Below, one piece after another: positions 1 to 64,000 of a DNA stretch of 64,000 nucleotides. Each line of letters opens with the position of its first letter. Position 1 is the stretch's first letter. This DNA comes from Fimbriiglobus ruber (GTDB lineage Bacteria; Planctomycetota; Planctomycetia; Gemmatales; Gemmataceae). The position numbers and the translations under genes were made by a program. The stretch covers positions 744,001-808,000 of the forward strand of contig NZ_NIDE01000005.1 of NCBI RefSeq assembly GCF_002197845.1. The letters run 5' to 3'. Under the pieces are notes generated by a model, which saw nothing but the letters and a program-made list of their open reading frames with translations, was not told the DNA's origin and did no database searches.

Positions 1-348
1 CACAAGGGGGGCGCGAACCAGGTCTTCGCGGGGGTGAGCATCCTGGCTGCGGCCGGGATTATCATCTGGACGGCTCGCCGGGCGACCGCCGCGGACGGGT
101 GGTTGTGCGCCGCCCTCGGCTTGATTCTCGGCGGCACCATCGGGAACCTGTACGACCGCATCGTGTTCAACGGCGTCCGCGACTTCCTCTACTTCTACAA
201 GATCGATTGGCCGGTGTTCAACGTCGCCGACTGTTGTCTCGTCTGCGGCGCCGGGATGCTCCTGCTGCACGCGTTCGTCGCCCCCGCCGCTTCAACGCCC
301 GTGCCGGAAGGGCAAGCCGCCGCCGCAGTGCCCGCCCCGGCGAAATAA
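1..348 (+). CDS. lspA: Lipoprotein signal peptidase (LspA), 3' part
   Basis: The window opens inside this gene; 115 codons remain before the TAA at 346-348. Signal peptidase II is an inner-membrane aspartic protease that removes the signal peptide of lipidated prolipoproteins. The visible part carries the family's C-terminal signature: GGTIGNLYDR (first catalytic Asp in the NxxDR box), then VRDF, and PVFNVAD with the second catalytic Asp. Two hydrophobic segments flank these motifs. The tail after residue ~90 is Ala/Pro-rich and probably cytoplasmic. The N-terminal half lies outside the window, so start and promoter are unknown. Confidence 0.9.
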   Translation, partial: HKGGANQVFAGVSILAAAGIIIWTARRATAADGWLCAALGLILGGTIGNLYDRIVFNGVRDFLYFYKIDWPVFNVADCCLVCGAGMLLLHAFVAPAASTPVPEGQAAAAVPAPAK

Positions 349-416
349 GGCGTGTGGTAGGAAATACCCGACCCGTCCGTTGTGGCTCCTGGTCGCGTCG
401 CGGGGTTTGCCCGCGC

Positions 417-598
417 TTTTCTGTTCAGTCTGAAGGACTGATGGTTCTCAGCCCGGGGCAACGCCCTGGGAGCAGGCGGCACACATCCCGACTTCCCCGA
501 TCACCCGTGTCGCAGCCTTTCAGGCTGAAAATTCTGGTTGTCGTCTAACCCAGGGCGTTGCCCCGAGCTGAGAACCGTCAGCCCTTCAGGCTGAAAAC
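417..598. repeat. Long inverted repeat, palindromic intergenic element
   Basis: This lies in the 400-base gap after lspA. The left arm (about 417-470) and right arm (about 549-598) are imperfect reverse complements over roughly 50 bases. Both contain GGTTCTCAGC, a GGGGCAACGCCCTGGG-like block and a CTGAAGG box, and a further CTTTCAGGCTGAAA copy sits in the spacer. It looks like a mobile or REP-type intergenic palindrome. No gene is seen in the rest of the gap. Confidence 0.7.
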
Positions 599-762
599 GA
601 CTACTACGTCCGCTCCTCCGCCTTCCTGCCGCACGACTCACTTCTTACTCATTTTCGCCGCTTGGCGGCCCTCACCGCTACCCCTTGACCGGGGCGGTTG
701 ATAAAACCCGTCCACAGACCTTCTTCCGCCGCCGCACCCTGACTCAGACCGGGGGGCCGATC

Positions 763-3564
763 GTGCCCGTCTTGTTCGCCGTCACTCTCTTCGTTAGCGC
801 GACCCTCCTGTTCATGGTCCAGCCGATGGTCGGGAAGATGATTCTCCCGCTCCTCGGCGGGAGCCCGGCGGCGTGGAACACGTGCATGGTCTTCTTCCAG
901 GGGCTCCTGCTCCTGGGTTACCTGTACGCCCACAACCTGTCGACCAAGTACACCCCGGCCCGGCAGACGGTCCTCCACCTGTGCGTCCTCGGGGCGACGG
1001 TCGCCTGGCTCGCCGCGGCCGCCGTCCTGTCGCCGAACCACTCCCCGGTCGCGGTGTTCAAGTCGCTCGCCCCGCAGGGGTACTCGTACCCGATGTTCGG
1101 CGTCCTGGCGTTGCTCGGGGTGGCGATCGGCATCCCGTTCCTCGTCATCTCCACCAGCGCCCCGCTGCTCCAGCGGTGGTTCGCGTACTCCGGCCACCCG
1201 TCGGCCAAGGACCCGTACTTCCTCTACGCCGCGAGCAACGCGGGCAGCTTGATCTCGCTGCTCGGGTACCCGCTGGTGATCGAACCGAGCCTGTCGCTGG
1301 CAAACCAGGCGTGGCTCTGGGCCGGCGGGTTCGTGCTGCTCATCGGGCTGGTCTACTTGTGCGGCCAGGCGGCCAAACACCCGCTGCTGCCGCCCGGCAA
1401 GACCGCGGCCGCGGGGGTCAGTCATTCGGTCCCCGACCCGACCGACCCCGGCCCGCCCCCCCTCTTGCGGAAGCTCCGGTGGATGGGCCTGGCGTTCGTC
1501 CCGTCCAGCCTGATGCTCGGCGTCACGTTCCACATGACCACGGATATCGCGTCCGTCCCGCTCTTGTGGGTGATCCCGCTCGCCTTGTACCTGATTACGT
1601 TCATCATCGCGTACGCGCACACGCCGTGGTGGTTCCGCCCGGTGCTGGGGAACGTCAGCCCGGTACTCACACTTTTGCTCGTGTTCGTCCTGGTGTCGAA
1701 CGTGGGCGCGAAGATGAGCCAGTTCTTCCTGCTCCTGCTCCACATCGGCGTCTACTTCTTTACGGCCCTCTTGATGCACACCGAACTCGCCCGCGAGCGG
1801 CCGCACCCGAACCACCTGACCGGGTACTTCCTCTGGATCTCGATCGGCGGCGTCCTCGGCGGGATCTTCAACGCCCTCATCGCCCCGGTGGCGTTCACCC
1901 AGAGCTACGAGTACCCGATCGCGATCGCCATCGGGTGCCTGCTCGTCCCGGTGCTGGACGGGGTGGGGGCGGGTCCGCAGTCCGAGGGCCGGAAGCAGTG
2001 GGGGCCCTGGCTGGACGCGATCGTCCCGGTCGGCATGGTCGCCTTCGTGGGGGTACTCACCCTCGCCCCCGAAAAGACGAGTTGGTTCACCCCGAGCAGC
2101 GAGTGGGTCGCCCGGAACGTCAGCGAGGCGCTCCACTTCTGCGGCCTCGGACTGACGATCTCGAACGACACGGTCACGCTCCTCGTCATTTACGCCCTGC
2201 CGTGCATGCTCTGCTTCTTCTTCATCGACCGGCCGATCCGGTTCGGCCTCTGCGTCGGCGCGGTCCTGTTCGTCTGCTATTACCGGGCGGCCAAGACGGA
2301 CGACGTCGAGGTCGCCGAGCGGAGCTTCTTCGGCATCCTCCGGGTGAACGAGTTCCGGGAGAGCGGGCGGTTCGATTTCGCCTTCCCCGTAACCGGCGGA
2401 ACCTCGGGCGAGACCGAGCGGACGGACGACTACGTCGTCTTCTTCAACAGCCAGACCGATAAGAAGACGGGGGAAAAAGAACCCTACGGGTTCGTGCTAA
2501 ACCGGGACATCTTCCACAAGCTGTCGCACGGGACGACGCTCCACGGGATGCAAACCGCGACGAGCGCCCTGTTGCCCATCAAGGACCGGGCGAACCTGTT
2601 CGGGGCGTTTACGCCGTGGGACACGCTGGTCATGGCCGGGGCCCAGGGCGCCTGGGACTCCCGCCAGGAGCCGCTGACGTATTACCACCGATCGGGGCCG
2701 GTCGGCGGCATCTTCCACCGGTTCCGGGCGATCGACCCGACCGGGGACGTGGCCATGGTCGGCCTGGGCACCGGGTCGGCCGCGTGCTACGCCCGGCCGG
2801 GCCAGAAGCTCACCTTCTACGAGATCGACCCGACCGTCATCAAGCTGGTCGAGAAGCCGTGGCGGGAGATGAACCCGGACGAGGTGAAGAACGGGGCTGC
2901 CCCGCGGATGGGGCCGTTCACGTTCGTGGACGACGCCCGCAAGCGGGGGGCGACGGTCGACTTCCTGGTCGGCGACGCCCGGCTCAAGCTCGAAGAGTTC
3001 CCGGACCGCAAGTACGGCCTGCTCTTGATCGACGCGTTCAGCTCGGACTCGATCCCCGTCCACCTGCTGACCCGCGAGGCCGTCGAACTGTACAAGAGCC
3101 GGCTGACCGAACACGGGCTGCTCGCGCTGCACATCTCGAACCGGTACATCGCGCTCGGCCCGGTGGTCGCCCGACTCGCCCAGGAAACCGGCCTCGCGTC
3201 CCGCGTCTGGAACGACACCGTCCCGAACGGCGAAACGCGGTACCCCGGCAAGACGAGTTCGTCGTGGGTGATCCTGGCCAAGTCCGATGAGGACCTGGGC
3301 GACGAGATCCTCGGCACGGTCATGGACGAGCGGGTCGGGGCGGTCGCCGGCGGGTTCGCCTATCTGACCGTCAACAACCCGGGCTCCTACTCGGTATACA
3401 ACCACCCCTGGCGGCAACTTAACGTCCTCGATGAGGTGCCGGCGTGGACGGACGACTACTCGGACGTCCTCCGCGTCATGCAGATTCACGAGATCCGCTG
3501 GGTCCGGAAGAAACTCGGGCTGCCGGTCCCGAAACTGGGCCACGACGACGGGGCCGACGATTAA
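763..3564 (+). CDS. Membrane-bound spermidine-synthase-like protein
   Basis: A ~930-residue fusion. The first ~520 residues are a multi-pass membrane region (about 12 hydrophobic helices, beginning VPVLFAVTLFVSATLLF). The C-terminal third is a polyamine-synthase-like Rossmann domain: the SAM/dcSAM loop MVGLGTGSAACYARPG near residue 660, followed by FYEIDP and LLLIDAFSSDSIPVHLL. Such membrane-anchored SpeE-like proteins are frequent in planctomycetes; their substrate is not known, and true spermidine synthesis should not be assumed. I prefer the GTG at 763, with a purine-rich stretch just upstream; a TTG at 685 would add 26 unconvincing residues. It lies 18 bases before the ATP-grasp gene, so the two are probably co-transcribed. 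Confidence 0.8.
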   Translation: MPVLFAVTLFVSATLLFMVQPMVGKMILPLLGGSPAAWNTCMVFFQGLLLLGYLYAHNLSTKYTPARQTVLHLCVLGATVAWLAAAAVLSPNHSPVAVFKSLAPQGYSYPMFGVLALLGVAIGIPFLVISTSAPLLQRWFAYSGHPSAKDPYFLYAASNAGSLISLLGYPLVIEPSLSLANQAWLWAGGFVLLIGLVYLCGQAAKHPLLPPGKTAAAGVSHSVPDPTDPGPPPLLRKLRWMGLAFVPSSLMLGVTFHMTTDIASVPLLWVIPLALYLITFIIAYAHTPWWFRPVLGNVSPVLTLLLVFVLVSNVGAKMSQFFLLLLHIGVYFFTALLMHTELARERPHPNHLTGYFLWISIGGVLGGIFNALIAPVAFTQSYEYPIAIAIGCLLVPVLDGVGAGPQSEGRKQWGPWLDAIVPVGMVAFVGVLTLAPEKTSWFTPSSEWVARNVSEALHFCGLGLTISNDTVTLLVIYALPCMLCFFFIDRPIRFGLCVGAVLFVCYYRAAKTDDVEVAERSFFGILRVNEFRESGRFDFAFPVTGGTSGETERTDDYVVFFNSQTDKKTGEKEPYGFVLNRDIFHKLSHGTTLHGMQTATSALLPIKDRANLFGAFTPWDTLVMAGAQGAWDSRQEPLTYYHRSGPVGGIFHRFRAIDPTGDVAMVGLGTGSAACYARPGQKLTFYEIDPTVIKLVEKPWREMNPDEVKNGAAPRMGPFTFVDDARKRGATVDFLVGDARLKLEEFPDRKYGLLLIDAFSSDSIPVHLLTREAVELYKSRLTEHGLLALHISNRYIALGPVVARLAQETGLASRVWNDTVPNGETRYPGKTSSSWVILAKSDEDLGDEILGTVMDERVGAVAGGFAYLTVNNPGSYSVYNHPWRQLNVLDEVPAWTDDYSDVLRVMQIHEIRWVRKKLGLPVPKLGHDDGADD

Positions 3565-3582
3565 CGCGGGCGGAGGGCGGCC

Positions 3583-4905
3583 GTGGCCGATCGGGTGCTC
3601 ATCCTCGGCGCGTCCGCCCGGGCCGCGGCCGCCTCCGCGCGGCGGGCGGGGCTGGAGCCGTTCGCCATCGACCTGTTCGCGGACGCCGACACCCGTCGCA
3701 TTTGCGATAGCTTGCGCTGCCCGCCCGACGAGTATCCGCACGGGCTCTTCGCGCGGGCGAAGCAGGCCCCGCCGATGCCCTGGATGTACACCGGCGGCCT
3801 GGAGAACTACCCCGAACTCGTCGGCGAACTCGCCCGGGAACGCGAGCTGTGGGGCAACGGGCCGGACATCCTCGCCCGCGTGCGCGACCCATTTCAGCTT
3901 CAAGAGTGGGCTCGCGAAGCCGGGTTCAAATTCCCGCTGACCGTACCGGCCGGGGAAAAGCTCGGGAGCGGTCGCTGGCTCCGCAAGCCGCTCCGGTCCA
4001 GCGGCGGCACGCAAATCGATTTCGTTCCCGACAACGACACGACCTCATCCGCGGCGACCTCGGTTCGACAGCAATTCGTCGACGGCGTGCCCATGTCGGC
4101 TTACGTCGCGAACGTCCGCGGTTCCGTTCTTTATGGCGTGACCCAGCAACTGATTGGTGAACGCTGGCTGCACGCGCGCCCGTTTGCGTACTGCGGCAGC
4201 CTGACCCATGATGCTCGTGAAACGGGTTCCGGTCGGCCCCCGGTGTCCCCGGGCTCCCGCCCGGGTCTACGTCAGGCCGCCCCGGAGGGGCGGAAGGCGC
4301 GCGATGAGCGTTCACACGCTTTCACCCAAGGGCGATGGCTTTCCGCCCCTCCGGGGCGGCCTGACGTAGACCCGGGCGGGAGCCCGGGGACACCGGGGGC
4401 CGACGTCACCCACTGCCCAGCGTCACAGCACGTCGCGGACATGATATCTGCTTTGGAGGATCGATGCCCGTTGACGTGGATATGGGGGTTCGATTTCATT
4501 TGGTGCGATGGGGAACTGACTCTTCTCGAAGTGAACTCCAGGTACACGGCTTCGATCGAAGTCGTCGAACACGCATCCCGTTTGTCGTTGATGAATTGGG
4601 GGCGTGCCATTTTCCTTCAACCACCACCCGAACCGCGTACCGTCGGCAAGGCCATCTACTACGCCCCCCACCACCTCACCTTCCCCGCGTCCGGCCCCTG
4701 GGACGATTCGCTCGCGCACGCGGACGACGTGTGGCGGCGGCCGGACTTCGCCGACATCCCGCACGCCGGCGACGCGATCGAACGCGGGCACCCGGTTCTC
4801 ACCATCCTGGCCGACGGTGCCGACTACGGCGATTGCCTGGACCGGCTACAATCACGGGCGGCGGACCTGGACCGCCTGTTCGCGACCTGCCACCCCAAGG
4901 ACTGA
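3583..4905 (+). CDS. ATP-grasp protein carrying an in-frame palindromic insertion
   Basis: An ATP-grasp carboligase-like protein, probably cytoplasmic. The N-terminal pre-ATP-grasp fold is VLILGASARAAAASARRAG; the ATP-binding core contains LRKPLRSSGGTQI; the metal-binding end is WGFDFIWCDG and LLEVNSRYTASIEV, typical of the family. It begins at GTG 3583 and its stop lies three bases before the mch start. In methylotrophs an ATP-grasp gene of this kind accompanies tetrahydromethanopterin C1 genes, so a role in cofactor or polyglutamate-like ligation is a reasonable inference. Oddly, residues ~217-274 are encoded by a 171-bp intergenic-type palindrome (4233-4403), exactly 57 codons, which keeps the frame. 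Whether the product still folds is unknown. Confidence 0.8.
   Translation: MADRVLILGASARAAAASARRAGLEPFAIDLFADADTRRICDSLRCPPDEYPHGLFARAKQAPPMPWMYTGGLENYPELVGELARERELWGNGPDILARVRDPFQLQEWAREAGFKFPLTVPAGEKLGSGRWLRKPLRSSGGTQIDFVPDNDTTSSAATSVRQQFVDGVPMSAYVANVRGSVLYGVTQQLIGERWLHARPFAYCGSLTHDARETGSGRPPVSPGSRPGLRQAAPEGRKARDERSHAFTQGRWLSAPPGRPDVDPGGSPGTPGADVTHCPASQHVADMISALEDRCPLTWIWGFDFIWCDGELTLLEVNSRYTASIEVVEHASRLSLMNWGRAIFLQPPPEPRTVGKAIYYAPHHLTFPASGPWDDSLAHADDVWRRPDFADIPHAGDAIERGHPVLTILADGADYGDCLDRLQSRAADLDRLFATCHPKD
4233..4403. repeat. Perfect 63-bp-arm palindromic element inside a coding sequence
   Basis: Left arm 4233-4295 and right arm 4341-4403 are exact reverse complements, separated by a 45-base spacer. 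The arms contain CCCGGGCTCCCGCCCGGG, GTCTACGTCAGG and CCGCCCCGGAGGGGCGG. The same family occurs in intergenic copies near 5881-6015, 13661-13986, 52396-52735 and 53876-54412. This copy has the cleanest arms and lies within the ATP-grasp gene without breaking the frame (171 = 57 x 3), like the palindromic elements found in Rickettsia genes. Confidence 0.92.
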
Positions 4906-4908
4906 CCG

Positions 4909-5853
4909 ATGCCCACCCTGAACGAACTCGCGAACCGCGTGGCGGACGAACTGGCCGCGCACCCGGAAGAGTTGCGGGTCGCCGTGTCCCGGGTCGGTGG
5001 GGCGCGGGTGATCGACTGCGGCGGCGCGGTCACCGGGAGTCTGCGGGCGGGCCTACTCATGGCTCGCGCGTGCCTCGCCGATCTGGCGGACGTGACGGTC
5101 GTGCCGTCGCCGCTGGCCGACATACCCGGTCCGGCCATCCAGGTCCACACGGACGACCCCGTCCGCGCTTGCCTCGCGTCGCAGTACGCCGGCTGGCAGG
5201 TGTCGGTGGGCAAGTTCTTCGGCATGGGGTCCGGCCCGATGCGGGCGGCCTACGCCAAGGAGGAGGTTTTCCACCACATCCCCGGCAAGGAAGAGCCGGC
5301 GTGTGCCGTTGGCGTGATCGAGACGCGCAAGCACCCGACCGAGGAGGTCGTCACGAGCATCGTCAACAAGCTGCCGCGGTCGGTGGAAAAGCTGACGCTC
5401 CTCGTCGCCCCGGCGTCGAGCATCGCCGGCAACATCCAGGTCGTGGCCCGGTCGGTCGAGACGGCCCTGCACAAGCTGCACGAGTTAAAGTTCGACGTAA
5501 ACCAGGTCGTGAGCGGATACGGGATCGCTCCGCTCCCGCCGGTGACGCCGGACGAGTTGGCCGCGATCGGCCGGACGAACGACGCGATCTTGTACGGCAG
5601 CCGGGTCACGCTCTGGGTCCGGGCGGACGACGAACTGATCGAGGCGGTCGGCCCGAAAGTCCCGTCCAGTTCGTCCAAGGACCACGGGGCGCTGTTCGCC
5701 GAGTTGTTCGCCCGCTACGGCGACTTCTACAAGATCGACCCGCTCCTGTTCTCCCCGGCCGAGGTGACCTTCGTGAACCTGAAGTCCGGCAAGTGCCACA
5801 CGTTCGGCAAGGTCGAGCCGGGGCTGTTGCGGAAGTCGTTCTTCGGGGAGTGA
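4909..5853 (+). CDS. mch: Methenyltetrahydromethanopterin cyclohydrolase
   Basis: A 314-residue protein matching Mch over its full length. The enzyme hydrolyses 5,10-methenyl-H4MPT to 5-formyl-H4MPT (reverse in methanogens) in the cytoplasm, as part of the H4MPT-linked formaldehyde oxidation/C1 transfer pathway. Recognisable segments are GGAVTGSLRAGLLMARACLAD, QYAGWQVSVGKFFGMGSGPM, GVIETRKHPT, LLVAPASSIAGNIQVVARS, and the C-terminal FARYGDFYKIDPLLFSPAEV and KSGKCHTFG. Planctomycetes are known to carry H4MPT C1 genes, though most are not known to grow on methanol. ATG 4909 follows the ATP-grasp stop by three bases, so translation is probably coupled. No other H4MPT gene is in the window. Confidence 0.93.
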   Translation: MPTLNELANRVADELAAHPEELRVAVSRVGGARVIDCGGAVTGSLRAGLLMARACLADLADVTVVPSPLADIPGPAIQVHTDDPVRACLASQYAGWQVSVGKFFGMGSGPMRAAYAKEEVFHHIPGKEEPACAVGVIETRKHPTEEVVTSIVNKLPRSVEKLTLLVAPASSIAGNIQVVARSVETALHKLHELKFDVNQVVSGYGIAPLPPVTPDELAAIGRTNDAILYGSRVTLWVRADDELIEAVGPKVPSSSSKDHGALFAELFARYGDFYKIDPLLFSPAEVTFVNLKSGKCHTFGKVEPGLLRKSFFGE

Positions 5854-5880
5854 GCGGTTTTGGAGATGGGCTGGGGCCAG

Positions 5881-6015
5881 CGCCCGGGTCTACGTTCGGA
5901 CGCCCCCGAGGGGCTTGAAAACCAGGACATTTCCTCCCGGCTGGGGTGGACATCGTCTCGTTTTCCGCCCCTTGTGGGCGGCCGGACGTAGACCCGGGCG
6001 GGAGCCCGGGGACAC
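5881..6015. repeat. Degenerate copy of the palindromic element
   Basis: A diverged member of the family at 4233-4403. The left arm (about 5881-5920) has CGCCCGGGTCTACGTTCGG; the right arm (about 5961-6015) has CCGGACGTAGACCCGGGCGG and GAGCCCGGGGACACC. It fills the spacer between mch and the VOC gene, so those genes are probably not tightly coupled. Confidence 0.8.
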
Positions 6016-6053
6016 CTGCCCGAACCTTCCTCCCGCGCCCGAGGCCCGCACCG

Positions 6054-6473
6054 ATGAACCTCCTCCGTACCCATCACGTCGCCGTAATCTGCTCGGATTA
6101 CAAGCAATCGAAGCGGTTTTACGTGGACGTGTTGGGTCTGGAAATCGTGGCCGAAGTGTTTCGGGCCGAGCGGAACTCGTACAAGCTCGACTTGCGTCTG
6201 CCGGACGGTACCCAGATTGAGTTATTCTCGTTCCCCAACCCGCCTGTGCGGCCGTCGTACCCGGAGGCGTGCGGTCTCCGGCACCTGGCATTTGAAGTGG
6301 CGGACGTTTCCGCGGCGGTAGCCGAATTGACAGGCCGCGGGATCGTGGTCGAGCCGGTGCGGGTGGACGAGTACACCGGCAAGCGGTTCACGTTCTTCAA
6401 AGACCCGGACGGCCTGCCGCTGGAACTGTACGAGCGGTACGCGGTCGGCAACGACTCGCCCGCTAATAGTTGA
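6054..6473 (+). CDS. VOC-family protein (GloA2/YaeR-like)
   Basis: A 139-residue single vicinal-oxygen-chelate domain. It begins THHVAVICSDYKQSKRFYVDVLG, the typical first beta-alpha unit with metal ligand His, and ends with FTFFKDPDGLPLELYE, carrying the C-terminal glutamate ligand. The middle LRHLAFEVADV supplies another His. The family includes glyoxalases and dioxygenase-like enzymes; resemblance is closest to the GloA2/YaeR group, whose substrates are uncertain. I chose ATG 6054 because the upstream in-frame extension reads through the palindromic repeat. The 3' end overlaps the convergent flavin reductase gene by 11 bases. Confidence 0.85.
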   Translation: MNLLRTHHVAVICSDYKQSKRFYVDVLGLEIVAEVFRAERNSYKLDLRLPDGTQIELFSFPNPPVRPSYPEACGLRHLAFEVADVSAAVAELTGRGIVVEPVRVDEYTGKRFTFFKDPDGLPLELYERYAVGNDSPANS

Positions 6474-6945
6474 GCCCGTTCTTACGCACGTGGACGGTCG
6501 GTTTGCCGTCCTGGTGGATGCCGCCGCCGACCACCTTGGCGACGACGAGTACGTGGTCGCCCGCGTCGAGTCGGTCGACGACGCGGCAGTCGAGGACCGC
6601 GAGAGCGGCTTTCAGCAACGGGGCTGCCCCCTCGGCGCGGTCGACGTCGAGGCCGGCGAACGCGGGCTCTTCCGGCGCGAACCCTTTTCCGAAGTGGGCG
6701 ACGAGCGCCTTCTGCCCCTCCGGGATCACGTTCACCCCGACGGCCGCGCCGTCGGTCAGCCAGTCGAGTACGTACCGCCCCTTGCGCACGGCGATCGTCA
6801 CCTGCGGCGGGTCGAACGAGCACTGCTGGACCCAACTCGCCAGCATGCCGGTTTCGTCCGCCCCGCGTCGTGCGGTGACGACGAAGAGCCCACTCGGAAT
6901 GCGGCCGAGGGCGGTCACCCACGACTCGGTTGCCTGCGCTGCCAT
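6463..6945 (-). CDS. Flavin reductase-like FMN-binding protein
   Basis: A 160-residue flavin-reductase-like split-barrel protein. The N terminus TALGRIPSGLFVVTARRG and MLASWVQQCSFDPPQVTIAV are the classical FMN-binding segments of this family (NADH:FMN reductases and flavoredoxin relatives). SRFPxxDHVLVVAKV-type residues are seen in LDAGDHVLVVAKVVGGG. It probably binds FMN and reduces it or a partner monooxygenase; no partner enzyme is adjacent. Convergent with the VOC gene. Confidence 0.85.
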   Translation of the reverse strand: MAAQATESWVTALGRIPSGLFVVTARRGADETGMLASWVQQCSFDPPQVTIAVRKGRYVLDWLTDGAAVGVNVIPEGQKALVAHFGKGFAPEEPAFAGLDVDRAEGAAPLLKAALAVLDCRVVDRLDAGDHVLVVAKVVGGGIHQDGKPTVHVRKNGLNY

Positions 6946-7323
6946 GACGATATCCTGTCCGAATAAGGGTCAATGCTCCGGAGAGCGGGTGGAGTGCAGT
7001 CCGCATCTTGTGTGCCGGAAACCTGTGCCCGTCGCAGCGACCGGGCCGCCGGGTTCGCCGGTATTATCCGAGATCGCAGTCCGACAACCACATGGAACTC
7101 GCCAAGTTGAAGGGCTACTTGCATTTCGTGCGTGCGGTGGACATCGCCACGGACGGCACCTCCGCCCTCTCTACCGTCCGGGGCACCGCCCCAGCCGGGA
7201 AGAGAAAACCCGGCACGCCTCCGGTGCATCTCCGCCGCACTCTCGGACCGTCTAAAGCCGGGGGTCCAACGAGGCCGGCCGCCCGCTTCCGCCTCCTCGC
7301 ACCGGGGTTCCGTTCCGGGTCGC

Positions 7324-7329
7324 TATAAT
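7324..7329 (+). promoter_or_regulatory. Candidate -10 box for the response regulator
   Basis: A perfect TATAAT lies 35 bases upstream of the response-regulator ATG in GC-rich surroundings. No good -35 hexamer is seen at the expected distance. The remainder of the 6946-7364 gap shows no supportable gene. Confidence 0.35.
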
Positions 7330-7364
7330 ACCCGGATGTATTGCCCCGTGGCAGGAGCCGCCGA

Positions 7365-7793
7365 ATGTCCCGCGTGTTGATCGTCGACGACAACCAGCAG
7401 AACGCCGAACTCCTCGAAGCCCACCTCGACGGGACCGGGTTCGAGACCAAGATCGCCGTCAACGGCGAGGACGCGCTCGCGGGCGCCGCCGCGTGGAAGC
7501 CGGACGTGATCCTGCTCGACGTGATGATGCCGAAGCTTAGCGGGTTCGAGGTGTGCAAGCGGCTCCGCGCCGACCCGGCCACCAGGAACGTCGGCGTCCT
7601 CATGGTCACCGCGCTCGACCAACCGACCGACATCGAGCGGGCCGTGGACGCCGGGACGGACGACTTCGTCACCCGCCCGGTGAACAAGACCGAACTCCTC
7701 ATCCGCGTCCGCGCGCTGCTCGCCGCCGGGCCGGAGCCGACCCCGACCGACCGCGCCCTGGCGTACTTCCGCCGCGTCCAGCAAGGGCCGTGA
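7365..7793 (+). CDS. Single-domain response regulator
   Basis: A 142-residue CheY-like receiver domain. Seen directly: RVLIVDDNQQNAELLEAHL (acidic pair), VILLDVMMPKLSGFEVCKRL (phospho-acceptor Asp), VLMVTAL (switch Thr) and the loop FVTRPVNKTEL, where the usual invariant Lys of KP is replaced by Arg-Pro. No output domain follows, only a ~20-residue tail. The start at 7365 is preceded by GGAG at a good distance. No histidine kinase is adjacent, so its partner is unknown. The Lys-to-Arg change could alter dephosphorylation. Confidence 0.88.
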   Translation: MSRVLIVDDNQQNAELLEAHLDGTGFETKIAVNGEDALAGAAAWKPDVILLDVMMPKLSGFEVCKRLRADPATRNVGVLMVTALDQPTDIERAVDAGTDDFVTRPVNKTELLIRVRALLAAGPEPTPTDRALAYFRRVQQGP

Positions 7794-7920
7794 CGCCAGG
7801 CCCGCCAACCGCGTGTGCGGGCGGGCCGCCCCGGAACTGAACAAACCCGAGAATTTCGACCCCGGAGCGGCCCGAACCCGCCCGCGGTCTCTCATTCCAT
7901 CGCGCCAACGAAAGACACCC

Positions 7921-9126
7921 GTGATCTCCGCGACCCCGACCGGCAAAGTCGTTTTGAAGCCCAAGCGGGCCCTCCCGTTCTACGCCCGGCACCCGTGGGT
8001 GTTCGCCGGGGCGACCGAGCGGGTCGAGGGCACCCCGGCAGACGGGGACGTCGTCGACCTCGTCTCGTCCACCGGAAATTTCGTGGCCCGCGGGCTGTTC
8101 AACTCGCAGAGCAAGATTCGCGTCCGCCTGTACTCCTGGGACGAGGCCGTGCCGCTCGACCGGGCGTTCTTCAAGGAGCGGATCGCCCGCGCGATCGCCC
8201 TGCGGCACGACGTCCTCCACCTGAATCACGGCTCGGCGGCCGCGTACCGGGTCGTCTTCAGCGAGGCGGACGTCCTCTCGGGCATGGTCGTCGATCGTTA
8301 CGGCGACTACCTGACCGTCCAGTTCACGTCGCTCGCCATTGGGATGCGCCGCGAGATGATCGCGGAAATCCTCACCGAGTTGCTGAACCCCAAGGGCATT
8401 TACCTGCGGACCGAGAAAGGGATCGGCCAGCTCGAAGGGCTCGAACTGCACGACGGCCTGCTCGCGGGCGAGACCCCGCCGGCGGAGATCATGATCGAGG
8501 AGAACGGGCTGAAGTTCGCGGTGAATCTGGCGGAAGGGCAGAAGACCGGGTACTACCTTGACCAGCGCGACAACCGGGCGGTCGTCGGCCGGCTGGCCAC
8601 CGGCCGACGCGTCCTCGACGCCTTCTGCTACTCAGGCGGTTTCGGCGTGTACGCGGCCAAAGCGGGGGCGTCCGAGGTCGAGAGCGTGGATGCGTCCGAG
8701 GCCGCCCTCCGACTGGCCGACCGGAACGCCGTGGTGAACGGCCTGTCCCAGATCACGCTCACGCAGGCGGACGTGTTCAACTACCTGGGCAAGATGGCGA
8801 CCGAGGGGCGGACGTTCGACCTGGTGGTCCTCGACCCGCCTAAGTTCGCCCGCAACCGGGCGGCCATCCCGCAAGCGCTTCAGGGCTACCGCAAGCTGCA
8901 CCAGCACGCCATGAAACTGCTCGCCAAGGACGGCATACTGGCTTCGTGCTGCTGCACCGGATTGATTACCTCCGAAATGCTTGAAGACCTGATTTCCCAG
9001 GTGGCAGTCGACGCCCGCCGCGACCTGCAAATCCTCGAGCGCCGCGGCCCGGCGGCCGACCACCCGGTCGCCGCGGCGTGTCGCGAGTCGGGGTACTTGA
9101 AGTGCATCATCAGCCGGGTGTGGTAA
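7921..9126 (+). CDS. Class I rRNA methyltransferase (RlmI-type, PUA + Rossmann)
   Basis: A ~401-residue SAM-dependent methyltransferase. The N-terminal PUA domain reads VVLKPKRALPFYARHPWVFAGA. The catalytic domain contains GQKTGYYLDQRDNR, the SAM-binding motif VLDAFCYSGGFGVYAAKAGA, and motif IV DLVVLDPPKFA, followed by SCCCTGLI containing the catalytic cysteine region. Members such as RlmI methylate C5 of a 23S rRNA cytosine; the exact target here is inferred. The GTG at 7921 puts the PUA domain at the N terminus; earlier in-frame residues are low-complexity. Confidence 0.85.
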   Translation: MISATPTGKVVLKPKRALPFYARHPWVFAGATERVEGTPADGDVVDLVSSTGNFVARGLFNSQSKIRVRLYSWDEAVPLDRAFFKERIARAIALRHDVLHLNHGSAAAYRVVFSEADVLSGMVVDRYGDYLTVQFTSLAIGMRREMIAEILTELLNPKGIYLRTEKGIGQLEGLELHDGLLAGETPPAEIMIEENGLKFAVNLAEGQKTGYYLDQRDNRAVVGRLATGRRVLDAFCYSGGFGVYAAKAGASEVESVDASEAALRLADRNAVVNGLSQITLTQADVFNYLGKMATEGRTFDLVVLDPPKFARNRAAIPQALQGYRKLHQHAMKLLAKDGILASCCCTGLITSEMLEDLISQVAVDARRDLQILERRGPAADHPVAAACRESGYLKCIISRVW

Positions 9127-9783
9127 GCGACGAGACGTAATTCATGACCCACGACGAACGCGCCCTACTGACGGCCGTGGCCGCCGCGCCGGACGACGAC
9201 CTGCCCCGCCTCGTGTACGCGGACTGGCTGGAGGAACACGAGCGGACCGTCCGTGCGGAATTCATCCGCCTCCAGTGCGAGATCGCACGGCTGGAAGTCG
9301 GCCCCCGCACGATCGTGGACCAGAACGTTGCGCTGTGGAAGCGACAGCAGGAACTGCTGGACGGGCACCGGGAGGAACTGCTCGGGCCACTGGGTGGGCT
9401 GTCGATTCAACCGCGTGATGCGGAGTTCCGCCGCGGGTTCCTTTCTGAACTCACACTCCATGTCGAAAGGTTCTTGTTCCACGACGCGCGGGTTGCCGCG
9501 ATCCGCCCGCTCCCTCACGTTCGGATCACACACGCCGCGGCGCAATTAGCTTCATTTCTCAGTAGTCCTCATCTCGGATGTATCTCGGCGATCAAGGCTT
9601 ATGACGACGCACTAGAGAATTCGATCGGATTCCTGGCAGAACTCACCCTCGCTGACGTTGCCGGTGCCGCCCGGGACCTCACCCGGCTCACCGCCCTGGA
9701 CCTGGAGGGGTGCGGAATCGGCGACCTCGGCGCGGAGTGGTTGTTCGCTCCCGACTACTTCCCAGCTTTAAACAACCTGGACC

Positions 9784-11487
9784 TAGAGTGATCGGAAGTT
9801 GGGCTGGCATCCCGATATTTGTTCGGTTCTACTCGGGAAAAGTGTTTCGTCCCACCGGGCCGGAGGCCCTATGAGTACGGCGACCACCTTCCAGACCCCG
9901 CCCCGGATTCTGATCCCCAAGCTGGTACGATCCCGGGACGCCTGGAAAGCCAAGGCCACGGCCCGCAAAGCCGACCGCAAAGCCCTGGCGATCCGCGTCC
10001 GGGATCTCGAACGCTCGCGCGAGCACCACCGCCAGCGGGCCGACCAACTCGCCCAACAGGTCGCACAACTCGAGCAGCAGGTCGCACAACTCGGCCTCCG
10101 ACCGGGCGTGGCGGGCGATCCGTCGACCGCCCCCCTGGTGATCCCGGACGGCCCAAAAAAAGTACCGCCCCCCGGGGTGGGCATTTCCCCCTCGGCGTTG
10201 TCCACCTCGCCGTAACGCTCGTCCGCCAAGCCGGCCTGTCGTTCCGCGGGACGGCCGCCACCCTGGCCGTCGTGGCCGCCCTCGGGAACCCGACCCTCGC
10301 GGCCGAGCGGGTGCCGTGTGCGACGACCGTGCGGTCGTGGGTCCTCCGCCTCGGGTACGCCCAACTCACCCGCCCCCTGAGTCACGACCACCGGTGGGCG
10401 TGGCTCGTTGACCACACCATCCAGATCGGATCCCAGAAGTTGCTCGCCATTGTCGGCGTGGTCCTCGACCACGCCCCGTTCGGCGTCCGCCCCCTGGAGC
10501 GGGCGGATCTGCACCTGGTCGACTTGGTTCCGATGGACACCTCGAACCATGCGCGGGTCGACGCCGCGTTGCAGCGGGCGGTTGCCCGAACCGGTCCCCC
10601 GCGGCAGATCGTGTCCGACGGGGCGACCGATCTGTGCAAGGGAATCCAGGACTTCCGAGCCCGGCATCCGGACACCCTCGGGGTCCCGGATGTGGCCCAT
10701 CACGTGGCCAACTTGCTCAAGCACTACTGGGAGGCCGACCCCCAGTGGACGGCGTTCGTCGGCCGGATGACGGCGACGGCCGCCACCCTTCGCCAAACCC
10801 GGGCCGCCCATCTGGTGGCCCCGAAGCTGCGGGCCAAGGCCCGGTACATGAGTGTGGCCACGTTCGTCCGGTTCGGTCGCCTCGTGGCGGCCAAACTCCG
10901 GGCCGCAACGCCCGACCCGGAGGTCGTGACGCACTACGGGTGGGTGGCCGCGTATGCCGACGCGTTGACCGTGTGGCACGAGCAACACGCCCTCGTCCAG
11001 GCGACCCTCCGGATCGTGCGGGTCGAGGGGTTGTTCGCCCGCACCCCGACACTCGTGGACGACGAGTGGGCTCGCCTCACCCTCTCCGACCACCCGACCA
11101 CCGTCCGGTTGCGGAATCGGTTGCGGGCGTACGTCGACCGGTGGAGCCGGGCCGCCCACCCGGGTGAGCGGTTGATCGGGAGTACCGAGATCCTGGAATC
11201 GGCGTTCGGCCTCCAGAAGCGGTTGTCCCGGGATCAAGCCGCGAGCGGGTTCACCGGGTTGAGCTTGGGTGTGGGCGCGATGATCGGAACCGCGACCCCC
11301 GAGCAGACACTCGCGGACATGGATCGCGTGCCCGAGAAAGTCGTCCAGAACTGGACCCAGCGGATGTTCGGACCAACGGTCCAATGGTTGCGTCGCCAGT
11401 TTGCCCGGACCGACACTCCCCGGAACAAACCGTACCAAATCCAGGATGAACTCAAACAACCAACAACCCCAACTTCCGATCAGCCTA
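9784..11487 (+). mobile_element. 1.7-kb insertion sequence, unassigned DDE family
   Basis: Ends are imperfect inverted repeats sharing TGATCGGAAGTTGGG (left 9789-9803; right complement ending 11482), with outer TAGAG versus TAGGC. A 9-bp direct repeat, ACCTGGACC, flanks it at 9775-9783 and 11488-11496, and excision of the element restores the host reading frame. It carries one transposase expressed through a -1 frameshift. I could not place it in a named IS family. Confidence 0.88.
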
Positions 11488-11738
11488 ACCTGGACCTATC
11501 AAGTAACTTGATCACCGACGTTGGAATTACGACATTACTCGATTCGGGCATCCCATCGCGGCTCGAACGGCTCGTCCTCGGCTGGAACCCGATCGGCGAC
11601 GCCGGGGCGCAAGAACTCGCCGCCCGCCTCGGGCCGAATAACAAAATCACTTACATGAACGTCCGGTCGACGGACATCGGCCGCGTCGGTCAGAGCGCGC
11701 TACTCACGCAGTTCGGCAGCCGAGTGACGCTGTTTTGA
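9871..11738 (+). CDS. IS transposase made by -1 frameshifting
   Basis: The first frame starts at ATG 9871 with a good GGAGG site and encodes a ~95-residue basic, coiled-coil segment (RSRDAWKAKATARKADRK; LAQQVAQLEQQVAQL). At the A7 run the frame must slip back one base to join the long second frame, which has the DDE layout: WLVDHTIQIG (Asp), QIVSDGATDLCKGI (Asp), and GSTEILESAFG (Glu). The second frame has no stop within the element and runs through the right inverted repeat into the host gene, ending at 11738, so the last ~80 residues are host leucine-rich repeat. Confidence 0.8.
10155..10162 (+). other. -1 frameshift site A_AAA_AAA_G
   Basis: Seven adenines then G, in frame as CCA AAA AAA GTA. 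A one-base backward slip changes VPPPG to STAPRGG and joins the transposase halves. It matches the A-rich slippery pattern of many IS elements. Confidence 0.75.
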
Positions 11739-11977
11739 CAATGGCACAATAATTCGATTTGACCCGAACGGTTCCGGTCTTTCCGCAACCTTTGCCGGTT
11801 ATGGGGACGGTACAATACGCTCGCACGAGAACTGCTGCGGATCGGGCTTGATCCGCGGCGCCGTTTCGGAATGAATCAATCTGTTCGCTGAGGCGTCTGG
11901 GTGTATATCGAAAGTTGCGCCCCGGTGCCGTGCCGTTGCTCTCGCCCGGCCGCGCCGATCCACGAAGTGCTGTTATT

Positions 11978-13649
11978 ATGACGAACCGCGCAGGGACCAT
12001 CGACCCGTCCTCGCTGCCGGGTGCGATTCGCGTTCCCGTCGGGTGGTGGCGCGCGACCGGCGCCGGCCCGGCCGATGACCCGGCCGCCCTGCGCGCGGTG
12101 TTTAGCGCCCTCGCCTCACCCGTCGCCGTCGTGCGCACCCCGGCCGGGTATGCCGCGGCCACCGGCGGCACGTCCATTCTTGGCGGCTCGCCCCCCGGTC
12201 CGGACTTCCACCCGCTCGCCGCCTACCTCCCGCCGCTCACCCCGCCAGCCTCGGCGACGCCGCGTTCATCGACGCCCACGGGCTGAAGTACCCGTACATG
12301 TGCGGGGCGATGGCCAACGGGATCGGGTCGACGACCATCGTCGAGGAGATGAGCCACGCCGGCATGCTCGGGTCGTTCGGGGCGGCCGGCCTGTCGACCG
12401 AGCGAGTCGTGCAGGCCATCGACCGGCTCCAGGCCACGCTCGGCGACGCCCCGTACTGCTTCAACCTGATCCACAGCCCGAACGAACCGGCCCACGAGGC
12501 CGCCATCGCGGATCTCTACCTGCGCCGGAGCGTGCGGTTGGTCGAGGCGTCCGCGTATCTGGACCTGACCACGCCGATCGTGAAATATCGGGTGTCCGGG
12601 CTGACGCAGGGGCCGAACGGCCGTCCGGTCGGACTGAACCGGGTGATCGCGAAGGTCTCGCGGGTCGAGGTGGCGACCCGGTTCCTGTCGCCGCCGCCGA
12701 CCAAGATCGTGCAAGACCTGCTCGCCGCCGGGCAGATCACTCGCGAACAGGCGGCGTGGGCTGCCAGCGTCCCGATGTGCGACGACCTGATCGCCGAGGC
12801 CGATTCCGGCGGCCACACGGATAACCGCCCGGCCATCACACTGCTCCCGACTATCCTGGCCCTACGCGACCGGCTGCAGGCGCAGTTCCAGTTCCCGACC
12901 CCGGTGCGGGTCGGTGCGGCAGGCGGCATCGCGACCCCGGCGAGCGCGGCCGCGGCGTTCAGCATGGGAGCAGCGTTCGTCGTAACCGGCTCGGTCAACC
13001 AGGCCTGCGTCGAATCGGGCAGTTCGGACCCGGTCCGCCGGATGCTCGCCGACGCGGGCCAAGCCGACACCGCGATGGCCCCGCGGCTGACATGTTCGAG
13101 ATGGGCGTCAAGGTTCAGGTACTCAAACGCGGCACCATGTTCGCGATGCGGGCCCAGAAGTTGTTCGAGATTTATCGGCAATATGCTGCCTGGGAAGCGA
13201 TCCCGGCCGCCGATCGCGCCCAAATAGAGAAGAACCTCCTGCGGACCAGCTTTGACGACGTGTGGGTCCAGACGCGTGACTTCTTCCAGCGCCGCGACCC
13301 GACGCAGCTACCGCGAGCCGAGTCCGACCCGAAGCACAAAATGGCCCTCGTCTTTCGGTGGTATCTCGGGCTGTCGTCCCGGTGGGCAAACAGCGGCGAC
13401 CCGGCCCGGCAGCTCGACTACCAGGTCTGGTGCGGCCCGTCGATGGGTGCGTTTAACGAGTGGGCAAAGGGGAGTTGCCTGGAAAAGCCGGCCGGCCGTG
13501 GGGTTGTCGTGGTCGCGCTGAACTTGCTGTTCGGCGCCTGCGTCCACCTCCGCCGGTTGGCCCTGCGTCAGCAAGGCGTGACGCTGCCGGACGCGGCGTT
13601 CCCGCTGGCTCCGATGTCGCGGGGCGAGTTGGAGAAAAGGTTGGGGTGA
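11978..13649 (+). CDS. pfaD: PfaD, PUFA-synthase enoyl reductase (frame broken twice)
   Basis: An FMN-dependent enoyl reductase of the nitronate-monooxygenase/TIM-barrel type, which reduces enoyl-ACP intermediates in PUFA synthases. Seen: PVGWWRATG near the N terminus, KYPYMCGAMANGIGSTTIVEEM, APYCFNLIHSPNEPAHE, VEASAYLDLTTPIVKYR, PVRVGAAGGIATPASAAAAF, FVVTGSVNQACVESG, then MFEMGVKVQVLKRGTMFA, and SRWANSGDPARQLDYQVWCGPSMGAFNEW. The coding sequence crosses frames at the C run 12240-12243 and again at 13079-13082; adding one base at each gives a continuous ~555-residue protein. Both breaks occur at CCCCG, so sequence error is as likely as mutation. It is the first gene of the cluster, as in myxobacterial pfa loci. 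Confidence 0.85.
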
Positions 13650-13660
13650 GGGGAGCCCGC

Positions 13661-13986
13661 CCCCGGTGTCCCCGGGCTCCCGCCCTCGTTGTACCCCACA
13701 AGTCTGCAACGTCTTTCGTAACAAGATGTTGCGGACACGGCATTCGGAAGGCCCAAATCCGCTTCGCCGCTTGGAAAACGCTTGTTTTCCAGGCCATTCG
13801 GAAGGGGCATTTTCGCTGCTTCCGACTTATGGGGTACAACGAGGGCTCCCGCCCGGGTCTACGTTAGGCCGCCCCGGAGGGGCGGAAGATGCGGGCAGCG
13901 AGTTCACACGCTCTCACCCGAGGGCAATGGTTTTCCGCCCCCCCCGGGGCGGCCGGACGTAGACCCGGGCGGGAGCCCGGGGACAC
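13661..13986. repeat. Palindromic element with nested 157-bp element
   Basis: A copy of the 4233-4403 family filling the pfaD-pfaA spacer. Left arm about 13661-13685 plus 13843-13886, right arm about 13932-13986, with a spacer between. The left arm is split by the 157-bp element, which is bounded by GGGCTCCCGCCC on both sides. No gene is seen in 13650-14061. Confidence 0.88.
13686..13842. mobile_element. 157-bp MITE-like element, copy 1
   Basis: Ends are TCGTTGTACCCCACAAGTC and its inverse with one mismatch (19 bp). It is flanked by a 12-bp direct repeat GGGCTCCCGCCC at 13674-13685 and 13843-13854. An internal palindrome GGAAAACGCTTGTTTTCC is present. It has no credible coding region, so any transposase must act in trans. 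Confidence 0.85.
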
Positions 13987-14061
13987 CGGGGCGGGCTCCC
14001 CGCCTATCCCCGGAACTAGCAGACCCAGAGGCGGATCGACTTGCGGACCGAAGGAACCACG

Positions 14062-17000
14062 ATGAGCGGACACCCGGCCCCGCCGGAACCCGACACCGGC
14101 CCCCGTTCCGCGCTCCGCGCCCCGCGGTCGGCGGTCGCGATCGTCGGGATCGGCTGCCTGTTCCCCAAGGCGAACGGGACCGGCACGTACTGGGGGGCGA
14201 TCAAAAACGGGGTCGACTGCATCACCCCCGTCCCGCCGACGCACTGGAACCCGGACGACTACTTCGACCCGGACCCGAAGAAGCCGGACATGACCTACGC
14301 CCGCCGCGGCGGGTTCCTGTCTCCGGTCGACTTCAACCCGCTCGAATTCGGCATCGCACCGCGGGACATCGAGGCGACCGACACCTCGCAACTCCTCGGC
14401 CTCGTCGCGGCCAAGCACGCTTTGACGGACGCGGGCGTCGTCTTCACCGACTCGCCCGCGGGCGCCGGCAAAACCCCACCGCCGCCATCCCCAACCGGGA
14501 ACGTCCCCCGGCGCCGGCCCGTTGACCGGAACCGGGTCTCGGTCATTCTGGGCGTCACCGGGACGCTCGAACTGGTGATCCCCCTCGGCGCCCGCCTCGG
14601 CCACCCCAAGTGGCGCAAGGCGATGAAGGACGCCGGTGTCCCGGACGAGACCGCCGAGGACGCGATCAAGCGGATCGGCGAAGCCTACGTCCCCTGGCAG
14701 GAGAACAGCTTCCCCGGGTTGCTCGGGAACGTGGTCGCCGGGCGGATCGCGAGCCGCCTCGACCTCGGCGGCACCAACTGCGTGGTCGACGCCGCGTGCG
14801 CCAGCTCGCTGAGCGCCGTCCACCTCGCGGCCCTCGAACTGTCGACCGGGCGGTCGGACGTCGCCGTGACCGGCGGGGTCGACACGTTCAACGACATCTT
14901 CATGTACATGTGCTTCAGCAAGACCCCGGCCCTGTCGGCGAGCGGCGACGTCCGCCCGTTCGAGGCGACCGGGGACGGGACGATGATCGGCGAAGGCGTC
15001 GGGGTCGTCGTCCTCAAGCGGTTGTCGGACGCGGAGCGGGACGGGGACACGATCTACGCCGTCATCAAGGGCATCGGGACGTCGAGCGACGGCAAGGGGA
15101 CGGCCATCTACGCCCCGAGCGCGGCCGGGCAGAAGAAGGCGATCCGCACCGCGTACCAGCTCGCCGGGGTCGCCCCGGACACGATCGAACTGGTCGAGGC
15201 CCACGGCACCGGCACCCGGGTCGGCGACGCGACCGAGGCGTCCGCCCTGGTCGACGTGTACAACGACCTACCGACCGCGCCGGCCGGCGGCCCGAAGCCC
15301 CGCCCGTGGTGTGCCCTCGGGTCGGTCAAGTCGCAGATCGGGCACACGAAGGCCGCGGCCGGGGCCGCGAGCCTGATTAAAGCGGCCCTGGCCCTCTACT
15401 ACAAAGTCCTGCCCCCGACCCTCAAAGTCACCCGCCCGGTCGACCCGCTCGCGGTCCCGGACTCGCCGTTCTACGTGAACACCAAGGCCCGGCCGTGGCT
15501 CCCCCGGGCCGAACACCCGCGCCGGGCGGCCCTGTCCGCGTTCGGGTTCGGCGGCAGCAACTTCCACTGCGTCCTCGAAGAACACCGTTACGAGAAGCCG
15601 GCGGTCGACTGGGACGGGGCGGTCGAAATCCTCGCCCTGGGCGGCGCCACGGCCGCGGCCGTTAGTACGGCACTGGCGGCCGTCGGGACCGACTGGCCCG
15701 CGTTCGCCCGGGCCGCCGAGCAGTCTCGTGGCACCTTCGACCCGGCGGCACCGTGCCGGCTCGTCGTCGTCGCGCACCGCGACCTGACCGACCTTCCCAA
15801 GCTGGTCGCCGGCGCGACCGCCAAACTCGCCGCCGAGCCCGCCGCGGCCGCGTGGCAGACGCCGGACGGCGTGTACTACGGAACGGGCCCGTGCCCCGGT
15901 TCACTGGCCGTGCTGTTCCCCGGGCAGGGGTCGCAGTACACCGGCATGCTCCGTGATCTCGCGTGTACGTTCCCCGAACTGCTCGACGCTTTGGCGGCCG
16001 CGAACGATGAGGTCGCCGCCCAGCAGCGCGACGAGTCCGACGGCCGCCGGCTGACCGACCGGATTTACCCGCCGACCGCGTTCGACGCCGACGCCCCCCG
16101 ACGGCACGAGGAAGCCCTGCGGGCGACGGAGGCGGCCCAGCCGGCCATCGGCGCGGTCAGTTTCGGCGCGTGGCAGGTGCTGTCCCAGCGGTTCGGGCTC
16201 GGGGCAGACGCCTTTGCCGGGCACAGTTATGGCGAACTCCCGGCCCTCGCCGCCGCCGGGCGGATCGAGTCGTCCGAGCTTTTCGCCCTGTCTCGGCTCC
16301 GCGGCCGGCTGATGGCCCAGCAGCGGGTCGGCGACCCGGGCACCATGCTGGCCGTGTTCGCGCCGGCGGCCGAGATCGAAGCCGTCGTCCAATCCGGCGG
16401 GTTCACCGTCGTGGCGGCGAACCGGAACACGCCGACGCAAACGGTCCTGTCCGGGGCGACGCCCGAGATCGAGAAAGTTGAAGCGGCGCTCGCCGCGAAG
16501 GGCATCCGGGCCGTCCGCCTGCCGGTGGCGGCCGCCTTCCACAGCCCGCTGGTGGCCGACGCGGCCGTTCCGTTCCGCGCGGCCCTCGACGGGATCGCGT
16601 TCGCGCCGGGCATGAAACCGGTATACGCTAATACCACGGCTACCGTTTACCCGGACGACCCGGACGCGGCCCGCGAACTCCTCGGCCACCAGATCGCCAA
16701 CCCGGTCGCGTTCGTCGACGAGGTCCGGGCGATGTGCGCGGCCGGCGTGCGGACGTTCGTGGAAGTCGGGCCGGGGAGGGTGCTGACACAACTGGTGGCT
16801 GCGATCGCGTCCGACCCGGCCGCCGCGGTCCCCGGCGTGGAGGCCGCCGCCCTGGACGCCTCTTCGGGCAAGCGGCCCGGCCTGCTAGACTTGGGGCACC
16901 TCCTCGCCCGGCTCGCCGCCCGCGGCCACGCGGTCCGGTTGGCCGCGTGGGAAGAGGGGAGCCGGTGCCGGCCGCCGGCGCCGGCGAAGCCCGGATTGAC

Positions 17001-20000
17001 GATCCCGATTTGCGGCGCGAACTACGTGACCCCCCGCCCCACCCGCCCTCCGGTCGCCCCGGTACCACCGAACGACCATCGCCCATTGACTCCCGCTGGT
17101 GTACAGATGCCTGAGCCTGCCAAAGGACCGTCTCCTGCCGCCGACCAAGCCGGGGTCGCGCAGGCCCTCCAACTGACCCACCAGACGCTCGCCGCCCTCC
17201 AGCAGATGCAGGACCAGACGGCCCGCCTGCACCGGCAGTTCCTGGAGTCCCAGGAACAGGCCCAACGGACGCTGTTCCAGCTCGTCGCCCAGCAGCAGGC
17301 GCTCTTGTTCCCGGGCGGCACCGCACCCGCGCCCGTCGCGGCCCCAGTCCCGGCGGCCAACACCGCTCCCCCCGCCTGGACGCCTACCGTTCCCCCGACT
17401 CAGGCTCCGGCGGCAGAGCCCACGGTCCCTTCGGTTCCGCACGCGATCGCCCCGGTTCCGGCACCCGCGGCCGTGGTCGTGGACCCGGCCCCGGTCCACC
17501 CGCCCGCGGAGCAATCCCCCTCGGTGCCGGCCGCCCAGCCCGCTCTGGCCGCTGCCCCGGTTCCCCAGCCCACACTGCCCGTCGCCCAGATCAGTCCGGC
17601 TGTGGCTGCGCCGGCGCCCGTGACGGTCCCGCACCATCCCCCGAAGGGGACGAACGGCGTGGCGCCGAACGGTGCCGGCGCCAACGGGACGGTAACTCAC
17701 GACGTCGAGTCGATTCTTTTGAGCGTCGTCGCGGAAAAGACGGGCTACCCGGTCGAAATGCTCGACCCCGGGATGAGTCTCGACGCGGACCTTGGGGTGG
17801 ACTCGATCAAGCGGGTCGAGATCCTGTCCGCCATCCAGGAAAAGCTCCCGCACGCCCCGGCGGTCAAGCCCGAACACCTGGGCACCCTCCACACGCTTCA
17901 GGACATCATCCTCTTCCTCTCGGCCGGGATGGGGGCGGGCGTTACGGCACTCGCCCCGGTCCCAGCAGCGGCGACTTCCCTTGCCCAACCCGCCGGGCCG
18001 GCGGTCGCGTCACCCGCCCCGGTCGAAATGCTCGCCCCGGCGGCGACGATCCCCCTCGCCCAGCTCGTCCGGGAGACCCAGGAAGCGGTCGATTTCGCCG
18101 CCCCGCTCCCCACATCCTCCGGCGACTCCGTCCGGCTGATGAGTCCCGTCGAGTCCGGTGCGACATCACTCCCGAACACCGCCGAGATCGAAACCCTGCT
18201 GCTGAAAGTGGTCGCGGAAAAAACGGGCTACCCGGAAGGGATGCTCGATCCGGACATGGCTTTGGACACGGACCTCGGGGTGGATTCCATCAAGCGGGTC
18301 GAAATTCTGTCCGCCATTCAGGAAAAACTTCCGCACGCGCCGGTGGTCAAGCCCGAGCACCTGGGCACCCTGCACACGGTCCGCGACATCGCCGAGTTCC
18401 TTTCAGCCGGGTCGTTTCCGAACACGACCAAGATTAACGTCAAGGTGGTCCCGGCGCCGCGGCCGGAGGATTCGCTCCTGGCGGCCCCGTCGACCCAGCG
18501 GCTGGCCTCGAAGCCGGCCCGGGTGCTGCCCCCGGGCGGGCTCGAGCCCGGGCTGTCCGAGCTGCTCGCGCCGAAGACCGAGCCGCTGGGCCGGGTCGCG
18601 CCCCCGCCGCCCCCGCCGCCGCTGTCCGATCTCGCCCGCCGGCCCGCCCAGACCCCCACCACCCCGGTCCTGCCGGCCGGCCCGGTCGACACGTACCGGG
18701 CTCCCGTCGGGCCGATCAACCTGGACCGGGTCGACCGGAGCATCCTCCAGGCAGTCGACCTCGACCCCATTCCGGCCCGCCAGCGGCTCGCCCTCCCCGA
18801 GCGGGGCGAGGTGTGGGTGGTCGCCCCGGAAGACGCCCTGACGCGGGAGGTGGTCGTCCAGCTCACCGCCCAGCGGTTCGTCCCCAAGCTGTTCCCGTGG
18901 GTCGACCCGGACGCCGCGGCCCCGGCCGGCTCCCCGGTCGGGCTGGTCCTGATCGCCCCGGTCCGGACGGCCCCGAACGTCGCGATTAACAAGCTCGGGT
19001 TCCGGTGGCTGCAGGCCGCCGGGCCGAAGCTCCGGCACGCGGCCCGCCAGCCGAACGGCGCCGCGTTCGCGACTGTCGCTCGGCTCGACGGGACGTTCGG
19101 CCTGGGCGACCTCGCCCCCGGCACCGACCCCGTCCCCGGCGGGTTGGCCGGGCTGGTCAAGACGGCCCGGCACGAGTGGCCCGAGATCGGGTCGAAGGCG
19201 ATCGACTTGGCGGCCGGGTTCGCGGCCGAGAGCCCGGCCGCGTCCGCCGTCGCGGTCGTCGAAGAGATCCTCCTGGCCGGCCCGGTGGAAGTCGGGATCG
19301 GGCCGAACAACCGGTGTACCCTCGATCTCGCGCGGACGGTCCGCCGGGCCGCCCCGACCGCCGGCCCGGTCCTCGGCCCGAAGGACGTGGTCCTGGTCAC
19401 GGGCGGCGCCCGCGGGGTGACGGCCGAGGTCGCGGTGTCCCTGGCCGAGGTCTACCAGCCGACGATGATCCTCACGGGCCGGACGCCGGCCGCGACCGGC
19501 CCCGAGCCGGATGCCCTCAAGGGCGTCACGGACGAAGCCGCCCTGAAGAAGGCGATCGCCGACCACCTGGGAGCGGGCGCCACCCCGAAGGCGGTCGGGG
19601 ACATGTACGCCAAGGTGAACGCCCAGCGGGAGATCGCCAAGACGCTGGCCCGGATCGAGGCCGCCGGGGCCAAGGCCACGTACTTCTCGGTGAACGTCGC
19701 GAACGGCCGGCAGGTGGCCGACGTCCTCCACCAGGTCCAGGTCAAGTACGGCCCGGTGACGGCCCTCGTCCACGGGGCCGGGGTACTCGCCGACCGGCGG
19801 ATCGAGGACCTGACCGCGGACCAGTTCGACGCGGTCTACTCGACCAAGGTTGACGGCCTGCGGAACCTGCTCGACCTGCTCGGCAACCAGGATCTCAAGG
19901 CGGTCGTGCTGTTCAGTTCGACCACCGCCCGGTTCGGCCGGGTCGGCCAGCTCGCCTACGCGACCGCGAACGAGGTACTGAACAAGACGGCCCAGATCGA

Positions 20001-21168
20001 GGCCCGGAAGCGGCCGGCCGCCCGGGTGGTGGCGATCAACTGGGGGCCGTGGGAGGGGGGGATGGTGACCCCCGCCTTGCGGAAGGTGTTCGAGTCCGAG
20101 GGCATCGGGCTGATCCCGCTGACCGAGGGCGGCCTGTTCGCGGTCCAGGAGTTGACCGTGGCCGGGCGGGCCGTCGAGGTGATCGCCCTCGGGAAGCCGC
20201 GGACCTCCAAGTCGGGCAGCGGGCCGGCCCCGGCTCTCGGCGCCTCCGGCACCCCGCTCCCGCCCCCGGCCGCGGCGCCGGTCACCGGTCCGCCGCCGGC
20301 CGAACTAGCCGTGGCGTTCGAGGAGTCGCTGACGATCGACGGGTACCCGGTCCTCCGGTCGCACGTCCTCGACGCGCGGGCCGTACTCCCGATGGCCCTG
20401 CACATGGAGTTCCTGGCCCACGCGGCCCTGCACGGGAACCCCGGGCTCGTCTTCCACGGATTCAACGACCTGCGGATCACCCACGGGGTGATGGTCGAGG
20501 AGGGCACCCCGACGGTCCTCAAGGCGCTGGCCGGCAAGGCGATCAAGCACGATAAAATGTTCCACGTCCCGGTCGAACTCCGGGGCAAGCGACGGGACGG
20601 CCGGGACGCGATCCACTCGCGGGCCGAGGTAGTCCTGACGGCCGCCTTCCCGAAGGCGCCGGCCGCCGACCCGCCCCCGATCGTCCAGCCGTACCCGCAC
20701 CCGGTCGAGGAGGTCTACCGATACTTCCTGTTCCACGGCCCGGACCTGCACGGGATCGAGCGGGTGGACGGCCTCGCGGACACCGCGTTCATCGGGACCG
20801 CGTACCCGGCCCCGGCCCCACTCGAATGGCTCACCAAGCCTCTCCGGTCGGCCTGGGTGGCCGACCCGCTGGTGATCGACGCGAGCTTCCAGATGATGAT
20901 CCTGTGGAGCTTCGCCCAGCACGGGGCCGGTTCGCTCCCGTGCTTCGCCGGCCGGTATCGGCAGTACCGCCGGGCGTTCCCGGCCGGTCCGGCCCGGGTT
21001 GTCATCCGGGTCACCCGGGACAACGGCTCGTTCGCCCGCGCGGACATCGACTACCTGGACGCCGACGGGATCGTCATCGCCCAGGTCCAGGACTACGAGT
21101 GCGTGATCGACCGCCAACTCGACCAGGCGTTCCGCCGCAACCAGCTGGCGCCAAGAGTTAAAAATTAA
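14062..21168 (+). CDS. pfaA: PfaA-type PUFA synthase: KS-AT-ACP-ACP-KR-DH
   Basis: A 2368-residue type I iterative synthase. Domains: ketosynthase (~30-480, DAACASS with Cys246, EAHGTGTRVGD, GHTKAAAG); malonyl acyltransferase (~610-920, VLFPGQGSQY and GHSYGE with Ser722); Pro/Ala- and Gln-rich linkers; two near-identical ACPs with LGVDSIKRVEIL (phosphopantetheine Ser1248 and Ser1409); ketoreductase (~1770-2060, VLVTGGARGVTAEVA and FSSTTARFG); and a C-terminal polyketide-type dehydratase (~2080-2340; His2101 in HVLDARAVLP, with Ala where HxxxGxxxxP has Gly). The order matches PfaA. Two ACPs is low; PUFA synthases often have four or more. ATG 14062 follows AAGGA by seven bases; a TTG at 14041 is less likely. 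No phosphopantetheinyl transferase gene is in the window. Confidence 0.93.
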   Translation: MSGHPAPPEPDTGPRSALRAPRSAVAIVGIGCLFPKANGTGTYWGAIKNGVDCITPVPPTHWNPDDYFDPDPKKPDMTYARRGGFLSPVDFNPLEFGIAPRDIEATDTSQLLGLVAAKHALTDAGVVFTDSPAGAGKTPPPPSPTGNVPRRRPVDRNRVSVILGVTGTLELVIPLGARLGHPKWRKAMKDAGVPDETAEDAIKRIGEAYVPWQENSFPGLLGNVVAGRIASRLDLGGTNCVVDAACASSLSAVHLAALELSTGRSDVAVTGGVDTFNDIFMYMCFSKTPALSASGDVRPFEATGDGTMIGEGVGVVVLKRLSDAERDGDTIYAVIKGIGTSSDGKGTAIYAPSAAGQKKAIRTAYQLAGVAPDTIELVEAHGTGTRVGDATEASALVDVYNDLPTAPAGGPKPRPWCALGSVKSQIGHTKAAAGAASLIKAALALYYKVLPPTLKVTRPVDPLAVPDSPFYVNTKARPWLPRAEHPRRAALSAFGFGGSNFHCVLEEHRYEKPAVDWDGAVEILALGGATAAAVSTALAAVGTDWPAFARAAEQSRGTFDPAAPCRLVVVAHRDLTDLPKLVAGATAKLAAEPAAAAWQTPDGVYYGTGPCPGSLAVLFPGQGSQYTGMLRDLACTFPELLDALAAANDEVAAQQRDESDGRRLTDRIYPPTAFDADAPRRHEEALRATEAAQPAIGAVSFGAWQVLSQRFGLGADAFAGHSYGELPALAAAGRIESSELFALSRLRGRLMAQQRVGDPGTMLAVFAPAAEIEAVVQSGGFTVVAANRNTPTQTVLSGATPEIEKVEAALAAKGIRAVRLPVAAAFHSPLVADAAVPFRAALDGIAFAPGMKPVYANTTATVYPDDPDAARELLGHQIANPVAFVDEVRAMCAAGVRTFVEVGPGRVLTQLVAAIASDPAAAVPGVEAAALDASSGKRPGLLDLGHLLARLAARGHAVRLAAWEEGSRCRPPAPAKPGLTIPICGANYVTPRPTRPPVAPVPPNDHRPLTPAGVQMPEPAKGPSPAADQAGVAQALQLTHQTLAALQQMQDQTARLHRQFLESQEQAQRTLFQLVAQQQALLFPGGTAPAPVAAPVPAANTAPPAWTPTVPPTQAPAAEPTVPSVPHAIAPVPAPAAVVVDPAPVHPPAEQSPSVPAAQPALAAAPVPQPTLPVAQISPAVAAPAPVTVPHHPPKGTNGVAPNGAGANGTVTHDVESILLSVVAEKTGYPVEMLDPGMSLDADLGVDSIKRVEILSAIQEKLPHAPAVKPEHLGTLHTLQDIILFLSAGMGAGVTALAPVPAAATSLAQPAGPAVASPAPVEMLAPAATIPLAQLVRETQEAVDFAAPLPTSSGDSVRLMSPVESGATSLPNTAEIETLLLKVVAEKTGYPEGMLDPDMALDTDLGVDSIKRVEILSAIQEKLPHAPVVKPEHLGTLHTVRDIAEFLSAGSFPNTTKINVKVVPAPRPEDSLLAAPSTQRLASKPARVLPPGGLEPGLSELLAPKTEPLGRVAPPPPPPPLSDLARRPAQTPTTPVLPAGPVDTYRAPVGPINLDRVDRSILQAVDLDPIPARQRLALPERGEVWVVAPEDALTREVVVQLTAQRFVPKLFPWVDPDAAAPAGSPVGLVLIAPVRTAPNVAINKLGFRWLQAAGPKLRHAARQPNGAAFATVARLDGTFGLGDLAPGTDPVPGGLAGLVKTARHEWPEIGSKAIDLAAGFAAESPAASAVAVVEEILLAGPVEVGIGPNNRCTLDLARTVRRAAPTAGPVLGPKDVVLVTGGARGVTAEVAVSLAEVYQPTMILTGRTPAATGPEPDALKGVTDEAALKKAIADHLGAGATPKAVGDMYAKVNAQREIAKTLARIEAAGAKATYFSVNVANGRQVADVLHQVQVKYGPVTALVHGAGVLADRRIEDLTADQFDAVYSTKVDGLRNLLDLLGNQDLKAVVLFSSTTARFGRVGQLAYATANEVLNKTAQIEARKRPAARVVAINWGPWEGGMVTPALRKVFESEGIGLIPLTEGGLFAVQELTVAGRAVEVIALGKPRTSKSGSGPAPALGASGTPLPPPAAAPVTGPPPAELAVAFEESLTIDGYPVLRSHVLDARAVLPMALHMEFLAHAALHGNPGLVFHGFNDLRITHGVMVEEGTPTVLKALAGKAIKHDKMFHVPVELRGKRRDGRDAIHSRAEVVLTAAFPKAPAADPPPIVQPYPHPVEEVYRYFLFHGPDLHGIERVDGLADTAFIGTAYPAPAPLEWLTKPLRSAWVADPLVIDASFQMMILWSFAQHGAGSLPCFAGRYRQYRRAFPAGPARVVIRVTRDNGSFARADIDYLDADGIVIAQVQDYECVIDRQLDQAFRRNQLAPRVKN

Positions 21169-21257
21169 AAGTTAAAAGTTAAAAAATAAGGCAAACTGAC
21201 AAGCATCTGAGTTGCCATTGGTCTTATTTTTTAACTTTTAACTTTTAATTTTTAACT
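21156..21257. repeat. Perfect 35-bp AT-rich inverted repeat between pfaA and pfaC
   Basis: Arms 21156-21190 and 21223-21257 are exact reverse complements built from AGTTAAAA-type units, with a 32-base loop. The left arm encodes the last residues (VKN) and the TAA stop of pfaA; the right arm ends 20 bases before the next ATG. It is almost pure A/T in a very GC-rich cluster. It could be an attenuator, a processing site or an inserted element. Confidence 0.9.
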
Positions 21258-21277
21258 GATTTCTGACGGAGTCGTTG

Positions 21278-24200
21278 ATGCCGGTAGTCGAGCGAGTCGC
21301 GATCGTCGGGGTGGCCGGCCGGTTTCCGGGGGCGGGTGCGGACCTCGGCGCCTTCTGGGAAAAGGTGGCCGGCGGGATCGACTGCGGTCGCGATGTCCCG
21401 GCCGACCGCTGGCTGCTCCCGCCGACCGCCTGCTTCGACGCCCGGGCGCCGCACCCGGACTCCGTCTACTCCGTCCGCGGGTACTACCTCGACCCCTTCG
21501 CGGCCGCCCCGGACGGTACCAATGTCCCTTCCGAAGTCCTCGCCGGGCTCGACCCCTTATTCCATCTGATCCTCGACGTCGGCAGCCGGGCCTGGCGGTC
21601 GGCCCGAACGGCGGGGGTCGACCGTCGACGGACCGGCGTCGTCCTCGGGAACATCTGCCTGCCGACGGACGCCTCCTCCGACCTCGCCCGGGAATACCTC
21701 GGCGGCCGGGTCGCCCGGGCGGTGGGCGCCGGGAGCCAACCGACCGGCGTGAATCCGCTGAACCGCTTCGCGGCCGGCCTCCCCGCCGGTTTGCTCGCGA
21801 AGGGTCTCGGGCTGGGCGGCGGGACGGTCACGCTCGACGCGGCCTGCGCGTCGTCCATTTATGCGATCAAACTCGCCTGCGACGAACTGCTGGCCGGCCG
21901 GGCCGACGCCATGCTCGCCGGTGGCGCGTCACGGCCGGATGCCCTGTACACCCAGATGGGGTTCGCCCAGCTCCGCGCCCTGTCGCCCTCGGGGACGTGT
22001 TCGCCGTTCGACGCGCGGGCGGACGGCCTGGTCGTCGGCGAGGGGGCGGGGATCTTCGTCCTCAAACGGCTGTCCGACGCCCTCCGGCACGGCGACACGA
22101 TCCACGCCGTCATCTGCGGGGTCGGCCTGTCCAACGACCAGCACGGGAACCTGCTCGCCCCGGCCCAGGAGGGCCAGATGCGGGCGATGCGGACGGCCTA
22201 CGAACAGGCCGGCTGGAAGCCCCAGAACGTGGACCTGATCGAGTGCCACGCGACCGGCACGCCCGTCGGGGACGCGGTCGAGTTCGAGAGCCTGCGCGCC
22301 CTGTGGGGCGACGGCGGGTGGAAGCCGGGTCAGTGTACGATCGGGTCGGTTAAGTCGACGGTCGGGCACCTGCTCACGGGGGCCGGGGCGGCGGCCCTGA
22401 CCAAGGTGCTACTCGCGTTCGCGGCCAAGACCCGGCCGCCACAGGCTAACTTCGCGGTCCCGGCCCCGGGCCTGCGGTACGCGGGCGGCCCGTTCCGGAT
22501 TCCGACGCACGACGAGCCCTGGGACACCCGCCGGCCCCTCCTGCCCCGCCGGGCGGCCGTGAGCGGGTTCGGCTTCGGCGGCGTGAACGGCCACCTGCTC
22601 ATCGAAGAGTACGTCGGCCAGACCTACGTGACCGGGTCTGGAACAATCCCCGTGAGCGCGACGACACGGGCCGCGGCCAAATCGATCGTCCCGACGACCC
22701 GGAAATCGGACCCCTCAATCAAACTGGAGCCGGGGGCGGGCCCGGTGCCCATCGCGGTGGTCGGGATGGCCGCGCATTTCGGCCCGTGGGACACCCTCCG
22801 CAAATTCCAGGAACATGTCCTCGGCGGCACCCCGTCTACGGTCCCCGCGCCCAAGCGGAACGGGTGGGCCGGCGCGGATGCGACCGGTCCGGCCGGGTAC
22901 TTCATCGAGGAACTGACTGCCCCCGTCGACCGGTTCCGCATCCCGCCGAAGGAGATCGAGGAGATGCTGCCGCAGCAACTCCTGATGCTGACGGTCGCGG
23001 CCGCCGCGATCGACGACTGCCAGGGCGCCGCGGCAGGCGCGGCGGGGCCGGACGCGGGCGACCCGCGGACCGGGGTGTTCGTCGGCCTCGGGCTCGACCC
23101 GAACACGACCAATTTTCACCTCCGCTGGGCGGCCAAGAAGCAGGCGACCGAGGCGGCCGCCCGGCGGGACGCGTCCGCGGGCGCGGACGACACCAACGTC
23201 CTCGTGGCCGATCTGTCGGTCGAGTCGTGGGTGGCCGGTGTGGCCGACGCGGTGAGCCCGCCGCTGAACGCGAACCGGACGATGGGCGCCCTCGGCAGCA
23301 TCGCCGCGAGCCGGATCGCCCGGGCGTTCCACTTCGGCGGGCCGAGCTTCACCCTCTGCAGCGAGGAGACGTCGGCCGCCCGCGCGGTCGAACTCGCGGT
23401 CCGGGCGCTGCGGTCGAACGAACTCGACCGGGTCATCGTCGGCGGCGTCGACCTCGCGGGAGACCCGCGGGCCGTTCTGTCGGCCGCTGCTCGCCGGCCG
23501 TTCTCCGCGACCGGGGCCGTTGATCCACTCGGGACCGGCCGAACCGGGGCGCTCGCCGGGGAAGGCGCGGCCGCCCTCGTGCTGAAGCGGTTGGCGGACG
23601 CCGAGCGGGACGGGGACCGGGTTTACGCGGTCATTCGCGGGGTCGGGATTGCCAGTGGCGGGGCGGCCAGCGGCGTCGCCCCGGACCCGGCCGCTTACGC
23701 CTCGTCCCTCGTCCGGGCCTGTTCGGACGGCGTGGTCGACCCGGGGACGGTGGACTACTACGACGCCGCCGCGACCGGGACCGGGGCCGACGACAGCCCG
23801 GAGGCGACCGCCCTGGCCGCGCTGCTCGGGTCGGCACCTCGGCCGGTGCCGCTGACGATCGGGGCGGTCCGCGGGCAGGTCGGTCAGGTGGGCGCGGCGG
23901 GCGCGGCGGCCGGGTTGGTGAAGTCGTGCCTGGCGCTGTTCCACCAGATCCTTCCCCTGGGCATCGGGGTGGACGGGTTCCGGGACGAGATGGCGAGCGC
24001 CGCCGGCCGGTGTCAGCCGACCCGGTGGCCGCGGTTCTGGCTCGCGGACGCGGGGACCGGACCCCGCCGCGCGATCGTCGCGGCGACCGGAGTGGACGGC
24101 TCGGCTGCCCACATTGTCCTTGAAGAATACGTCTCCCGGCGGCCCGAACCGGCGGGCGGCGATGTCGCTCACGTCCGCCCGCTCGGGGCGCGGGCTGAGG

Positions 24201-27200
24201 CCGTCTTCGCGGTGGAAGCCGACGGCCCGCCCGGATTGCTCGACGGCTTGACGCTGCTCACCGAATGGGCGACCGCCCGGGTGACGCGGCCGATCGAATA
24301 CCTCGCCCGCGAATGGGTGAAAGCGTCGCCTCCGGCATCGGGGCGGAAGCGGGCGGTGACGTTCGTGGCCCGCTACGCAGGCGAGTTGCTCGAACAGGTC
24401 ACGATCGCGAAAGAGGCGATCACCGCCAGGCCCGACTCACCGCTCCCGGATCCGAGCCGGCCCGCGATCCGGGACCGGATCTTTTACGCCCCGGCCCCGG
24501 TCGGCCCGAAGGCCAAGGTCGCGTTCGTCTTCCCCGGGTCCGGAAACCACTTCGCCGGGATGGGCCGCGACCTGTCCGCCGACTGGTCGGCCGTCCTCCG
24601 CCGGCAGCAGGCCGAGAACCAATACCTCCGCGAGCAATACGCACCGGAACGATTCTGGGCCGAAACGATCCCCGCGGACACCACCGCCGCGCAATACCTG
24701 TTCGGCCAGGTCACGCTCGGCACGCTGTCGGCCGACATCCTGTTCTCCCTCGGCCTCCGCGCGGACGCGCTGATCGGGAAGAGTCTGGGCGAGTCGGCCG
24801 GCCTCTTCGGTTTGCGGGTCTGGCGGGACCGGGACCAGATGTTGCGGCGGATTCAGAAGTCCACGCTGTTCGCGTCCGACCTGGCTCCGCCTTACGACGC
24901 CGCGCGGGCGTTCTGGAACCTGTCCCGCGGCCGGGGCACGGCGGTGGACTGGACTTCCGGCGTGCTGGCGGCCCCGGCGGACGACGTCCGCGCGGCCCTG
25001 CGGCCGGGGTTGCAGGCGTACCTGCTGATCGTGAACACGCCGACCGAGTGCGTCATCGGCGGCATCCGGGCGGACGTGGAAAAGCTGGTCCAGCAGTTCG
25101 GGGCGCCGTACTTCCCGCTCTCGGGCGTGACGCTCGCGCACTGCGAGGTGGCGAAGTCGGTCGAGAAGCCGTACCGCGAGCTGCACACCCTGCCGACCAC
25201 CCCGTCGGCCGGGCTGACGGTGTTCAGCGGGGCGTGGGGCCGGTCGTACAAGCCCACGTCGGAAAACGCGGCCGACTCGATCACCGCGGGCCTCCTCGGG
25301 ACGATCGACTTCCCGGCCGTCGTCGAGGCCGCGTACAAGGACGGTGTCCGGGTCTTCGTCGAAGTCGGGCCGGGGAACTCGTGTACGCGGATGATCGGCG
25401 CCATCCTGGGTTCCCGACAACACGTCGCCCGGGCTGTGTGCGCCCCGCGGCAAGATAGTGTCGGACTCGTCCTCCGGTGTGTCGCCCAGCTCATCGCCGA
25501 GCGATCGCCCGCGGACCTGACCCGGCTGTACGGCGGCCCGCCCGTGTGCGCGGACCACTTCGACCCGGCCCCGCCGTCGAAGATGTCGGTGACGGTGCCG
25601 GTCGGCCAACCGGCCCCGCCCATCCCGGCTCCCCCGTGGATTGAACGGGCCGAGTCGCCCGCGCCCAAGCTACTTCCGGAGCCGCCCCGCGTCGCGGAGC
25701 GTCTCGTCCTGCCTCCACCCGTGCAGGCGCCGGAGCCGGTCGCCGTCGTCCCGGAGCCGGCCGTCGTCCCCCCCGTACCGGTCGTTGTGCCGGAGCCGGT
25801 CGCCGTCCCCGAGCCGGTTGTTGTCGCACCGGAACCCGCTGCGATTGTCCCGGAGCCAGCCCTCGTTGAGCCCGCGCGGGTCGTCCCGGTGATCGAGGAC
25901 ACTCCGCCTGCGCAGCCCGCGGCTGTGGTCAAAGCATCGCCGCCGGTCGAAGAAGATGACGACTGGGCCGTTCCGCTGCATGGCATCGGCGAAGACCTGA
26001 CGGCACCGCCGCCTATTCCCGTCATCCAGGCGATGACGGCGATCGCACCGGCGATCAGTGCGACGTGGGCGGCGAGCATGGCCCCGTTCCTGGCGGCCTG
26101 CACGGACGGCCAGGCAGCCGTGGCCGCGGCGCACGACGCGTTCCTCCGCGTCCAGGCAGGGTTCACGCAACTCTCCGCGACGGCCCTGCGGACCCAGTCG
26201 GCCCTCGTCTCCCGGTTGCTTGGGCACGTCGACGAAGGCGACGGGGAAGGCGAACCGGCTCCCGTCGTGCAGCCCGCCACCACTGTTGTCCCGGTTGTCG
26301 GTTCCCACGAAAACAATGGCTCGCAGTCGCCACCCGCTTCCCCGGCCGCCCTCCTCGAAGACGAAGGACCGGGCGCGCCCGACGAAGCGCTGAGCGAGCC
26401 GGCCGCGTTACCCCCGCACGATCCCGACGCCCCGCCACGGTCGCTCGATACGGCTCAGTGCTTCGAGTTCGCCCGCGGGAAGATCGGTAAAGCACTCGGG
26501 CCGCTGTTCGCGGAAGCGGACGCGTTCCCGACCCGCGTCCGCCTGCCGGACGGGCCGCTCATGCTGGTGGACAACATCCTGTCCATCGAGGGCGAGCCGC
26601 GGTCGATGAAGTCCGGCCGCGTAATCACCGACCACACGGTCCACCCGGGTCGCTGGTACCTCGACGCCGGCCGGTGCCCGACCAGCGTGACAGTGGAGTC
26701 GGGGCAGGCCGACCTGTTCCTGGCCGGTTTCCTCGGCATCGATTTCGAGACCCGCGGGTTGGCCGTCTACCGCCTGCTCGACGCGGTCGCCACGTTCCAC
26801 CGCGGGCTGCCGGTCCCGGGCGAGACCATCCTTTACGACATCCGCATCGACGAGTTCGTCCACCAGAGCGGCGCCTGGCTGTTCCGCTTCCGGTTCGAGT
26901 CGACGGTTGACGGTGTGCCGCTGTTGTCCATGCAGAACGGCGTCGCCGGGTTCTTCACGGCCGAGGCGCTGGCCGCCGGCAAGGGGATCGTTCACACCGA
27001 GCTGGACAAGAAGGCGATCCCCGGGAAGAAGCCGGCCGACTGGACCGACCTCGTGCCGCTCGGCCCCTGTTCGCTGGTCGAGTCTCAGGTCGAAGCGCTG
27101 CGGGCGGGCGACCTGGTGGCCGCGTTCGGCGACGAGTTCACCCGCGCGAACCTGCGGAACCCCCTCCGCTTGCCGGGCGGGATGCTCAAGCTGGTTGACC

Positions 27201-28861
27201 GGGTGCCCGAGATCGACCCGATCGGCGGCCGGTTCGGCCTCGGGTTCGTTCGCGCCGAGTACGACATCCGCCCGCACGAGTGGTTCATCGAGTGCCACTT
27301 CGTCGACGACAAAGTGATGCCGGGCACGCTGATGTACGAGTGCTGCCTGCACACCCTCCGCGTCCTGCTGACCCGGCTCGGCTGGGTGGGCGAGGACGGC
27401 GAGGTCGTCTGCGAGCCGGTGCCCGAAATCGGCAGCCGGCTCAAGTGCCGCGGACAGGTACTCGAAACGACGAAGACCGTGACTTACGAGGTGAGCATCA
27501 AGGAACTCGGCTACGGCCCCGAGCCGTTCTGCATCGCCGACGCACTGATGTACGCGGACGGCAAGCCGATCGTCGAAATCACCAACATGTCGCTCCGGAT
27601 GACCGGCCTGACACGGGCGAAGCTGGAGGCGATTTGGGCGGGAGAGGCGGACGAACAAGCGGAACCGATCGCGCTCGAACCGGCTCCCCCGGAACCTGTC
27701 CCGCAGCCCGAACCGGAACCGGAACCGGAACCGGCGAGCGCCCCGGTGGAATCCGATCGCGTTTCGCCACAGTACGAGACAAAGCCTGCGGTCTACGGCC
27801 CGGCGCAGATCCTCGCGTACTCGAACGGCAACCCGTCCGAGGGCTTCGGCGAGCCGTACCGGGTCTTCGACCACGACCGCGTCCTCGCCCGGTTGCCGGG
27901 GCCGCCGTTCCAGTTCCTCGACCGCGTCACGGCCGTGACCGGCGAGCCGTTCGTCCTCAAAGAAGGGGCCGCGTGCGAGGCGCAATACGACGTGCCGCCG
28001 GACGCGTGGTACTTCGGGGCCAACCGCTGCCCGCGGATGCCGTTCGCCGTCCTGCTCGAAATTGCTCTGCAGCCGTGCGGGTGGCTGGCCGCGTACTGCG
28101 GCTCGGCGCTCACCAGCGAGAGCGATCTCTCCTTCCGCAATCTGGGCGGCAAGGCGACGCAGTTCGTCGAGGTCGGGCCGGACGTCGGCACGCTGACTGT
28201 GAACGTGAAGATGACCGGCGTATCGAAGTCGGCCGGAATGATCATCCAGCACTTTGACATGAAGGTGACGAACCGCGACCGGACGGTGTACGAGGGCACG
28301 ACGTACTTCGGCTTCTTCGGCAAGGCCGCGCTGGTGAACCAGGTCGGGATGCCGGCCGCGAAGGTGCCGTACATCACGGACGAGCAGCGGGCCCTGCCCG
28401 GGTTCGAGACCGGCGAACTCCCGCACGACCCGCCGTTCCCCGCCCCGATGCTGCGGATGGTCGACGCGATCGACGGCTACTTGCCAACCGGCGGCCGGGC
28501 CGGGCTGGGCCTAATCCAGGGCTCGATCGCCGTCGACCCGTCGTTCTGGTTCTTCCAGGCGCACTTCTACCAGGACCCGGTGTGGCCCGGCTCGCTGGGG
28601 CTGGAGTCGTTCCTCCAGCTGCTGAAGTACGCCGCATGGCGGCGGTGGGGAGCCGTGCTGGCCACCGGCTGGCAAACGGTCGTCCCCAACCACAAGCACG
28701 AGTGGACCTACCGCGGGCAGGTCGTTCCCGGCGACAATCGCGTAGTCGTCGTCCTCGAAGTGACGGCCGTGGACGAATCAGCCCGCCGGCTGACGGCCGA
28801 CGGGTTCTTGACCGTGGACGGCCGGATCATCTACCAGATGACCGGATTTACCTTGCAATAA
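21278..28861 (+). CDS. pfaC: PfaB/C-type megasynthase: KS-CLF-AT-DH-DH
   Basis: A 2527-residue protein. Domains: active ketosynthase (~5-450, DAACASS with Cys190, ECHATGTPVGD, GHLLTGAG); chain-length factor (~490-960), a KS-like domain whose active-site Cys is Glu696 in LCSEETSAARA; PfaB-like acyltransferase (~1078-1480, FVFPGSGNHFAGMG, GKSLGES with Ser1169); a long Pro/Glu/Val linker; and two double-hotdog FabA-like dehydratases (~1745-2140 and ~2195-2527) with HFVDDKVMPGTLMYE and HFYQDPVWPGSLGLE. This sets double-bond position by dehydration/isomerisation in PUFA synthases. The architecture resembles myxobacterial Pfa3 but without its C-terminal glycerophosphate-type acyltransferase. ATG 21278 has GACGGAG upstream. 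Confidence 0.92.
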   Translation: MPVVERVAIVGVAGRFPGAGADLGAFWEKVAGGIDCGRDVPADRWLLPPTACFDARAPHPDSVYSVRGYYLDPFAAAPDGTNVPSEVLAGLDPLFHLILDVGSRAWRSARTAGVDRRRTGVVLGNICLPTDASSDLAREYLGGRVARAVGAGSQPTGVNPLNRFAAGLPAGLLAKGLGLGGGTVTLDAACASSIYAIKLACDELLAGRADAMLAGGASRPDALYTQMGFAQLRALSPSGTCSPFDARADGLVVGEGAGIFVLKRLSDALRHGDTIHAVICGVGLSNDQHGNLLAPAQEGQMRAMRTAYEQAGWKPQNVDLIECHATGTPVGDAVEFESLRALWGDGGWKPGQCTIGSVKSTVGHLLTGAGAAALTKVLLAFAAKTRPPQANFAVPAPGLRYAGGPFRIPTHDEPWDTRRPLLPRRAAVSGFGFGGVNGHLLIEEYVGQTYVTGSGTIPVSATTRAAAKSIVPTTRKSDPSIKLEPGAGPVPIAVVGMAAHFGPWDTLRKFQEHVLGGTPSTVPAPKRNGWAGADATGPAGYFIEELTAPVDRFRIPPKEIEEMLPQQLLMLTVAAAAIDDCQGAAAGAAGPDAGDPRTGVFVGLGLDPNTTNFHLRWAAKKQATEAAARRDASAGADDTNVLVADLSVESWVAGVADAVSPPLNANRTMGALGSIAASRIARAFHFGGPSFTLCSEETSAARAVELAVRALRSNELDRVIVGGVDLAGDPRAVLSAAARRPFSATGAVDPLGTGRTGALAGEGAAALVLKRLADAERDGDRVYAVIRGVGIASGGAASGVAPDPAAYASSLVRACSDGVVDPGTVDYYDAAATGTGADDSPEATALAALLGSAPRPVPLTIGAVRGQVGQVGAAGAAAGLVKSCLALFHQILPLGIGVDGFRDEMASAAGRCQPTRWPRFWLADAGTGPRRAIVAATGVDGSAAHIVLEEYVSRRPEPAGGDVAHVRPLGARAEAVFAVEADGPPGLLDGLTLLTEWATARVTRPIEYLAREWVKASPPASGRKRAVTFVARYAGELLEQVTIAKEAITARPDSPLPDPSRPAIRDRIFYAPAPVGPKAKVAFVFPGSGNHFAGMGRDLSADWSAVLRRQQAENQYLREQYAPERFWAETIPADTTAAQYLFGQVTLGTLSADILFSLGLRADALIGKSLGESAGLFGLRVWRDRDQMLRRIQKSTLFASDLAPPYDAARAFWNLSRGRGTAVDWTSGVLAAPADDVRAALRPGLQAYLLIVNTPTECVIGGIRADVEKLVQQFGAPYFPLSGVTLAHCEVAKSVEKPYRELHTLPTTPSAGLTVFSGAWGRSYKPTSENAADSITAGLLGTIDFPAVVEAAYKDGVRVFVEVGPGNSCTRMIGAILGSRQHVARAVCAPRQDSVGLVLRCVAQLIAERSPADLTRLYGGPPVCADHFDPAPPSKMSVTVPVGQPAPPIPAPPWIERAESPAPKLLPEPPRVAERLVLPPPVQAPEPVAVVPEPAVVPPVPVVVPEPVAVPEPVVVAPEPAAIVPEPALVEPARVVPVIEDTPPAQPAAVVKASPPVEEDDDWAVPLHGIGEDLTAPPPIPVIQAMTAIAPAISATWAASMAPFLAACTDGQAAVAAAHDAFLRVQAGFTQLSATALRTQSALVSRLLGHVDEGDGEGEPAPVVQPATTVVPVVGSHENNGSQSPPASPAALLEDEGPGAPDEALSEPAALPPHDPDAPPRSLDTAQCFEFARGKIGKALGPLFAEADAFPTRVRLPDGPLMLVDNILSIEGEPRSMKSGRVITDHTVHPGRWYLDAGRCPTSVTVESGQADLFLAGFLGIDFETRGLAVYRLLDAVATFHRGLPVPGETILYDIRIDEFVHQSGAWLFRFRFESTVDGVPLLSMQNGVAGFFTAEALAAGKGIVHTELDKKAIPGKKPADWTDLVPLGPCSLVESQVEALRAGDLVAAFGDEFTRANLRNPLRLPGGMLKLVDRVPEIDPIGGRFGLGFVRAEYDIRPHEWFIECHFVDDKVMPGTLMYECCLHTLRVLLTRLGWVGEDGEVVCEPVPEIGSRLKCRGQVLETTKTVTYEVSIKELGYGPEPFCIADALMYADGKPIVEITNMSLRMTGLTRAKLEAIWAGEADEQAEPIALEPAPPEPVPQPEPEPEPEPASAPVESDRVSPQYETKPAVYGPAQILAYSNGNPSEGFGEPYRVFDHDRVLARLPGPPFQFLDRVTAVTGEPFVLKEGAACEAQYDVPPDAWYFGANRCPRMPFAVLLEIALQPCGWLAAYCGSALTSESDLSFRNLGGKATQFVEVGPDVGTLTVNVKMTGVSKSAGMIIQHFDMKVTNRDRTVYEGTTYFGFFGKAALVNQVGMPAAKVPYITDEQRALPGFETGELPHDPPFPAPMLRMVDAIDGYLPTGGRAGLGLIQGSIAVDPSFWFFQAHFYQDPVWPGSLGLESFLQLLKYAAWRRWGAVLATGWQTVVPNHKHEWTYRGQVVPGDNRVVVVLEVTAVDESARRLTADGFLTVDGRIIYQMTGFTLQ

Positions 28862-28871
28862 GTGGCGAGGC
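28826..28871 (+). repeat. 3' end of pfaC, duplicated downstream (copy 1)
   Basis: This segment covers the last codons (IIYQMTGFTLQ), the stop and ~10 bases beyond. It recurs at 29229-29273, where it still reads IIYQTTGFTLK and a stop. The two copies flank the antitoxin-like gene. Confidence 0.8.
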
Positions 28872-28898
28872 GACTATGAGGCCGTGGCTGGAACTTGT

Positions 28899-29201
28899 AT
28901 GACAACTCAAATAACCAAAGTCCAAGAAACGGATAGCGAGGGGCGGCTTACCCTCCCGAGTGGGTTTGAAAACTGCACCGTTATCATCGAAGTGCGCAAC
29001 GACGTGGAACTCGTGATTCGGAAGGTGAGGGTCGTCCCTCTACAACCTTCCGATGAGTACCGCTTCTCCGAAGAGGAACCGATTGTAATCGGCGACGAAG
29101 ACCGCGATTTGTTCCTTGCCTTGCTCGATAACCCACTCGAACCACCAGATAGTTTGAAACGAGCGATGGCCGCGAGCCGGACGTTGCTGGAAAACCAGTA
29201 G
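28899..29201 (+). CDS. Antitoxin-like protein (AbrB-like N terminus, DUF1778-like C terminus)
   Basis: A 100-residue protein. The N-terminal ITKVQETDSEGRLTLPSGFE resembles a SpoVT/AbrB swapped-hairpin DNA-binding domain. The C-terminal IGDEDRDLFLALLDNPLEPP and LKRAMA matches the TacA/DUF1778 antitoxin tail. No toxin gene follows it. It interrupts the pfaC-oleA spacing and is bounded by duplicated pfaC 3'-end sequence, so it looks like an insertion into the cluster. ATG 28899 is preferred over GTG 28884. Any effect on the cluster is unknown. Confidence 0.65.
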   Translation: MTTQITKVQETDSEGRLTLPSGFENCTVIIEVRNDVELVIRKVRVVPLQPSDEYRFSEEEPIVIGDEDRDLFLALLDNPLEPPDSLKRAMAASRTLLENQ

Positions 29202-29228
29202 CCGATGTCGGGCCGATCCCAGAGAGCT

Positions 29229-29273
29229 GAATCATCTACCAGACGACCGGATTTACTCTAAAGTAGTGGCGAG
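29229..29273 (+). repeat. Remnant duplicate of the pfaC 3' end (copy 2)
   Basis: Imperfect copy of 28826-28871, still coding IIYQTTGFTLK plus TAG in frame and followed by the same GTGGCGAGGC. It marks the downstream edge of the inserted antitoxin segment. Confidence 0.8.
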
Positions 29274-29378
29274 GCCCGTGTCCGCCGCGCCGACCAGGAA
29301 GCCGGGCGCTGTGGGCCGGAACTCGGCAGTGACCGCCCGCCCCCGCGCCGCGCTTCACACTCAAAACAACCCCACCGC

Positions 29379-30542
29379 ATGCACTACAACCGCGTTTACA
29401 TCGACGCCATCGGGTACGAGCTGCCGCCGGTCGTCGTTTCGACGACCGACCTGGAAAGCCGGCTCAAGCCGTTTTACGACGCCAACCGCCTGCCGATGGG
29501 CCAGCTCGAACTGCTCACCGGCATCACCGAGCGGCGGTGGTGGGACCAGGGGTATCGACTCTCCGCCGGGGCGACCGCGGCCGGCCGGAAGGCGCTCGCG
29601 ACCAGCGGGCTCGACCCGAAAGACGTCGGCATCCTCATTTACGCGGGCGTCTGCCGCGAACAGTACGAGCCGGCCACCGCCTGCGCCGTCGCCGCCAACC
29701 TCGGCATCAGCACGGACGCCACCGTCTATGACCTGAGCAACGCCTGCCTCGGCGTCCTCAACGGCGTCGTCGAAGTGGCCAACCGGATCGAACTCGGCCA
29801 GTGCAAAGCCGGGCTGGTCGTGTCGTGCGAGAGCGCGCGGGAGATCAACGAACTCGCCATCGACCGGGTGAACGACGCTAGGACGGCCGAGGTATTCCGG
29901 TCGTCGCTGGCTACCTTCACAGGCGGGTCCGGGGCCGTGGCCGTGCTGGTGACGAGTAAAGAGGTGTCGTCTTCGAAGCGGCGGCGGCTCGTCGGCGGGG
30001 TGACGAAGAACGCCCCGGAACACCACGACCTCTGTAAGTGGGGCGTGCGGTCGATCCTGCCCACGGCCGTCGGCCGGCTGCTCGACCAGCGCGTCCCGGC
30101 CGTTGTCGAGCAGGTGCTCGGTACACAAGCCGGGACGCTGGTGAAGACCGGCGTCAAGCACGGGATCGACTTCGGCATGAAGCACGTCATGATGCCGTTC
30201 ATGGAGACGCACGCCGGCGACGTCCTCAAGTTCGGCGTCGACCTCGGGACGCGGACCTGGGGCGCCTTCCTGACCAAGTTCGGGTGGGCCCGCGAGCACA
30301 TCGACAAGGTGATCTGCCACCAGGTCGGGGCCGGGCACCGGGACGCCGTCCTCAAGGGGTTCGGCATCTCGCCGGACAAGGACTTCAGCACGTTCCCGTA
30401 CCTCGGGAACATCGGCACCGTCTCCCTGCCGATGACGGCCGCGATCGCCGAGGAGCGGGAGTTCCTCCGCCGCGGCGACCGCGTCGGCTGGCTGGGGATC
30501 GGGAGCGGCCTGAACTGCCTGATGCTGGGAATCGAGTGGTGA
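29379..30542 (+). CDS. oleA: OleA, head-to-head acyl condensing thiolase
   Basis: A 387-residue thiolase-superfamily (FabH/KAS III-like) protein. OleA condenses two acyl thioesters non-decarboxylatively to a 2-alkyl-3-ketoacid. Seen: the start YIDAIGYELPPVV; LLTGITERRWWDQG; the active-site loop LSNACLGVLNGVVEV with Cys123; a catalytic His in ICHQVG; and an Asn-containing GNIGTVSLPM. The SNACLG context and downstream oleBCD favour OleA over FabH. It may accept the polyene chain of the upstream synthase directly; that is inference. Its stop overlaps the oleB start. Confidence 0.9.
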   Translation: MHYNRVYIDAIGYELPPVVVSTTDLESRLKPFYDANRLPMGQLELLTGITERRWWDQGYRLSAGATAAGRKALATSGLDPKDVGILIYAGVCREQYEPATACAVAANLGISTDATVYDLSNACLGVLNGVVEVANRIELGQCKAGLVVSCESAREINELAIDRVNDARTAEVFRSSLATFTGGSGAVAVLVTSKEVSSSKRRRLVGGVTKNAPEHHDLCKWGVRSILPTAVGRLLDQRVPAVVEQVLGTQAGTLVKTGVKHGIDFGMKHVMMPFMETHAGDVLKFGVDLGTRTWGAFLTKFGWAREHIDKVICHQVGAGHRDAVLKGFGISPDKDFSTFPYLGNIGTVSLPMTAAIAEEREFLRRGDRVGWLGIGSGLNCLMLGIEW

Positions 30543-31420
30543 GCGACCTCTACCCGTTCACGGGCCACACCTTCGACCGCCCCGGCGGTCGATTGCATTT
30601 TCTGGACGAGGGCCAGGGCGACCCGGTCGTCATGGTCCACGGCAACCCGACCTGGAGTTTTTACTTCCGGGATCTCGTCCGCGCCCTGCGCGACAAGTAC
30701 CGCTGCATCGTCCCCGACCACATCGGTTGCGGTCTGTCCGACAAGCCGGGGACCGACAAGTACGACTACGCCCTGAAGTCCCGCATTGATGACCTGGAAG
30801 CCCTACTCGACCACCTGGGCATCCGCGAGCGGATCACGCTCGTCGTACAGGACTGGGGCGGAATGATCGGCATGGCTTACGCGGCCCGGCATCCGGACCG
30901 GGTGAAGCGGATCGTGGCCACGAACACCGGTGCGTTCCCCTTGCCGAAAACGAAGCGGTTCCCGTGGTCGCTGTGGCTGGGCCGGAACACGGCCCTCGGC
31001 GCGTGGCTGATTCTCAAGCGGAACGCCTTCTGCCGGGCGGCCGCGAACTGGTGCGTCACGCGGAAGCCGCTCCCGGCCGACGTGCGGGCGATGTACCTCA
31101 AGCCCTACGACTCGCCGGAACACCGGATCGCCGTGCTGAAGTTCGTACAGACAATCCCGCTCCGCCCGAGCGACCCGGGCTACGACATCGTGACCGACAC
31201 GGCCGCCGGGCTGGCGAAGTTCGCGAACACGCCCGCGCTCTTGCTCTGGGGCATGCGCGACTTTGTCTTCGACAAGCACTTCCTGGCCGAGTGGCAGCGG
31301 TATCTGCCGCACGCGGAGACGTACACCTGGCCCGACTGCGGGCATTACCTACTGGAAGACGCGGGCCCGGAGGCGATTGGTAAAATTGTGACGTTCCTGA
31401 AAAATCACCCCATTGCGTGA
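30539..31420 (+). CDS. oleB: OleB, beta-lactone decarboxylase (alpha/beta hydrolase)
   Basis: A 293-residue alpha/beta hydrolase of the haloalkane-dehalogenase type. OleB decarboxylates the beta-lactone made by OleC to give the cis-olefin. Seen: VVMVHGNPTWSFYFRDL (oxyanion-hole HGNPTW), the nucleophile Asp105 in VVQDWGGMIG, ALLLWGMRDFVF (acid), and DCGHYLLED (His). The start is GTG 30539, overlapping the oleA TGA as GTGA, so translation is probably coupled. A dehalogenase role is less likely given oleA/C/D. Confidence 0.9.
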   Translation: MSDLYPFTGHTFDRPGGRLHFLDEGQGDPVVMVHGNPTWSFYFRDLVRALRDKYRCIVPDHIGCGLSDKPGTDKYDYALKSRIDDLEALLDHLGIRERITLVVQDWGGMIGMAYAARHPDRVKRIVATNTGAFPLPKTKRFPWSLWLGRNTALGAWLILKRNAFCRAAANWCVTRKPLPADVRAMYLKPYDSPEHRIAVLKFVQTIPLRPSDPGYDIVTDTAAGLAKFANTPALLLWGMRDFVFDKHFLAEWQRYLPHAETYTWPDCGHYLLEDAGPEAIGKIVTFLKNHPIA

Positions 31421-31427
31421 GGTACGT

Positions 31428-31841
31428 ATGGGCCGCGTCATCGTAGATTTCGAACTGTCGAATTACAACGACATCGTTCTGGTCGAGCAGGGCTTTTTGA
31501 CCCCTGACAAGATTCGCAAAGTCACCATGAAGGGCGTTATCGATACGGGCGCCGCCCGCCTCGTTTTACCCGGAAAGGTTCACGAACTGCTCGGTTTGCC
31601 GGTTACCGGACATTCGGTCGTTCGGTACGCCGACCACCGGCGCGAACAACGCGACACCGTCTCCAACGCATTCGTCCGCCTGGAAGGGCGTGGCGGAATG
31701 TTCAACGCCATTATCGAGCCGTCCCGGTCGGACGCCTTGCTCGGCGCCATCGTGATGGAAGACCTCGATCTCGTCGTGGATTGCAGCGGACAAAAGGTCC
31801 ACCCCCGAGACCCCGATACGATCATCACCGAAGTCGAATAA
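31428..31841 (+). CDS. Retropepsin-like aspartic protease domain protein
   Basis: A ~137-residue single-domain protein with a clan AA motif, MKGVIDTGAARLVLPGKVHELLG, and a second hydrophobic loop ALLGAIVMEDLDLVVD. Such small retropepsin-like proteins are common, unassigned genes in planctomycetes and cyanobacteria. It sits seven bases after oleB and before oleC, in the same direction. Whether it has a role in the pathway is unknown. ATG 31428 is chosen over 31413, which would overlap oleB. Confidence 0.75.
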   Translation: MGRVIVDFELSNYNDIVLVEQGFLTPDKIRKVTMKGVIDTGAARLVLPGKVHELLGLPVTGHSVVRYADHRREQRDTVSNAFVRLEGRGGMFNAIIEPSRSDALLGAIVMEDLDLVVDCSGQKVHPRDPDTIITEVE

Positions 31842-32221
31842 GAATATTTCGCCGCAGATGAACACAGATAAACGCGGATCAGCAATACAGATTTATTGCG
31901 ATTGCCTGGTCAAAATTCCGCGATCGTGTGGCCGTGTCTTTCCGATCGTACTCGTCTGTCCATGTTTCCGCACGCCTGCGGTGTGGATTCTCAAACGTCG
32001 AAGTGGGGGAAAAAAAGGAAAAAATTAGGTTCCCCTAAACCGACTTGTTCTGAGCGGATCTTGATCGCGGGACGAGGGGCGTCGGTGTTCAGGGTTCACC
32101 GGCGTTATGCACGGGTGGCGGTCGACCCGAGGTAGGTCCTCGGCGGACTCCACCCACAAACAATGTCGTCACACCCGGGACACCGGCTGCCACCCGACGC
32201 GGCGAAAAATACGAGTCGAAG
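31842..32221. other. Gene-free spacer within the ole cluster
   Basis: 380 bases without a credible gene, noticeably more AT-rich than its surroundings. At 31850-31883 it holds a CCGCAGATGAACACAGATAA-type sequence, a dispersed repeat common in bacterial intergenic DNA. oleC may have its own promoter here, but I see no convincing -35/-10 pair. Confidence 0.6.
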
Positions 32222-33946
32222 ATGTCTCCTCCCATCAACGTCGCCGCCCACCTCGCCCGGATGGCCGCCGCGGAGCCCGACCGGCCAGCGGTTCACTTCC
32301 CCACCCGCGGGGTCAAGCCGAACGGGCCGACCGAGTACGCCACGCTCACCTTCGCCCAATTGCATGCCGACAGCGACGCGGTCGCGCACGGACTGACCTG
32401 CGCCGGCGTCGGCCGCGGGACGCGGGTCGCCCTGATGGTGCCGCCGTCGCTCGACTTCTTCAGCCTCACCTTCGCGCTGTTCAAAGTCGCCGCGGTGCCC
32501 GTGCTGATCGACCCGGGGATGGGCGTCAAGAACCTCGGGACGTGCCTCGGGGAGGCCGCGCCGGAAGCGTTCATCGGCGTCCCGAAAGCCCACCTCGCGC
32601 GACGCGTCCTCGGGTGGGGCAAGAAGACGATCCGCACGACGATTAACGTCGGCCGCGGCCGCTTCTTCTGCCACCACGGAATCGCCGACCTCCGCGCCAG
32701 CGGGCGTACCCTCGGCGCGTTCCCGGTGCCGGAGGTGGGCGCGGACGACACGGCCGCCATCCTGTTCACCAGCGGCAGTACCGGCGTGGCGAAGGGCGTG
32801 GTCTACACGCACGGCATCTTCGCGGCCCAGGTCGAGATGCTACGGACGACCTACGGCATCGAACCCGGCGAGATCGACCTCTGTACGTTCCCGCTCTTCG
32901 CGCTCTTCGGCCCCGCGCTCGGCATGACCTGCGTGATCCCGGACATGGACGCGACCCGGCCGGCCCGGATCGACCCGGCCAAGGCAGTCGCCCAAATCCG
33001 GCAGTTCGGCGTCACCAACCTGTTCGGCTCGCCGGCCGTCATTCGGCGATTGGGCGAGTGGGGCCGCACCGCGGGCGAGTCCGGGCGACTCACGACCGTC
33101 CGCCGGGCGATCTCGGCCGGCGCGCCGGTCCCGGCCGGGGTGATCGAGGCGTTCACCCGGATGCTGCCCGAGGCGGCCCAGGTGTTCACGCCCTACGGCG
33201 CGACCGAGTCCCTGCCCGTGGCGAATATTGGCAGCCGGGAAATCCTCGGCGAAACGCGAGCCCTCACCGAGCAGGGCCGTGGCGTCTGCGTCGGCCGGCC
33301 GGTGGCGGGGATGCGTGTGGAAGTGGTCGCCATCTCGGACGGCCCGATCCCCGAATGGGACGACTCGCTCTGCCTGCCGCCGGGCGAGATCGGCGAGTTC
33401 GTGGTCCGCGGGCCGGTGGTGACGAAGCAATATTTCCACCGACCGTTGGCGATGAAACGAGCCAAAATCCACGACCCGAAGACCGGCGAAATCCTGCACC
33501 GCATGGGCGATGTGGGCTACAAGGACACGTGCGGCCGGCTCTGGTTCTGCGGCCGCAAGTCGCACCGCGTGGTGACGCCCCGGGGCACGCTGTTCACGGA
33601 TCAGGTCGAGCCGGTCTTCAATACCTTGTCGTGGATATTTCGGACCGCACTCGTCGGCGTGACAAGAGACGGAGTGACCTACCCCGTCGTCTGCGTGGAG
33701 TTACTGAAATCGCGACCGAGGATGTGCGAAGCGCCGCTTGACCTGCTCCTGCTACGACAGGCTCGTAGGTTCGCACATACCGCATCGATTGAATGGTTCC
33801 TTGTACACCCTGGTTTTCCAGTTGATGTCCGCCACAACTCGAAAATCTTCCGAGAAGAATTAGCCGACTGGGCGGATAAAAAGATTGGTAAGACGTGGCC
33901 CTGGCCGCCGGGGAAACCGCCCTGGACCCCGGAGGTTATTGGATGA
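32222..33946 (+). CDS. oleC: OleC, beta-lactone synthetase (ANL superfamily)
   Basis: A 574-residue AMP-ligase-type enzyme. OleC uses ATP to turn the 2-alkyl-3-hydroxyacid into a beta-lactone. Seen: adenylation motif AILFTSGSTGVAKGVVYTHG (~residues 180-198); VFTPYGATESLPVANIGS (A5-like); IGEFVVRGPVVTKQYFHRP; and GDVGYKDTCGRLWFCGRKSHRV with the hinge region. The length and the oleD neighbour support OleC over an acyl-CoA ligase. Its TGA overlaps the oleD ATG (ATGA). Confidence 0.92.
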   Translation: MSPPINVAAHLARMAAAEPDRPAVHFPTRGVKPNGPTEYATLTFAQLHADSDAVAHGLTCAGVGRGTRVALMVPPSLDFFSLTFALFKVAAVPVLIDPGMGVKNLGTCLGEAAPEAFIGVPKAHLARRVLGWGKKTIRTTINVGRGRFFCHHGIADLRASGRTLGAFPVPEVGADDTAAILFTSGSTGVAKGVVYTHGIFAAQVEMLRTTYGIEPGEIDLCTFPLFALFGPALGMTCVIPDMDATRPARIDPAKAVAQIRQFGVTNLFGSPAVIRRLGEWGRTAGESGRLTTVRRAISAGAPVPAGVIEAFTRMLPEAAQVFTPYGATESLPVANIGSREILGETRALTEQGRGVCVGRPVAGMRVEVVAISDGPIPEWDDSLCLPPGEIGEFVVRGPVVTKQYFHRPLAMKRAKIHDPKTGEILHRMGDVGYKDTCGRLWFCGRKSHRVVTPRGTLFTDQVEPVFNTLSWIFRTALVGVTRDGVTYPVVCVELLKSRPRMCEAPLDLLLLRQARRFAHTASIEWFLVHPGFPVDVRHNSKIFREELADWADKKIGKTWPWPPGKPPWTPEVIG

Positions 33947-34938
33947 AAGCCCTGGTCACGGGCGGCGGCGGGTTTCTCGGCGGTACCATCGTCCGCCAAC
34001 TGCTCGCCCGCGGCGATGCCGTTCGGTCGTTCACGCGGACCGCGTACCCCTGGCTTGGGGAACTCTGCGTCGAGCAGGTCCACGGCGACCTGTCGGACGC
34101 CGCCGCCGTCGGCCGCGCGGTCGCCGGGTGCGACGTGGTGTTCCACGTCGCGGCCAAGGCTGGCGTCTGGGGCCGGTACGCGGACTACCTCGCCAGCAAC
34201 ACGACCGGCACCGAGAACGTCATCGCCGCCTGCCGGTCACACGGAGTTTCGCGGCTCGTGTTCACGAGTACGCCGAGCGTGGTCCACGGCGGGGCGAGCG
34301 TCGAGGGGGTGAACGAGTCGGCCCCGTACCCCAAGTATTTTGAGGCTCACTACCCCGCCACGAAGGCGGCGGCCGAGAAGAAGGTTCTCGCGGCGAACGG
34401 CCCCGACTTGGCGACCGTCGCCCTCCGCCCGCACCTGATCTGGGGGCCGGGCGACCCGCATCTCATCCCGCGCGTGGTCGCCCGGGCGCGTGCCGGCAAG
34501 CTCCGCCGCATCGGGACCGTGCCAATCAAAGTCGACATCACGTTCGTCGAGAACGCGGCCCACGCCCACCTCCTCGCCGCCGACCGGCTCGCCCCAGGCG
34601 CGGCCCCGGCTGGGAAAGCGTATTTCATTACTGACGGCGTGCCGGTCGACCTGTGGGAGTTCCTGAACCGCGTCTTCGTGTCGGCCGGGGTGCCGCCGGT
34701 GACGAGCCACGTTTCCGTCTGGAAGGCGAAGCTCGCCGGCCGCGTGTTGGAGAGGATCTATCGAACATTCCGGCTGCCCGGCGAGCCGCCGATGACCAAA
34801 TTCGTGGCGTCCCAGCTGAGTACGTCCCACTGGTACGACATCACGGCCGCCCGGCGGGATCTGGGATACGAGCCGCGGGTGCCGATCGAGGAAGGGTTGA
34901 GAAGATTGGCCGAGACGTTTCGGATGCCGGGGAAATGA
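33943..34938 (+). CDS. oleD: OleD, NADPH-dependent 2-alkyl-3-ketoacid reductase
   Basis: A 331-residue extended short-chain dehydrogenase. OleD reduces the OleA ketoacid to the 3-hydroxyacid used by OleC. Seen: the nucleotide-binding start MKALVTGGGGFLGGTIVRQLL, the DVVFHVAAKAGVWG strand, FTSTPSVVHGG (Ser/Thr of the triad) and Tyr137-x3-Lys141 in HYPATKAAAEK. The start is ATG 33943, preceded by GGAGG and overlapping the oleC stop. It is the last gene of the cluster; the next genes run on the other strand. Confidence 0.92.
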   Translation: MKALVTGGGGFLGGTIVRQLLARGDAVRSFTRTAYPWLGELCVEQVHGDLSDAAAVGRAVAGCDVVFHVAAKAGVWGRYADYLASNTTGTENVIAACRSHGVSRLVFTSTPSVVHGGASVEGVNESAPYPKYFEAHYPATKAAAEKKVLAANGPDLATVALRPHLIWGPGDPHLIPRVVARARAGKLRRIGTVPIKVDITFVENAAHAHLLAADRLAPGAAPAGKAYFITDGVPVDLWEFLNRVFVSAGVPPVTSHVSVWKAKLAGRVLERIYRTFRLPGEPPMTKFVASQLSTSHWYDITAARRDLGYEPRVPIEEGLRRLAETFRMPGK

Positions 34939-35033
34939 GAGATGCCCGGGAAGTTCAGTCCGACCCAGGGCCACCGTTTTTATTCAAGTCGGCCGGCCGT
35001 GAGAGCGGTTCGGCGATGCGGCCTCAGTAACGA

Positions 35034-35468
35034 TCACGGCAGTTCCTCCACCGTTATGTCCTGGAAGTTGGCCAATTGGTTGTCGTTCGTCAGAAACACG
35101 TCGCAGCCGGACTCGATCGCAGCGGCGAGATGGAGCGCGTCAGCCAGCCCGTACCGCCTCGGCTGAGCGGGCGGAATCGCCGGGTATGTGTGGCCGCCTC
35201 GGATAGCGCCGGCTCGGATGTGCATGGCGGCAGTCAGGCTGATCGTGCGTAGGTTTGCCCCGTGAAAGAACCGGAAAAAGTCCGACAGCCGCTGACCGTT
35301 GCCCGGGCCAAAGACCGGAACCAAACATTCCGTGCGGGTCAAGTCACTGATGACGAATCGATGGCCGGTCTGTTCGAGCGCGGCCAAGTGATTCATGGCC
35401 CGTTGCTGGTCGGCGAGAGCGCCCTCAACAGAGTAGATGACAACCACGGTGTCCAGATAGTACAACAC
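35034..35468 (-). CDS. PIN-domain toxin (VapC-like)
   Basis: A 144-residue PIN-domain protein, a likely Mg2+-dependent ribonuclease. Acidic residues are at the expected places: YYLDTVVVIY near the N terminus, SDLTRTECL in the middle, and YGLADALHLAAAIESGCDVFLTND at the C-terminal end. It starts with GTG at 35468 directly after the stop of the upstream antitoxin-like gene, the usual toxin-antitoxin arrangement. Confidence 0.85.
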   Translation of the reverse strand: MLYYLDTVVVIYSVEGALADQQRAMNHLAALEQTGHRFVISDLTRTECLVPVFGPGNGQRLSDFFRFFHGANLRTISLTAAMHIRAGAIRGGHTYPAIPPAQPRRYGLADALHLAAAIESGCDVFLTNDNQLANFQDITVEELP

Positions 35469-35774
35469 TCACGGTCCCCCCGGCGTAGCCCCGCCGCGCG
35501 CAGCATCCAGTTCCCGGTCTCGCTCGGCATCATCGGCCAGGCGCGCGTCATCTTCGGCTCGCAGTTCCGCCGCCGTCCGCCCGGGGTAGCCGCGGGCGCG
35601 CTGCTCCGCTGCGATTTCCCGGACCACGTCCGCCAGGCCGCGCTGTGGCCGACCCGCAGTCGCGACACGGATCGTCACTCGCACGGGGCCGGGCGGCAAT
35701 CGCGGCTGGTGTGTCAATCGCAGCTGACCGTTTAGGTCCAGCGTGGCCTCGATCGTCTCTTCAATGACACTCAT
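35469..35774 (-). CDS. VapB-like antitoxin
   Basis: A 101-residue protein just upstream of the PIN gene. The N terminus (IEETIEATLDLNGQLRLTHQ) resembles an AbrB/VapB-type beta strand region; the C-terminal half is charged and helical, as expected for a toxin-binding tail. Family assignment rests mainly on the adjacency to the PIN toxin. Confidence 0.65.
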   Translation of the reverse strand: MSVIEETIEATLDLNGQLRLTHQPRLPPGPVRVTIRVATAGRPQRGLADVVREIAAEQRARGYPGRTAAELRAEDDARLADDAERDRELDAARGGATPGGP

Positions 35775-35842
35775 GACCGGCCCTCCTTCAATCCATCATA
35801 GCCGGGATGCGGCGAGCGGTGGGACGGGAGACCTGCGGTCGG

Positions 35843-35918
35843 GCCGAACGGCGGGGTCGGAGACCCGCGCCGAGCGCGACGCCGAACGGCGGGGTCGGAG
35901 ACCCGCGCCGAGCGCGAC
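35843..35918. repeat. Perfect tandem duplication of a 38-bp unit
   Basis: 35843-35880 and 35881-35918 are identical, each containing GGGGTCGGAGACCCGCGCC, itself a small palindrome. It sits between the VapBC-like pair and the next minus-strand gene. No spacers, so it is not a CRISPR array. Confidence 0.85.
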
Positions 35919-36017
35919 TCTATTTGTATGACGCCGTCATGCAGCCGGGTCTGCTGCAACGATTGGTTCGACGTCCCTACTACTGCCAGTGGGTGCGGTG
36001 GGTGATAAGGGTCGCCC

Positions 36018-36332
36018 TCAATTCCCGTGGCATCCGCTCCCGCACGGCTCGGTGCCGCGGGGAGTGAACTCGCCGAGGGCCAAATCCTCCAGGTACGATA
36101 TCTCCAAGGCGTTGCGGAGTTCGGGGCCGGCCACCGCCAGCAACTCCGCGACCAGTCGGAAGTGCCGCTCGGCCTCCCATAGCCGGCCGTTGTCCATCGC
36201 CCGCTCGGTCGCCTGGCGGAAGTCGCCGACCTCACAGTGCAGCAGCCCCGCCGAGTATGGGCCGAAGCCGGCGACCACGTCGGGGAAGTTGGCCGCGAGC
36301 CGGCTCAGAAATTCTTCACGGCCCGCACTCAC
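36018..36332 (-). CDS. Conserved small protein (DUF7674-like)
   Basis: A 104-residue protein reading REEFLSRLAANFPDVV, YSAGLLHCEVGDFRQATERAMDNG and GPELRNALEISYLEDLALGEF. It resembles a conserved family of unknown function (DUF7674-like; naming is from memory). No catalytic motif is evident. It may be cytoplasmic, as no signal peptide is visible. Confidence 0.65.
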   Translation of the reverse strand: MSAGREEFLSRLAANFPDVVAGFGPYSAGLLHCEVGDFRQATERAMDNGRLWEAERHFRLVAELLAVAGPELRNALEISYLEDLALGEFTPRGTEPCGSGCHGN

Positions 36333-36529
36333 CGAAAGCCTCCTTCGCCGAACGCGGCATCGATTGCTGGCCAGAATTCGAGCCTGCGTATCAGCTTAAG
36401 TCTAACCGGCTGCGGAGCAGGCACCGGCGATGGGGCCGCCGTGAATGGGTTCGTTTTGCAAAAACCAGCGTCCCGGACGTGGCAAGCGCGGAATTCGATG
36501 TCTGTGCAGAGGGGTGATTGTTTCCCGGG

Positions 36530-36577
36530 CTAAAAACGAAGCAATCCGCCCGGGGTACGCCAAGCGCCCCGGGCGGA
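36530..36577 (-). terminator. Rho-independent terminator of the DUF1559 gene
   Basis: An 11-bp perfect stem, TCCGCCCGGGG at 36545-36555 with its complement at 36567-36577, and an 11-base loop. Read on the minus strand it is followed by TTGCTTCGTTTTT. It lies ~80 bases past the DUF1559 stop. The remaining part of the 36333-36657 gap holds no gene. Confidence 0.75.
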
Positions 36578-36657
36578 CAGTACGACTCACTCACATAACA
36601 AGAACGGGCCGTAGCCGTGGGCACACCTTGGCTACGCCCCCAAACGTCGCGGCGACG

Positions 36658-37731
36658 TTAGAAATCCCCATTCGCGATCGGAATCCCGTCGGACGGGCGG
36701 ATCAGCTGCCACATGATCGTGTTGAAAGCAAACGCGGGGTCAGACAGGCCGTAAGACAGGGTCCGCACGCTGCCGTCCGCGAAGGAGAACTGGACGCCGC
36801 CCGAGCCGGGCGAGCCCCAGTTACCGCCGCCGCAGAACTGATTCGCATTGTCCGGCCAGGCACCAACGCCGGGACCGGAAGCAGCCCCGGCGATGTTGCC
36901 GTCCTTGTACAGACCGAGGCCGCAGCGGGCCAGACCGCCGGTGCCGCCGAGGATGATCGGCTCGTCCCAGTACCAGCTGCCGGCCGCGACGGCCCGGATG
37001 TCCATCGCCTTTTCGCCGGCCAGGATCGTGTTGGACGACCCGTCCTTGATCTGCGTGATCTTGAAGGTGACCCCCGGGTTCCCGTCGCCCGGGAGGATGA
37101 TCTGGTCGTTGGCCGAGTAGTCGCTGTGCCCCCACAGGTTCGCGAACGGGAGCAGGTTGGTGGGGAGGACGGGGAGGGTAGCGGGCACCACGGTGTAGCT
37201 CCACCCCGGGTACACCGGGTCGGTGGCCGGGACGGCGATGGGGGTGGCGGCCCGGCGGTTCGGGATGTACAGCGACTTCACCGCCACGCAATACGCCTGA
37301 ATCTGGAACGTCGAATCTTGTTCCATGAACGGCAGCAGGGAGTACGCCCACGACCCGGCCGGGGACTTGTCGCTCTGAGTCGGGAACCCGAAGCCCCACC
37401 ACCACGGGGCCGGCCACCCGACCCCGGTCGTGGCGACGGAGACGACGCCGGCGGGCGGGGTGTTGCCGGTCCCGAACTCGGGCCAGTTGCCCAGGCTCGT
37501 GCTGGCCGTCTGCATCCCGTTGTTCGGGAAGTGCCCGTACGCGCTGTGGTAGTTCTGGAAGCCGAGGCCGATCTGCTTGAGGTTGTTCGTCGAGGTCGCC
37601 CGGTCGGCGGCCTCGCGGGCCTTCTGGACGGCGGGGAGCAACAGTCCGACCAGGACGGCGATGATGGCGATCACCACCAGCAGCTCGACCAGGGTGAAGC
37701 CGGCCCTCGCGGGGCGGCGGACGGTCGTCAT
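36658..37731 (-). CDS. DUF1559 prepilin-like secreted protein
   Basis: A 357-residue planctomycete-specific type. It starts [42 protein letters not shown], a type IV prepilin-like N-methylation signal with G-FTLVE and one hydrophobic helix. The DUF1559 domain contains [24 protein letters not shown] and ends with [17 protein letters not shown]. These proteins are exported and present in many copies per genome; function unknown. The start at 37731 has AGGAGAAGAG upstream; longer in-frame starts are rejected because the signal would be internal. It lies 83 bases after the TPR gene on the same strand. Confidence 0.92.
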
Positions 37732-37814
37732 GATCTCTTCTCCTTGGTGAAACCGGCGCACACTTGCGACGGCGTTCGAGGTCGGAAACAAAACCATCGC
37801 GTTCGGGGGCGCCG

Positions 37815-40800
37815 TCAGCCGCCCTTCCCGGTCTTGCGCGGGGTAGCGCCCTTGGAGGCGCCGGCCGGCGCCCCGCCCGCGGGCGGGGTGCCGGTGTTCG
37901 ATGCGCCCGCCGCGGCCATGGCGGGCAAAACGTACCAGGTGCCGTCCTTGGACACCCATTTGTGCTTGTACGAGTAGTACGCAGGGGTACCGTTCGGCTT
38001 GGTCCCCTTGATGTGGATCAGCACGTCGGCCGTCCGCCCGTCGTTCCGCTCGACGGTCACGTTCACGACCGGCTTGCCCGACTGCCCGTTAAAGTCGGGC
38101 GGCGGGCTATTTTCCAACCACAACGGGACGGCCGAGGTGAGGGTCGGGTCGGTCAACACTTTCAGCTGTTCGGCGTCCTTGGCGAGCCAGGCGTAAGCGG
38201 CCTTCTGGCCCCGCGACCGCAGTTCGCTCGGGAACAACGAGGGGAACAGCACGGGCAGCAAGAAAATGAAGACGACCGCGAGCCCCAGCGCGACCCACCG
38301 AGCGGACTTGGTGCGGACGGCGGCGGCCGTCCACTGGCGGGCGTACAGCAGACGGCTCTCCTGCCGCCGCTTTGACTTGCCGGGCGCGAGTTTAGCGACC
38401 TTCGTGGTCTTCGGGCCTTTCGTGCCTTTCGTACCCGCTTCGCCGTCGTCGGACGTCGTCTCTTCGAGGCTGCCGGTCGCCGTCGTCCGCCACCAGATGT
38501 TGCAGCCGGGACAGCGGAACTTTCGGCTCAGATTGCGGAAGTCGAGCAGACCGACGGTGCCGCACTCGGGACATTCCACCGGCAACTTACCGGCCTGGGC
38601 TTGAGCTTGAGCTTGAGCCCGCGACCGATCGACCTCCGTCGGGTCAGCGACCACGGCGTTCTGCGTTTCGGCTGCTACGCCTGTCGCCACCGTCACCGAT
38701 CGGGCCAGGGCAGTTGTGGCGGTCGCGGCCGGTTCCGCCTGGTCCTTTGCCGCAGGCGGCAGCGCGGGCTGGGGATCGGGCGGGATGTCCCAGACAACTT
38801 CCCCGTCGTCCCCGGCGGGCTCCACCTGTGGGGCAGCCGCCCCGACTGCCGGCGCGGGCCGCGCGGCAGCCGTCTCGTACTTGGCCCGGGTCGCTTCCAG
38901 GCAACTCGTGTACGCCGCGGTCAGGTTCGGGTCGAGTCGGAACGCGGCGGTAAAGTCCGCGATGGCCTGGTCGTAATTCCCGCCCTCTTGGTGGGCGAGG
39001 CCGCGGTGGTAGTGCGCCAGGGCGTGGCGCGGGCGGCGGCGGAGGAACGCGGTGAAGTCCGCAGCGGCGGCCGGGTAGTTGCCCGCTAAATGGTGGGCGC
39101 ACCCGCGGTTAAAAATAGCCGCGAAGAAATCGGGGGCGAGCCGGATCGCCTCGTCGTATGCGGCGAGGGCGGTCGCGTAGTTTCCCTGGGCGGCCTGGGA
39201 CAAGCCGCGCTGGTTGAGCGCGCGGACGTTGTCCGGCTCCTCCGCCAAAACGACGTCGATGTCCTCGGCCGCCAGGTCGTGCCGCCCGAGTTTGCCGTGG
39301 GCCAGCCCGCGAAGGAATCGGGCCCGCGTGAGGGTCGGGTCGAGCCGGAGGGCGCAGTCGGCGTCGTCCGCCGCCCGCTCGTAGTCGCCGGCCGCGACCG
39401 CCGCCAGGCCGCGGTTCAGGTACGCCGGGGCGTGGTCCGGGTCGAGTCGAAGTGCGGTGTCGAAGTCCTCGGCCGCCAGGTCGAGGTGGCCGGCTTCGGT
39501 GTACGCCACCGCCCGCCGGAAGTGCCCCTCGGCGGTCGCCTCCACCGCGAGGGCGGCGTCGAAGTCGGCCACCGCCGCCTCGAACCGCCGGGCCACCCGG
39601 TGGATCGCCCCCCGCTCCAGATACGCTTCAACGCACCCGTGGTCGGCGGCAAGGGCGGCCGAGTACGCGGCGAGGGCGCGGTCGTGGTCCCCTTCTTGAA
39701 GGGCGGTCTGTCCCCGCCGGCAGTGCCGGGTGGCGAGTTGTTTCTGCCGCGCCGCCCGTTCTCCGGCCTCGTCCGCCAGTTGCGACTCGCCGTCCGAATC
39801 GACGAACGACCGGGCGATCGGGCCGGCCGCGCGGGTGTGGGCAACCGGGTGACTGGCCGGGCCGGGGGTTACGTCGCCGCGGTCGGTGGCGACCTGCCGG
39901 GCGAGCCGGCGGAACTGGTCGAGCCCGGCGACCATCTGGTCGTAAGCCGCCCGGAGCTGGTCGGCCGCCTGGGGATTGTTGGCGGGAGCCAGCGTCAGAG
40001 CCCGGGTCAAGTCAACGAACGCCTGCTCCCAGTCGCCGCTCTCGACCCGCGCGAGGCCGCGGCCAGCGAACGGGCGGGCGGCCGCGGGGCTGAGCGGGAT
40101 CGCCTGGTCGTAGTCCGCGATGGCCTGGTCGTATTCGCCCCGCCGCAGGTGGGCCTCGGCGCGGTTCGTCCGGGCCGGGGCGTGGTGCGGGTCGAGACGG
40201 AGGGCGTCGGTGAAATCCGTTAGCGCCCGGTCTGGCTGGTCCAGGCGGAACAGGGCTTCCCCGCGGGCGTTCAGCGGCTCGGGGTTCCGGGGGTCAAGGT
40301 GGACCGCCTCGGTGTAATCGGCGACCGCCTTCGCCCACTCGCCCTGGCGGGCGGCCGCTTCGCCCCGGCGGAGAAACGCGACCGGGTTGCCCGGGTCGAG
40401 CTGGTTAACCTGTGTGTAGTCGGCGGCGGCCTTCGCCCACTCGCCATTCCTGGCATACACGGCCCCGCGGAGGAAGCACGCCCGACATACTCGCCGGTTC
40501 ACGCGGAGCGACAGGTCCGCGTCCGCGACGGCGCCGTCGAAGTCGCGACGAGTGGTCAGGGCGAGCAACCGCTGTGCAAACGTCAGGAGTTGGTTCACAT
40601 CGAGTTGCAGGGCCGCGCCGTAATCGGCGATCGCGCGGTCGTCGTTTCCGACCTGTTCGTAGGCCTGTCCGCGGACGAGTAGTGCCTCCGGGTCGCCCGG
40701 GGCGAGGTCGATGGCTCGGGTCGCCTCGGCGACCGCCCCCGCGGCGTCGCCCGCGGCGAGCAGTTCCCGCCCCCGATCGAGCGCAGCAACCGCCGGACTG

Positions 40801-40880
40801 ACGGGCAGCGCGACCGCTGTCGGCTCGGGGGCGACCCCGCCGCGCGCCGTGCTGCCGGCCCACTCTTCGCGGGCGTCCAT
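37815..40880 (-). CDS. Large TPR-repeat protein with zinc ribbon and one membrane helix
   Basis: About 1021 residues. Roughly the first 650 contain at least fifteen TPR units of the form AxADYxxAIxLDPxxxxAxxNRG. Then a zinc-ribbon, [13 protein letters not shown] and [10 protein letters not shown] (CxxC-x~17-CxxC); one hydrophobic helix [18 protein letters not shown]; and a C-terminal extracytoplasmic domain. TPRs imply a scaffold role; no enzymatic motif is seen. I choose ATG 40880 because the upstream in-frame stretch to 41042 is AT-rich and not protein-like. Probably co-transcribed with the DUF1559 gene. Confidence 0.75.
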
Positions 40881-41295
40881 CCCGGCGGTCCCGTTTTCGG
40901 GGGCCGCGAGCAGGTTTAAAGAGGACCGGTCCGTCACGGTGTATGAGCCTTGGCTGCCGGCTACTCGGATAACGTCACAATGCCTGTGGTTGATACCGCG
41001 CCATCTCAAAAAGCTTACTGGTATGTTTTGTGCAATCCACAATATAACTAATATTGGCCGATCACTGCGAGTTACAGAACGAAGATCGAACGCCGGAGCC
41101 TTTTTGGCCCGGACGACATCTTTACATCTGCCCTATTCTTATGGTTTTACAAAAACAGCCCGCCCACCGGCAACGGGAAAATTCGAGACGTCTCACTTGA
41201 CTTTAAGGGAGTTCAACAAAAACGCGGTAGTCATTTGCGTCGAAGGCGTTACATTGCGCAGCCCGAACTCGCGCCGCACCTATCGCGGCCGCGTC
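40881..41295. other. Gene-free, AT-rich spacer between two minus-strand genes
   Basis: About 415 bases, rich in A/T around 40970-41230, between the TPR gene and the TIGR03790 gene. It probably holds the promoter of the TPR gene, but no clear -35/-10 pair or terminator could be defended. Confidence 0.5.
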
Positions 41296-42606
41296 TCACC
41301 GGAACATCGCGGGCGCGCTCTTCGGACTCGCTTTCACCGCGTCTTCTTTCAACAGCGGGTGTTTGGCGAACGGGGTGTACAGCGGGTCGCCGACGAGGAC
41401 CGTCATCCAGCTCGTAACCAGGACGGTTCGGGCGTAGCATTCGACCAGCGTGTATTTGCCGGTCGCCAGGAAGCCGAAGAACTCGGCCGGCTTCGGGAAC
41501 CCGATCGTGTACGGCTCGCCGACCGGGCCGAGCGTCGCGGCCACGCCGGCTTTGAGCAGATTTGGGCACCAGAGCTTCGACTTCCCGTCCCGCAAGCTGA
41601 CCGCCTCGGAACTGGCCAGGTGCCACGCCACCGCGCCTTTCGTGAACTGGCAGCACGGGACGTAATTCGCGAGCGAATACCAGCCCGTGTATAGTGCCGC
41701 GTCCGGGCAGCTGTCCGGCTTGAACAGGTCGTTCTTGTCGTCGAGGACGACGGCCATGCCCGCTTCTCGAAGGAGAGCCGCGGTCTCGCGGAACGACTCG
41801 TCGTACCCGGCGTACCCGATACCGCCGTCGGTCGCGTTTTTTGGGTCGTAGCCGATCCCCCGGGCGTCGACGTAGGCTTTGCCCGTCAACCCGCCGGCTT
41901 CTTCCACCTCGATCGCGTCGTCGATCAGCCGCTTAGCGATGGCCGGGGTCGGGCCGTCGACCCGGGCGGTCATTAGGGTCGGCGGGAGCTTGGCCCGCTC
42001 GTCCGCCGGGAAGCGCCAGTTGAGCGGGTTCGGCTGCCAGCGTTCGAGCGGATACGGGGGATGCCAGAGGAGCATGAGTTCGCTGTCGACCGACGCGGTA
42101 CTCTCGGCGTGGTGCAGCGACTGCTCTTTCCCGGCCCGGGCGTCGCGGGCTTTCCGGGCGGCTTCCAGCTTCGTCTTGTCTTGCGGGTTTTCCTTCTCCA
42201 ACCGCTCGACTTCTTTCCGCGACTCGTCGAGGAGCGGCCGCAGGATCGCGAGCTGGGCCTCGTCCGCCTGCGTGGGAGATTGCGGGCCGACGCGCAGGGG
42301 GACGCCGTAGACGGTGAGGAGAACCTTCACATCCTGCTTGCGGCCGGCGAGCTTTTCGCGGAGCGGCCCGGCCAGCTTGGCGTCGTAGTCCGCGCGGGAA
42401 ATGTCTTCGCCGGTCGGCAGATCGAGTTCAATCAGGTTTTCGGCTGGCACCTTTCGTTTGGCCAAATAGTGCGCCGCCACGTCGCGGGACGCCGGGACCG
42501 ACTTGTTGGCGACGATCACCACGTCCTTCGGCGCCAGCGCGGCGGCGGGGAGAACGGACGCCAGCAGGAGTGTGAAAACGCTCGTGGTAACGGCAGCGCG
42601 CGGCAC
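41296..42606 (-). CDS. TIGR03790 family secreted protein
   Basis: A 436-residue protein. An N-terminal signal peptide (VFTLLLASVLPAAALA) is followed by DVVIVANKSVPASRDVAAHYLAKRKVP, DVKVLLTVYGVPLRVG, YVDARGIGYDPKNATDGGIGYAGYD and a late conserved AVAWHLASSEAV region. This is the TIGR03790 pattern, a family of unknown function common in planctomycetes and verrucomicrobia. It is probably periplasmic. The upstream gap 42607-42965 contains no recognisable gene. Confidence 0.8.
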   Translation of the reverse strand: MPRAAVTTSVFTLLLASVLPAAALAPKDVVIVANKSVPASRDVAAHYLAKRKVPAENLIELDLPTGEDISRADYDAKLAGPLREKLAGRKQDVKVLLTVYGVPLRVGPQSPTQADEAQLAILRPLLDESRKEVERLEKENPQDKTKLEAARKARDARAGKEQSLHHAESTASVDSELMLLWHPPYPLERWQPNPLNWRFPADERAKLPPTLMTARVDGPTPAIAKRLIDDAIEVEEAGGLTGKAYVDARGIGYDPKNATDGGIGYAGYDESFRETAALLREAGMAVVLDDKNDLFKPDSCPDAALYTGWYSLANYVPCCQFTKGAVAWHLASSEAVSLRDGKSKLWCPNLLKAGVAATLGPVGEPYTIGFPKPAEFFGFLATGKYTLVECYARTVLVTSWMTVLVGDPLYTPFAKHPLLKEDAVKASPKSAPAMFR

Positions 42607-43423
42607 GGGGAGACCTCCGGTGGGTGGTGATGTTGGTTGTAAGCGGTACGAAGGTGAGCGGGAGCCCGAAACGCGCGGGGTCAGGACGATGTGACCGGCA
42701 CACGGTCATGCAGTTTTTGTTTCCCATTCCAGGTTGCTTCAGCTTGAACGGTCGACTAGCCTTGGTTTCACCAAGGTTCAACTCGGTTGCCTGCTGGCGT
42801 TCGGGGTGTTGTTCTCGTGGCGGCTCGGCGGCATCGACTGAGCTGGCCCTGGTGTGCAGCCCAGACGCCGAGCCCGGCGCAGCAACAGGCATCGCCGCGT
42901 GGCGGCTCCTCAGAGAGTACGGTGTCGAGTCGCCGATGCAGGGTCGACCGGCGGCGGAGGGTGTAATGCGGTTCCCAAGGTTTCTGGCCGTCGGCCTCGT
43001 ACTCGTATATCTCCCCGCTGGTTACGCGGGGGAGACCGTAGCCAATCCCCAACTCGGCTTTCGATTGTCCGTTCCCGACGGTTTTGTTCGAGAGCCTGAG
43101 CGCGTTCAAGGGCAAGTCGTCTACGCCTTCCAACGCCCGCCTGAGGGCGAGCAGAAGGTAGGTACGTTCATAGTGGTAAGCCGCCTCGGTGGTGTCATCG
43201 GCCGGGAAAAACTCGATCCAAAAGTCATAGCCTCCAAGAATCCACAAGTTTCCTTGACGAGCGAGAGGTGGAAGGCGTTCGACATCGAAGTGTTCCGCGT
43301 CCCCGAGCAGTCCGGTGAGCTACAGTTGTTGACGTTCAACACCCAAGGGCGGCCGGAACAATTACTTCACCCTTGTCCCTACAATCACTTGCATGGCTTG
43401 TTGCGTCAGCTGGAGACCACATC

Positions 43424-44702
43424 ATGCACCCTACCCCGCTTCACCAATGTCGATGTCCTGATTGCCTCCAGGCGACAGACCATCCCAACAAGGAGGTCCA
43501 CCGACAACTCAACTTGCTCCTCAGTCGGCTCAACGAGCAACAGCGACGCTGGCTGGCGGCCTGGGAAGCCCAGCGCATCGGCCACGGCGGTGACCGCCTG
43601 GTATCCTCCATCACAGGCCTCCACGTCCAGACCATTCGCCGGGGACGCCAAGAGTTAGGGTCGGCTTTTGCCAACCTCCCGCCGGGACGGGTCCGCCGCC
43701 CTGGAGCGGGCCGCCCGCCCTTGGAAAAAAAGATCCGGTCCTGGAGCGAGACCTGGTAGCCCTGCTGGTCGATGACACCGGCGGCGACCCGATGACGAAA
43801 CAGCGGTGGGTGCGTCTGAGCCTGAAGCGACTGGGCCAACTGCTGGCCCAACGAGGCCATGCCATCGACCCCAAGACCGTCCGGCGTTTGCTCCACAAAC
43901 TCAAGTACTCGTTGAAGGCGAATCGGAAACGGTTTACCGGCCCACCGCACCCCGATCGGGATCGTCAGTTCCGCTACATCGCCCACCAGAAGCGGCGGTT
44001 CCTGAAAGCGGGCAGGCCGGTCATCAGCGTGGATACCAAGAAAAAAGAGTTGATCGGCAACTTCCAGCAGGATGGGCAGACCTGGTGCCACGAGGCGGAC
44101 GAGGTCAACGCTTATGACTTCCTCAGTGACGCCGAGGGCCGGGCCACCCCGTATGGCATCTACCTGGTACAACACGACCGCGGTTACGTGTACGTGGGCG
44201 AATCGGCCGACACGCCGGAGTTTGCGGTCGATGCGATTGTCTCGTGGTGGAAGAGCCACGGTCGCCGTCGTTTCCCGGACGCTACCAAACTCCTGATCCT
44301 GGCGGACTCGGGTGGCAGTAATGGCTGTCGGCCTCGGATGTGGAAGCGTCAGTTGCAGGAACGGCTGGCTGACGCCTTCAACCTGGAGGTGACGGTGTGC
44401 CACTACCCCGCGGTGGCTCCAAGTGGAACCCGATTGAGCATCGGCTGTTCAGCTTTATCAGCATCAACTGGGCCGGCAAGCCCTTGCGTTCGTGGTTGAT
44501 CTTGTTGGGCTATATTCAGGACACGAGAACCGAAACAGGCTTGCAGGTGAAAGCCGTGTTGTTGCGGGGAAACTATGAGAGGGGCCTGAAGGTCACGGAT
44601 CACGAGATGAGGAAGTTGCGCTTGCGACGGCATAAGACCTGTCCGAGTTGGAACTATACCATCCGGCCACGCCAAGGAGTTTCGGGTGCGGCCAAAGGGT
44701 GA
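43424..44702 (+). CDS. ISAzo13 transposase (frameshifted)
   Basis: The first frame, from ATG 43424, gives the helix-turn-helix part (NEQQRRWLAAWEAQRIGHGG; LHVQTIRRGRQEL; GRVRRPGAGRPPL). A -1 slip at A AAA AAG (43726-43732) leads into DPVLERDLVALLVDDTGGDPM and the DDE core: RPVISVDTKKKELIG (Asp), KLLILADSGGSNG (Asp), and SKWNPIEHRLFSF (Glu). A second frame change is needed at the C run 44406-44409, just before GGSKWN; unlike the first it is not an A-rich slip site and may be an error or a real inactivating deletion. Confidence 0.85.
43726..43732 (+). other. -1 frameshift heptamer A_AAA_AAG
   Basis: Classical slippery heptamer in the correct phase (GAA AAA AAG), joining the two halves of the ISAzo13 transposase. 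Confidence 0.8.
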
Positions 44703-45242
44703 AGTAATTGTTCCGGTCGCCCCAAGTGCCGCTCAAGCCGGAGGCAGTCCAAGTTGCGGTGATCGGGGAGGCGAGCCGCGAGGCCGAATTGCGGAGCACA
44801 CTCCAACATGTCTTGGGCGGTCTGGACGGCCAGACGAACTGGCTCGATACCGGGCAGCGGGTCAGCAGGTTCGTCGAGGGGCTAAGCCGGCTCGCGATCA
44901 CGGCCGGTGTGCTGGCGGTTATTGCCGTAGCCATCTGGCGAGCGGTTCGCCGGGGGAGAAAAGCTCGCGGTCGAGCCGAATCTGGTAGCGTGTTATCAAG
45001 GGACAAAAAACACATGATTCATCCACCGGTCGCGGGAAGCTCGGACGAACCCCAACCGGCGGACGAACCACGTTGCACGCCGGGTCAAACGGAGCCCGGT
45101 TCTTGAACACCCCGTAGCAGATCATCACCAGCTTCCACATGCGATTGTCCGACCGCCGGGCTCGTGCTAACGACTATTTCACAGTAACATGTGAGGTGCT
45201 GCACCTGACCTGGCGGACAAGTAGGCTTTTTCAGAGATCAAG

Positions 45243-45271
45243 CTCACCTTGCCCGGCGGGCAGGTGAGTTT
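45243..45271 (+). terminator. Hairpin upstream of the DUF1080 gene
   Basis: CTCACCT and GCCC pair with GGGC and AGGTGAG around a 3-base loop, with one bulged T, followed by TTTAG. It may end transcription of the interrupted gene or fold in the leader of the gene starting at 45315. Confidence 0.4.
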
Positions 45272-45314
45272 AGCCGTTCGGCGTTGAATCCCCGAACCGG
45301 GGTCGGAGGTGATC

Positions 45315-46310
45315 ATGAACCGCGCGTTCGCAGTGGCGCTGATGGTCGGGTGTGCAGTCGTGGCGACAGCCGCCGACGACAACAGCGACCCGATCCGGAA
45401 GAAGCTGGACGCCGCCAAGGCGAAATTCGAGGAGGGGAAGAAGGCGGCCCGGGCGAAGGCGAAGGAGTACTTCGACCAGCAGGAGGCGAAGGCCCGGGAC
45501 AAGGGTGACAAGAAGCGGGTCGACCAGATCAAGGACGAGCGGCGGGCATTCGACGAGAACATGGTGTTTACCGGCAACGTTCCGGTCAGCCTTAAGACCG
45601 CGGTGGAGGCGCCGCAGAAGGCGCTCGAGGCGGCCTTTGCCACCGCGGTCAAGGAGTACACGCGAACGAAGAAAGACGACCTGGCCACGGCGGTCGAGCA
45701 GGAATGGAAAGAGTGGAAGGAGGTGAAGGACAAAGAAGCCGTGCAAGTGAAGGACAAAGAGGCAGTGCAGGTGGATCAGGATAAGAACCCGTTCACCCCG
45801 CTGTTCAACGGGAAGGATCTGACGGGATGGGGCGTGTCCTGGGGCGGGGAAAACGGTACGTGGAAGGTCGTTGAGGGCGCAATCCAGGGCGAGGGAAAGA
45901 ACGCGAACTGGTGTCATTTGGCCGCAGGCGAGGCCCGGTTCGCCGACTTCCATCTGAAAATGGAGGTTTTCCGCAATCCTTCGTGTGAAGCCGGCGTTCT
46001 CATCCGCAACGAGGGAACAAATCAATATTCCATTTCGCTACGTGACGGAACCGTCGCCCGTCTCAACGGGAACACGGACAAAAAGGTGCAATCACCTGCA
46101 AACGAATGGTATATATTCGACATCATTGCCCGGGGTAACAAGATTACGACTTATATAAACGCAAGAAAGTGCGCCAATGCGGTTGACGACGGCAATGCCT
46201 TTCTGTCGGGCCGTATGGCGCTCCGCGTTACGGGTGAGGGTTCTGTCGTCCGCATCCGGAAGATCGAGATCATGAACCTGGGACCGGCCACCCCACCGGC
46301 GAAGAAGTAG
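45315..46310 (+). CDS. Secreted DUF1080 (3-keto-disaccharide hydrolase-type) protein
   Basis: A 331-residue protein. Signal peptide RAFAVALMVGCAVVATAA; then a long charged helical region rich in Lys/Glu (~25-155), containing a tandem KDKEAVQV KDKEAVQV; then the DUF1080 lectin-like domain: FTPLFNGKDLTGWGVSWGGENGTWKVVEGAI, FHLKMEVFRNPSCEAGVLIRNEG, and a final VRIRKIEIMNL strand. DUF1080 domains occur in many secreted planctomycete proteins and are linked to glycoside cleavage; the activity here is inferred. ATG 45315 has GGAGGTG upstream. The 3' end overlaps the convergent glycosyltransferase gene by ~40 bases. Confidence 0.85.
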   Translation: MNRAFAVALMVGCAVVATAADDNSDPIRKKLDAAKAKFEEGKKAARAKAKEYFDQQEAKARDKGDKKRVDQIKDERRAFDENMVFTGNVPVSLKTAVEAPQKALEAAFATAVKEYTRTKKDDLATAVEQEWKEWKEVKDKEAVQVKDKEAVQVDQDKNPFTPLFNGKDLTGWGVSWGGENGTWKVVEGAIQGEGKNANWCHLAAGEARFADFHLKMEVFRNPSCEAGVLIRNEGTNQYSISLRDGTVARLNGNTDKKVQSPANEWYIFDIIARGNKITTYINARKCANAVDDGNAFLSGRMALRVTGEGSVVRIRKIEIMNLGPATPPAKK

Positions 46311-47547
46311 TCATCGGCCGCAGCCGCGAAGTCTCACGTCGGACCAGTTCCAACTTATCGTCCCACCGGAAGTCGCGGCCCACCCGGGCGCGGCCGGTCT
46401 CGCCCAGTTTCTGCCGGAGCGTCGGGTCAGCGGCCAAGCGTCCGAGGTGTCTGGCCAACTCAGCCACGTCGCCGCAGCGGGCGAGGAAGCCGTCTTCGCC
46501 GTCGTGAATCAGGTCCGCCGGGCCGCCGGCGCGGTAGCAGACGTTCGGCTTGCCGTTCGCCCACGCTTCCAGCAGCACCAAGCCGAACGAGTCGGTCCGC
46601 GACGGCAGCGCGAAGGCATCGATGCCCGCGAAGAAGTCGCGCTTCTCGGCGTCCGTCAGTCGGCCAAGGCGGGTGATGCCGCTTTTGTCCGGGAGCGCGT
46701 CCCAGAAGCGGCAGAAGTTCGGCATGTCCGGCCCAGCCAGGACGACGCGAAACCGGTGTCCTGCCGCCTGCGCCACCGCGGCAGCGCGGAGAAGATCGAC
46801 GGCCCCCTTCTCTTCGCTCAGGTTCGCCAGGTGGCCGAACACGACTTCGTCCGGCGCGACGCCCCACGCCGCCCGCGCGGTCATCCGGTTCCCGCCGGTG
46901 CATTCCGCCGGGTCGACACCTAGCCCTTGTAGCACGACCCGGCCTTCGGGGACGCCGAGTTCGACCACGGCGCGGAACTCGGACGGCGTTTGCACGAATA
47001 CGCGGTCCGCCTGACGGAGCAGCCACCGCAGCGGGGCGGACGTGTACTGGCGGCGGGTCCGGTCGGCCGGGTCGGTCGGGTCGCCCAGGTGGAGGAACGG
47101 CGTGAGCAGGAACGGCACCCCCCGCCGCCGCGCCAGCCGCAACCCGGCCGCGGCCACGAACGAATAGGGAAACGCGAACGCGTGGACCGCGTCGAGCCGC
47201 CCGTCATACTGGCCTGCTGCCCGCCACATCTCCGGGCAAACGGGGTTGCACGGCAGCGTCAGCGCCTGCCAGCGTGGGACCGGGATGAGCGACAAGGCTT
47301 TCAGAGCGTACCGCCGAGCGGGGAACCGCAGCGGCGCGAACCGGCGAATGGTCACACCGCTAGTCGTCTCCGCGGCGCTCGTTTCCTCGAACCCGCGGCG
47401 CCACATCGCTTCCAGGTCGACCGCCGTGCTGGTCCAGACGGTGACCCCGTCGCCGCAGCTGGCGAGGTGCGCGGCGAGTCGGGCGACGTAGGCTTCGCAG
47501 CCTCCGACGGCGGGCGGATACCGGTGAACGAACAGTGCGACGTGCAT
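46270..47547 (-). CDS. GT4-family glycosyltransferase
   Basis: A 425-residue GT-B glycosyltransferase. N-terminal domain: MHVALFVHRYPPAVGGCEAYVARLAAHL, the usual GT4 start with a glycine-rich acceptor loop. C-terminal domain: VVFGHLANLSEEKGAVDLLRAAAV, and the donor-binding EX7E region FALPSRTDSFGLVLLEAWANGKPNV, followed by GGPADLIHDGEDGFL. Sugar donor and acceptor are unknown. The start at 47547 is chosen because the in-frame extension to 47772 reads through an inverted repeat. Confidence 0.88.
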   Translation of the reverse strand: MHVALFVHRYPPAVGGCEAYVARLAAHLASCGDGVTVWTSTAVDLEAMWRRGFEETSAAETTSGVTIRRFAPLRFPARRYALKALSLIPVPRWQALTLPCNPVCPEMWRAAGQYDGRLDAVHAFAFPYSFVAAAGLRLARRRGVPFLLTPFLHLGDPTDPADRTRRQYTSAPLRWLLRQADRVFVQTPSEFRAVVELGVPEGRVVLQGLGVDPAECTGGNRMTARAAWGVAPDEVVFGHLANLSEEKGAVDLLRAAAVAQAAGHRFRVVLAGPDMPNFCRFWDALPDKSGITRLGRLTDAEKRDFFAGIDAFALPSRTDSFGLVLLEAWANGKPNVCYRAGGPADLIHDGEDGFLARCGDVAELARHLGRLAADPTLRQKLGETGRARVGRDFRWDDKLELVRRETSRLRPMTTSSPVGWPVPGS

Positions 47548-47557
47548 GGCGACAAAA

Positions 47558-47705
47558 TTTGGAGTGCGGCGCTTTACCGCCGCTTTTGTTTCGGAATTTC
47601 GACACGGCCAAGCTCGATCGCGTCTGCCGGAGATCCGGGCTCCACCCGCTCGGCAGCGCTTCTGATGCCAGAAACAAAAGCGGCGGTAAAGCGCCGCACT
47701 CCAAA
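47558..47705. repeat. Perfect 35-bp inverted repeat upstream of the glycosyltransferase
   Basis: Arms 47558-47592 and 47671-47705 are exact complements (TTTGGAGTGCGGCGCTTTAC...), with a 78-base spacer. It lies 11 bases upstream of the glycosyltransferase start, between two divergent genes. Another intergenic palindrome family, unlike the 4233 type. Confidence 0.9.
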
Positions 47706-47857
47706 TAAAGCCCACCTCATAACGTGATGCCAGTTCGATCGCATCCAACGAGAAGTCTCGAAATTCGCGCACCGCGACCGGGCCGGATTGTATACGATGA
47801 ACCTTCGGTCACCAGCCCGAACCGGGCGCACCGTTCGCCGGAGGATAGTAGTCCGCG

Positions 47858-49063
47858 ATGATCCGCATCTCCCAGCTCGCGTCGTCCGTCCAGCCGTCCG
47901 CCACCCTCGCCGCCGGAGCCAAGGCCCGGGAGTTGAAAGCGAAGGGCATCAAGGTGTTCGACTTCAGTCTCGGGGAGCCGGACTTCGACACCCCGAAACA
48001 CATCTGCGACGCGGCCGAGAAGGCCGCCCGGACCGGCCAGACACACTACACGCCGGCCGCCGGGACGGCCGAACTTCGCAAGGCGATCGCCAAGTGGTAC
48101 GGGCGGTTCCACGGGCTCGAGTGCGGGCCGGAAAACGTGATCGTCTCGAACGGCGCGAAGCACTCGATCCACAACGTCCTGGCCGCGACCGTCGGCCCGG
48201 GCGACGAGGTCGTCATCCCCACGCCGTACTGGGTGAGCTACAGCGATCTCGTGATGATGACGGGAGCCAAGGCCGTCCTCGTCACGACCGCGATGGAAAC
48301 CGGCTTCAAGATGACGCCCGCCCAGCTCAGCGCCGCGCTGACGCCGCGGACCCGACTGCTCATGCTCAACTCGCCGTGCAACCCGACCGGGACCGTCTAC
48401 TCCCGGGCCGAGCTGGAAGCCCTCGTCGACGTCATGGCACCCACCGAAGCCGCCATTCTGAGCGACGAGATTTACGAACAGCTCACGTTCGGCACCGCCA
48501 AGCCGACCTGCGTGGCGACCTTGCGGCCGGCCCTCAAGGATCGCGTGATCACGGTCAGCGGGGCCAGCAAGAGCTACGCGATGACCGGCTGGCGGATCGG
48601 CTGGGCGGTCGCGCCGGCCCCGCTGGTCAAGGCGATGGACAACATCCAGAGTCAGGAGACGAGCTGCCCGTCGAGCGTCAGCCAAGCGGCGATGGTGACC
48701 GCCCTGGAGTCGCCCGAGTCCGACCAGTGCGTGGCCGACATGCGGGCCGCGTTCGCCGTCCGACGGGATTTGGTATGCGGCCTGCTCTCCAAGATCCCGG
48801 GTGTCCAGTTCCCGGTGCCCGAAGGAGCGTTCTACGCGTTTTTCCGCGTGGCCGATCACTTCGGCAAGACGTTCGGCGACAAGAAGGTCACGGACTCGAT
48901 GACCTTCTGCACCGCGCTGCTGGAACAAGCCCACGTGAACCTCGTCCCCGGGTCGGCGTTCGGGGCCGAGGGGTTCGTCCGCATGTCGTTCGCTACGAAC
49001 AAGGAAACGATCGAGGGCGGTTTGGCGAAGCTGAAAGACTGGCTGGCGTCCGGGGTGAAGTGA
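47858..49063 (+). CDS. Class I/II PLP aminotransferase (aspartate aminotransferase-like)
   Basis: A 401-residue fold-type I aminotransferase. Seen: VFDFSLGEPDFDTPKHI, QTHYTPAAGTAELRKAIA, VSNGAKHSIHNVLAA, the SPCNPTGTVYSRAEL segment (Asn of the PLP site), SDEIYEQLTFG (Asp/Tyr), and the PLP Lys238 in SGASKSYAMTGWRIGW. It ends with VRMSFATNKETIEGGL (Arg of the carboxylate site). Likely transaminates aspartate or prephenate-type substrates; the specific donor is inferred. Confidence 0.9.
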   Translation: MIRISQLASSVQPSATLAAGAKARELKAKGIKVFDFSLGEPDFDTPKHICDAAEKAARTGQTHYTPAAGTAELRKAIAKWYGRFHGLECGPENVIVSNGAKHSIHNVLAATVGPGDEVVIPTPYWVSYSDLVMMTGAKAVLVTTAMETGFKMTPAQLSAALTPRTRLLMLNSPCNPTGTVYSRAELEALVDVMAPTEAAILSDEIYEQLTFGTAKPTCVATLRPALKDRVITVSGASKSYAMTGWRIGWAVAPAPLVKAMDNIQSQETSCPSSVSQAAMVTALESPESDQCVADMRAAFAVRRDLVCGLLSKIPGVQFPVPEGAFYAFFRVADHFGKTFGDKKVTDSMTFCTALLEQAHVNLVPGSAFGAEGFVRMSFATNKETIEGGLAKLKDWLASGVK

Positions 49064-49102
49064 AAGGTTTGGGCGCGGGGTATGTGAAGTCGGCCCCCGG
49101 AC

Positions 49103-49126
49103 GGCCCAGGGTTTACACCCTGGGCC
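49103..49126. repeat. 10-bp-stem hairpin
   Basis: GGCCCAGGGT, a TTAC loop, then ACCCTGGGCC. It lies 40 bases past the aminotransferase stop. No T-tract, so probably a dispersed repeat rather than a terminator. Confidence 0.6.
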
Positions 49127-49188
49127 CACCCCGGCACAACTTCATACATCCCCACGATCGCTTCCCGGTTGCAATGAGGGGCACGTCG

Positions 49189-50145
49189 ATGTCGGTGCTG
49201 TATTTGACCGAAGACGACGTGCGGCAGTTGCTCACGATGGACGTGGCCCTGCCGGCAGTCGAGTCCGCACTGCGGAAGGTCGCTCTGGACGAGGCTCAAA
49301 ACATCCCCCGGCAGCGGTGCCAGACCGACCAGGTCATGCTGCACATACTCCCCGCGGCTGCCAAAACTCTTGGCACGATCGGCTACAAGGCGTACACCAC
49401 GACGCGGGCCGGGGCCCAGTTCCACGTGACCCTGTTCGACCCCAAAACCGGCGACATGCTGGCCCTCATCCGGGCCGATTACCTGGGCCAGATCCGGACC
49501 GGCGCGGCGACCGGGGTCGCGACCAAGAAGCTCGCCCGCCCAGGCGCGGCGACCGTCGGCATCTACGGCTCCGGCCGCCAGGCGCGGATGCAGCTCGAAG
49601 CCATTTGCAAGGTCCGCACGATCGCCCGCGCCCACGTCTATAGCCGGGACGCCGACCGCCGCGAGGCGTTTGCTAAAGAGATGTCGGCGAAGTGCGGCAC
49701 CGAGGTCGTTCCCGTCGCCGCGCCGGAAGAGGCGGCCCGAGGGCTCGACATCGTCGTGACCGCGACGAGTAGCCGGGAGCCGGTGCTGCACGGCGAATGG
49801 GTCGCGGCCGGCGCCCACGTCAACCTCATCGGGTCTAACTTCCTGGCTAAGGCCGAGGTCGATGTCGAGTTGTTCCGCCGGGCGGCCCTGGTCGTGGCCG
49901 ATAGCAAGGAGCAGGCGAAGCTCGAAGCCGGCGACTTCGTGGCCGCCCTGAAAGAGAACGCCCTGAACTGGGCCGACGTCCGCGACCTGCCGAACGTCCT
50001 CGTCGGCCGTTACCCCGGCCGGGCGTCCGCCCAGGATATCACCGTGTTCAAGTCGCTGGGCCTGGGGATCGAAGACATCGCCGTGGCCGTCAAGGTGTAC
50101 GAGCTGGCCCGAGCCGGCGGCGCAGGGGTGGAACTGCCGGTGTGA
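49189..50145 (+). CDS. Ornithine cyclodeaminase/mu-crystallin family protein
   Basis: A 318-residue NAD(P)-dependent protein. Seen: LYLTEDDVRQLLTMDVALPAVESAL, GYKAYTTTRAGAQFHVTLFD, ADYLGQIRTGAATGVATKKLA, the Rossmann loop VGIYGSGRQARMQLEAI, and HVNLIGSNFLAKAEVD. Members deaminate ornithine or reduce cyclic imines. Which reaction occurs cannot be decided from the sequence. ATG 49189 has GAGGGG upstream; ATG 49174 is an alternative. Confidence 0.88.
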   Translation: MSVLYLTEDDVRQLLTMDVALPAVESALRKVALDEAQNIPRQRCQTDQVMLHILPAAAKTLGTIGYKAYTTTRAGAQFHVTLFDPKTGDMLALIRADYLGQIRTGAATGVATKKLARPGAATVGIYGSGRQARMQLEAICKVRTIARAHVYSRDADRREAFAKEMSAKCGTEVVPVAAPEEAARGLDIVVTATSSREPVLHGEWVAAGAHVNLIGSNFLAKAEVDVELFRRAALVVADSKEQAKLEAGDFVAALKENALNWADVRDLPNVLVGRYPGRASAQDITVFKSLGLGIEDIAVAVKVYELARAGGAGVELPV

Positions 50146-50253
50146 TGGTAATGTGGTCAAACCGTCCTCTAACTCGGAACACACCCGACCCCGCGCCCCG
50201 CGTGAAATCGAGGGAAATTCCTCGGTAGTCTCGTAGACTGATGGGAACGTTGT

Positions 50254-50291
50254 GCGAGCCGGCCCGACTCGACGGGCCGGCTCGCTTCATT
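50254..50291 (+). terminator. Strong hairpin terminator
   Basis: A perfect 13-bp stem (GCGAGCCGGCCCG, 50254-50266; complement 50273-50285), a 6-base loop, then TTCATTT. It lies ~110 bases past the cyclodeaminase-family stop and 23 bases before the next ATG. Confidence 0.7.
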
Positions 50292-50307
50292 TGCGCGGGA
50301 GCCGACG

Positions 50308-50949
50308 ATGGGGAAGGTATCGCTGCCGACCAAGAGCGGGACGCTCGTCGCGATGTGTGACGACGAGGTCGAAGACCTCACCCTGGAAATGCTCCAGGTC
50401 GTGGCCGGGTTCGAGGGCCGCGGGCGGGGTTTAGCGAACGGCGTCCGCGTCCAATTCGGCTGGTCCGAACTCACGCTCAAGCACGTCGACGGCGAAATCG
50501 TTGTCCACGAGCCCGACTTCGCCGAAGACCCCGAGGGCGGCCTGCGCGACGACGTGACGTGTACCGTGACGGTCTCGGCGGCGATGGCCGGGACCGTCCA
50601 GGCGGTCGGCGTCGTCCCGGTCGACCTGCGGTTCGACGACGCCCTCGCGATCGCCCCCGGCTGCCTGGAGGAGCCGGACCTGTACCTCCTCCGGTCCGCC
50701 CCGCGGGGCGAAAACTCCGGCTGGTTCATCGGCCCGGCGAACGCCCCGCCGGGCAGCGAAGAGGCCGGGGCCGAGTTCGAGGGGCGGTACGTGTGGGAAC
50801 TCCTGCACGAGCGACCCGCGCTCCTGGCCGCGCTGGCGCTGCCGCCCGGCTATCTCGTGCTGTTCAGCGGCGACGAGATGGTCTCCGTCTCGCCGCCCGA
50901 AGGCGAGGGGGAGAACCCGGACGCGGCCGGCGGAGCGCCCGCGGAGTGA
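50308..50949 (+). CDS. Hypothetical protein
   Basis: A 213-residue acidic, soluble protein without signal peptide. It reads as two parts: an N-terminal beta-rich region (LPTKSGTLVAMCDDEVEDLTLEML...) and a C-terminal region with RGENSGWFIGPANAPPGSEE and YVWELLHERPALLAAL. The SGWFIG segment recalls DUF2185/Imm33-type domains, but I am not sure. The reading frame has strong third-position GC bias, supporting a real gene. Confidence 0.65.
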   Translation: MGKVSLPTKSGTLVAMCDDEVEDLTLEMLQVVAGFEGRGRGLANGVRVQFGWSELTLKHVDGEIVVHEPDFAEDPEGGLRDDVTCTVTVSAAMAGTVQAVGVVPVDLRFDDALAIAPGCLEEPDLYLLRSAPRGENSGWFIGPANAPPGSEEAGAEFEGRYVWELLHERPALLAALALPPGYLVLFSGDEMVSVSPPEGEGENPDAAGGAPAE

Positions 50950-51040
50950 GGGGAGACGGGGTTCCGGAATTTCGGGTAGTGGACCTACGCGGTCGCGACC
51001 AGCGCGGTAAGCATTCCCAGCGCACGGCGAACCCCGCGCC

Positions 51041-52345
51041 TCACGACCCGAACCGCTCGGGCAGCAGGAGCGTGGCCGGGTTTTGCAGGTGGCGGATGAC
51101 CACGTTCCCGAACGCGGCTCCGACCGCCCCGTCGACGACGCGGTGGTCGAAGGAGAACGAGAGGTAAATCAGGTCGGCCGGCCGCAGCGCGCCGTGGGCG
51201 TCGTAGACCGGCCGCCGGACCACCTTGCCGACGCCCATGATGCCGACCTCGGGGTGGTTGATGATCGGGGTCGAGATCAGCCCGCCGATGCCGCCGATGG
51301 ACGTCACGGTGAACGTGCCGCCGCGCAAGTCTTCCGCCTTCGGGCGGCCGGCGCGGGCGTCGTTGCTCAGGCGGTCGATCTCGGTGGCGATCGCTGCCAC
51401 GTCCTTCTTGTCCGCGTCCCGGATCACGGGGACGACCAGCCCGTTCGGGGCCGCGACGGCGATGCCGATGTCGTACCGGTCGTGCAGCACCATCTCCTCG
51501 GCCGCCTCGTCGTAAGTGCAGTTAACGATCGGGATTTCCTTGAGCGCCCGGGCCGCGGCTTTGACGAAAAAGGGCAGGTAGGTGAGCCGGACGCCCGCCC
51601 GACCAAAGGTCTCCTTCAGTTGCGTGCGGAGCCGGACGAGGTCGGTCAGGTCGCATTCGTCGATGTACGAGTAGTGCGGGATGGCCCGCATCGCGGTGGT
51701 CATGTGTTCGGCGATCTTGCGCCGGAGCCCGAGCATCTTCATCCGTGTCCCGGCCACGCCGAAGTTGAGGCCGGAACGGGGCAGGTGGTTGCGGTGCGGC
51801 CGGGCGTGAGCGTCGCCGGCCGCCGCTGGCTTTTTCGCGATGTGCGGGGCAAGGTCTTCGAGCAGGATTCGCCCGGCCGGCCCGGTCCCGTGGACATGGG
51901 TGAGGTCGATGCCGAGTTTCCTCGCGAGGTGGCGAACGGACGGCGCGGCCGCGGGCGGAGGGGCCGCCGAATGTTCGTCGGCGTGGACGGGTTCGCTCGT
52001 CCCATTGCGCGCGGAACTGAGTTCGCCGTTGCTCTTTGCAACGAGGGGCGGAGGCGCCGCGGCCACCAGTTCTTCCGCCCGCTTCTTGGCGGAAGAACTG
52101 GTGGCCGCCTGTCCCTCCGGCTCGTACCGCAGCACGACTGCGCCGACCTTGATCTTGTCGCCCGGCTCGGCCAGGGTTCCGGTGACGGTGCCGGCGAAGG
52201 GCGCGGGGACTTCCATCGTCGCCTTGTCGGACATGACCTCCATGAGGGCCTGTCCGCGGTGGACCGCCTCCCCCGGCTGCACCAGCCAGCGGACGAGTTC
52301 CACCTCGAATAACCCTTCGCCCACCGGCGGGAGAGGAAAGTCCAT
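51041..52345 (-). CDS. 2-oxoacid dehydrogenase E2 (dihydrolipoyl acyltransferase)
   Basis: A 434-residue E2 subunit, the core of a 2-oxoacid dehydrogenase complex. Lipoyl domain: VMSDKATMEVPAPFAG with lipoyl Lys41; Ala/Pro-rich linker; peripheral subunit-binding domain SVRHLARKLGIDLTHVHGTGPAGRILLED; catalytic domain from LRRKIAEHMTTAM to SFSFDHRVVDGAVGA, holding the His/Asp of the DHRxxDG motif. E1alpha and E1beta genes precede it on the same strand, so the order E1alpha-E1beta-E2 is complete. The E1 sequences favour a branched-chain 2-oxoacid complex; no E3 gene is in the window. A 21-bp perfect hairpin lies in its linker coding region. Confidence 0.92.
   Translation of the reverse strand: MDFPLPPVGEGLFEVELVRWLVQPGEAVHRGQALMEVMSDKATMEVPAPFAGTVTGTLAEPGDKIKVGAVVLRYEPEGQAATSSSAKKRAEELVAAAPPPLVAKSNGELSSARNGTSEPVHADEHSAAPPPAAAPSVRHLARKLGIDLTHVHGTGPAGRILLEDLAPHIAKKPAAAGDAHARPHRNHLPRSGLNFGVAGTRMKMLGLRRKIAEHMTTAMRAIPHYSYIDECDLTDLVRLRTQLKETFGRAGVRLTYLPFFVKAAARALKEIPIVNCTYDEAAEEMVLHDRYDIGIAVAAPNGLVVPVIRDADKKDVAAIATEIDRLSNDARAGRPKAEDLRGGTFTVTSIGGIGGLISTPIINHPEVGIMGVGKVVRRPVYDAHGALRPADLIYLSFSFDHRVVDGAVGAAFGNVVIRHLQNPATLLLPERFGS
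52059..52108 (-). repeat. Perfect 21-bp hairpin in the E2 linker coding sequence
   Basis: Arms 52059-52079 and 52088-52108 are exact complements (GGCCACCAGTTCTTCCGCC core), with an 8-base loop. They encode the AATSSSAKKRAEELVAAA stretch after the lipoyl domain. It would form a very stable hairpin in the mRNA. Confidence 0.85.
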
Positions 52346-52395
52346 CGGTGCGCTCCAGTCTGGCCCGGGTGAGCGAATGGAAAGGGCGTGAAGTC

Positions 52396-52735
52396 AGCCC
52401 CCGGCGTCCCCGGGCTCCCGCCCTCGTTGTACCCCACAAGTCTGCAACGTCTTTCGTAACAAGATGTTGCGGAAACGGCATCCGGAAGGCCCAAATCCGC
52501 TTCGCCGTTTGGAAAACGCTTGTTTTCCAGGCCATTCGGAAGGGGCATTTTCGCTGCTTCCGACTTATGGGGTACAACGAGGGCTCCCGCCCGGGTCTAC
52601 GTCAGGCCGCCCCGGAGGGGCGGAAATCCATCCCACCCATCCAATCACTGTTCTACATCCACGCGGTATTCCGCCCCTCCGGGGCGGCCTGACGTAGACC
52701 CGGGCGGGAGCCCGGGGACGCCGGGGGCTGACCTC
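52396..52735. repeat. Palindromic element with nested 157-bp element, E1beta-E2 spacer
   Basis: A copy of the 4233-4403 family occupying the spacer between E1beta and E2. Left arm 52396-52423 continues at 52581-52624; right arm ~52670-52735. The left arm is interrupted by the 157-bp element. No gene in 52346-52767. Confidence 0.88.
52424..52580. mobile_element. 157-bp MITE-like element, copy 2
   Basis: Same length and ends as copy 1 and only a few differences, flanked by GGGCTCCCGCCC at 52412-52423 and 52581-52592. Confidence 0.85.
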
Positions 52736-52767
52736 ACGCCCAAATCCACATCCCTGTCCGAATTACC

Positions 52768-53826
52768 TTACGCCACGTCCGCCGCCAGGTCTCGCATCGC
52801 GTCGCGGATCTGGTCGTACTGCGGGACGGTATTCGTCTCGTACACCTGGTTCAGCCCGATCCCGGGGACGTGCTTGCCCATGAGCAGAGTGGGCTTCACC
52901 AGGAAGTCGTAGAAGTGGTCCTCGACGGCCCGGCGGAGGAGGTGTTCGCCGAAGTTGGTGACCTCGGTGTCCTCGTTCACAATCAGCAGCCGGCCCGTCT
53001 TGGCGATGCTCCGCGAAACCGTGTCCCAGTCGTAAGGGAAGATGCTCCGCAGGTCGATGACCTCGAACGTGTATCCGAAGTCGGTCCGCAGTTCGTCCGC
53101 GGCGCGGGCGCATTCGGGCAGCAGGCGGCCGTAGCTGACGACGGTGGCCGTGTGCCCCTCGCGGACGACGGCCGCCTTCCCGATCGGGACAAAGTGCGGC
53201 CCCAGGTCCGGCCACTGCGGCTCCCACGCCGACCGGTCGCCGACCGGGGCGTCGATCATGCGGCAAAGTTCGTCGTAGTCGGCCGGTTCGCCGGGTAGGA
53301 GCTGGTCGCCCTTCGCGCGGAGTAGCGCCTTGGGCAACAGGACCATGACCGGGTTCGGGTCGGCGATGGCGGACAACATGAGACCGTAGGCGTCGAGCGG
53401 ATTACTCGGGGTGACGATCTTCCACCCGGTCAGCCGACTGGCCCAGCTCTCGAAACTATGCGAGTGGTACAGACTGCCGCGGATGCCGGCCCCGTTCGGG
53501 GTCATCATCACGATCGGCATGTCGAAGTTGCCGGCCCCGGCCCACCGCTGGTTGCCGGCGACCTTCATCAGGTCGATGGTGTTGAACGCGTAATCGCAGA
53601 ACTGGATCTCGCACACCGGCTTGCCGCCCGCGTAGGCGATGCCCATCGCGCAGCCGAGGATGCCGCGTTCATCCAGAGGAGTGTTCCAGGCCGTCTTCAA
53701 CCCCTGGGTGGCCGTAAACACCCCGCCGAGCGGCGCGCCCACGTCTTCTCCGAATACGTCCGTCACCCCAAGGTGAGTTTCACCGTAGTGGAGGGCCATG
53801 CGAACAGCTTGAACTAAGGTAGCCAT
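52768..53826 (-). CDS. 2-oxoacid dehydrogenase E1 beta subunit
   Basis: A 352-residue transketolase-fold subunit. Seen: VFGEDVGAPLGGVFTATQGLKT (Glu of the ThDP site), NTPLDERGILGCAMGIAYAGGKPV, EIQFCDYAFNTIDLM, PNGAGIRGSLYHSHSFESW, the central VVSYGRLLPEC, and TEVTNFGEHLLR. With the E1alpha subunit it decarboxylates a 2-oxoacid using thiamine diphosphate. The sequence style matches branched-chain E1beta. It lies between repeat-filled spacers. Confidence 0.92.
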   Translation of the reverse strand: MATLVQAVRMALHYGETHLGVTDVFGEDVGAPLGGVFTATQGLKTAWNTPLDERGILGCAMGIAYAGGKPVCEIQFCDYAFNTIDLMKVAGNQRWAGAGNFDMPIVMMTPNGAGIRGSLYHSHSFESWASRLTGWKIVTPSNPLDAYGLMLSAIADPNPVMVLLPKALLRAKGDQLLPGEPADYDELCRMIDAPVGDRSAWEPQWPDLGPHFVPIGKAAVVREGHTATVVSYGRLLPECARAADELRTDFGYTFEVIDLRSIFPYDWDTVSRSIAKTGRLLIVNEDTEVTNFGEHLLRRAVEDHFYDFLVKPTLLMGKHVPGIGLNQVYETNTVPQYDQIRDAMRDLAADVA

Positions 53827-53875
53827 CGGGAGAAGCTACAAGTTACGGGGAAGAGGGACAGCAGGCGGTTTTCCG

Positions 53876-54095
53876 CCCCTCCGGGGCGGCCTAACGTAGA
53901 CCCGGGCGGGAGCCCTCGTTGTACCCCACAAGTCTGCAACGTCTTTCGTAACAAGATGTTGCGGAAACGGCATCCGGAAGGCCCAAATCCGCTTCGCCGT
54001 TTGGAAAACGCTTGTTTTCCAGGCCATTCGGAAGGGGCATTTTCGCTGCTTCCGACTTATGGGGTACAACGAGGGCGGGAGCCCGGGGACACCGG
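53876..54095. repeat. Half palindromic element with nested 157-bp element
   Basis: Only the right-arm type of the 4233 family is seen (53876-53915, then 54073-54095), interrupted by the 157-bp element. With the inverted half at 54188-54412 it forms one larger inverted structure filling the E1alpha-E1beta spacer. Confidence 0.85.
53916..54072. mobile_element. 157-bp MITE-like element, copy 3 (opposite to host arm)
   Basis: Flanked by GGGCGGGAGCCC (53904-53915 and 54073-54084), the reverse complement of the target in the other copies. So it inserted at the same site in the opposite orientation relative to the palindrome arm. Confidence 0.85.
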
Positions 54096-54187
54096 GAGCT
54101 GAGATCCTGCCCAATCAACGAGAGAACTCAATCAGGTTGACCACTGCCGACTGGTGGCGGATTCTGACTTCGGGTGCTGTTTTCTCC

Positions 54188-54412
54188 CCGGTGTCCCCGG
54201 GCTCCCGCCCTCGTTGTACCCCACAAGTCTGCAACGTCTTTCGTAACAAGATGTTGCGGAAACGGCATTCGGAAGGCCCAAATCCGCTTCGCCGTTTGGA
54301 AAACGCTTGTTTTCCAGGCCATTCGGAAGGGGCATTTTCGCTGCTTCCGACTTATGGGGTACAACGATGGCTCCCGCCCGGGTCTACGTTAGGCCGCCCC
54401 GGAGGGGCGGAA
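54188..54412. repeat. Half palindromic element with nested 157-bp element
   Basis: The left-arm type (54188-54210, then 54368-54412), interrupted by a 157-bp element. No gene is seen in 53827-54419. Confidence 0.85.
54211..54367. mobile_element. 157-bp MITE-like element, copy 4
   Basis: Same length and terminal repeats. Left target GGGCTCCCGCCC (54199-54210); the right copy has one change (TGGCTCCCGCCC, 54368-54379). Confidence 0.85.
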
Positions 54413-54419
54413 AACCAAA

Positions 54420-55538
54420 TCACCCAGCTCGCCGCGGTAGCCCGGTGTAATCCCGCGGATACACCACGTCCACCTCGCTGGGCGCGTACGTGTCTCGTTC
54501 CACATCCTCCTTGGTCGGTTTCGGCTCGCTCGTCGCTTTCACGACGGCCGCGTCGGCTTCCTTGCGGGCCTCGTCCCACATCTGGCGGACGGCGTTCGCG
54601 TCGGTCGCGTGGGCGTCGATCAGCTTTTGCTCGAACAGGGCCAGGCAGTCCGGCTGGTCCCACACCCGCTGGGCGCCGCTGCTGGACGAGTGCCCGTGCA
54701 GACGGCCGACAAGTGTTTCGAGCAGGAACGGCTTCCGCTCCCGGCGGACGTATCGCATCGCCCGGTCGATGCCGTGCCACGCGGCCACCGTGTCGGTGCC
54801 GTCGACCGTTTCGGCCCGGACGTGGTAAGGCGCCGCCCGGTCGGCGATGCGGCGGTCGGCGTGCTGGCTGCCGTGTGTGGTGGAGATGCCGAAGCCGTTG
54901 TTCGTGACCAGTAGAAGGACGGGGAGTTCATTCCCCGGCCGACTGCTCCAGAGCAGGCACGATTCGAAGTCGCCCTCGGCTGTCCCCGCGTCGCCGCTGA
55001 CAGCCACGGTCAGCGCGTCGCCGCCAGCCCGCTTTTGCACCAGCGCGGTGCCCGGGGCCATCGTGCATTGAATCTCGATCACACTCGACACCGGCGGGAT
55101 GTTCCACGCCGGGACGGCGTAGTGGCCGACGAAGTTCCGGCCGCGGCTGTACGGGTCGGTCGCCGTCATCGCCAGCTGGCGGACGTGGTCCAGCATCGGC
55201 ATGCCCATCGCGAGCAGGGTGCCGGCGCTGCGGTAGTGGAGGTGCAGGTAGTCGTAGGCCGGACCCTGGCCTTTGTGGACTTGCATGCCGAGGGCGACGT
55301 TGACGGCCTCTTCGCCCGGCCCGCCGACCCAGAAGTACGCCTCGCCGGACTTGCTCATCTTGATCGAGCGCTCTTCGAGCGCCCGGGTGCGGATCATCTG
55401 GCGGAAGATCGTCAGGGCTAACTCGGCGGAAATCGCTTCTTTACCGCTGCGGATCACAGCCGGCGTCCCGGCCGCGCGGGACGCGCGGCGGGGGACGCCG
55501 GAGGGGTTTTCGGGACTATCCTCGTTCGATTCGGCCAT
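54420..55538 (-). CDS. 2-oxoacid dehydrogenase E1 alpha subunit
   Basis: A 372-residue ThDP-dependent subunit. Seen: LTIFRQMIRTRALEERSIKM, VGGPGEEAVNVALGMQV, the ThDP/Mg2+ motif AVSGDAGTAEGDFESCLLWSS (GDxxxxEG..N/E type), LLLVTNNGFGISTTHG, and RLHGHSSSSGAQRVW, the phosphorylation-loop region. First gene of the E1alpha-E1beta-E2 set on the minus strand. The ~40-residue charged N terminus is poorly conserved-looking, so the start is approximate. Confidence 0.92.
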   Translation of the reverse strand: MAESNEDSPENPSGVPRRASRAAGTPAVIRSGKEAISAELALTIFRQMIRTRALEERSIKMSKSGEAYFWVGGPGEEAVNVALGMQVHKGQGPAYDYLHLHYRSAGTLLAMGMPMLDHVRQLAMTATDPYSRGRNFVGHYAVPAWNIPPVSSVIEIQCTMAPGTALVQKRAGGDALTVAVSGDAGTAEGDFESCLLWSSRPGNELPVLLLVTNNGFGISTTHGSQHADRRIADRAAPYHVRAETVDGTDTVAAWHGIDRAMRYVRRERKPFLLETLVGRLHGHSSSSGAQRVWDQPDCLALFEQKLIDAHATDANAVRQMWDEARKEADAAVVKATSEPKPTKEDVERDTYAPSEVDVVYPRDYTGLPRRAG

Positions 55539-55636
55539 GACGGCACCTCGGAATCAAAGGCGGCCGACAGGGGTTCGGGCCACAACCCCGTGTGGGGGAG
55601 GTTTTCACACGTGTGCTGGCAAACGTTTCGACCGGA

Positions 55637-58126
55637 TTATGACGCGGCCGTGGCATCGTGCGTGGGAACGGGAGCGGGTGAAGCGGGTTGGTCCGGTGTC
55701 CCGAGCCAGTTACGGACCCGGTTGCCGAATCGACCTGCCGGTACTCGCCCGGACCACGCTTCACTTCCATTATACCCGGTGTCCGGACCGGAAAGTACCC
55801 TCGACCGCCCACCAAATAGGCTGGAGATGAGGTAAAATCCGGCGGCCGCCAGGAGTAACCAGCGGAACCCGACCAGGAGCGAAGCGTTCTCGGCCAACCC
55901 ACCGACCAGCGCCCCGGCGACGTTCGCGCCAAACATCCGGTCCGCGCTCCGGGACCGCTCAAAACTTGCCGCGAAAATCACCCCCGCGAACGCCACCGGC
56001 GCGAACGCGAGCAGGCACGACGCGACCATCTGGGCCGACCGCGGCCAGCCCAGGAACGCGCCCGACGGGACGCAGACGCCAACCGCCACTGCGATGAACA
56101 GGCCGGCGTAGTACGGCCACAGGGTCCGCGGCTTCCGCCACGCGGCGAACTGGTTGCCGGCCAGCGCCATCAGCAGCACGGCCGCGAACACCACCGTGTT
56201 CACCACCCACGTGCTGCCGAACAGTAGAGCCATTTCGACCACGGCCCGCGTCTCGATCAGCATGAACCCGGCCCCGAGCCAGAACGACCGCACGAGCAAA
56301 CCGCGGTCGCCGGCAGCAGTTCCACTTTCATCGGCCGTGGCCGCCCCGGGGGTCTCGACATTTTTCGCGGACCGGTCGCGGTAGAGTACCCACACGACCA
56401 GCGAAAGCAGCGCGACCAACCCGACCGCGTTCCACGTCGCCGCGGGGATCGCCGGGCGACGGACGTAGAGGAACGGCCATTCGTCGGTGGCCGGCGGCAG
56501 ACCCGCGTCGGACGGGTCGACGTTGGCCGACCGGAGTCGCACCCAGTCCGCCTTGGGCGCGTCTTCCCCGGCTTTAACGGGCATCGGCGGCAGGGCGGGC
56601 GGCGCGTCCGGGCCGAACCGACAGGGAGTATCCTTGAAGACCGGCCGGTGCCCGGGCACCCAGTAGCTGTTGCCGGATTGGGCGAACTGGTCGCGGAGCG
56701 GAGCAATGGCGGTCGGTCGACCGGCGAAGACGGCGGTGAACGCGCTGTCGAACCCGTCGAGCGCGACCCGCTCGACCGGCGGGTCGGTCAGCACCACGGG
56801 GTCGGCCCCGAACGCGTCCCGCAGGGCGTCCCGCAGGCGGGCGACGATCCAGCCGTGGCGGAAGTAGTTGTAGACCGCGGCCGTCCCTTCCGGCTTGAGT
56901 ACGCGGGCCACGTCCGCGAACGCCTCTTGCGTGAACAGGTAGCTTTCGAGCCGGATGTTTCCCGCCCCCGCGTGCAAGACGAGCGAATCGACCAGCGCGA
57001 AGATGACGAGGTCATACGTCCCGGCCGGTGCGGTGCGGAGGAACGTCCGCCCGTCGGTCAGGTGAACGGTCACGCGGGGGTCGGCATAGGGTTGGTCGGG
57101 GTGCCGGGCGGCGCCGATGCCGCGGATGACCGGGTCGATCTCGACGGCGTCGATGCGGGCGTCCGGCGGCGACCAATAGAGGGCACGAGACAAGTCGTTC
57201 CCGGACCCGGCGCCAATGACCAGGATGCGCTGGTACGGTACGCGGCCGGTGTCGCGGGCGAACAGGTACGGCAAGCTGTACGCGGCGGCCGCCGTCGACT
57301 CGCGGGACTTCATGACCTGGTGGCTAATCATGTTCGTGTTAATGATCGAGTCGGACTCGTTCATCTGCACGCGGTAGTACGGCGACCAGACGGCAATCCC
57401 GGAACGGTTCAGCCACCCCGACGTGACCACCGCGAGGGCGACCACCGCGACCAGTGCGGCGAACGCCGGCCGCAATCCTGTTCGCCCCACGCTCGCGGTC
57501 ACGTCACTCGGCGAATCCTCACGCTGCAGTAGGAGATACCCCATCCCGGCCGCCACCACCGCGAACCACACCGCCGGCGGCAGCGACAGCTCGGAGCAAC
57601 CGGCGAAAAGTAAGATACCGGCGAGGCTGCCGAGCAGGTTGAGGGTGTAAGCGGTAGATCGCCGGGGGATGCGATTAAACGCGCGGCCGAGTTCCTGCCC
57701 CGGCCCGACCATGACTACCGCGACGAGGAAGTAAAACGCGCCGACCATGACTTCGACCGGCACGGCGAACTCGACCGGCGAAACCGAACTGACCTCGGCC
57801 CCGAAGAAGACCACGTCCGGGTTCGCCTGGTGGCCCACGTCCAGGTGGCGTTCGAGTTTCTGGTGGTACGTCTCGACCAGCAACCCGGCGGCGAGTGCGG
57901 CGGCCAGCCAGAACGGCGTGTAGCGGAGGTGCCGGGTCGGCTTCCGCGCGATCATGCACCCGACCGACATGCCGACGAAGCAGGCGAGCAGGACCGTGTT
58001 CGTGAAGAACGACAGGAACAGCACGTGGGCCGGGAACCACCGGATGCACGCCAGTTCGAGGAACAGGATCAGCCCACTCACGAGGATGAGGTCAAAAGCG
58101 GGACGGTGGCGCGACATCCTTGTCAC
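55637..58126 (-). CDS. Second membrane-bound spermidine-synthase-like protein
   Basis: An 829-residue protein. Membrane helices flank a central soluble Rossmann domain: N-terminal helices from LILVSGLILFLELACIRWFPAHVLFLSFF; SAM-binding LVIGAGSGNDLSRALYWSPPDARIDAVEIDP; then YDLVIFALVDSLV where polyamine synthases have D-A-F-D; and C-terminal helices from RSFWLGAGFMLIETRAVV. Unlike the gene at 763, helices lie on both sides of the domain. Methyltransferase or aminopropyltransferase-like chemistry is possible; the substrate is unknown. Confidence 0.8.
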   Translation of the reverse strand: MTRMSRHRPAFDLILVSGLILFLELACIRWFPAHVLFLSFFTNTVLLACFVGMSVGCMIARKPTRHLRYTPFWLAAALAAGLLVETYHQKLERHLDVGHQANPDVVFFGAEVSSVSPVEFAVPVEVMVGAFYFLVAVVMVGPGQELGRAFNRIPRRSTAYTLNLLGSLAGILLFAGCSELSLPPAVWFAVVAAGMGYLLLQREDSPSDVTASVGRTGLRPAFAALVAVVALAVVTSGWLNRSGIAVWSPYYRVQMNESDSIINTNMISHQVMKSRESTAAAAYSLPYLFARDTGRVPYQRILVIGAGSGNDLSRALYWSPPDARIDAVEIDPVIRGIGAARHPDQPYADPRVTVHLTDGRTFLRTAPAGTYDLVIFALVDSLVLHAGAGNIRLESYLFTQEAFADVARVLKPEGTAAVYNYFRHGWIVARLRDALRDAFGADPVVLTDPPVERVALDGFDSAFTAVFAGRPTAIAPLRDQFAQSGNSYWVPGHRPVFKDTPCRFGPDAPPALPPMPVKAGEDAPKADWVRLRSANVDPSDAGLPPATDEWPFLYVRRPAIPAATWNAVGLVALLSLVVWVLYRDRSAKNVETPGAATADESGTAAGDRGLLVRSFWLGAGFMLIETRAVVEMALLFGSTWVVNTVVFAAVLLMALAGNQFAAWRKPRTLWPYYAGLFIAVAVGVCVPSGAFLGWPRSAQMVASCLLAFAPVAFAGVIFAASFERSRSADRMFGANVAGALVGGLAENASLLVGFRWLLLAAAGFYLISSLFGGRSRVLSGPDTGYNGSEAWSGRVPAGRFGNRVRNWLGTPDQPASPAPVPTHDATAAS

Positions 58127-58263
58127 CTGCGTGGCCGGGCGGGACGGTTTGTGGCCGGGGATTATCGCGAAGAGGCGAAAGAGTTGGAAGCCGAATCGGC
58201 TGAGGCAGATACGGAAGCGCGGGAAGACAGGTTGACGGGCCGGGTTGTCAGGTCCGGACCGAA

Positions 58264-58292
58264 CCTAATATATTTCCGGTCAAGATATTAGG
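58264..58292. promoter_or_regulatory. Operator-like palindrome
   Basis: CCTAATAT and ATATTAGG separated by 13 bases, AT-rich in a GC-rich setting, ~140 bases upstream of the 58126 start (minus strand). It could bind a dimeric regulator, but there is no direct support. Confidence 0.35.
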
Positions 58293-58401
58293 CCACAGCC
58301 CCGTACCATTGCTGTTCTGCGAACGGGCGTGGGTATGGCCTCCCGTTCGGAGGCCGTGCCCCATTCCTCTCCGAGCCGTCATGGCAGAGCGACGTACGAA
58401 C

Positions 58402-58935
58402 TCACTCCGGCAGGTCGGTCGCGAGTTGTTTGAAGTCGGTGAGGAAGGTGTTCGCGGCGTCCCGCCAGCCGGCGACCTCTTCCAGCGCTATCAGGCGGTA
58501 CGCGAACAGCACGAAATAGGCCCCGAGCGCGGAGATCGCGACGAACAGGCAGTCGCGGACGGCCGCCGGGGACGGGGTGCCGGTCCCGAAGAGGGCCGCC
58601 TTCATTTTCCCGAACATTCCCTTGCCCGGCGGCTTCCTGATGCCGTTCAGGGCGGAATAGAACGACCCCACTTTGGTAATCGCGTCCGACTGGAGGCCGG
58701 CCTGGGCGCCGTCGAACTCGGTCTCGCGGGCCAGACGGTCCGTCAGATGGATCATCGTCTCCACGTGCCCGGCGATCTGCGCGTGGTCCGTCCCGATCCG
58801 GAAGCCGGCGAGTTCGCACCGGATGGTTTCGAGCTGGGCCAGCAACTCGACCAGGCACATGAGCCAGTCTTGTTGCTCGGGCTCCGGCGCGGCGGACGCG
58901 TCGATCGGGTCGAAAACCTGGAGGACGGCAGACAT
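58402..58935 (-). CDS. Hypothetical protein with one hydrophobic segment
   Basis: A 177-residue protein of unknown function. It is helical, beginning LQVFDPIDASAAPEPEQQDWLMCLVELLAQLETI, with a Lys/Gly-rich loop (KPPGKGMFGKMKAAL) and one long hydrophobic stretch (DCLFVAISALGAYFVLFAYRL). It lies next to the TPR-receiver gene on the same strand, so they may be co-transcribed. Confidence 0.6.
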   Translation of the reverse strand: MSAVLQVFDPIDASAAPEPEQQDWLMCLVELLAQLETIRCELAGFRIGTDHAQIAGHVETMIHLTDRLARETEFDGAQAGLQSDAITKVGSFYSALNGIRKPPGKGMFGKMKAALFGTGTPSPAAVRDCLFVAISALGAYFVLFAYRLIALEEVAGWRDAANTFLTDFKQLATDLPE

Positions 58936-58971
58936 GAATTCGCCTCGGCGGCGCAGGGGTATTAGGGGGCT

Positions 58972-59954
58972 CTAGACGATCAGCATAGGCGGGCAAAACA
59001 TGTGTACGGCTTGCAGCAGGAGGTCCGGGCGGAGCGGCTTGGGCAGGAACATGTCGATCCCCGTCACCTTCCCGCGGAACTTATCGAGCAGCCCGTCCTT
59101 CTTGGCGAACACGATGACCGGGACTTTTTTCAGGTTCGAGCTCTGGCGGATCACCCGGCAGAATTCGTACCCGTCCATGCCCGGGAGGACCGGGTCGAGC
59201 ACGATCAGGTCCGGGGCCCCGAGTTCGCGGAGGTTCTCGATCGCCCCCGTCGCGTTCCCGGCCTCGAACACCTTGAACCCCTCGCGGGCGGTCACCAGCG
59301 CGACCAGCTTGCGGGTGGTCCGGCTCGTGTCGATGACGAGCAGTTTGCGGGCGACCCTGGGCGCCCCGCGGGCATGGGCGTGGTCGTCAGCTCGGACATG
59401 TCGGCGAGCCGGATGATACCGGACGCCGGGCCGGTCATCCGCATCCGCCCGGACTGCTGCCCGCCGGCCTTTTTCAACTTGGTCTGGAAGTACTCGATCC
59501 CCTTCCTGGCGGTCGTGTTGGCCGGGTTGATGAGGAGTACCCGCTGGAGGTGGGCGATCCCCTCCTGGGGCGTCTCGCAGACGCTCGCCAGCCACAGCCA
59601 CCCTTGCTCGGCCCCCGGGTCGTCGGCGACGGCGGCCTTGAGCAACCGGCGGGCGAGGGTCACGTCCTTGTCTTTCGCCGCGGTGATCCCGGCCTTGAGC
59701 CGTACCGGACGGATGGCCGCCCGGGCCTTGTCGTGGTCCGGGTTGAGCTGCAGCACCCGCTCCCACGCGGTGGTCGCTTCGAGTGGGGTGGCGGCCACCC
59801 CCGCGAGCCACTGCCAGGCCGTCTCGTTGTTCGGGTCGAGCCGGGTCGCGTCGACCAGGAGTTGTCGGGTCCGCGGCTGGTCGTTCGTCCGGGCCGCGAC
59901 CATCGCCTCCCGGAGCAACTCCAGGGCGCCCGGCTGTGTGGTCGGCTGTGCCAT
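58972..59954 (-). CDS. TPR-receiver domain protein (frame broken once)
   Basis: Starts MAQPTTQPGALELLREAM with TPR-like repeats (TRLDPNNETAWQWLAGVAATP; ADDPGAEQGWLWLASVCETP; LLINPANTTARKGIEYF), then a linker SGIIRLADMSEL. After a frame change at the 59364-59372 CCCCGCGGG run the reading frame continues with a receiver domain: KLLVIDTSRTTRKLVALV, LIVLDPVLPGMDGYEFCRVI (phospho-Asp), VIVFAKK and FLPKPLRPDLL. One base added at the break gives a single protein of ~325 residues. The break may be a sequence error. Its partners are unknown. Confidence 0.65.
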
Positions 59955-60541
59955 CGGGGCTCTTCTTGGAGGCGTGCGAATCAATCCGCGTCGCATTCCC
60001 GTCGGTATGTGTACAACCCATACTTCAGGTGCGACGATTGAACAGTAGGTCATAGTTTGGGCCGGGAGCAAATCAGCGCGGGCCAAAACCGGAGAAAATT
60101 GCTGCCGAATTCAAACTCTTGCTCCTCTCTCAAGCAAATTCCCGCTCTTCTCTTTTGATTTCTTTTCATGCAGAAATACAGATAAAAATCAGAACGATTA
60201 AGTTACGAATAAATATCCTTGCATCCCGAGATGCTGTTTTATCTCTTCACAGAATTTTTGAGACACCAGGCGACAAAATGTGGTTTTTTGGCTCAATTCG
60301 GCTCGCTAAATCGCAATTCGTTCCTCGCCCTGCTAAGAAGATATCAGGGCAATAAAGCAAAGCTGATTAATTTTCGGGCATTATTTGATTAAAAAGTATG
60401 CAGAACCGAAGATCGTCTCGGCCGCATTGTCCTGCGCTTTGCAGATACGCAATCCGTTAAATGACAACGACTTAAAAATATAATCCATCAAGAAGTTTTG
60501 ATTGGCACGATAACTGAATATCTTTTATTCGGCGAGAGCCT
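59955..60541. other. AT-rich gene-free region
   Basis: About 590 bases, strongly AT-rich from 60110 to 60530 in an otherwise GC-rich window, with no credible gene. It ends at an intrinsic terminator oriented to the right, so it could encode a small RNA. No promoter can be stated with confidence. Confidence 0.6.
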
Positions 60542-60594
60542 AACCGGCCTGCTGACCGAGGGAGAGGCGGTCAGTGGGCCGGTTGTTTTTTCTT
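60542..60594 (+). terminator. Orphan Rho-independent terminator
   Basis: AACCGGCC (60542-60549) pairs with GGCCGGTT (60577-60584), and CTGACCG (60552-60558) with CGGTCAG (60568-60574), giving a long stem with a 2-base internal loop, followed by GTTTTTTCTT. It points right, but no plus-strand gene lies upstream; the minus-strand permease ends at 60609. Confidence 0.85.
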
Positions 60595-60608
60595 GGTCAC
60601 TTTGCCTA

Positions 60609-61592
60609 TTAGAGCGGCGCCGGAAGGTCACGTCGGTCGAACACTCGCAGTGCCAGAAGATAGCCAATCGCTCCAACTCCAATCAACACAGGCATTACGG
60701 GGATCTCCACCATTGGCGACCCGCCAGCCCAGGCTTCTCCCAGATCGACGGTCCAGTTCTCCTTTAACCATATTTTTTGTGGCTGGTAGTAATAAAACAC
60801 CGTGACTGGGCGGACGAACGCGGCCGAATCCCACAGTTGGCCGATCACGTTCGCCACGAACATGCCGATCACGATCAATCCGGCTGCCGCAACAGCTCGC
60901 CACCGATTTCTTCCGAGCGCGGAGACCAACATCGTCGTGCCGCTGAGAGCGAACACGAGAGCCGCGAGGTTCACCACCGCGTACCACTGGCGTGCGGCGT
61001 GGACTTCCAGCACCGGCGGTCCGGCCGGTAAGCGGACCATCGGCGGCAGATCGAGCTTCTGCAGGACCGAGTAATCGACCTCGAACGGGCCGATCAGCGC
61101 GAGCCCCAGCTGCGTCCCGGCCACGATGCTGAGGACGAGCGCGGGGATCGTGACCGCGTCCACAATCAGGTGGGCGAGGATCAGCCGGTTCCGGGGGATG
61201 GGTTGGGAAAGCAGCAACTCCATCGTGCCGCGGTCGATCTCCCCGGCGACTGCCCCACTCGACCGGCTGACCGCCCAAAGTGCCGTGACAATGACGACGA
61301 CCGGGTGCAGGAGTTCGACCGAGAGAAAATCGTCGGGCCGGTCGAACCGGATCTCCGCGCCGCCCAGCACCGCTTGCGACACCTTCCCGGGGCCCTTGAA
61401 GATCACCTCGTCAAACAGCTTCGGGTTGATCTTGCTGACGGCAGCGACTCCGTTGAAGAACGGCGCGATCTCGGTCGTCACTCGCTGGGCAATTTTGACC
61501 CAGAAGGCGGAGAACACGAACAACAGGAGGCAGACCGCGAAGAGCCCCCACCGTACATCCCGGAGAAGCTTGCGGACGAGTACCAGGGTCAT
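60609..61592 (-). CDS. ABC-2 type transporter permease
   Basis: A 327-residue membrane protein with about six helices. N-terminal helix LRDVRWGLFAVCLLLFVFSAFW, a large extracytoplasmic loop, then VVIVTALWAVSRSSGAVAGEIDRGTMELLLSQPIPRNRLILAHL, the typical ABC-2 'GEIDRGTME(L)LLSxP' coupling segment. The ATPase usually precedes such genes but none is present here. ATG 61592 is preferred over TTG 61604. Substrate unknown. Confidence 0.85.
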   Translation of the reverse strand: MTLVLVRKLLRDVRWGLFAVCLLLFVFSAFWVKIAQRVTTEIAPFFNGVAAVSKINPKLFDEVIFKGPGKVSQAVLGGAEIRFDRPDDFLSVELLHPVVVIVTALWAVSRSSGAVAGEIDRGTMELLLSQPIPRNRLILAHLIVDAVTIPALVLSIVAGTQLGLALIGPFEVDYSVLQKLDLPPMVRLPAGPPVLEVHAARQWYAVVNLAALVFALSGTTMLVSALGRNRWRAVAAAGLIVIGMFVANVIGQLWDSAAFVRPVTVFYYYQPQKIWLKENWTVDLGEAWAGGSPMVEIPVMPVLIGVGAIGYLLALRVFDRRDLPAPL

Positions 61593-62367
61593 GAGGTTCC
61601 CCAAGGCAAGACGGCGAAGCCCAAATGGGCATTGTATTCGGCTTCGCCCGGCACCCCACCGCGAGGAGGCGGTTCATGTTCACGGTTAACTTGGTCCCGC
61701 CCGATCACGAATCCCACGTTGGAGCGGCGACGGCTCGATGAACTTCCGCAAAATCGTGTGCTTCGGAGTATCCCCGGCTCAATCCCAGTGGCCGCATTGA
61801 TAAGGTGTGACGAGGAATAAGCGGGCCGCGGTTCGAGAAGAAAGCGAGCCTACAAGAGGCAGTGCGGTGCTTGGCAACGAGCCGTTGTGACACAGATCAC
61901 CCGGAGCCGATGGGCTCGGGCGGCCCGCATTCGTTGTGTTCATGGATTGGGAAACGCAACTAACTTCGGAGTAATAGTTTACTCACCGGAATTGGCTTGC
62001 TCGCCGCGAAATCGAGCGAAGCCTTTTGCCCGATTGTGAGGTTTCACTTCGATGTTTGATGAAATTGGGGTGTTGAAAAACAGCACGGTGGGCTCTCAGA
62101 ATTACATAGTGTGGAGCAGCCCAGATTACCTAATTTGAGAAAAGAGGTTCCGAAACTGTCAAAATGGCTTGCTCGCGGCCACCAATCCCAAAATCATCTC
62201 GGTGCAGCAGAACGCCGCTAAGATTCGCTAACAAAAGGGTTTAAGGTGGATATTGTGGCCTGTCGGCATTTCGAGTCCAAAACTTTAGTTTTTCTTGGCG
62301 CTTTTCTTGCTCTATGATTCCGCGGGTAGGAAACCTCCCAAGTCCAAAACTCAAGGAAGAAGCGATC
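61593..62367. other. 775-base gene-free region upstream of csrA and the permease
   Basis: No credible gene on either strand. It holds a CRP-like site and a GCGAAGCC/GGCTTCGC inverted repeat near 61612-61650. The csrA side is AT-rich. A TATGAT box at 62313-62318 may be the csrA -10, without a convincing -35. Confidence 0.5.
61886..61901. promoter_or_regulatory. CRP/FNR-like binding site
   Basis: TGTGACACAGATCACC fits TGTGA-N6-TCACA with one mismatch. It lies in the long gap between the permease and csrA; which gene it would control is uncertain. Confidence 0.35.
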
Positions 62368-62562
62368 ATGCTCGTACTCACCCGAAAAGTTGGCGAAGAA
62401 ATCATCATCGGCAACGGGATTCGCGTTCAAATCACAGCCGTTAAGGGCGACCGCGTGAAAGTGGGCATTGTGGCGCCCCCGCACATCCGCGTCGACCGTG
62501 CGGAAGTGGCCGAACGCATCCGCGAGTTCGCCGAGGCCGAACCCGTCGGTGCGGGCCGCTAA
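62368..62562 (+). CDS. csrA: Carbon storage regulator CsrA
   Basis: A 64-residue RNA-binding protein. CsrA dimers bind GGA motifs in mRNA leaders and change translation or stability. Seen: MLVLTRKVGEEIIIGNGIRVQITAVKGDRVKVGIVAPPHIRVDRAEV, the complete family core including the N-terminal beta strand and VGIVAPPHIRVDR. The ATG at 62368 has AAGGAAGAAG at the right distance. A short C-terminal helix follows, as in other bacteria. No flagellar gene is adjacent. Confidence 0.95.
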   Translation: MLVLTRKVGEEIIIGNGIRVQITAVKGDRVKVGIVAPPHIRVDRAEVAERIREFAEAEPVGAGR

Positions 62563-63006
62563 GCGATTTCGTAAAAGTGTTGACAGCATTCACTTTTGGA
62601 TGATGCGTGCGGTATTCCATCGCGCGGGATAGCGTCGTTCGCGAGTTACCATGAAAGATGATGACGGGCGTGACTAACGTCGCCCACACGCTCCTTTACG
62701 TCATCACCCGACCTGGATCGTCGCTCAGTGTTCCTCGACAGTGCTGACGCCAACTTGACGCAAGGGTGCGCGACCGCAGCCCATGTGCAGCTTATTTGAC
62801 GCAACTCGAAAGATCATTTCTTGCCCCCTACTGGTTACGGATTAGCCAGAATCCGATCTGTTTCCGCCGAACGAGACCACTCTCGTCACTGCCACAACTG
62901 CGTAACCACCGTACAATTCGTAGGTTTTGTGGCGTCACCCGCGCCGGCGCGGCGGTTGCTGCGGACCCGGCAGTCCGATTCCCACTCCCGTTCAAGGTGT
63001 CATTCA
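62563..63006. other. Gene-free spacer
   Basis: About 440 bases between csrA and the next gene. It contains two TTGACGCAA copies (near 62755 and 62799) and a TTGACA at 62581, but no paired -10 box that I would defend. Confidence 0.5.
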
Positions 63007-64000
63007 TGGCCGCCGTTCCGCGTACCGCGCGCACCTTTGCCGCGCTCACACTCGCCTTCGGGTTGATTGCCCTGGCGGTCCCCCGCACCGCGCCCGCCGC
63101 GCCTGTCGCCGACTCGCCCGCCGCGCCGCCCGCGGCCGACGTGAAGGGCGTACTCGACAAGGCTTACGCCGCGCTCAAGGCCAAGCAAAATGACGACGGC
63201 AGCTTCGCCCCGAAGCTCGGCGGCCCCGGGATCACCGCGCTGACGGCCGCCGCCCTCATCCGGGCGGGCCACGGGGCGGACGACCCGGTCGTCGCGAAGG
63301 CGCTGAAGTACCTGGAGACGCGGGTCAAACCGGACGGTGGCGTGTACGACAAGGGGTTGGCCAACTACACGACCTGCCTGGCGATCATGACCTTCAAGGA
63401 AGCCAACAAGGACGGCAAGTACGACAAGGTGATTGAAAGCGCGACCAAGTTCGTGAAAGGCTTGCAATACGGCGAGGGGACCGACCCGAAGGACGTGAAG
63501 TTTGGCGGGACCGGGTACGACGGCAAGAGCCGGCCCGACCTGTCGAACACGCAGTTCTTCGTCGAGGCGCTGGTTGCGGCCGGGACGCCTAAGGACGACC
63601 CAGCGATCAAGAAGGCGGTCGCGTTCATCAGCCGCAGCCAGAACCTGCCCGGTGAATTTAACGACCAGCCGTATGCCGCGAAGGCGTCGGACGACGACAA
63701 GGGCGGCTTCGTCTACAACCCGCTCGACCAGAGCAACGACAAGAGCGACAAGCGGACGGCCGACGGCGGCCTGCGGAGCGAGGGCGGCATGACCTACGCC
63801 GGCCTGAAGAGCTTCCTGTACGCTGGGGTCGGCAAGGACGACCCGCGCGTGAAGGCGGCCGTCGGCTGGATCAAACGGCACTACACGGTGGACGAGAACC
63901 CAGGCATGGGTAAGGCCGGCCTCTTCTACTACTACCAGACCTTCGCCAAGGCGATGACCGCCCTGGGGGAAGACGAGTTCGAGGACGCGAAGGGCGTCAA
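63007..64000 (+). CDS. Secreted prenyltransferase/squalene-oxidase-repeat protein, 5' part
   Basis: Runs off the right edge; ~331 residues are visible. Signal peptide TFAALTLAFGLIALAVPRTAPAAP, then alpha-alpha-barrel repeats of terpenoid-cyclase type: ALKAKQNDDGSFAPKLGGPGITALTAAALIRAG, VKPDGGVYDKGLANYTTCLAIMTF, SRPDLSNTQFFVEALVAAG and SEGGMTYAGLKSFLYAGVG. The QxxDGSF/G-type motifs are those of the squalene-hopene cyclase/prenyltransferase repeat. The family includes exported planctomycete proteins of unknown function; lack of a DxDD motif so far argues against a cyclase. Confidence 0.85.

Follow-up and report, generated by a model that had tools for sequence, protein, structure and literature searches.

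The analysis supports a palindromic repeat family that lies mainly between genes and has one copy in frame inside a gene, an ATP-grasp gene whose orthologues lack the insert. This gene is located in the window, that is, the whole 64,000-nt stretch of DNA that was analysed, and the features that concern the insertion are as follows.

3583 to 4905, plus strand: host gene, encoding the ATP-grasp protein in 440 codons from a GTG start and staying open across the insert; Pfam PF02655 (ATP-grasp_3) at residues 103-209, E 2.9e-11
4232 to 4295: left arm of the palindrome (64 nt), complementary to the right arm at every base; its GTAG tag is at 4267-4270 on the minus strand
4296 to 4340: spacer, 45 nt
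4341 to 4404: right arm, 64 nt; its GTAG tag is at 4366-4369 on the plus strand
4218 to 4418: probable full insertion, about 192-201 nt, based on the outer motif profile at flanking positions 18-41, orthologue loop lengths and AlphaFold2 pLDDT
Inside residues 214-277 of the host protein: the stretch KARDERSHAFTQGR
4909 to 5853, plus strand: mch, methenyltetrahydromethanopterin cyclohydrolase (TIGR03120, E 1.4e-118; Pfam PF02289)

The preliminary description had reported perfect 63-bp arms around a 45-base spacer, 171 bp in total, read through in frame within an ATP-grasp gene. Positions 4233-4295 are indeed the exact reverse complement of 4341-4403, and perfect pairing reaches one base further (4232/4404), giving arms of 64 nt; a second inverted-repeat readout assigned the in-gene palindrome 67-nt arms, 99% complementary and 39 nt apart. 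The GTG open reading frame stays open across the palindrome and, among the six frames over 4218-4418, only that of the ATP-grasp gene is free of stops. The RNA of 4215-4421 has a folding energy of -195.8 kcal/mol compared with -107.4 +/- 5.1 kcal/mol for 200 shuffles (z -17.3). The right arm, taken as a single strand, is predicted to form two small hairpins flanking the GTAG tag, and these are no stabler than shuffled sequences (z -1.1; 25 of 200 shuffles fold as well). Perfect inverted repeats are classical assembly artefacts and could arise here from a snap-back or misjoined read. However, the sequence belongs to a family of 57 copies with similar anatomy, and past its arms the outer flanks do not mirror each other; we regard an artefact as hardly credible.

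A weak motif outside the arms, reaching to about 41 nt out, is common to many family copies and is present on both sides of the in-gene copy. Based on these flanking motifs and on a low-confidence segment of the predicted structure, residues 214-277 (bases 4222-4413), the insertion probably has a length of about 192-201 nt (from about 4218/4222 to 4413/4418). This corresponds to 64-67 residues, above the 171 nt and 57 residues of the strict palindrome, and the addition of about 57 residues that was originally proposed is probably too small in view of the outer motifs, the orthologue loop lengths and pLDDT. AlphaFold2 gave the host protein a mean pLDDT of 84.5, 325 of its 440 residues reaching at least 90, and the predicted fold matches solved ATP-grasp enzymes; a profile of the orthologue alignment matched eight sequences of solved structure, most of them named as ATP-grasp enzymes. 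Residues 214-277 have pLDDT below 50 and sit on this confident ATP-grasp body, and the added segment may accordingly be read as a disordered loop.

A match to the protein was found in 55 of 59 genomes (its own included), and in most relatives the match is broken near residues 208-290. From the YCGS to the WG.D motif, the loop comprises 96 residues in the host protein, 28-32 in 27 of 29 orthologues and 53 in the other two. In a larger set, the best 80 of 278 orthologues, from which L130 and L165 were dropped as short to leave 78 full-length sequences, the commonest loop has 32 residues and 71 of 78 have at most 36; the two sets overlap, the loops of L116 and L125 being the same as those of L039 and L048, and many of the named orthologues are Gemmataceae records. 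Only one of the 78, L179 with 91 residues, has a loop near the length of the host's, and its sequence is different. We also considered whether the insert is a conserved protein segment, which would have spoken against the insertion proposed at the outset. This is not supported, given the short loops in 27 of 29 and 71 of 78 orthologues and the other sequences of the seven longer loops printed among the 78.

The repeat family was catalogued in the genome of the window (12.36 Mb, 20 contigs), where a search with the element led to 40 of 120 candidates being scored. With up to three mismatches, the core pattern yielded 119 half-sites compared with 11 in a reversed control. The catalogue was built on 49 stretches around copies plus the window, with 109 half-sites, and may be incomplete. 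An 18-nt core allowing up to three substitutions is found in 66 places; allowing up to two, and leaving out three further stretches that carry transposases (L110-L112), it defines 57 elements. The Y1 genes in these three stretches each have a different palindromic repeat beside them. The 57 elements consist of 47 inverted pairs, five pairs in the opposite arrangement and five single units, and the core span is 113-119 nt in 44 of the 47 inverted pairs. By eye, the spacers are mostly unlike one another, with some recurring. The dinucleotide on the side of the tag has four variants, and 38 of 47 pairs have the same one in both arms, pointing to homogenisation of the arms within each element. Over 63 nt, the arms differ on average by 6.0 positions within an element and 7.7 between elements (29 elements), a modest difference, and 24 of 47 pairs have arms whose inner 20 nt are identical.

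That copies elsewhere are intergenic, as first described, holds throughout the catalogue: by our own codon-based gene calls, 56 of 57 elements lie between genes and the copy at 4232-4404 is the only genic one. Since the coding fraction of the window is 0.83, random placement would leave about five-sixths of the copies in genes. Among the 56, 25 lie between two plus-strand genes, 23 between two minus-strand genes, four between convergent and four between divergent genes, and nine copies touch a predicted gene end within a margin of 35-41 nt. The possibility that other copies are also genic was considered and rejected: 14 of the 56 lie in a spanning frame free of stops, none of them with a positive codon score on both sides, and none of 12 loci that were re-examined has a coding-like GC pattern on both sides. 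In 58 other genomes, with up to 14 candidates scored per genome, the family was not found except for one 35-bp match.

Besides the in-gene copy, the window contains the following members of the family.

5874 to 6016: degenerate intergenic copy, directly after mch
13661 to 13993: intergenic copy with a MITE nested in the left arm
52384 to 52741: intergenic copy with a MITE nested in the left arm
53867 to 54113: single-unit intergenic copy with a nested MITE
54186 to 54417: single-unit copy with a nested MITE, touching a predicted gene end

The MITE is about 160 bp long with the ends TCGTTGTACCCC/GGGGTACAACGA, and its position is the same in each of the 21 units that bear it (loci L061-L109 and the window). 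Its four copies in the window, at 13685-13842, 52424-52581, 53916-54075 and 54211-54368, have, by eye, the 12-nt sequence GGGCTCCCGCCC or its complement on both sides, exact in three and with one mismatch in the fourth; this may reflect a choice of target of the IS4/IS231 type. Two other repeats were observed in the window, namely an inverted repeat at 424-595 (47-nt arms, 91%), which by eye resembles the repeats around the transposase of L112, and an exact 38-bp tandem duplication at 35843-35918.

The anatomy of the family resembles that of REPs and REPINs. Its units, which contain ACGTAGACCCGGGCGGGAGCCCGGG, have a GTAG (GT[AG]G) tag where a predicted hairpin begins, the hairpin being no stabler than shuffles; it is multicopy and mainly intergenic, and inverted doublets with a variable spacer make up 47 of its 57 elements. 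The unit departs from the 20-40 bp of typical REPs in being about 64 nt long with two hairpins. The genome contains three Y1 transposase genes, the first two of which score above the cut-off of the NCBIfam IS200/IS605 transposase model, while the third falls slightly short of it. The REP-associated transposase model gives the first a score of 19.7 against a cut-off of 80 and does not list the other two. The gene at C5:161105-161443 scores as an IS200 TnpA and not as a REP-associated transposase. Adjoining this C5 gene, on one side only, is a perfect palindrome (31-nt arms, 4-nt loop) that holds the outer 30 nt of the family; the family's outer hairpin precedes the likely GTG start by 20 nt, and an alternative TTG start would place the palindrome inside the transposase open reading frame. 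This outer 30-nt core occurs, with up to three mismatches, in eight places in 12.4 Mb, five of them exact, compared with none in a control, and about 0.002 chance neighbours of the Y1 gene would be expected if the core is confined to intergenic DNA. The data suggest one repeat family per Y1 transposase.

Rickettsia palindromic elements (RPEs) are palindromes inserted in genes and read as protein, and they had been named as the parallel for the present insert. The parallel stands for the mode, insertion in frame into a gene that carries no such insert in its orthologues, and not for the kind of element, for which GTAG-tagged REP dimers are closer. Judged by tag and anatomy, an RPE was not adopted as the family, as the GTAG tag and the REP-dimer anatomy fit REPs better; in this family just one of 57 copies is genic. 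According to PMC3733652, R. conorii RPEs have CGTC at one end. The same paper describes GTAG-tagged REP dimers that share with our family the GTAG at the hairpin foot, the inverted pairs, the intergenic majority and some genic copies, whereas here a two-hairpin unit of about 64 nt builds a palindrome of about 171-201 nt. REPs of the GTAG and CGTC kinds that lie within genes, dimers among them, have already been published; the stretches they encode are 20-30 residues long, or 43-82 in clusters, and Planctomycetes and Verrucomicrobia are among the REP hosts (PMC3733652). REPINs (PMC3116915) are likewise extragenic inverted doublets; they fold into a single hairpin and their spacer is less conserved. 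Here the arms are larger, the mobility is putative and the transposase type is uncertain. By analogy, the element would work like a GTAG-tagged REP dimer or REPIN and would be nearer to these than to RPEs. Two further comparisons can be made. In nematomorph mitochondria (PMC6649704), long perfect palindromes also lie within coding sequence, but there both arms encode conserved residues, while the insertion here is absent from orthologues. REP insertions in tnpA-REP genes (PMC6006769) also leave the frame undisrupted, the host gene in that case being the transposase itself.

The start of mch lies 3 nt past the stop codon of the ATP-grasp gene. Among the 80 orthologue loci, which extend for 2.5 kb or as far as the contig allows and may thus miss further mch neighbours, 21 have a same-strand mch match; in 12 of these it starts at a distance of 0-3 nt from the final sense codon. 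The orfY-mch neighbourhood presumably ties the host gene to MyfA/OrfY, and on this basis the gene may be considered a candidate MyfA/OrfY, methylofuran glutamate ligase. This is the activity given for MyfA/OrfY in PMC8141765.

We consider it likely that a non-autonomous, REP-dimer-like palindrome was moved by a Y1 transposase into a tolerant linker of this protein, where it is translated while the enzyme is still active. A Y1 (HUH) single-strand transposase would recognise the small hairpins with their GTAG foot and would move an inverted pair of 64-nt units together with the outer extensions. The landing site would be the ATP-grasp linker between the strand ending in YCGS and the next helix. 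The insert would then be translated as a disordered loop of 64-67 residues, and the enzyme would stay active because the linker tolerates the extra length. Most other genic landings would have been lost to selection, leaving surviving copies that are nearly all intergenic.

An open frame is by itself weak evidence for translation into an active enzyme, since open, in-frame placement by other family members is not rare by chance: it amounts to 7-8% if length and frame are independent, or to 2-12% when both are counted jointly, depending on the ends assumed. A recent insertion could thus have inactivated the gene, the open frame being luck and the protein, if made, dead. The perfect arms imply that the insertion may be young, with little time for selection to show, and the very stable mRNA hairpin is in keeping with such an event, as is the P319S change in the EVNPR motif at a near-invariant position. 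It is, however, the sole exception among 51 near-invariant residues, 50 of which are kept in the host protein; the 28 compared orthologues have 0 to 6 such departures (the truncated gene of L040 is excluded from this count, and its GC3 figure is meaningless). GC3 outside the insert drops on both sides from about 0.9 to 0.60-0.85 (3883-4662), which would also be consistent with inactivation. This dip (-0.22) is the largest among 30 genes, followed by -0.11 in the close relative L029, while the close orthologue L028 has none. Mutation of nearby codons induced by the palindrome was rejected as its cause, as no drop is seen in genes beside other copies compared with gene ends far from copies. Against inactivation stand 440 codons without a stop or frameshift, the position of the low-confidence linker beside a confidently folded enzyme core, and the open-frame repeats that other genomes keep in linkers of the orthologous gene. 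On balance, a dead gene seems unlikely to us.

A 64-bp perfect hairpin in mRNA could cause ribosomes to stall or serve as a substrate for RNase III. The hairpin could therefore be bypassed by the ribosome, or the mRNA cut, giving a protein without the extra residues, or it could set the ratio of ATP-grasp protein to Mch. The folding energy given above and the 3-nt distance to mch would agree with these possibilities, and translationally bypassed palindromic elements exist in Magnusiomyces mitochondria, according to PMC6649704. However, bypassing would not need a frame that is kept and free of stops, and we think bypass or cutting very unlikely compared with translation of the insert in a working enzyme.

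The orthologous gene in other bacteria also carries repeats. Palindromes with arms of at least 16 nt were found in eight of 78 orthologue genes: in the second linker, before GKAIYYA, in L114, L117, L119, L122, L132 and L151, in the first linker in L179, and at the very end of the gene in L126. Three shorter palindromes, below this limit on arm length, occur in L115, L138 and L169, and the first linker of L187 contains a short repeat. Searches within the own genome covered five inserts (L117, L119, L122, L179 and L187), and four of them are multi-copy; the match counts below include both strands, partial matches and the insert itself.

L119, 3310 to 3466: in-frame repeat in the orthologue gene, 88 matches in its own genome
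L117, 1212 to 1303: in-frame repeat in the orthologue gene, 97 matches in its own genome
L122, 3325 to 3390: in-frame repeat in the orthologue gene, 55 matches in its own genome
L187, 3163 to 3196: in-frame repeat in the orthologue gene, 54 matches in its own genome

For the L179 palindrome, no second copy was found in its own genome. The repeats of L117, L119, L122 and L187 do not match one another; an arm of the L119 repeat matches L123, a Gemmata record, within the orthologous gene (40 nt, 90%), and the two may go back to one shared event. There are thus five genomes, that of the window included, with multi-copy repeats in frame in this ATP-grasp gene. The other hosts, by record titles that are mostly of metagenome bins, are two Gemmataceae, a gammaproteobacterium and a Chloroflexi bacterium. 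Compared with 11 of 215 other open reading frames at the same loci, which are delimited by stop codons on both sides and may include non-coding ends, the eight of 78 ATP-grasp orthologues with palindromes represent a roughly twofold excess that is not significant (p 0.10), so that enrichment in this gene is suggestive and not shown. It is possible, though in our view less likely than not, that the two linkers are recurrent landing sites and that different mobile repeats time and again supply new disordered segments, perhaps tuning expression of the gene itself or of mch through an mRNA hairpin.

In summary, what is new here is a repeat family with unusually large units, present in none of the 58 relatives apart from the single 35-bp match, and the occurrence of in-frame repeats in linkers of the same ATP-grasp gene in other bacteria. 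Among the titles found in searches on palindromes in this lineage, subscription journals being outside the scope, none reports this family. Protein-invading palindromes are hereby extended to a Gemmata-like genome, where the REP-like family is unusually large. The orthologues form a natural series of one enzyme, from versions lacking an insert to versions with small and with large palindromic ones, which makes it testable whether a 64-bp perfect hairpin is tolerated by ribosomes and by the protein, and in what way mobile repeats turn into protein sequence. The most interesting aspect is the repeated landing of such repeats in one gene.
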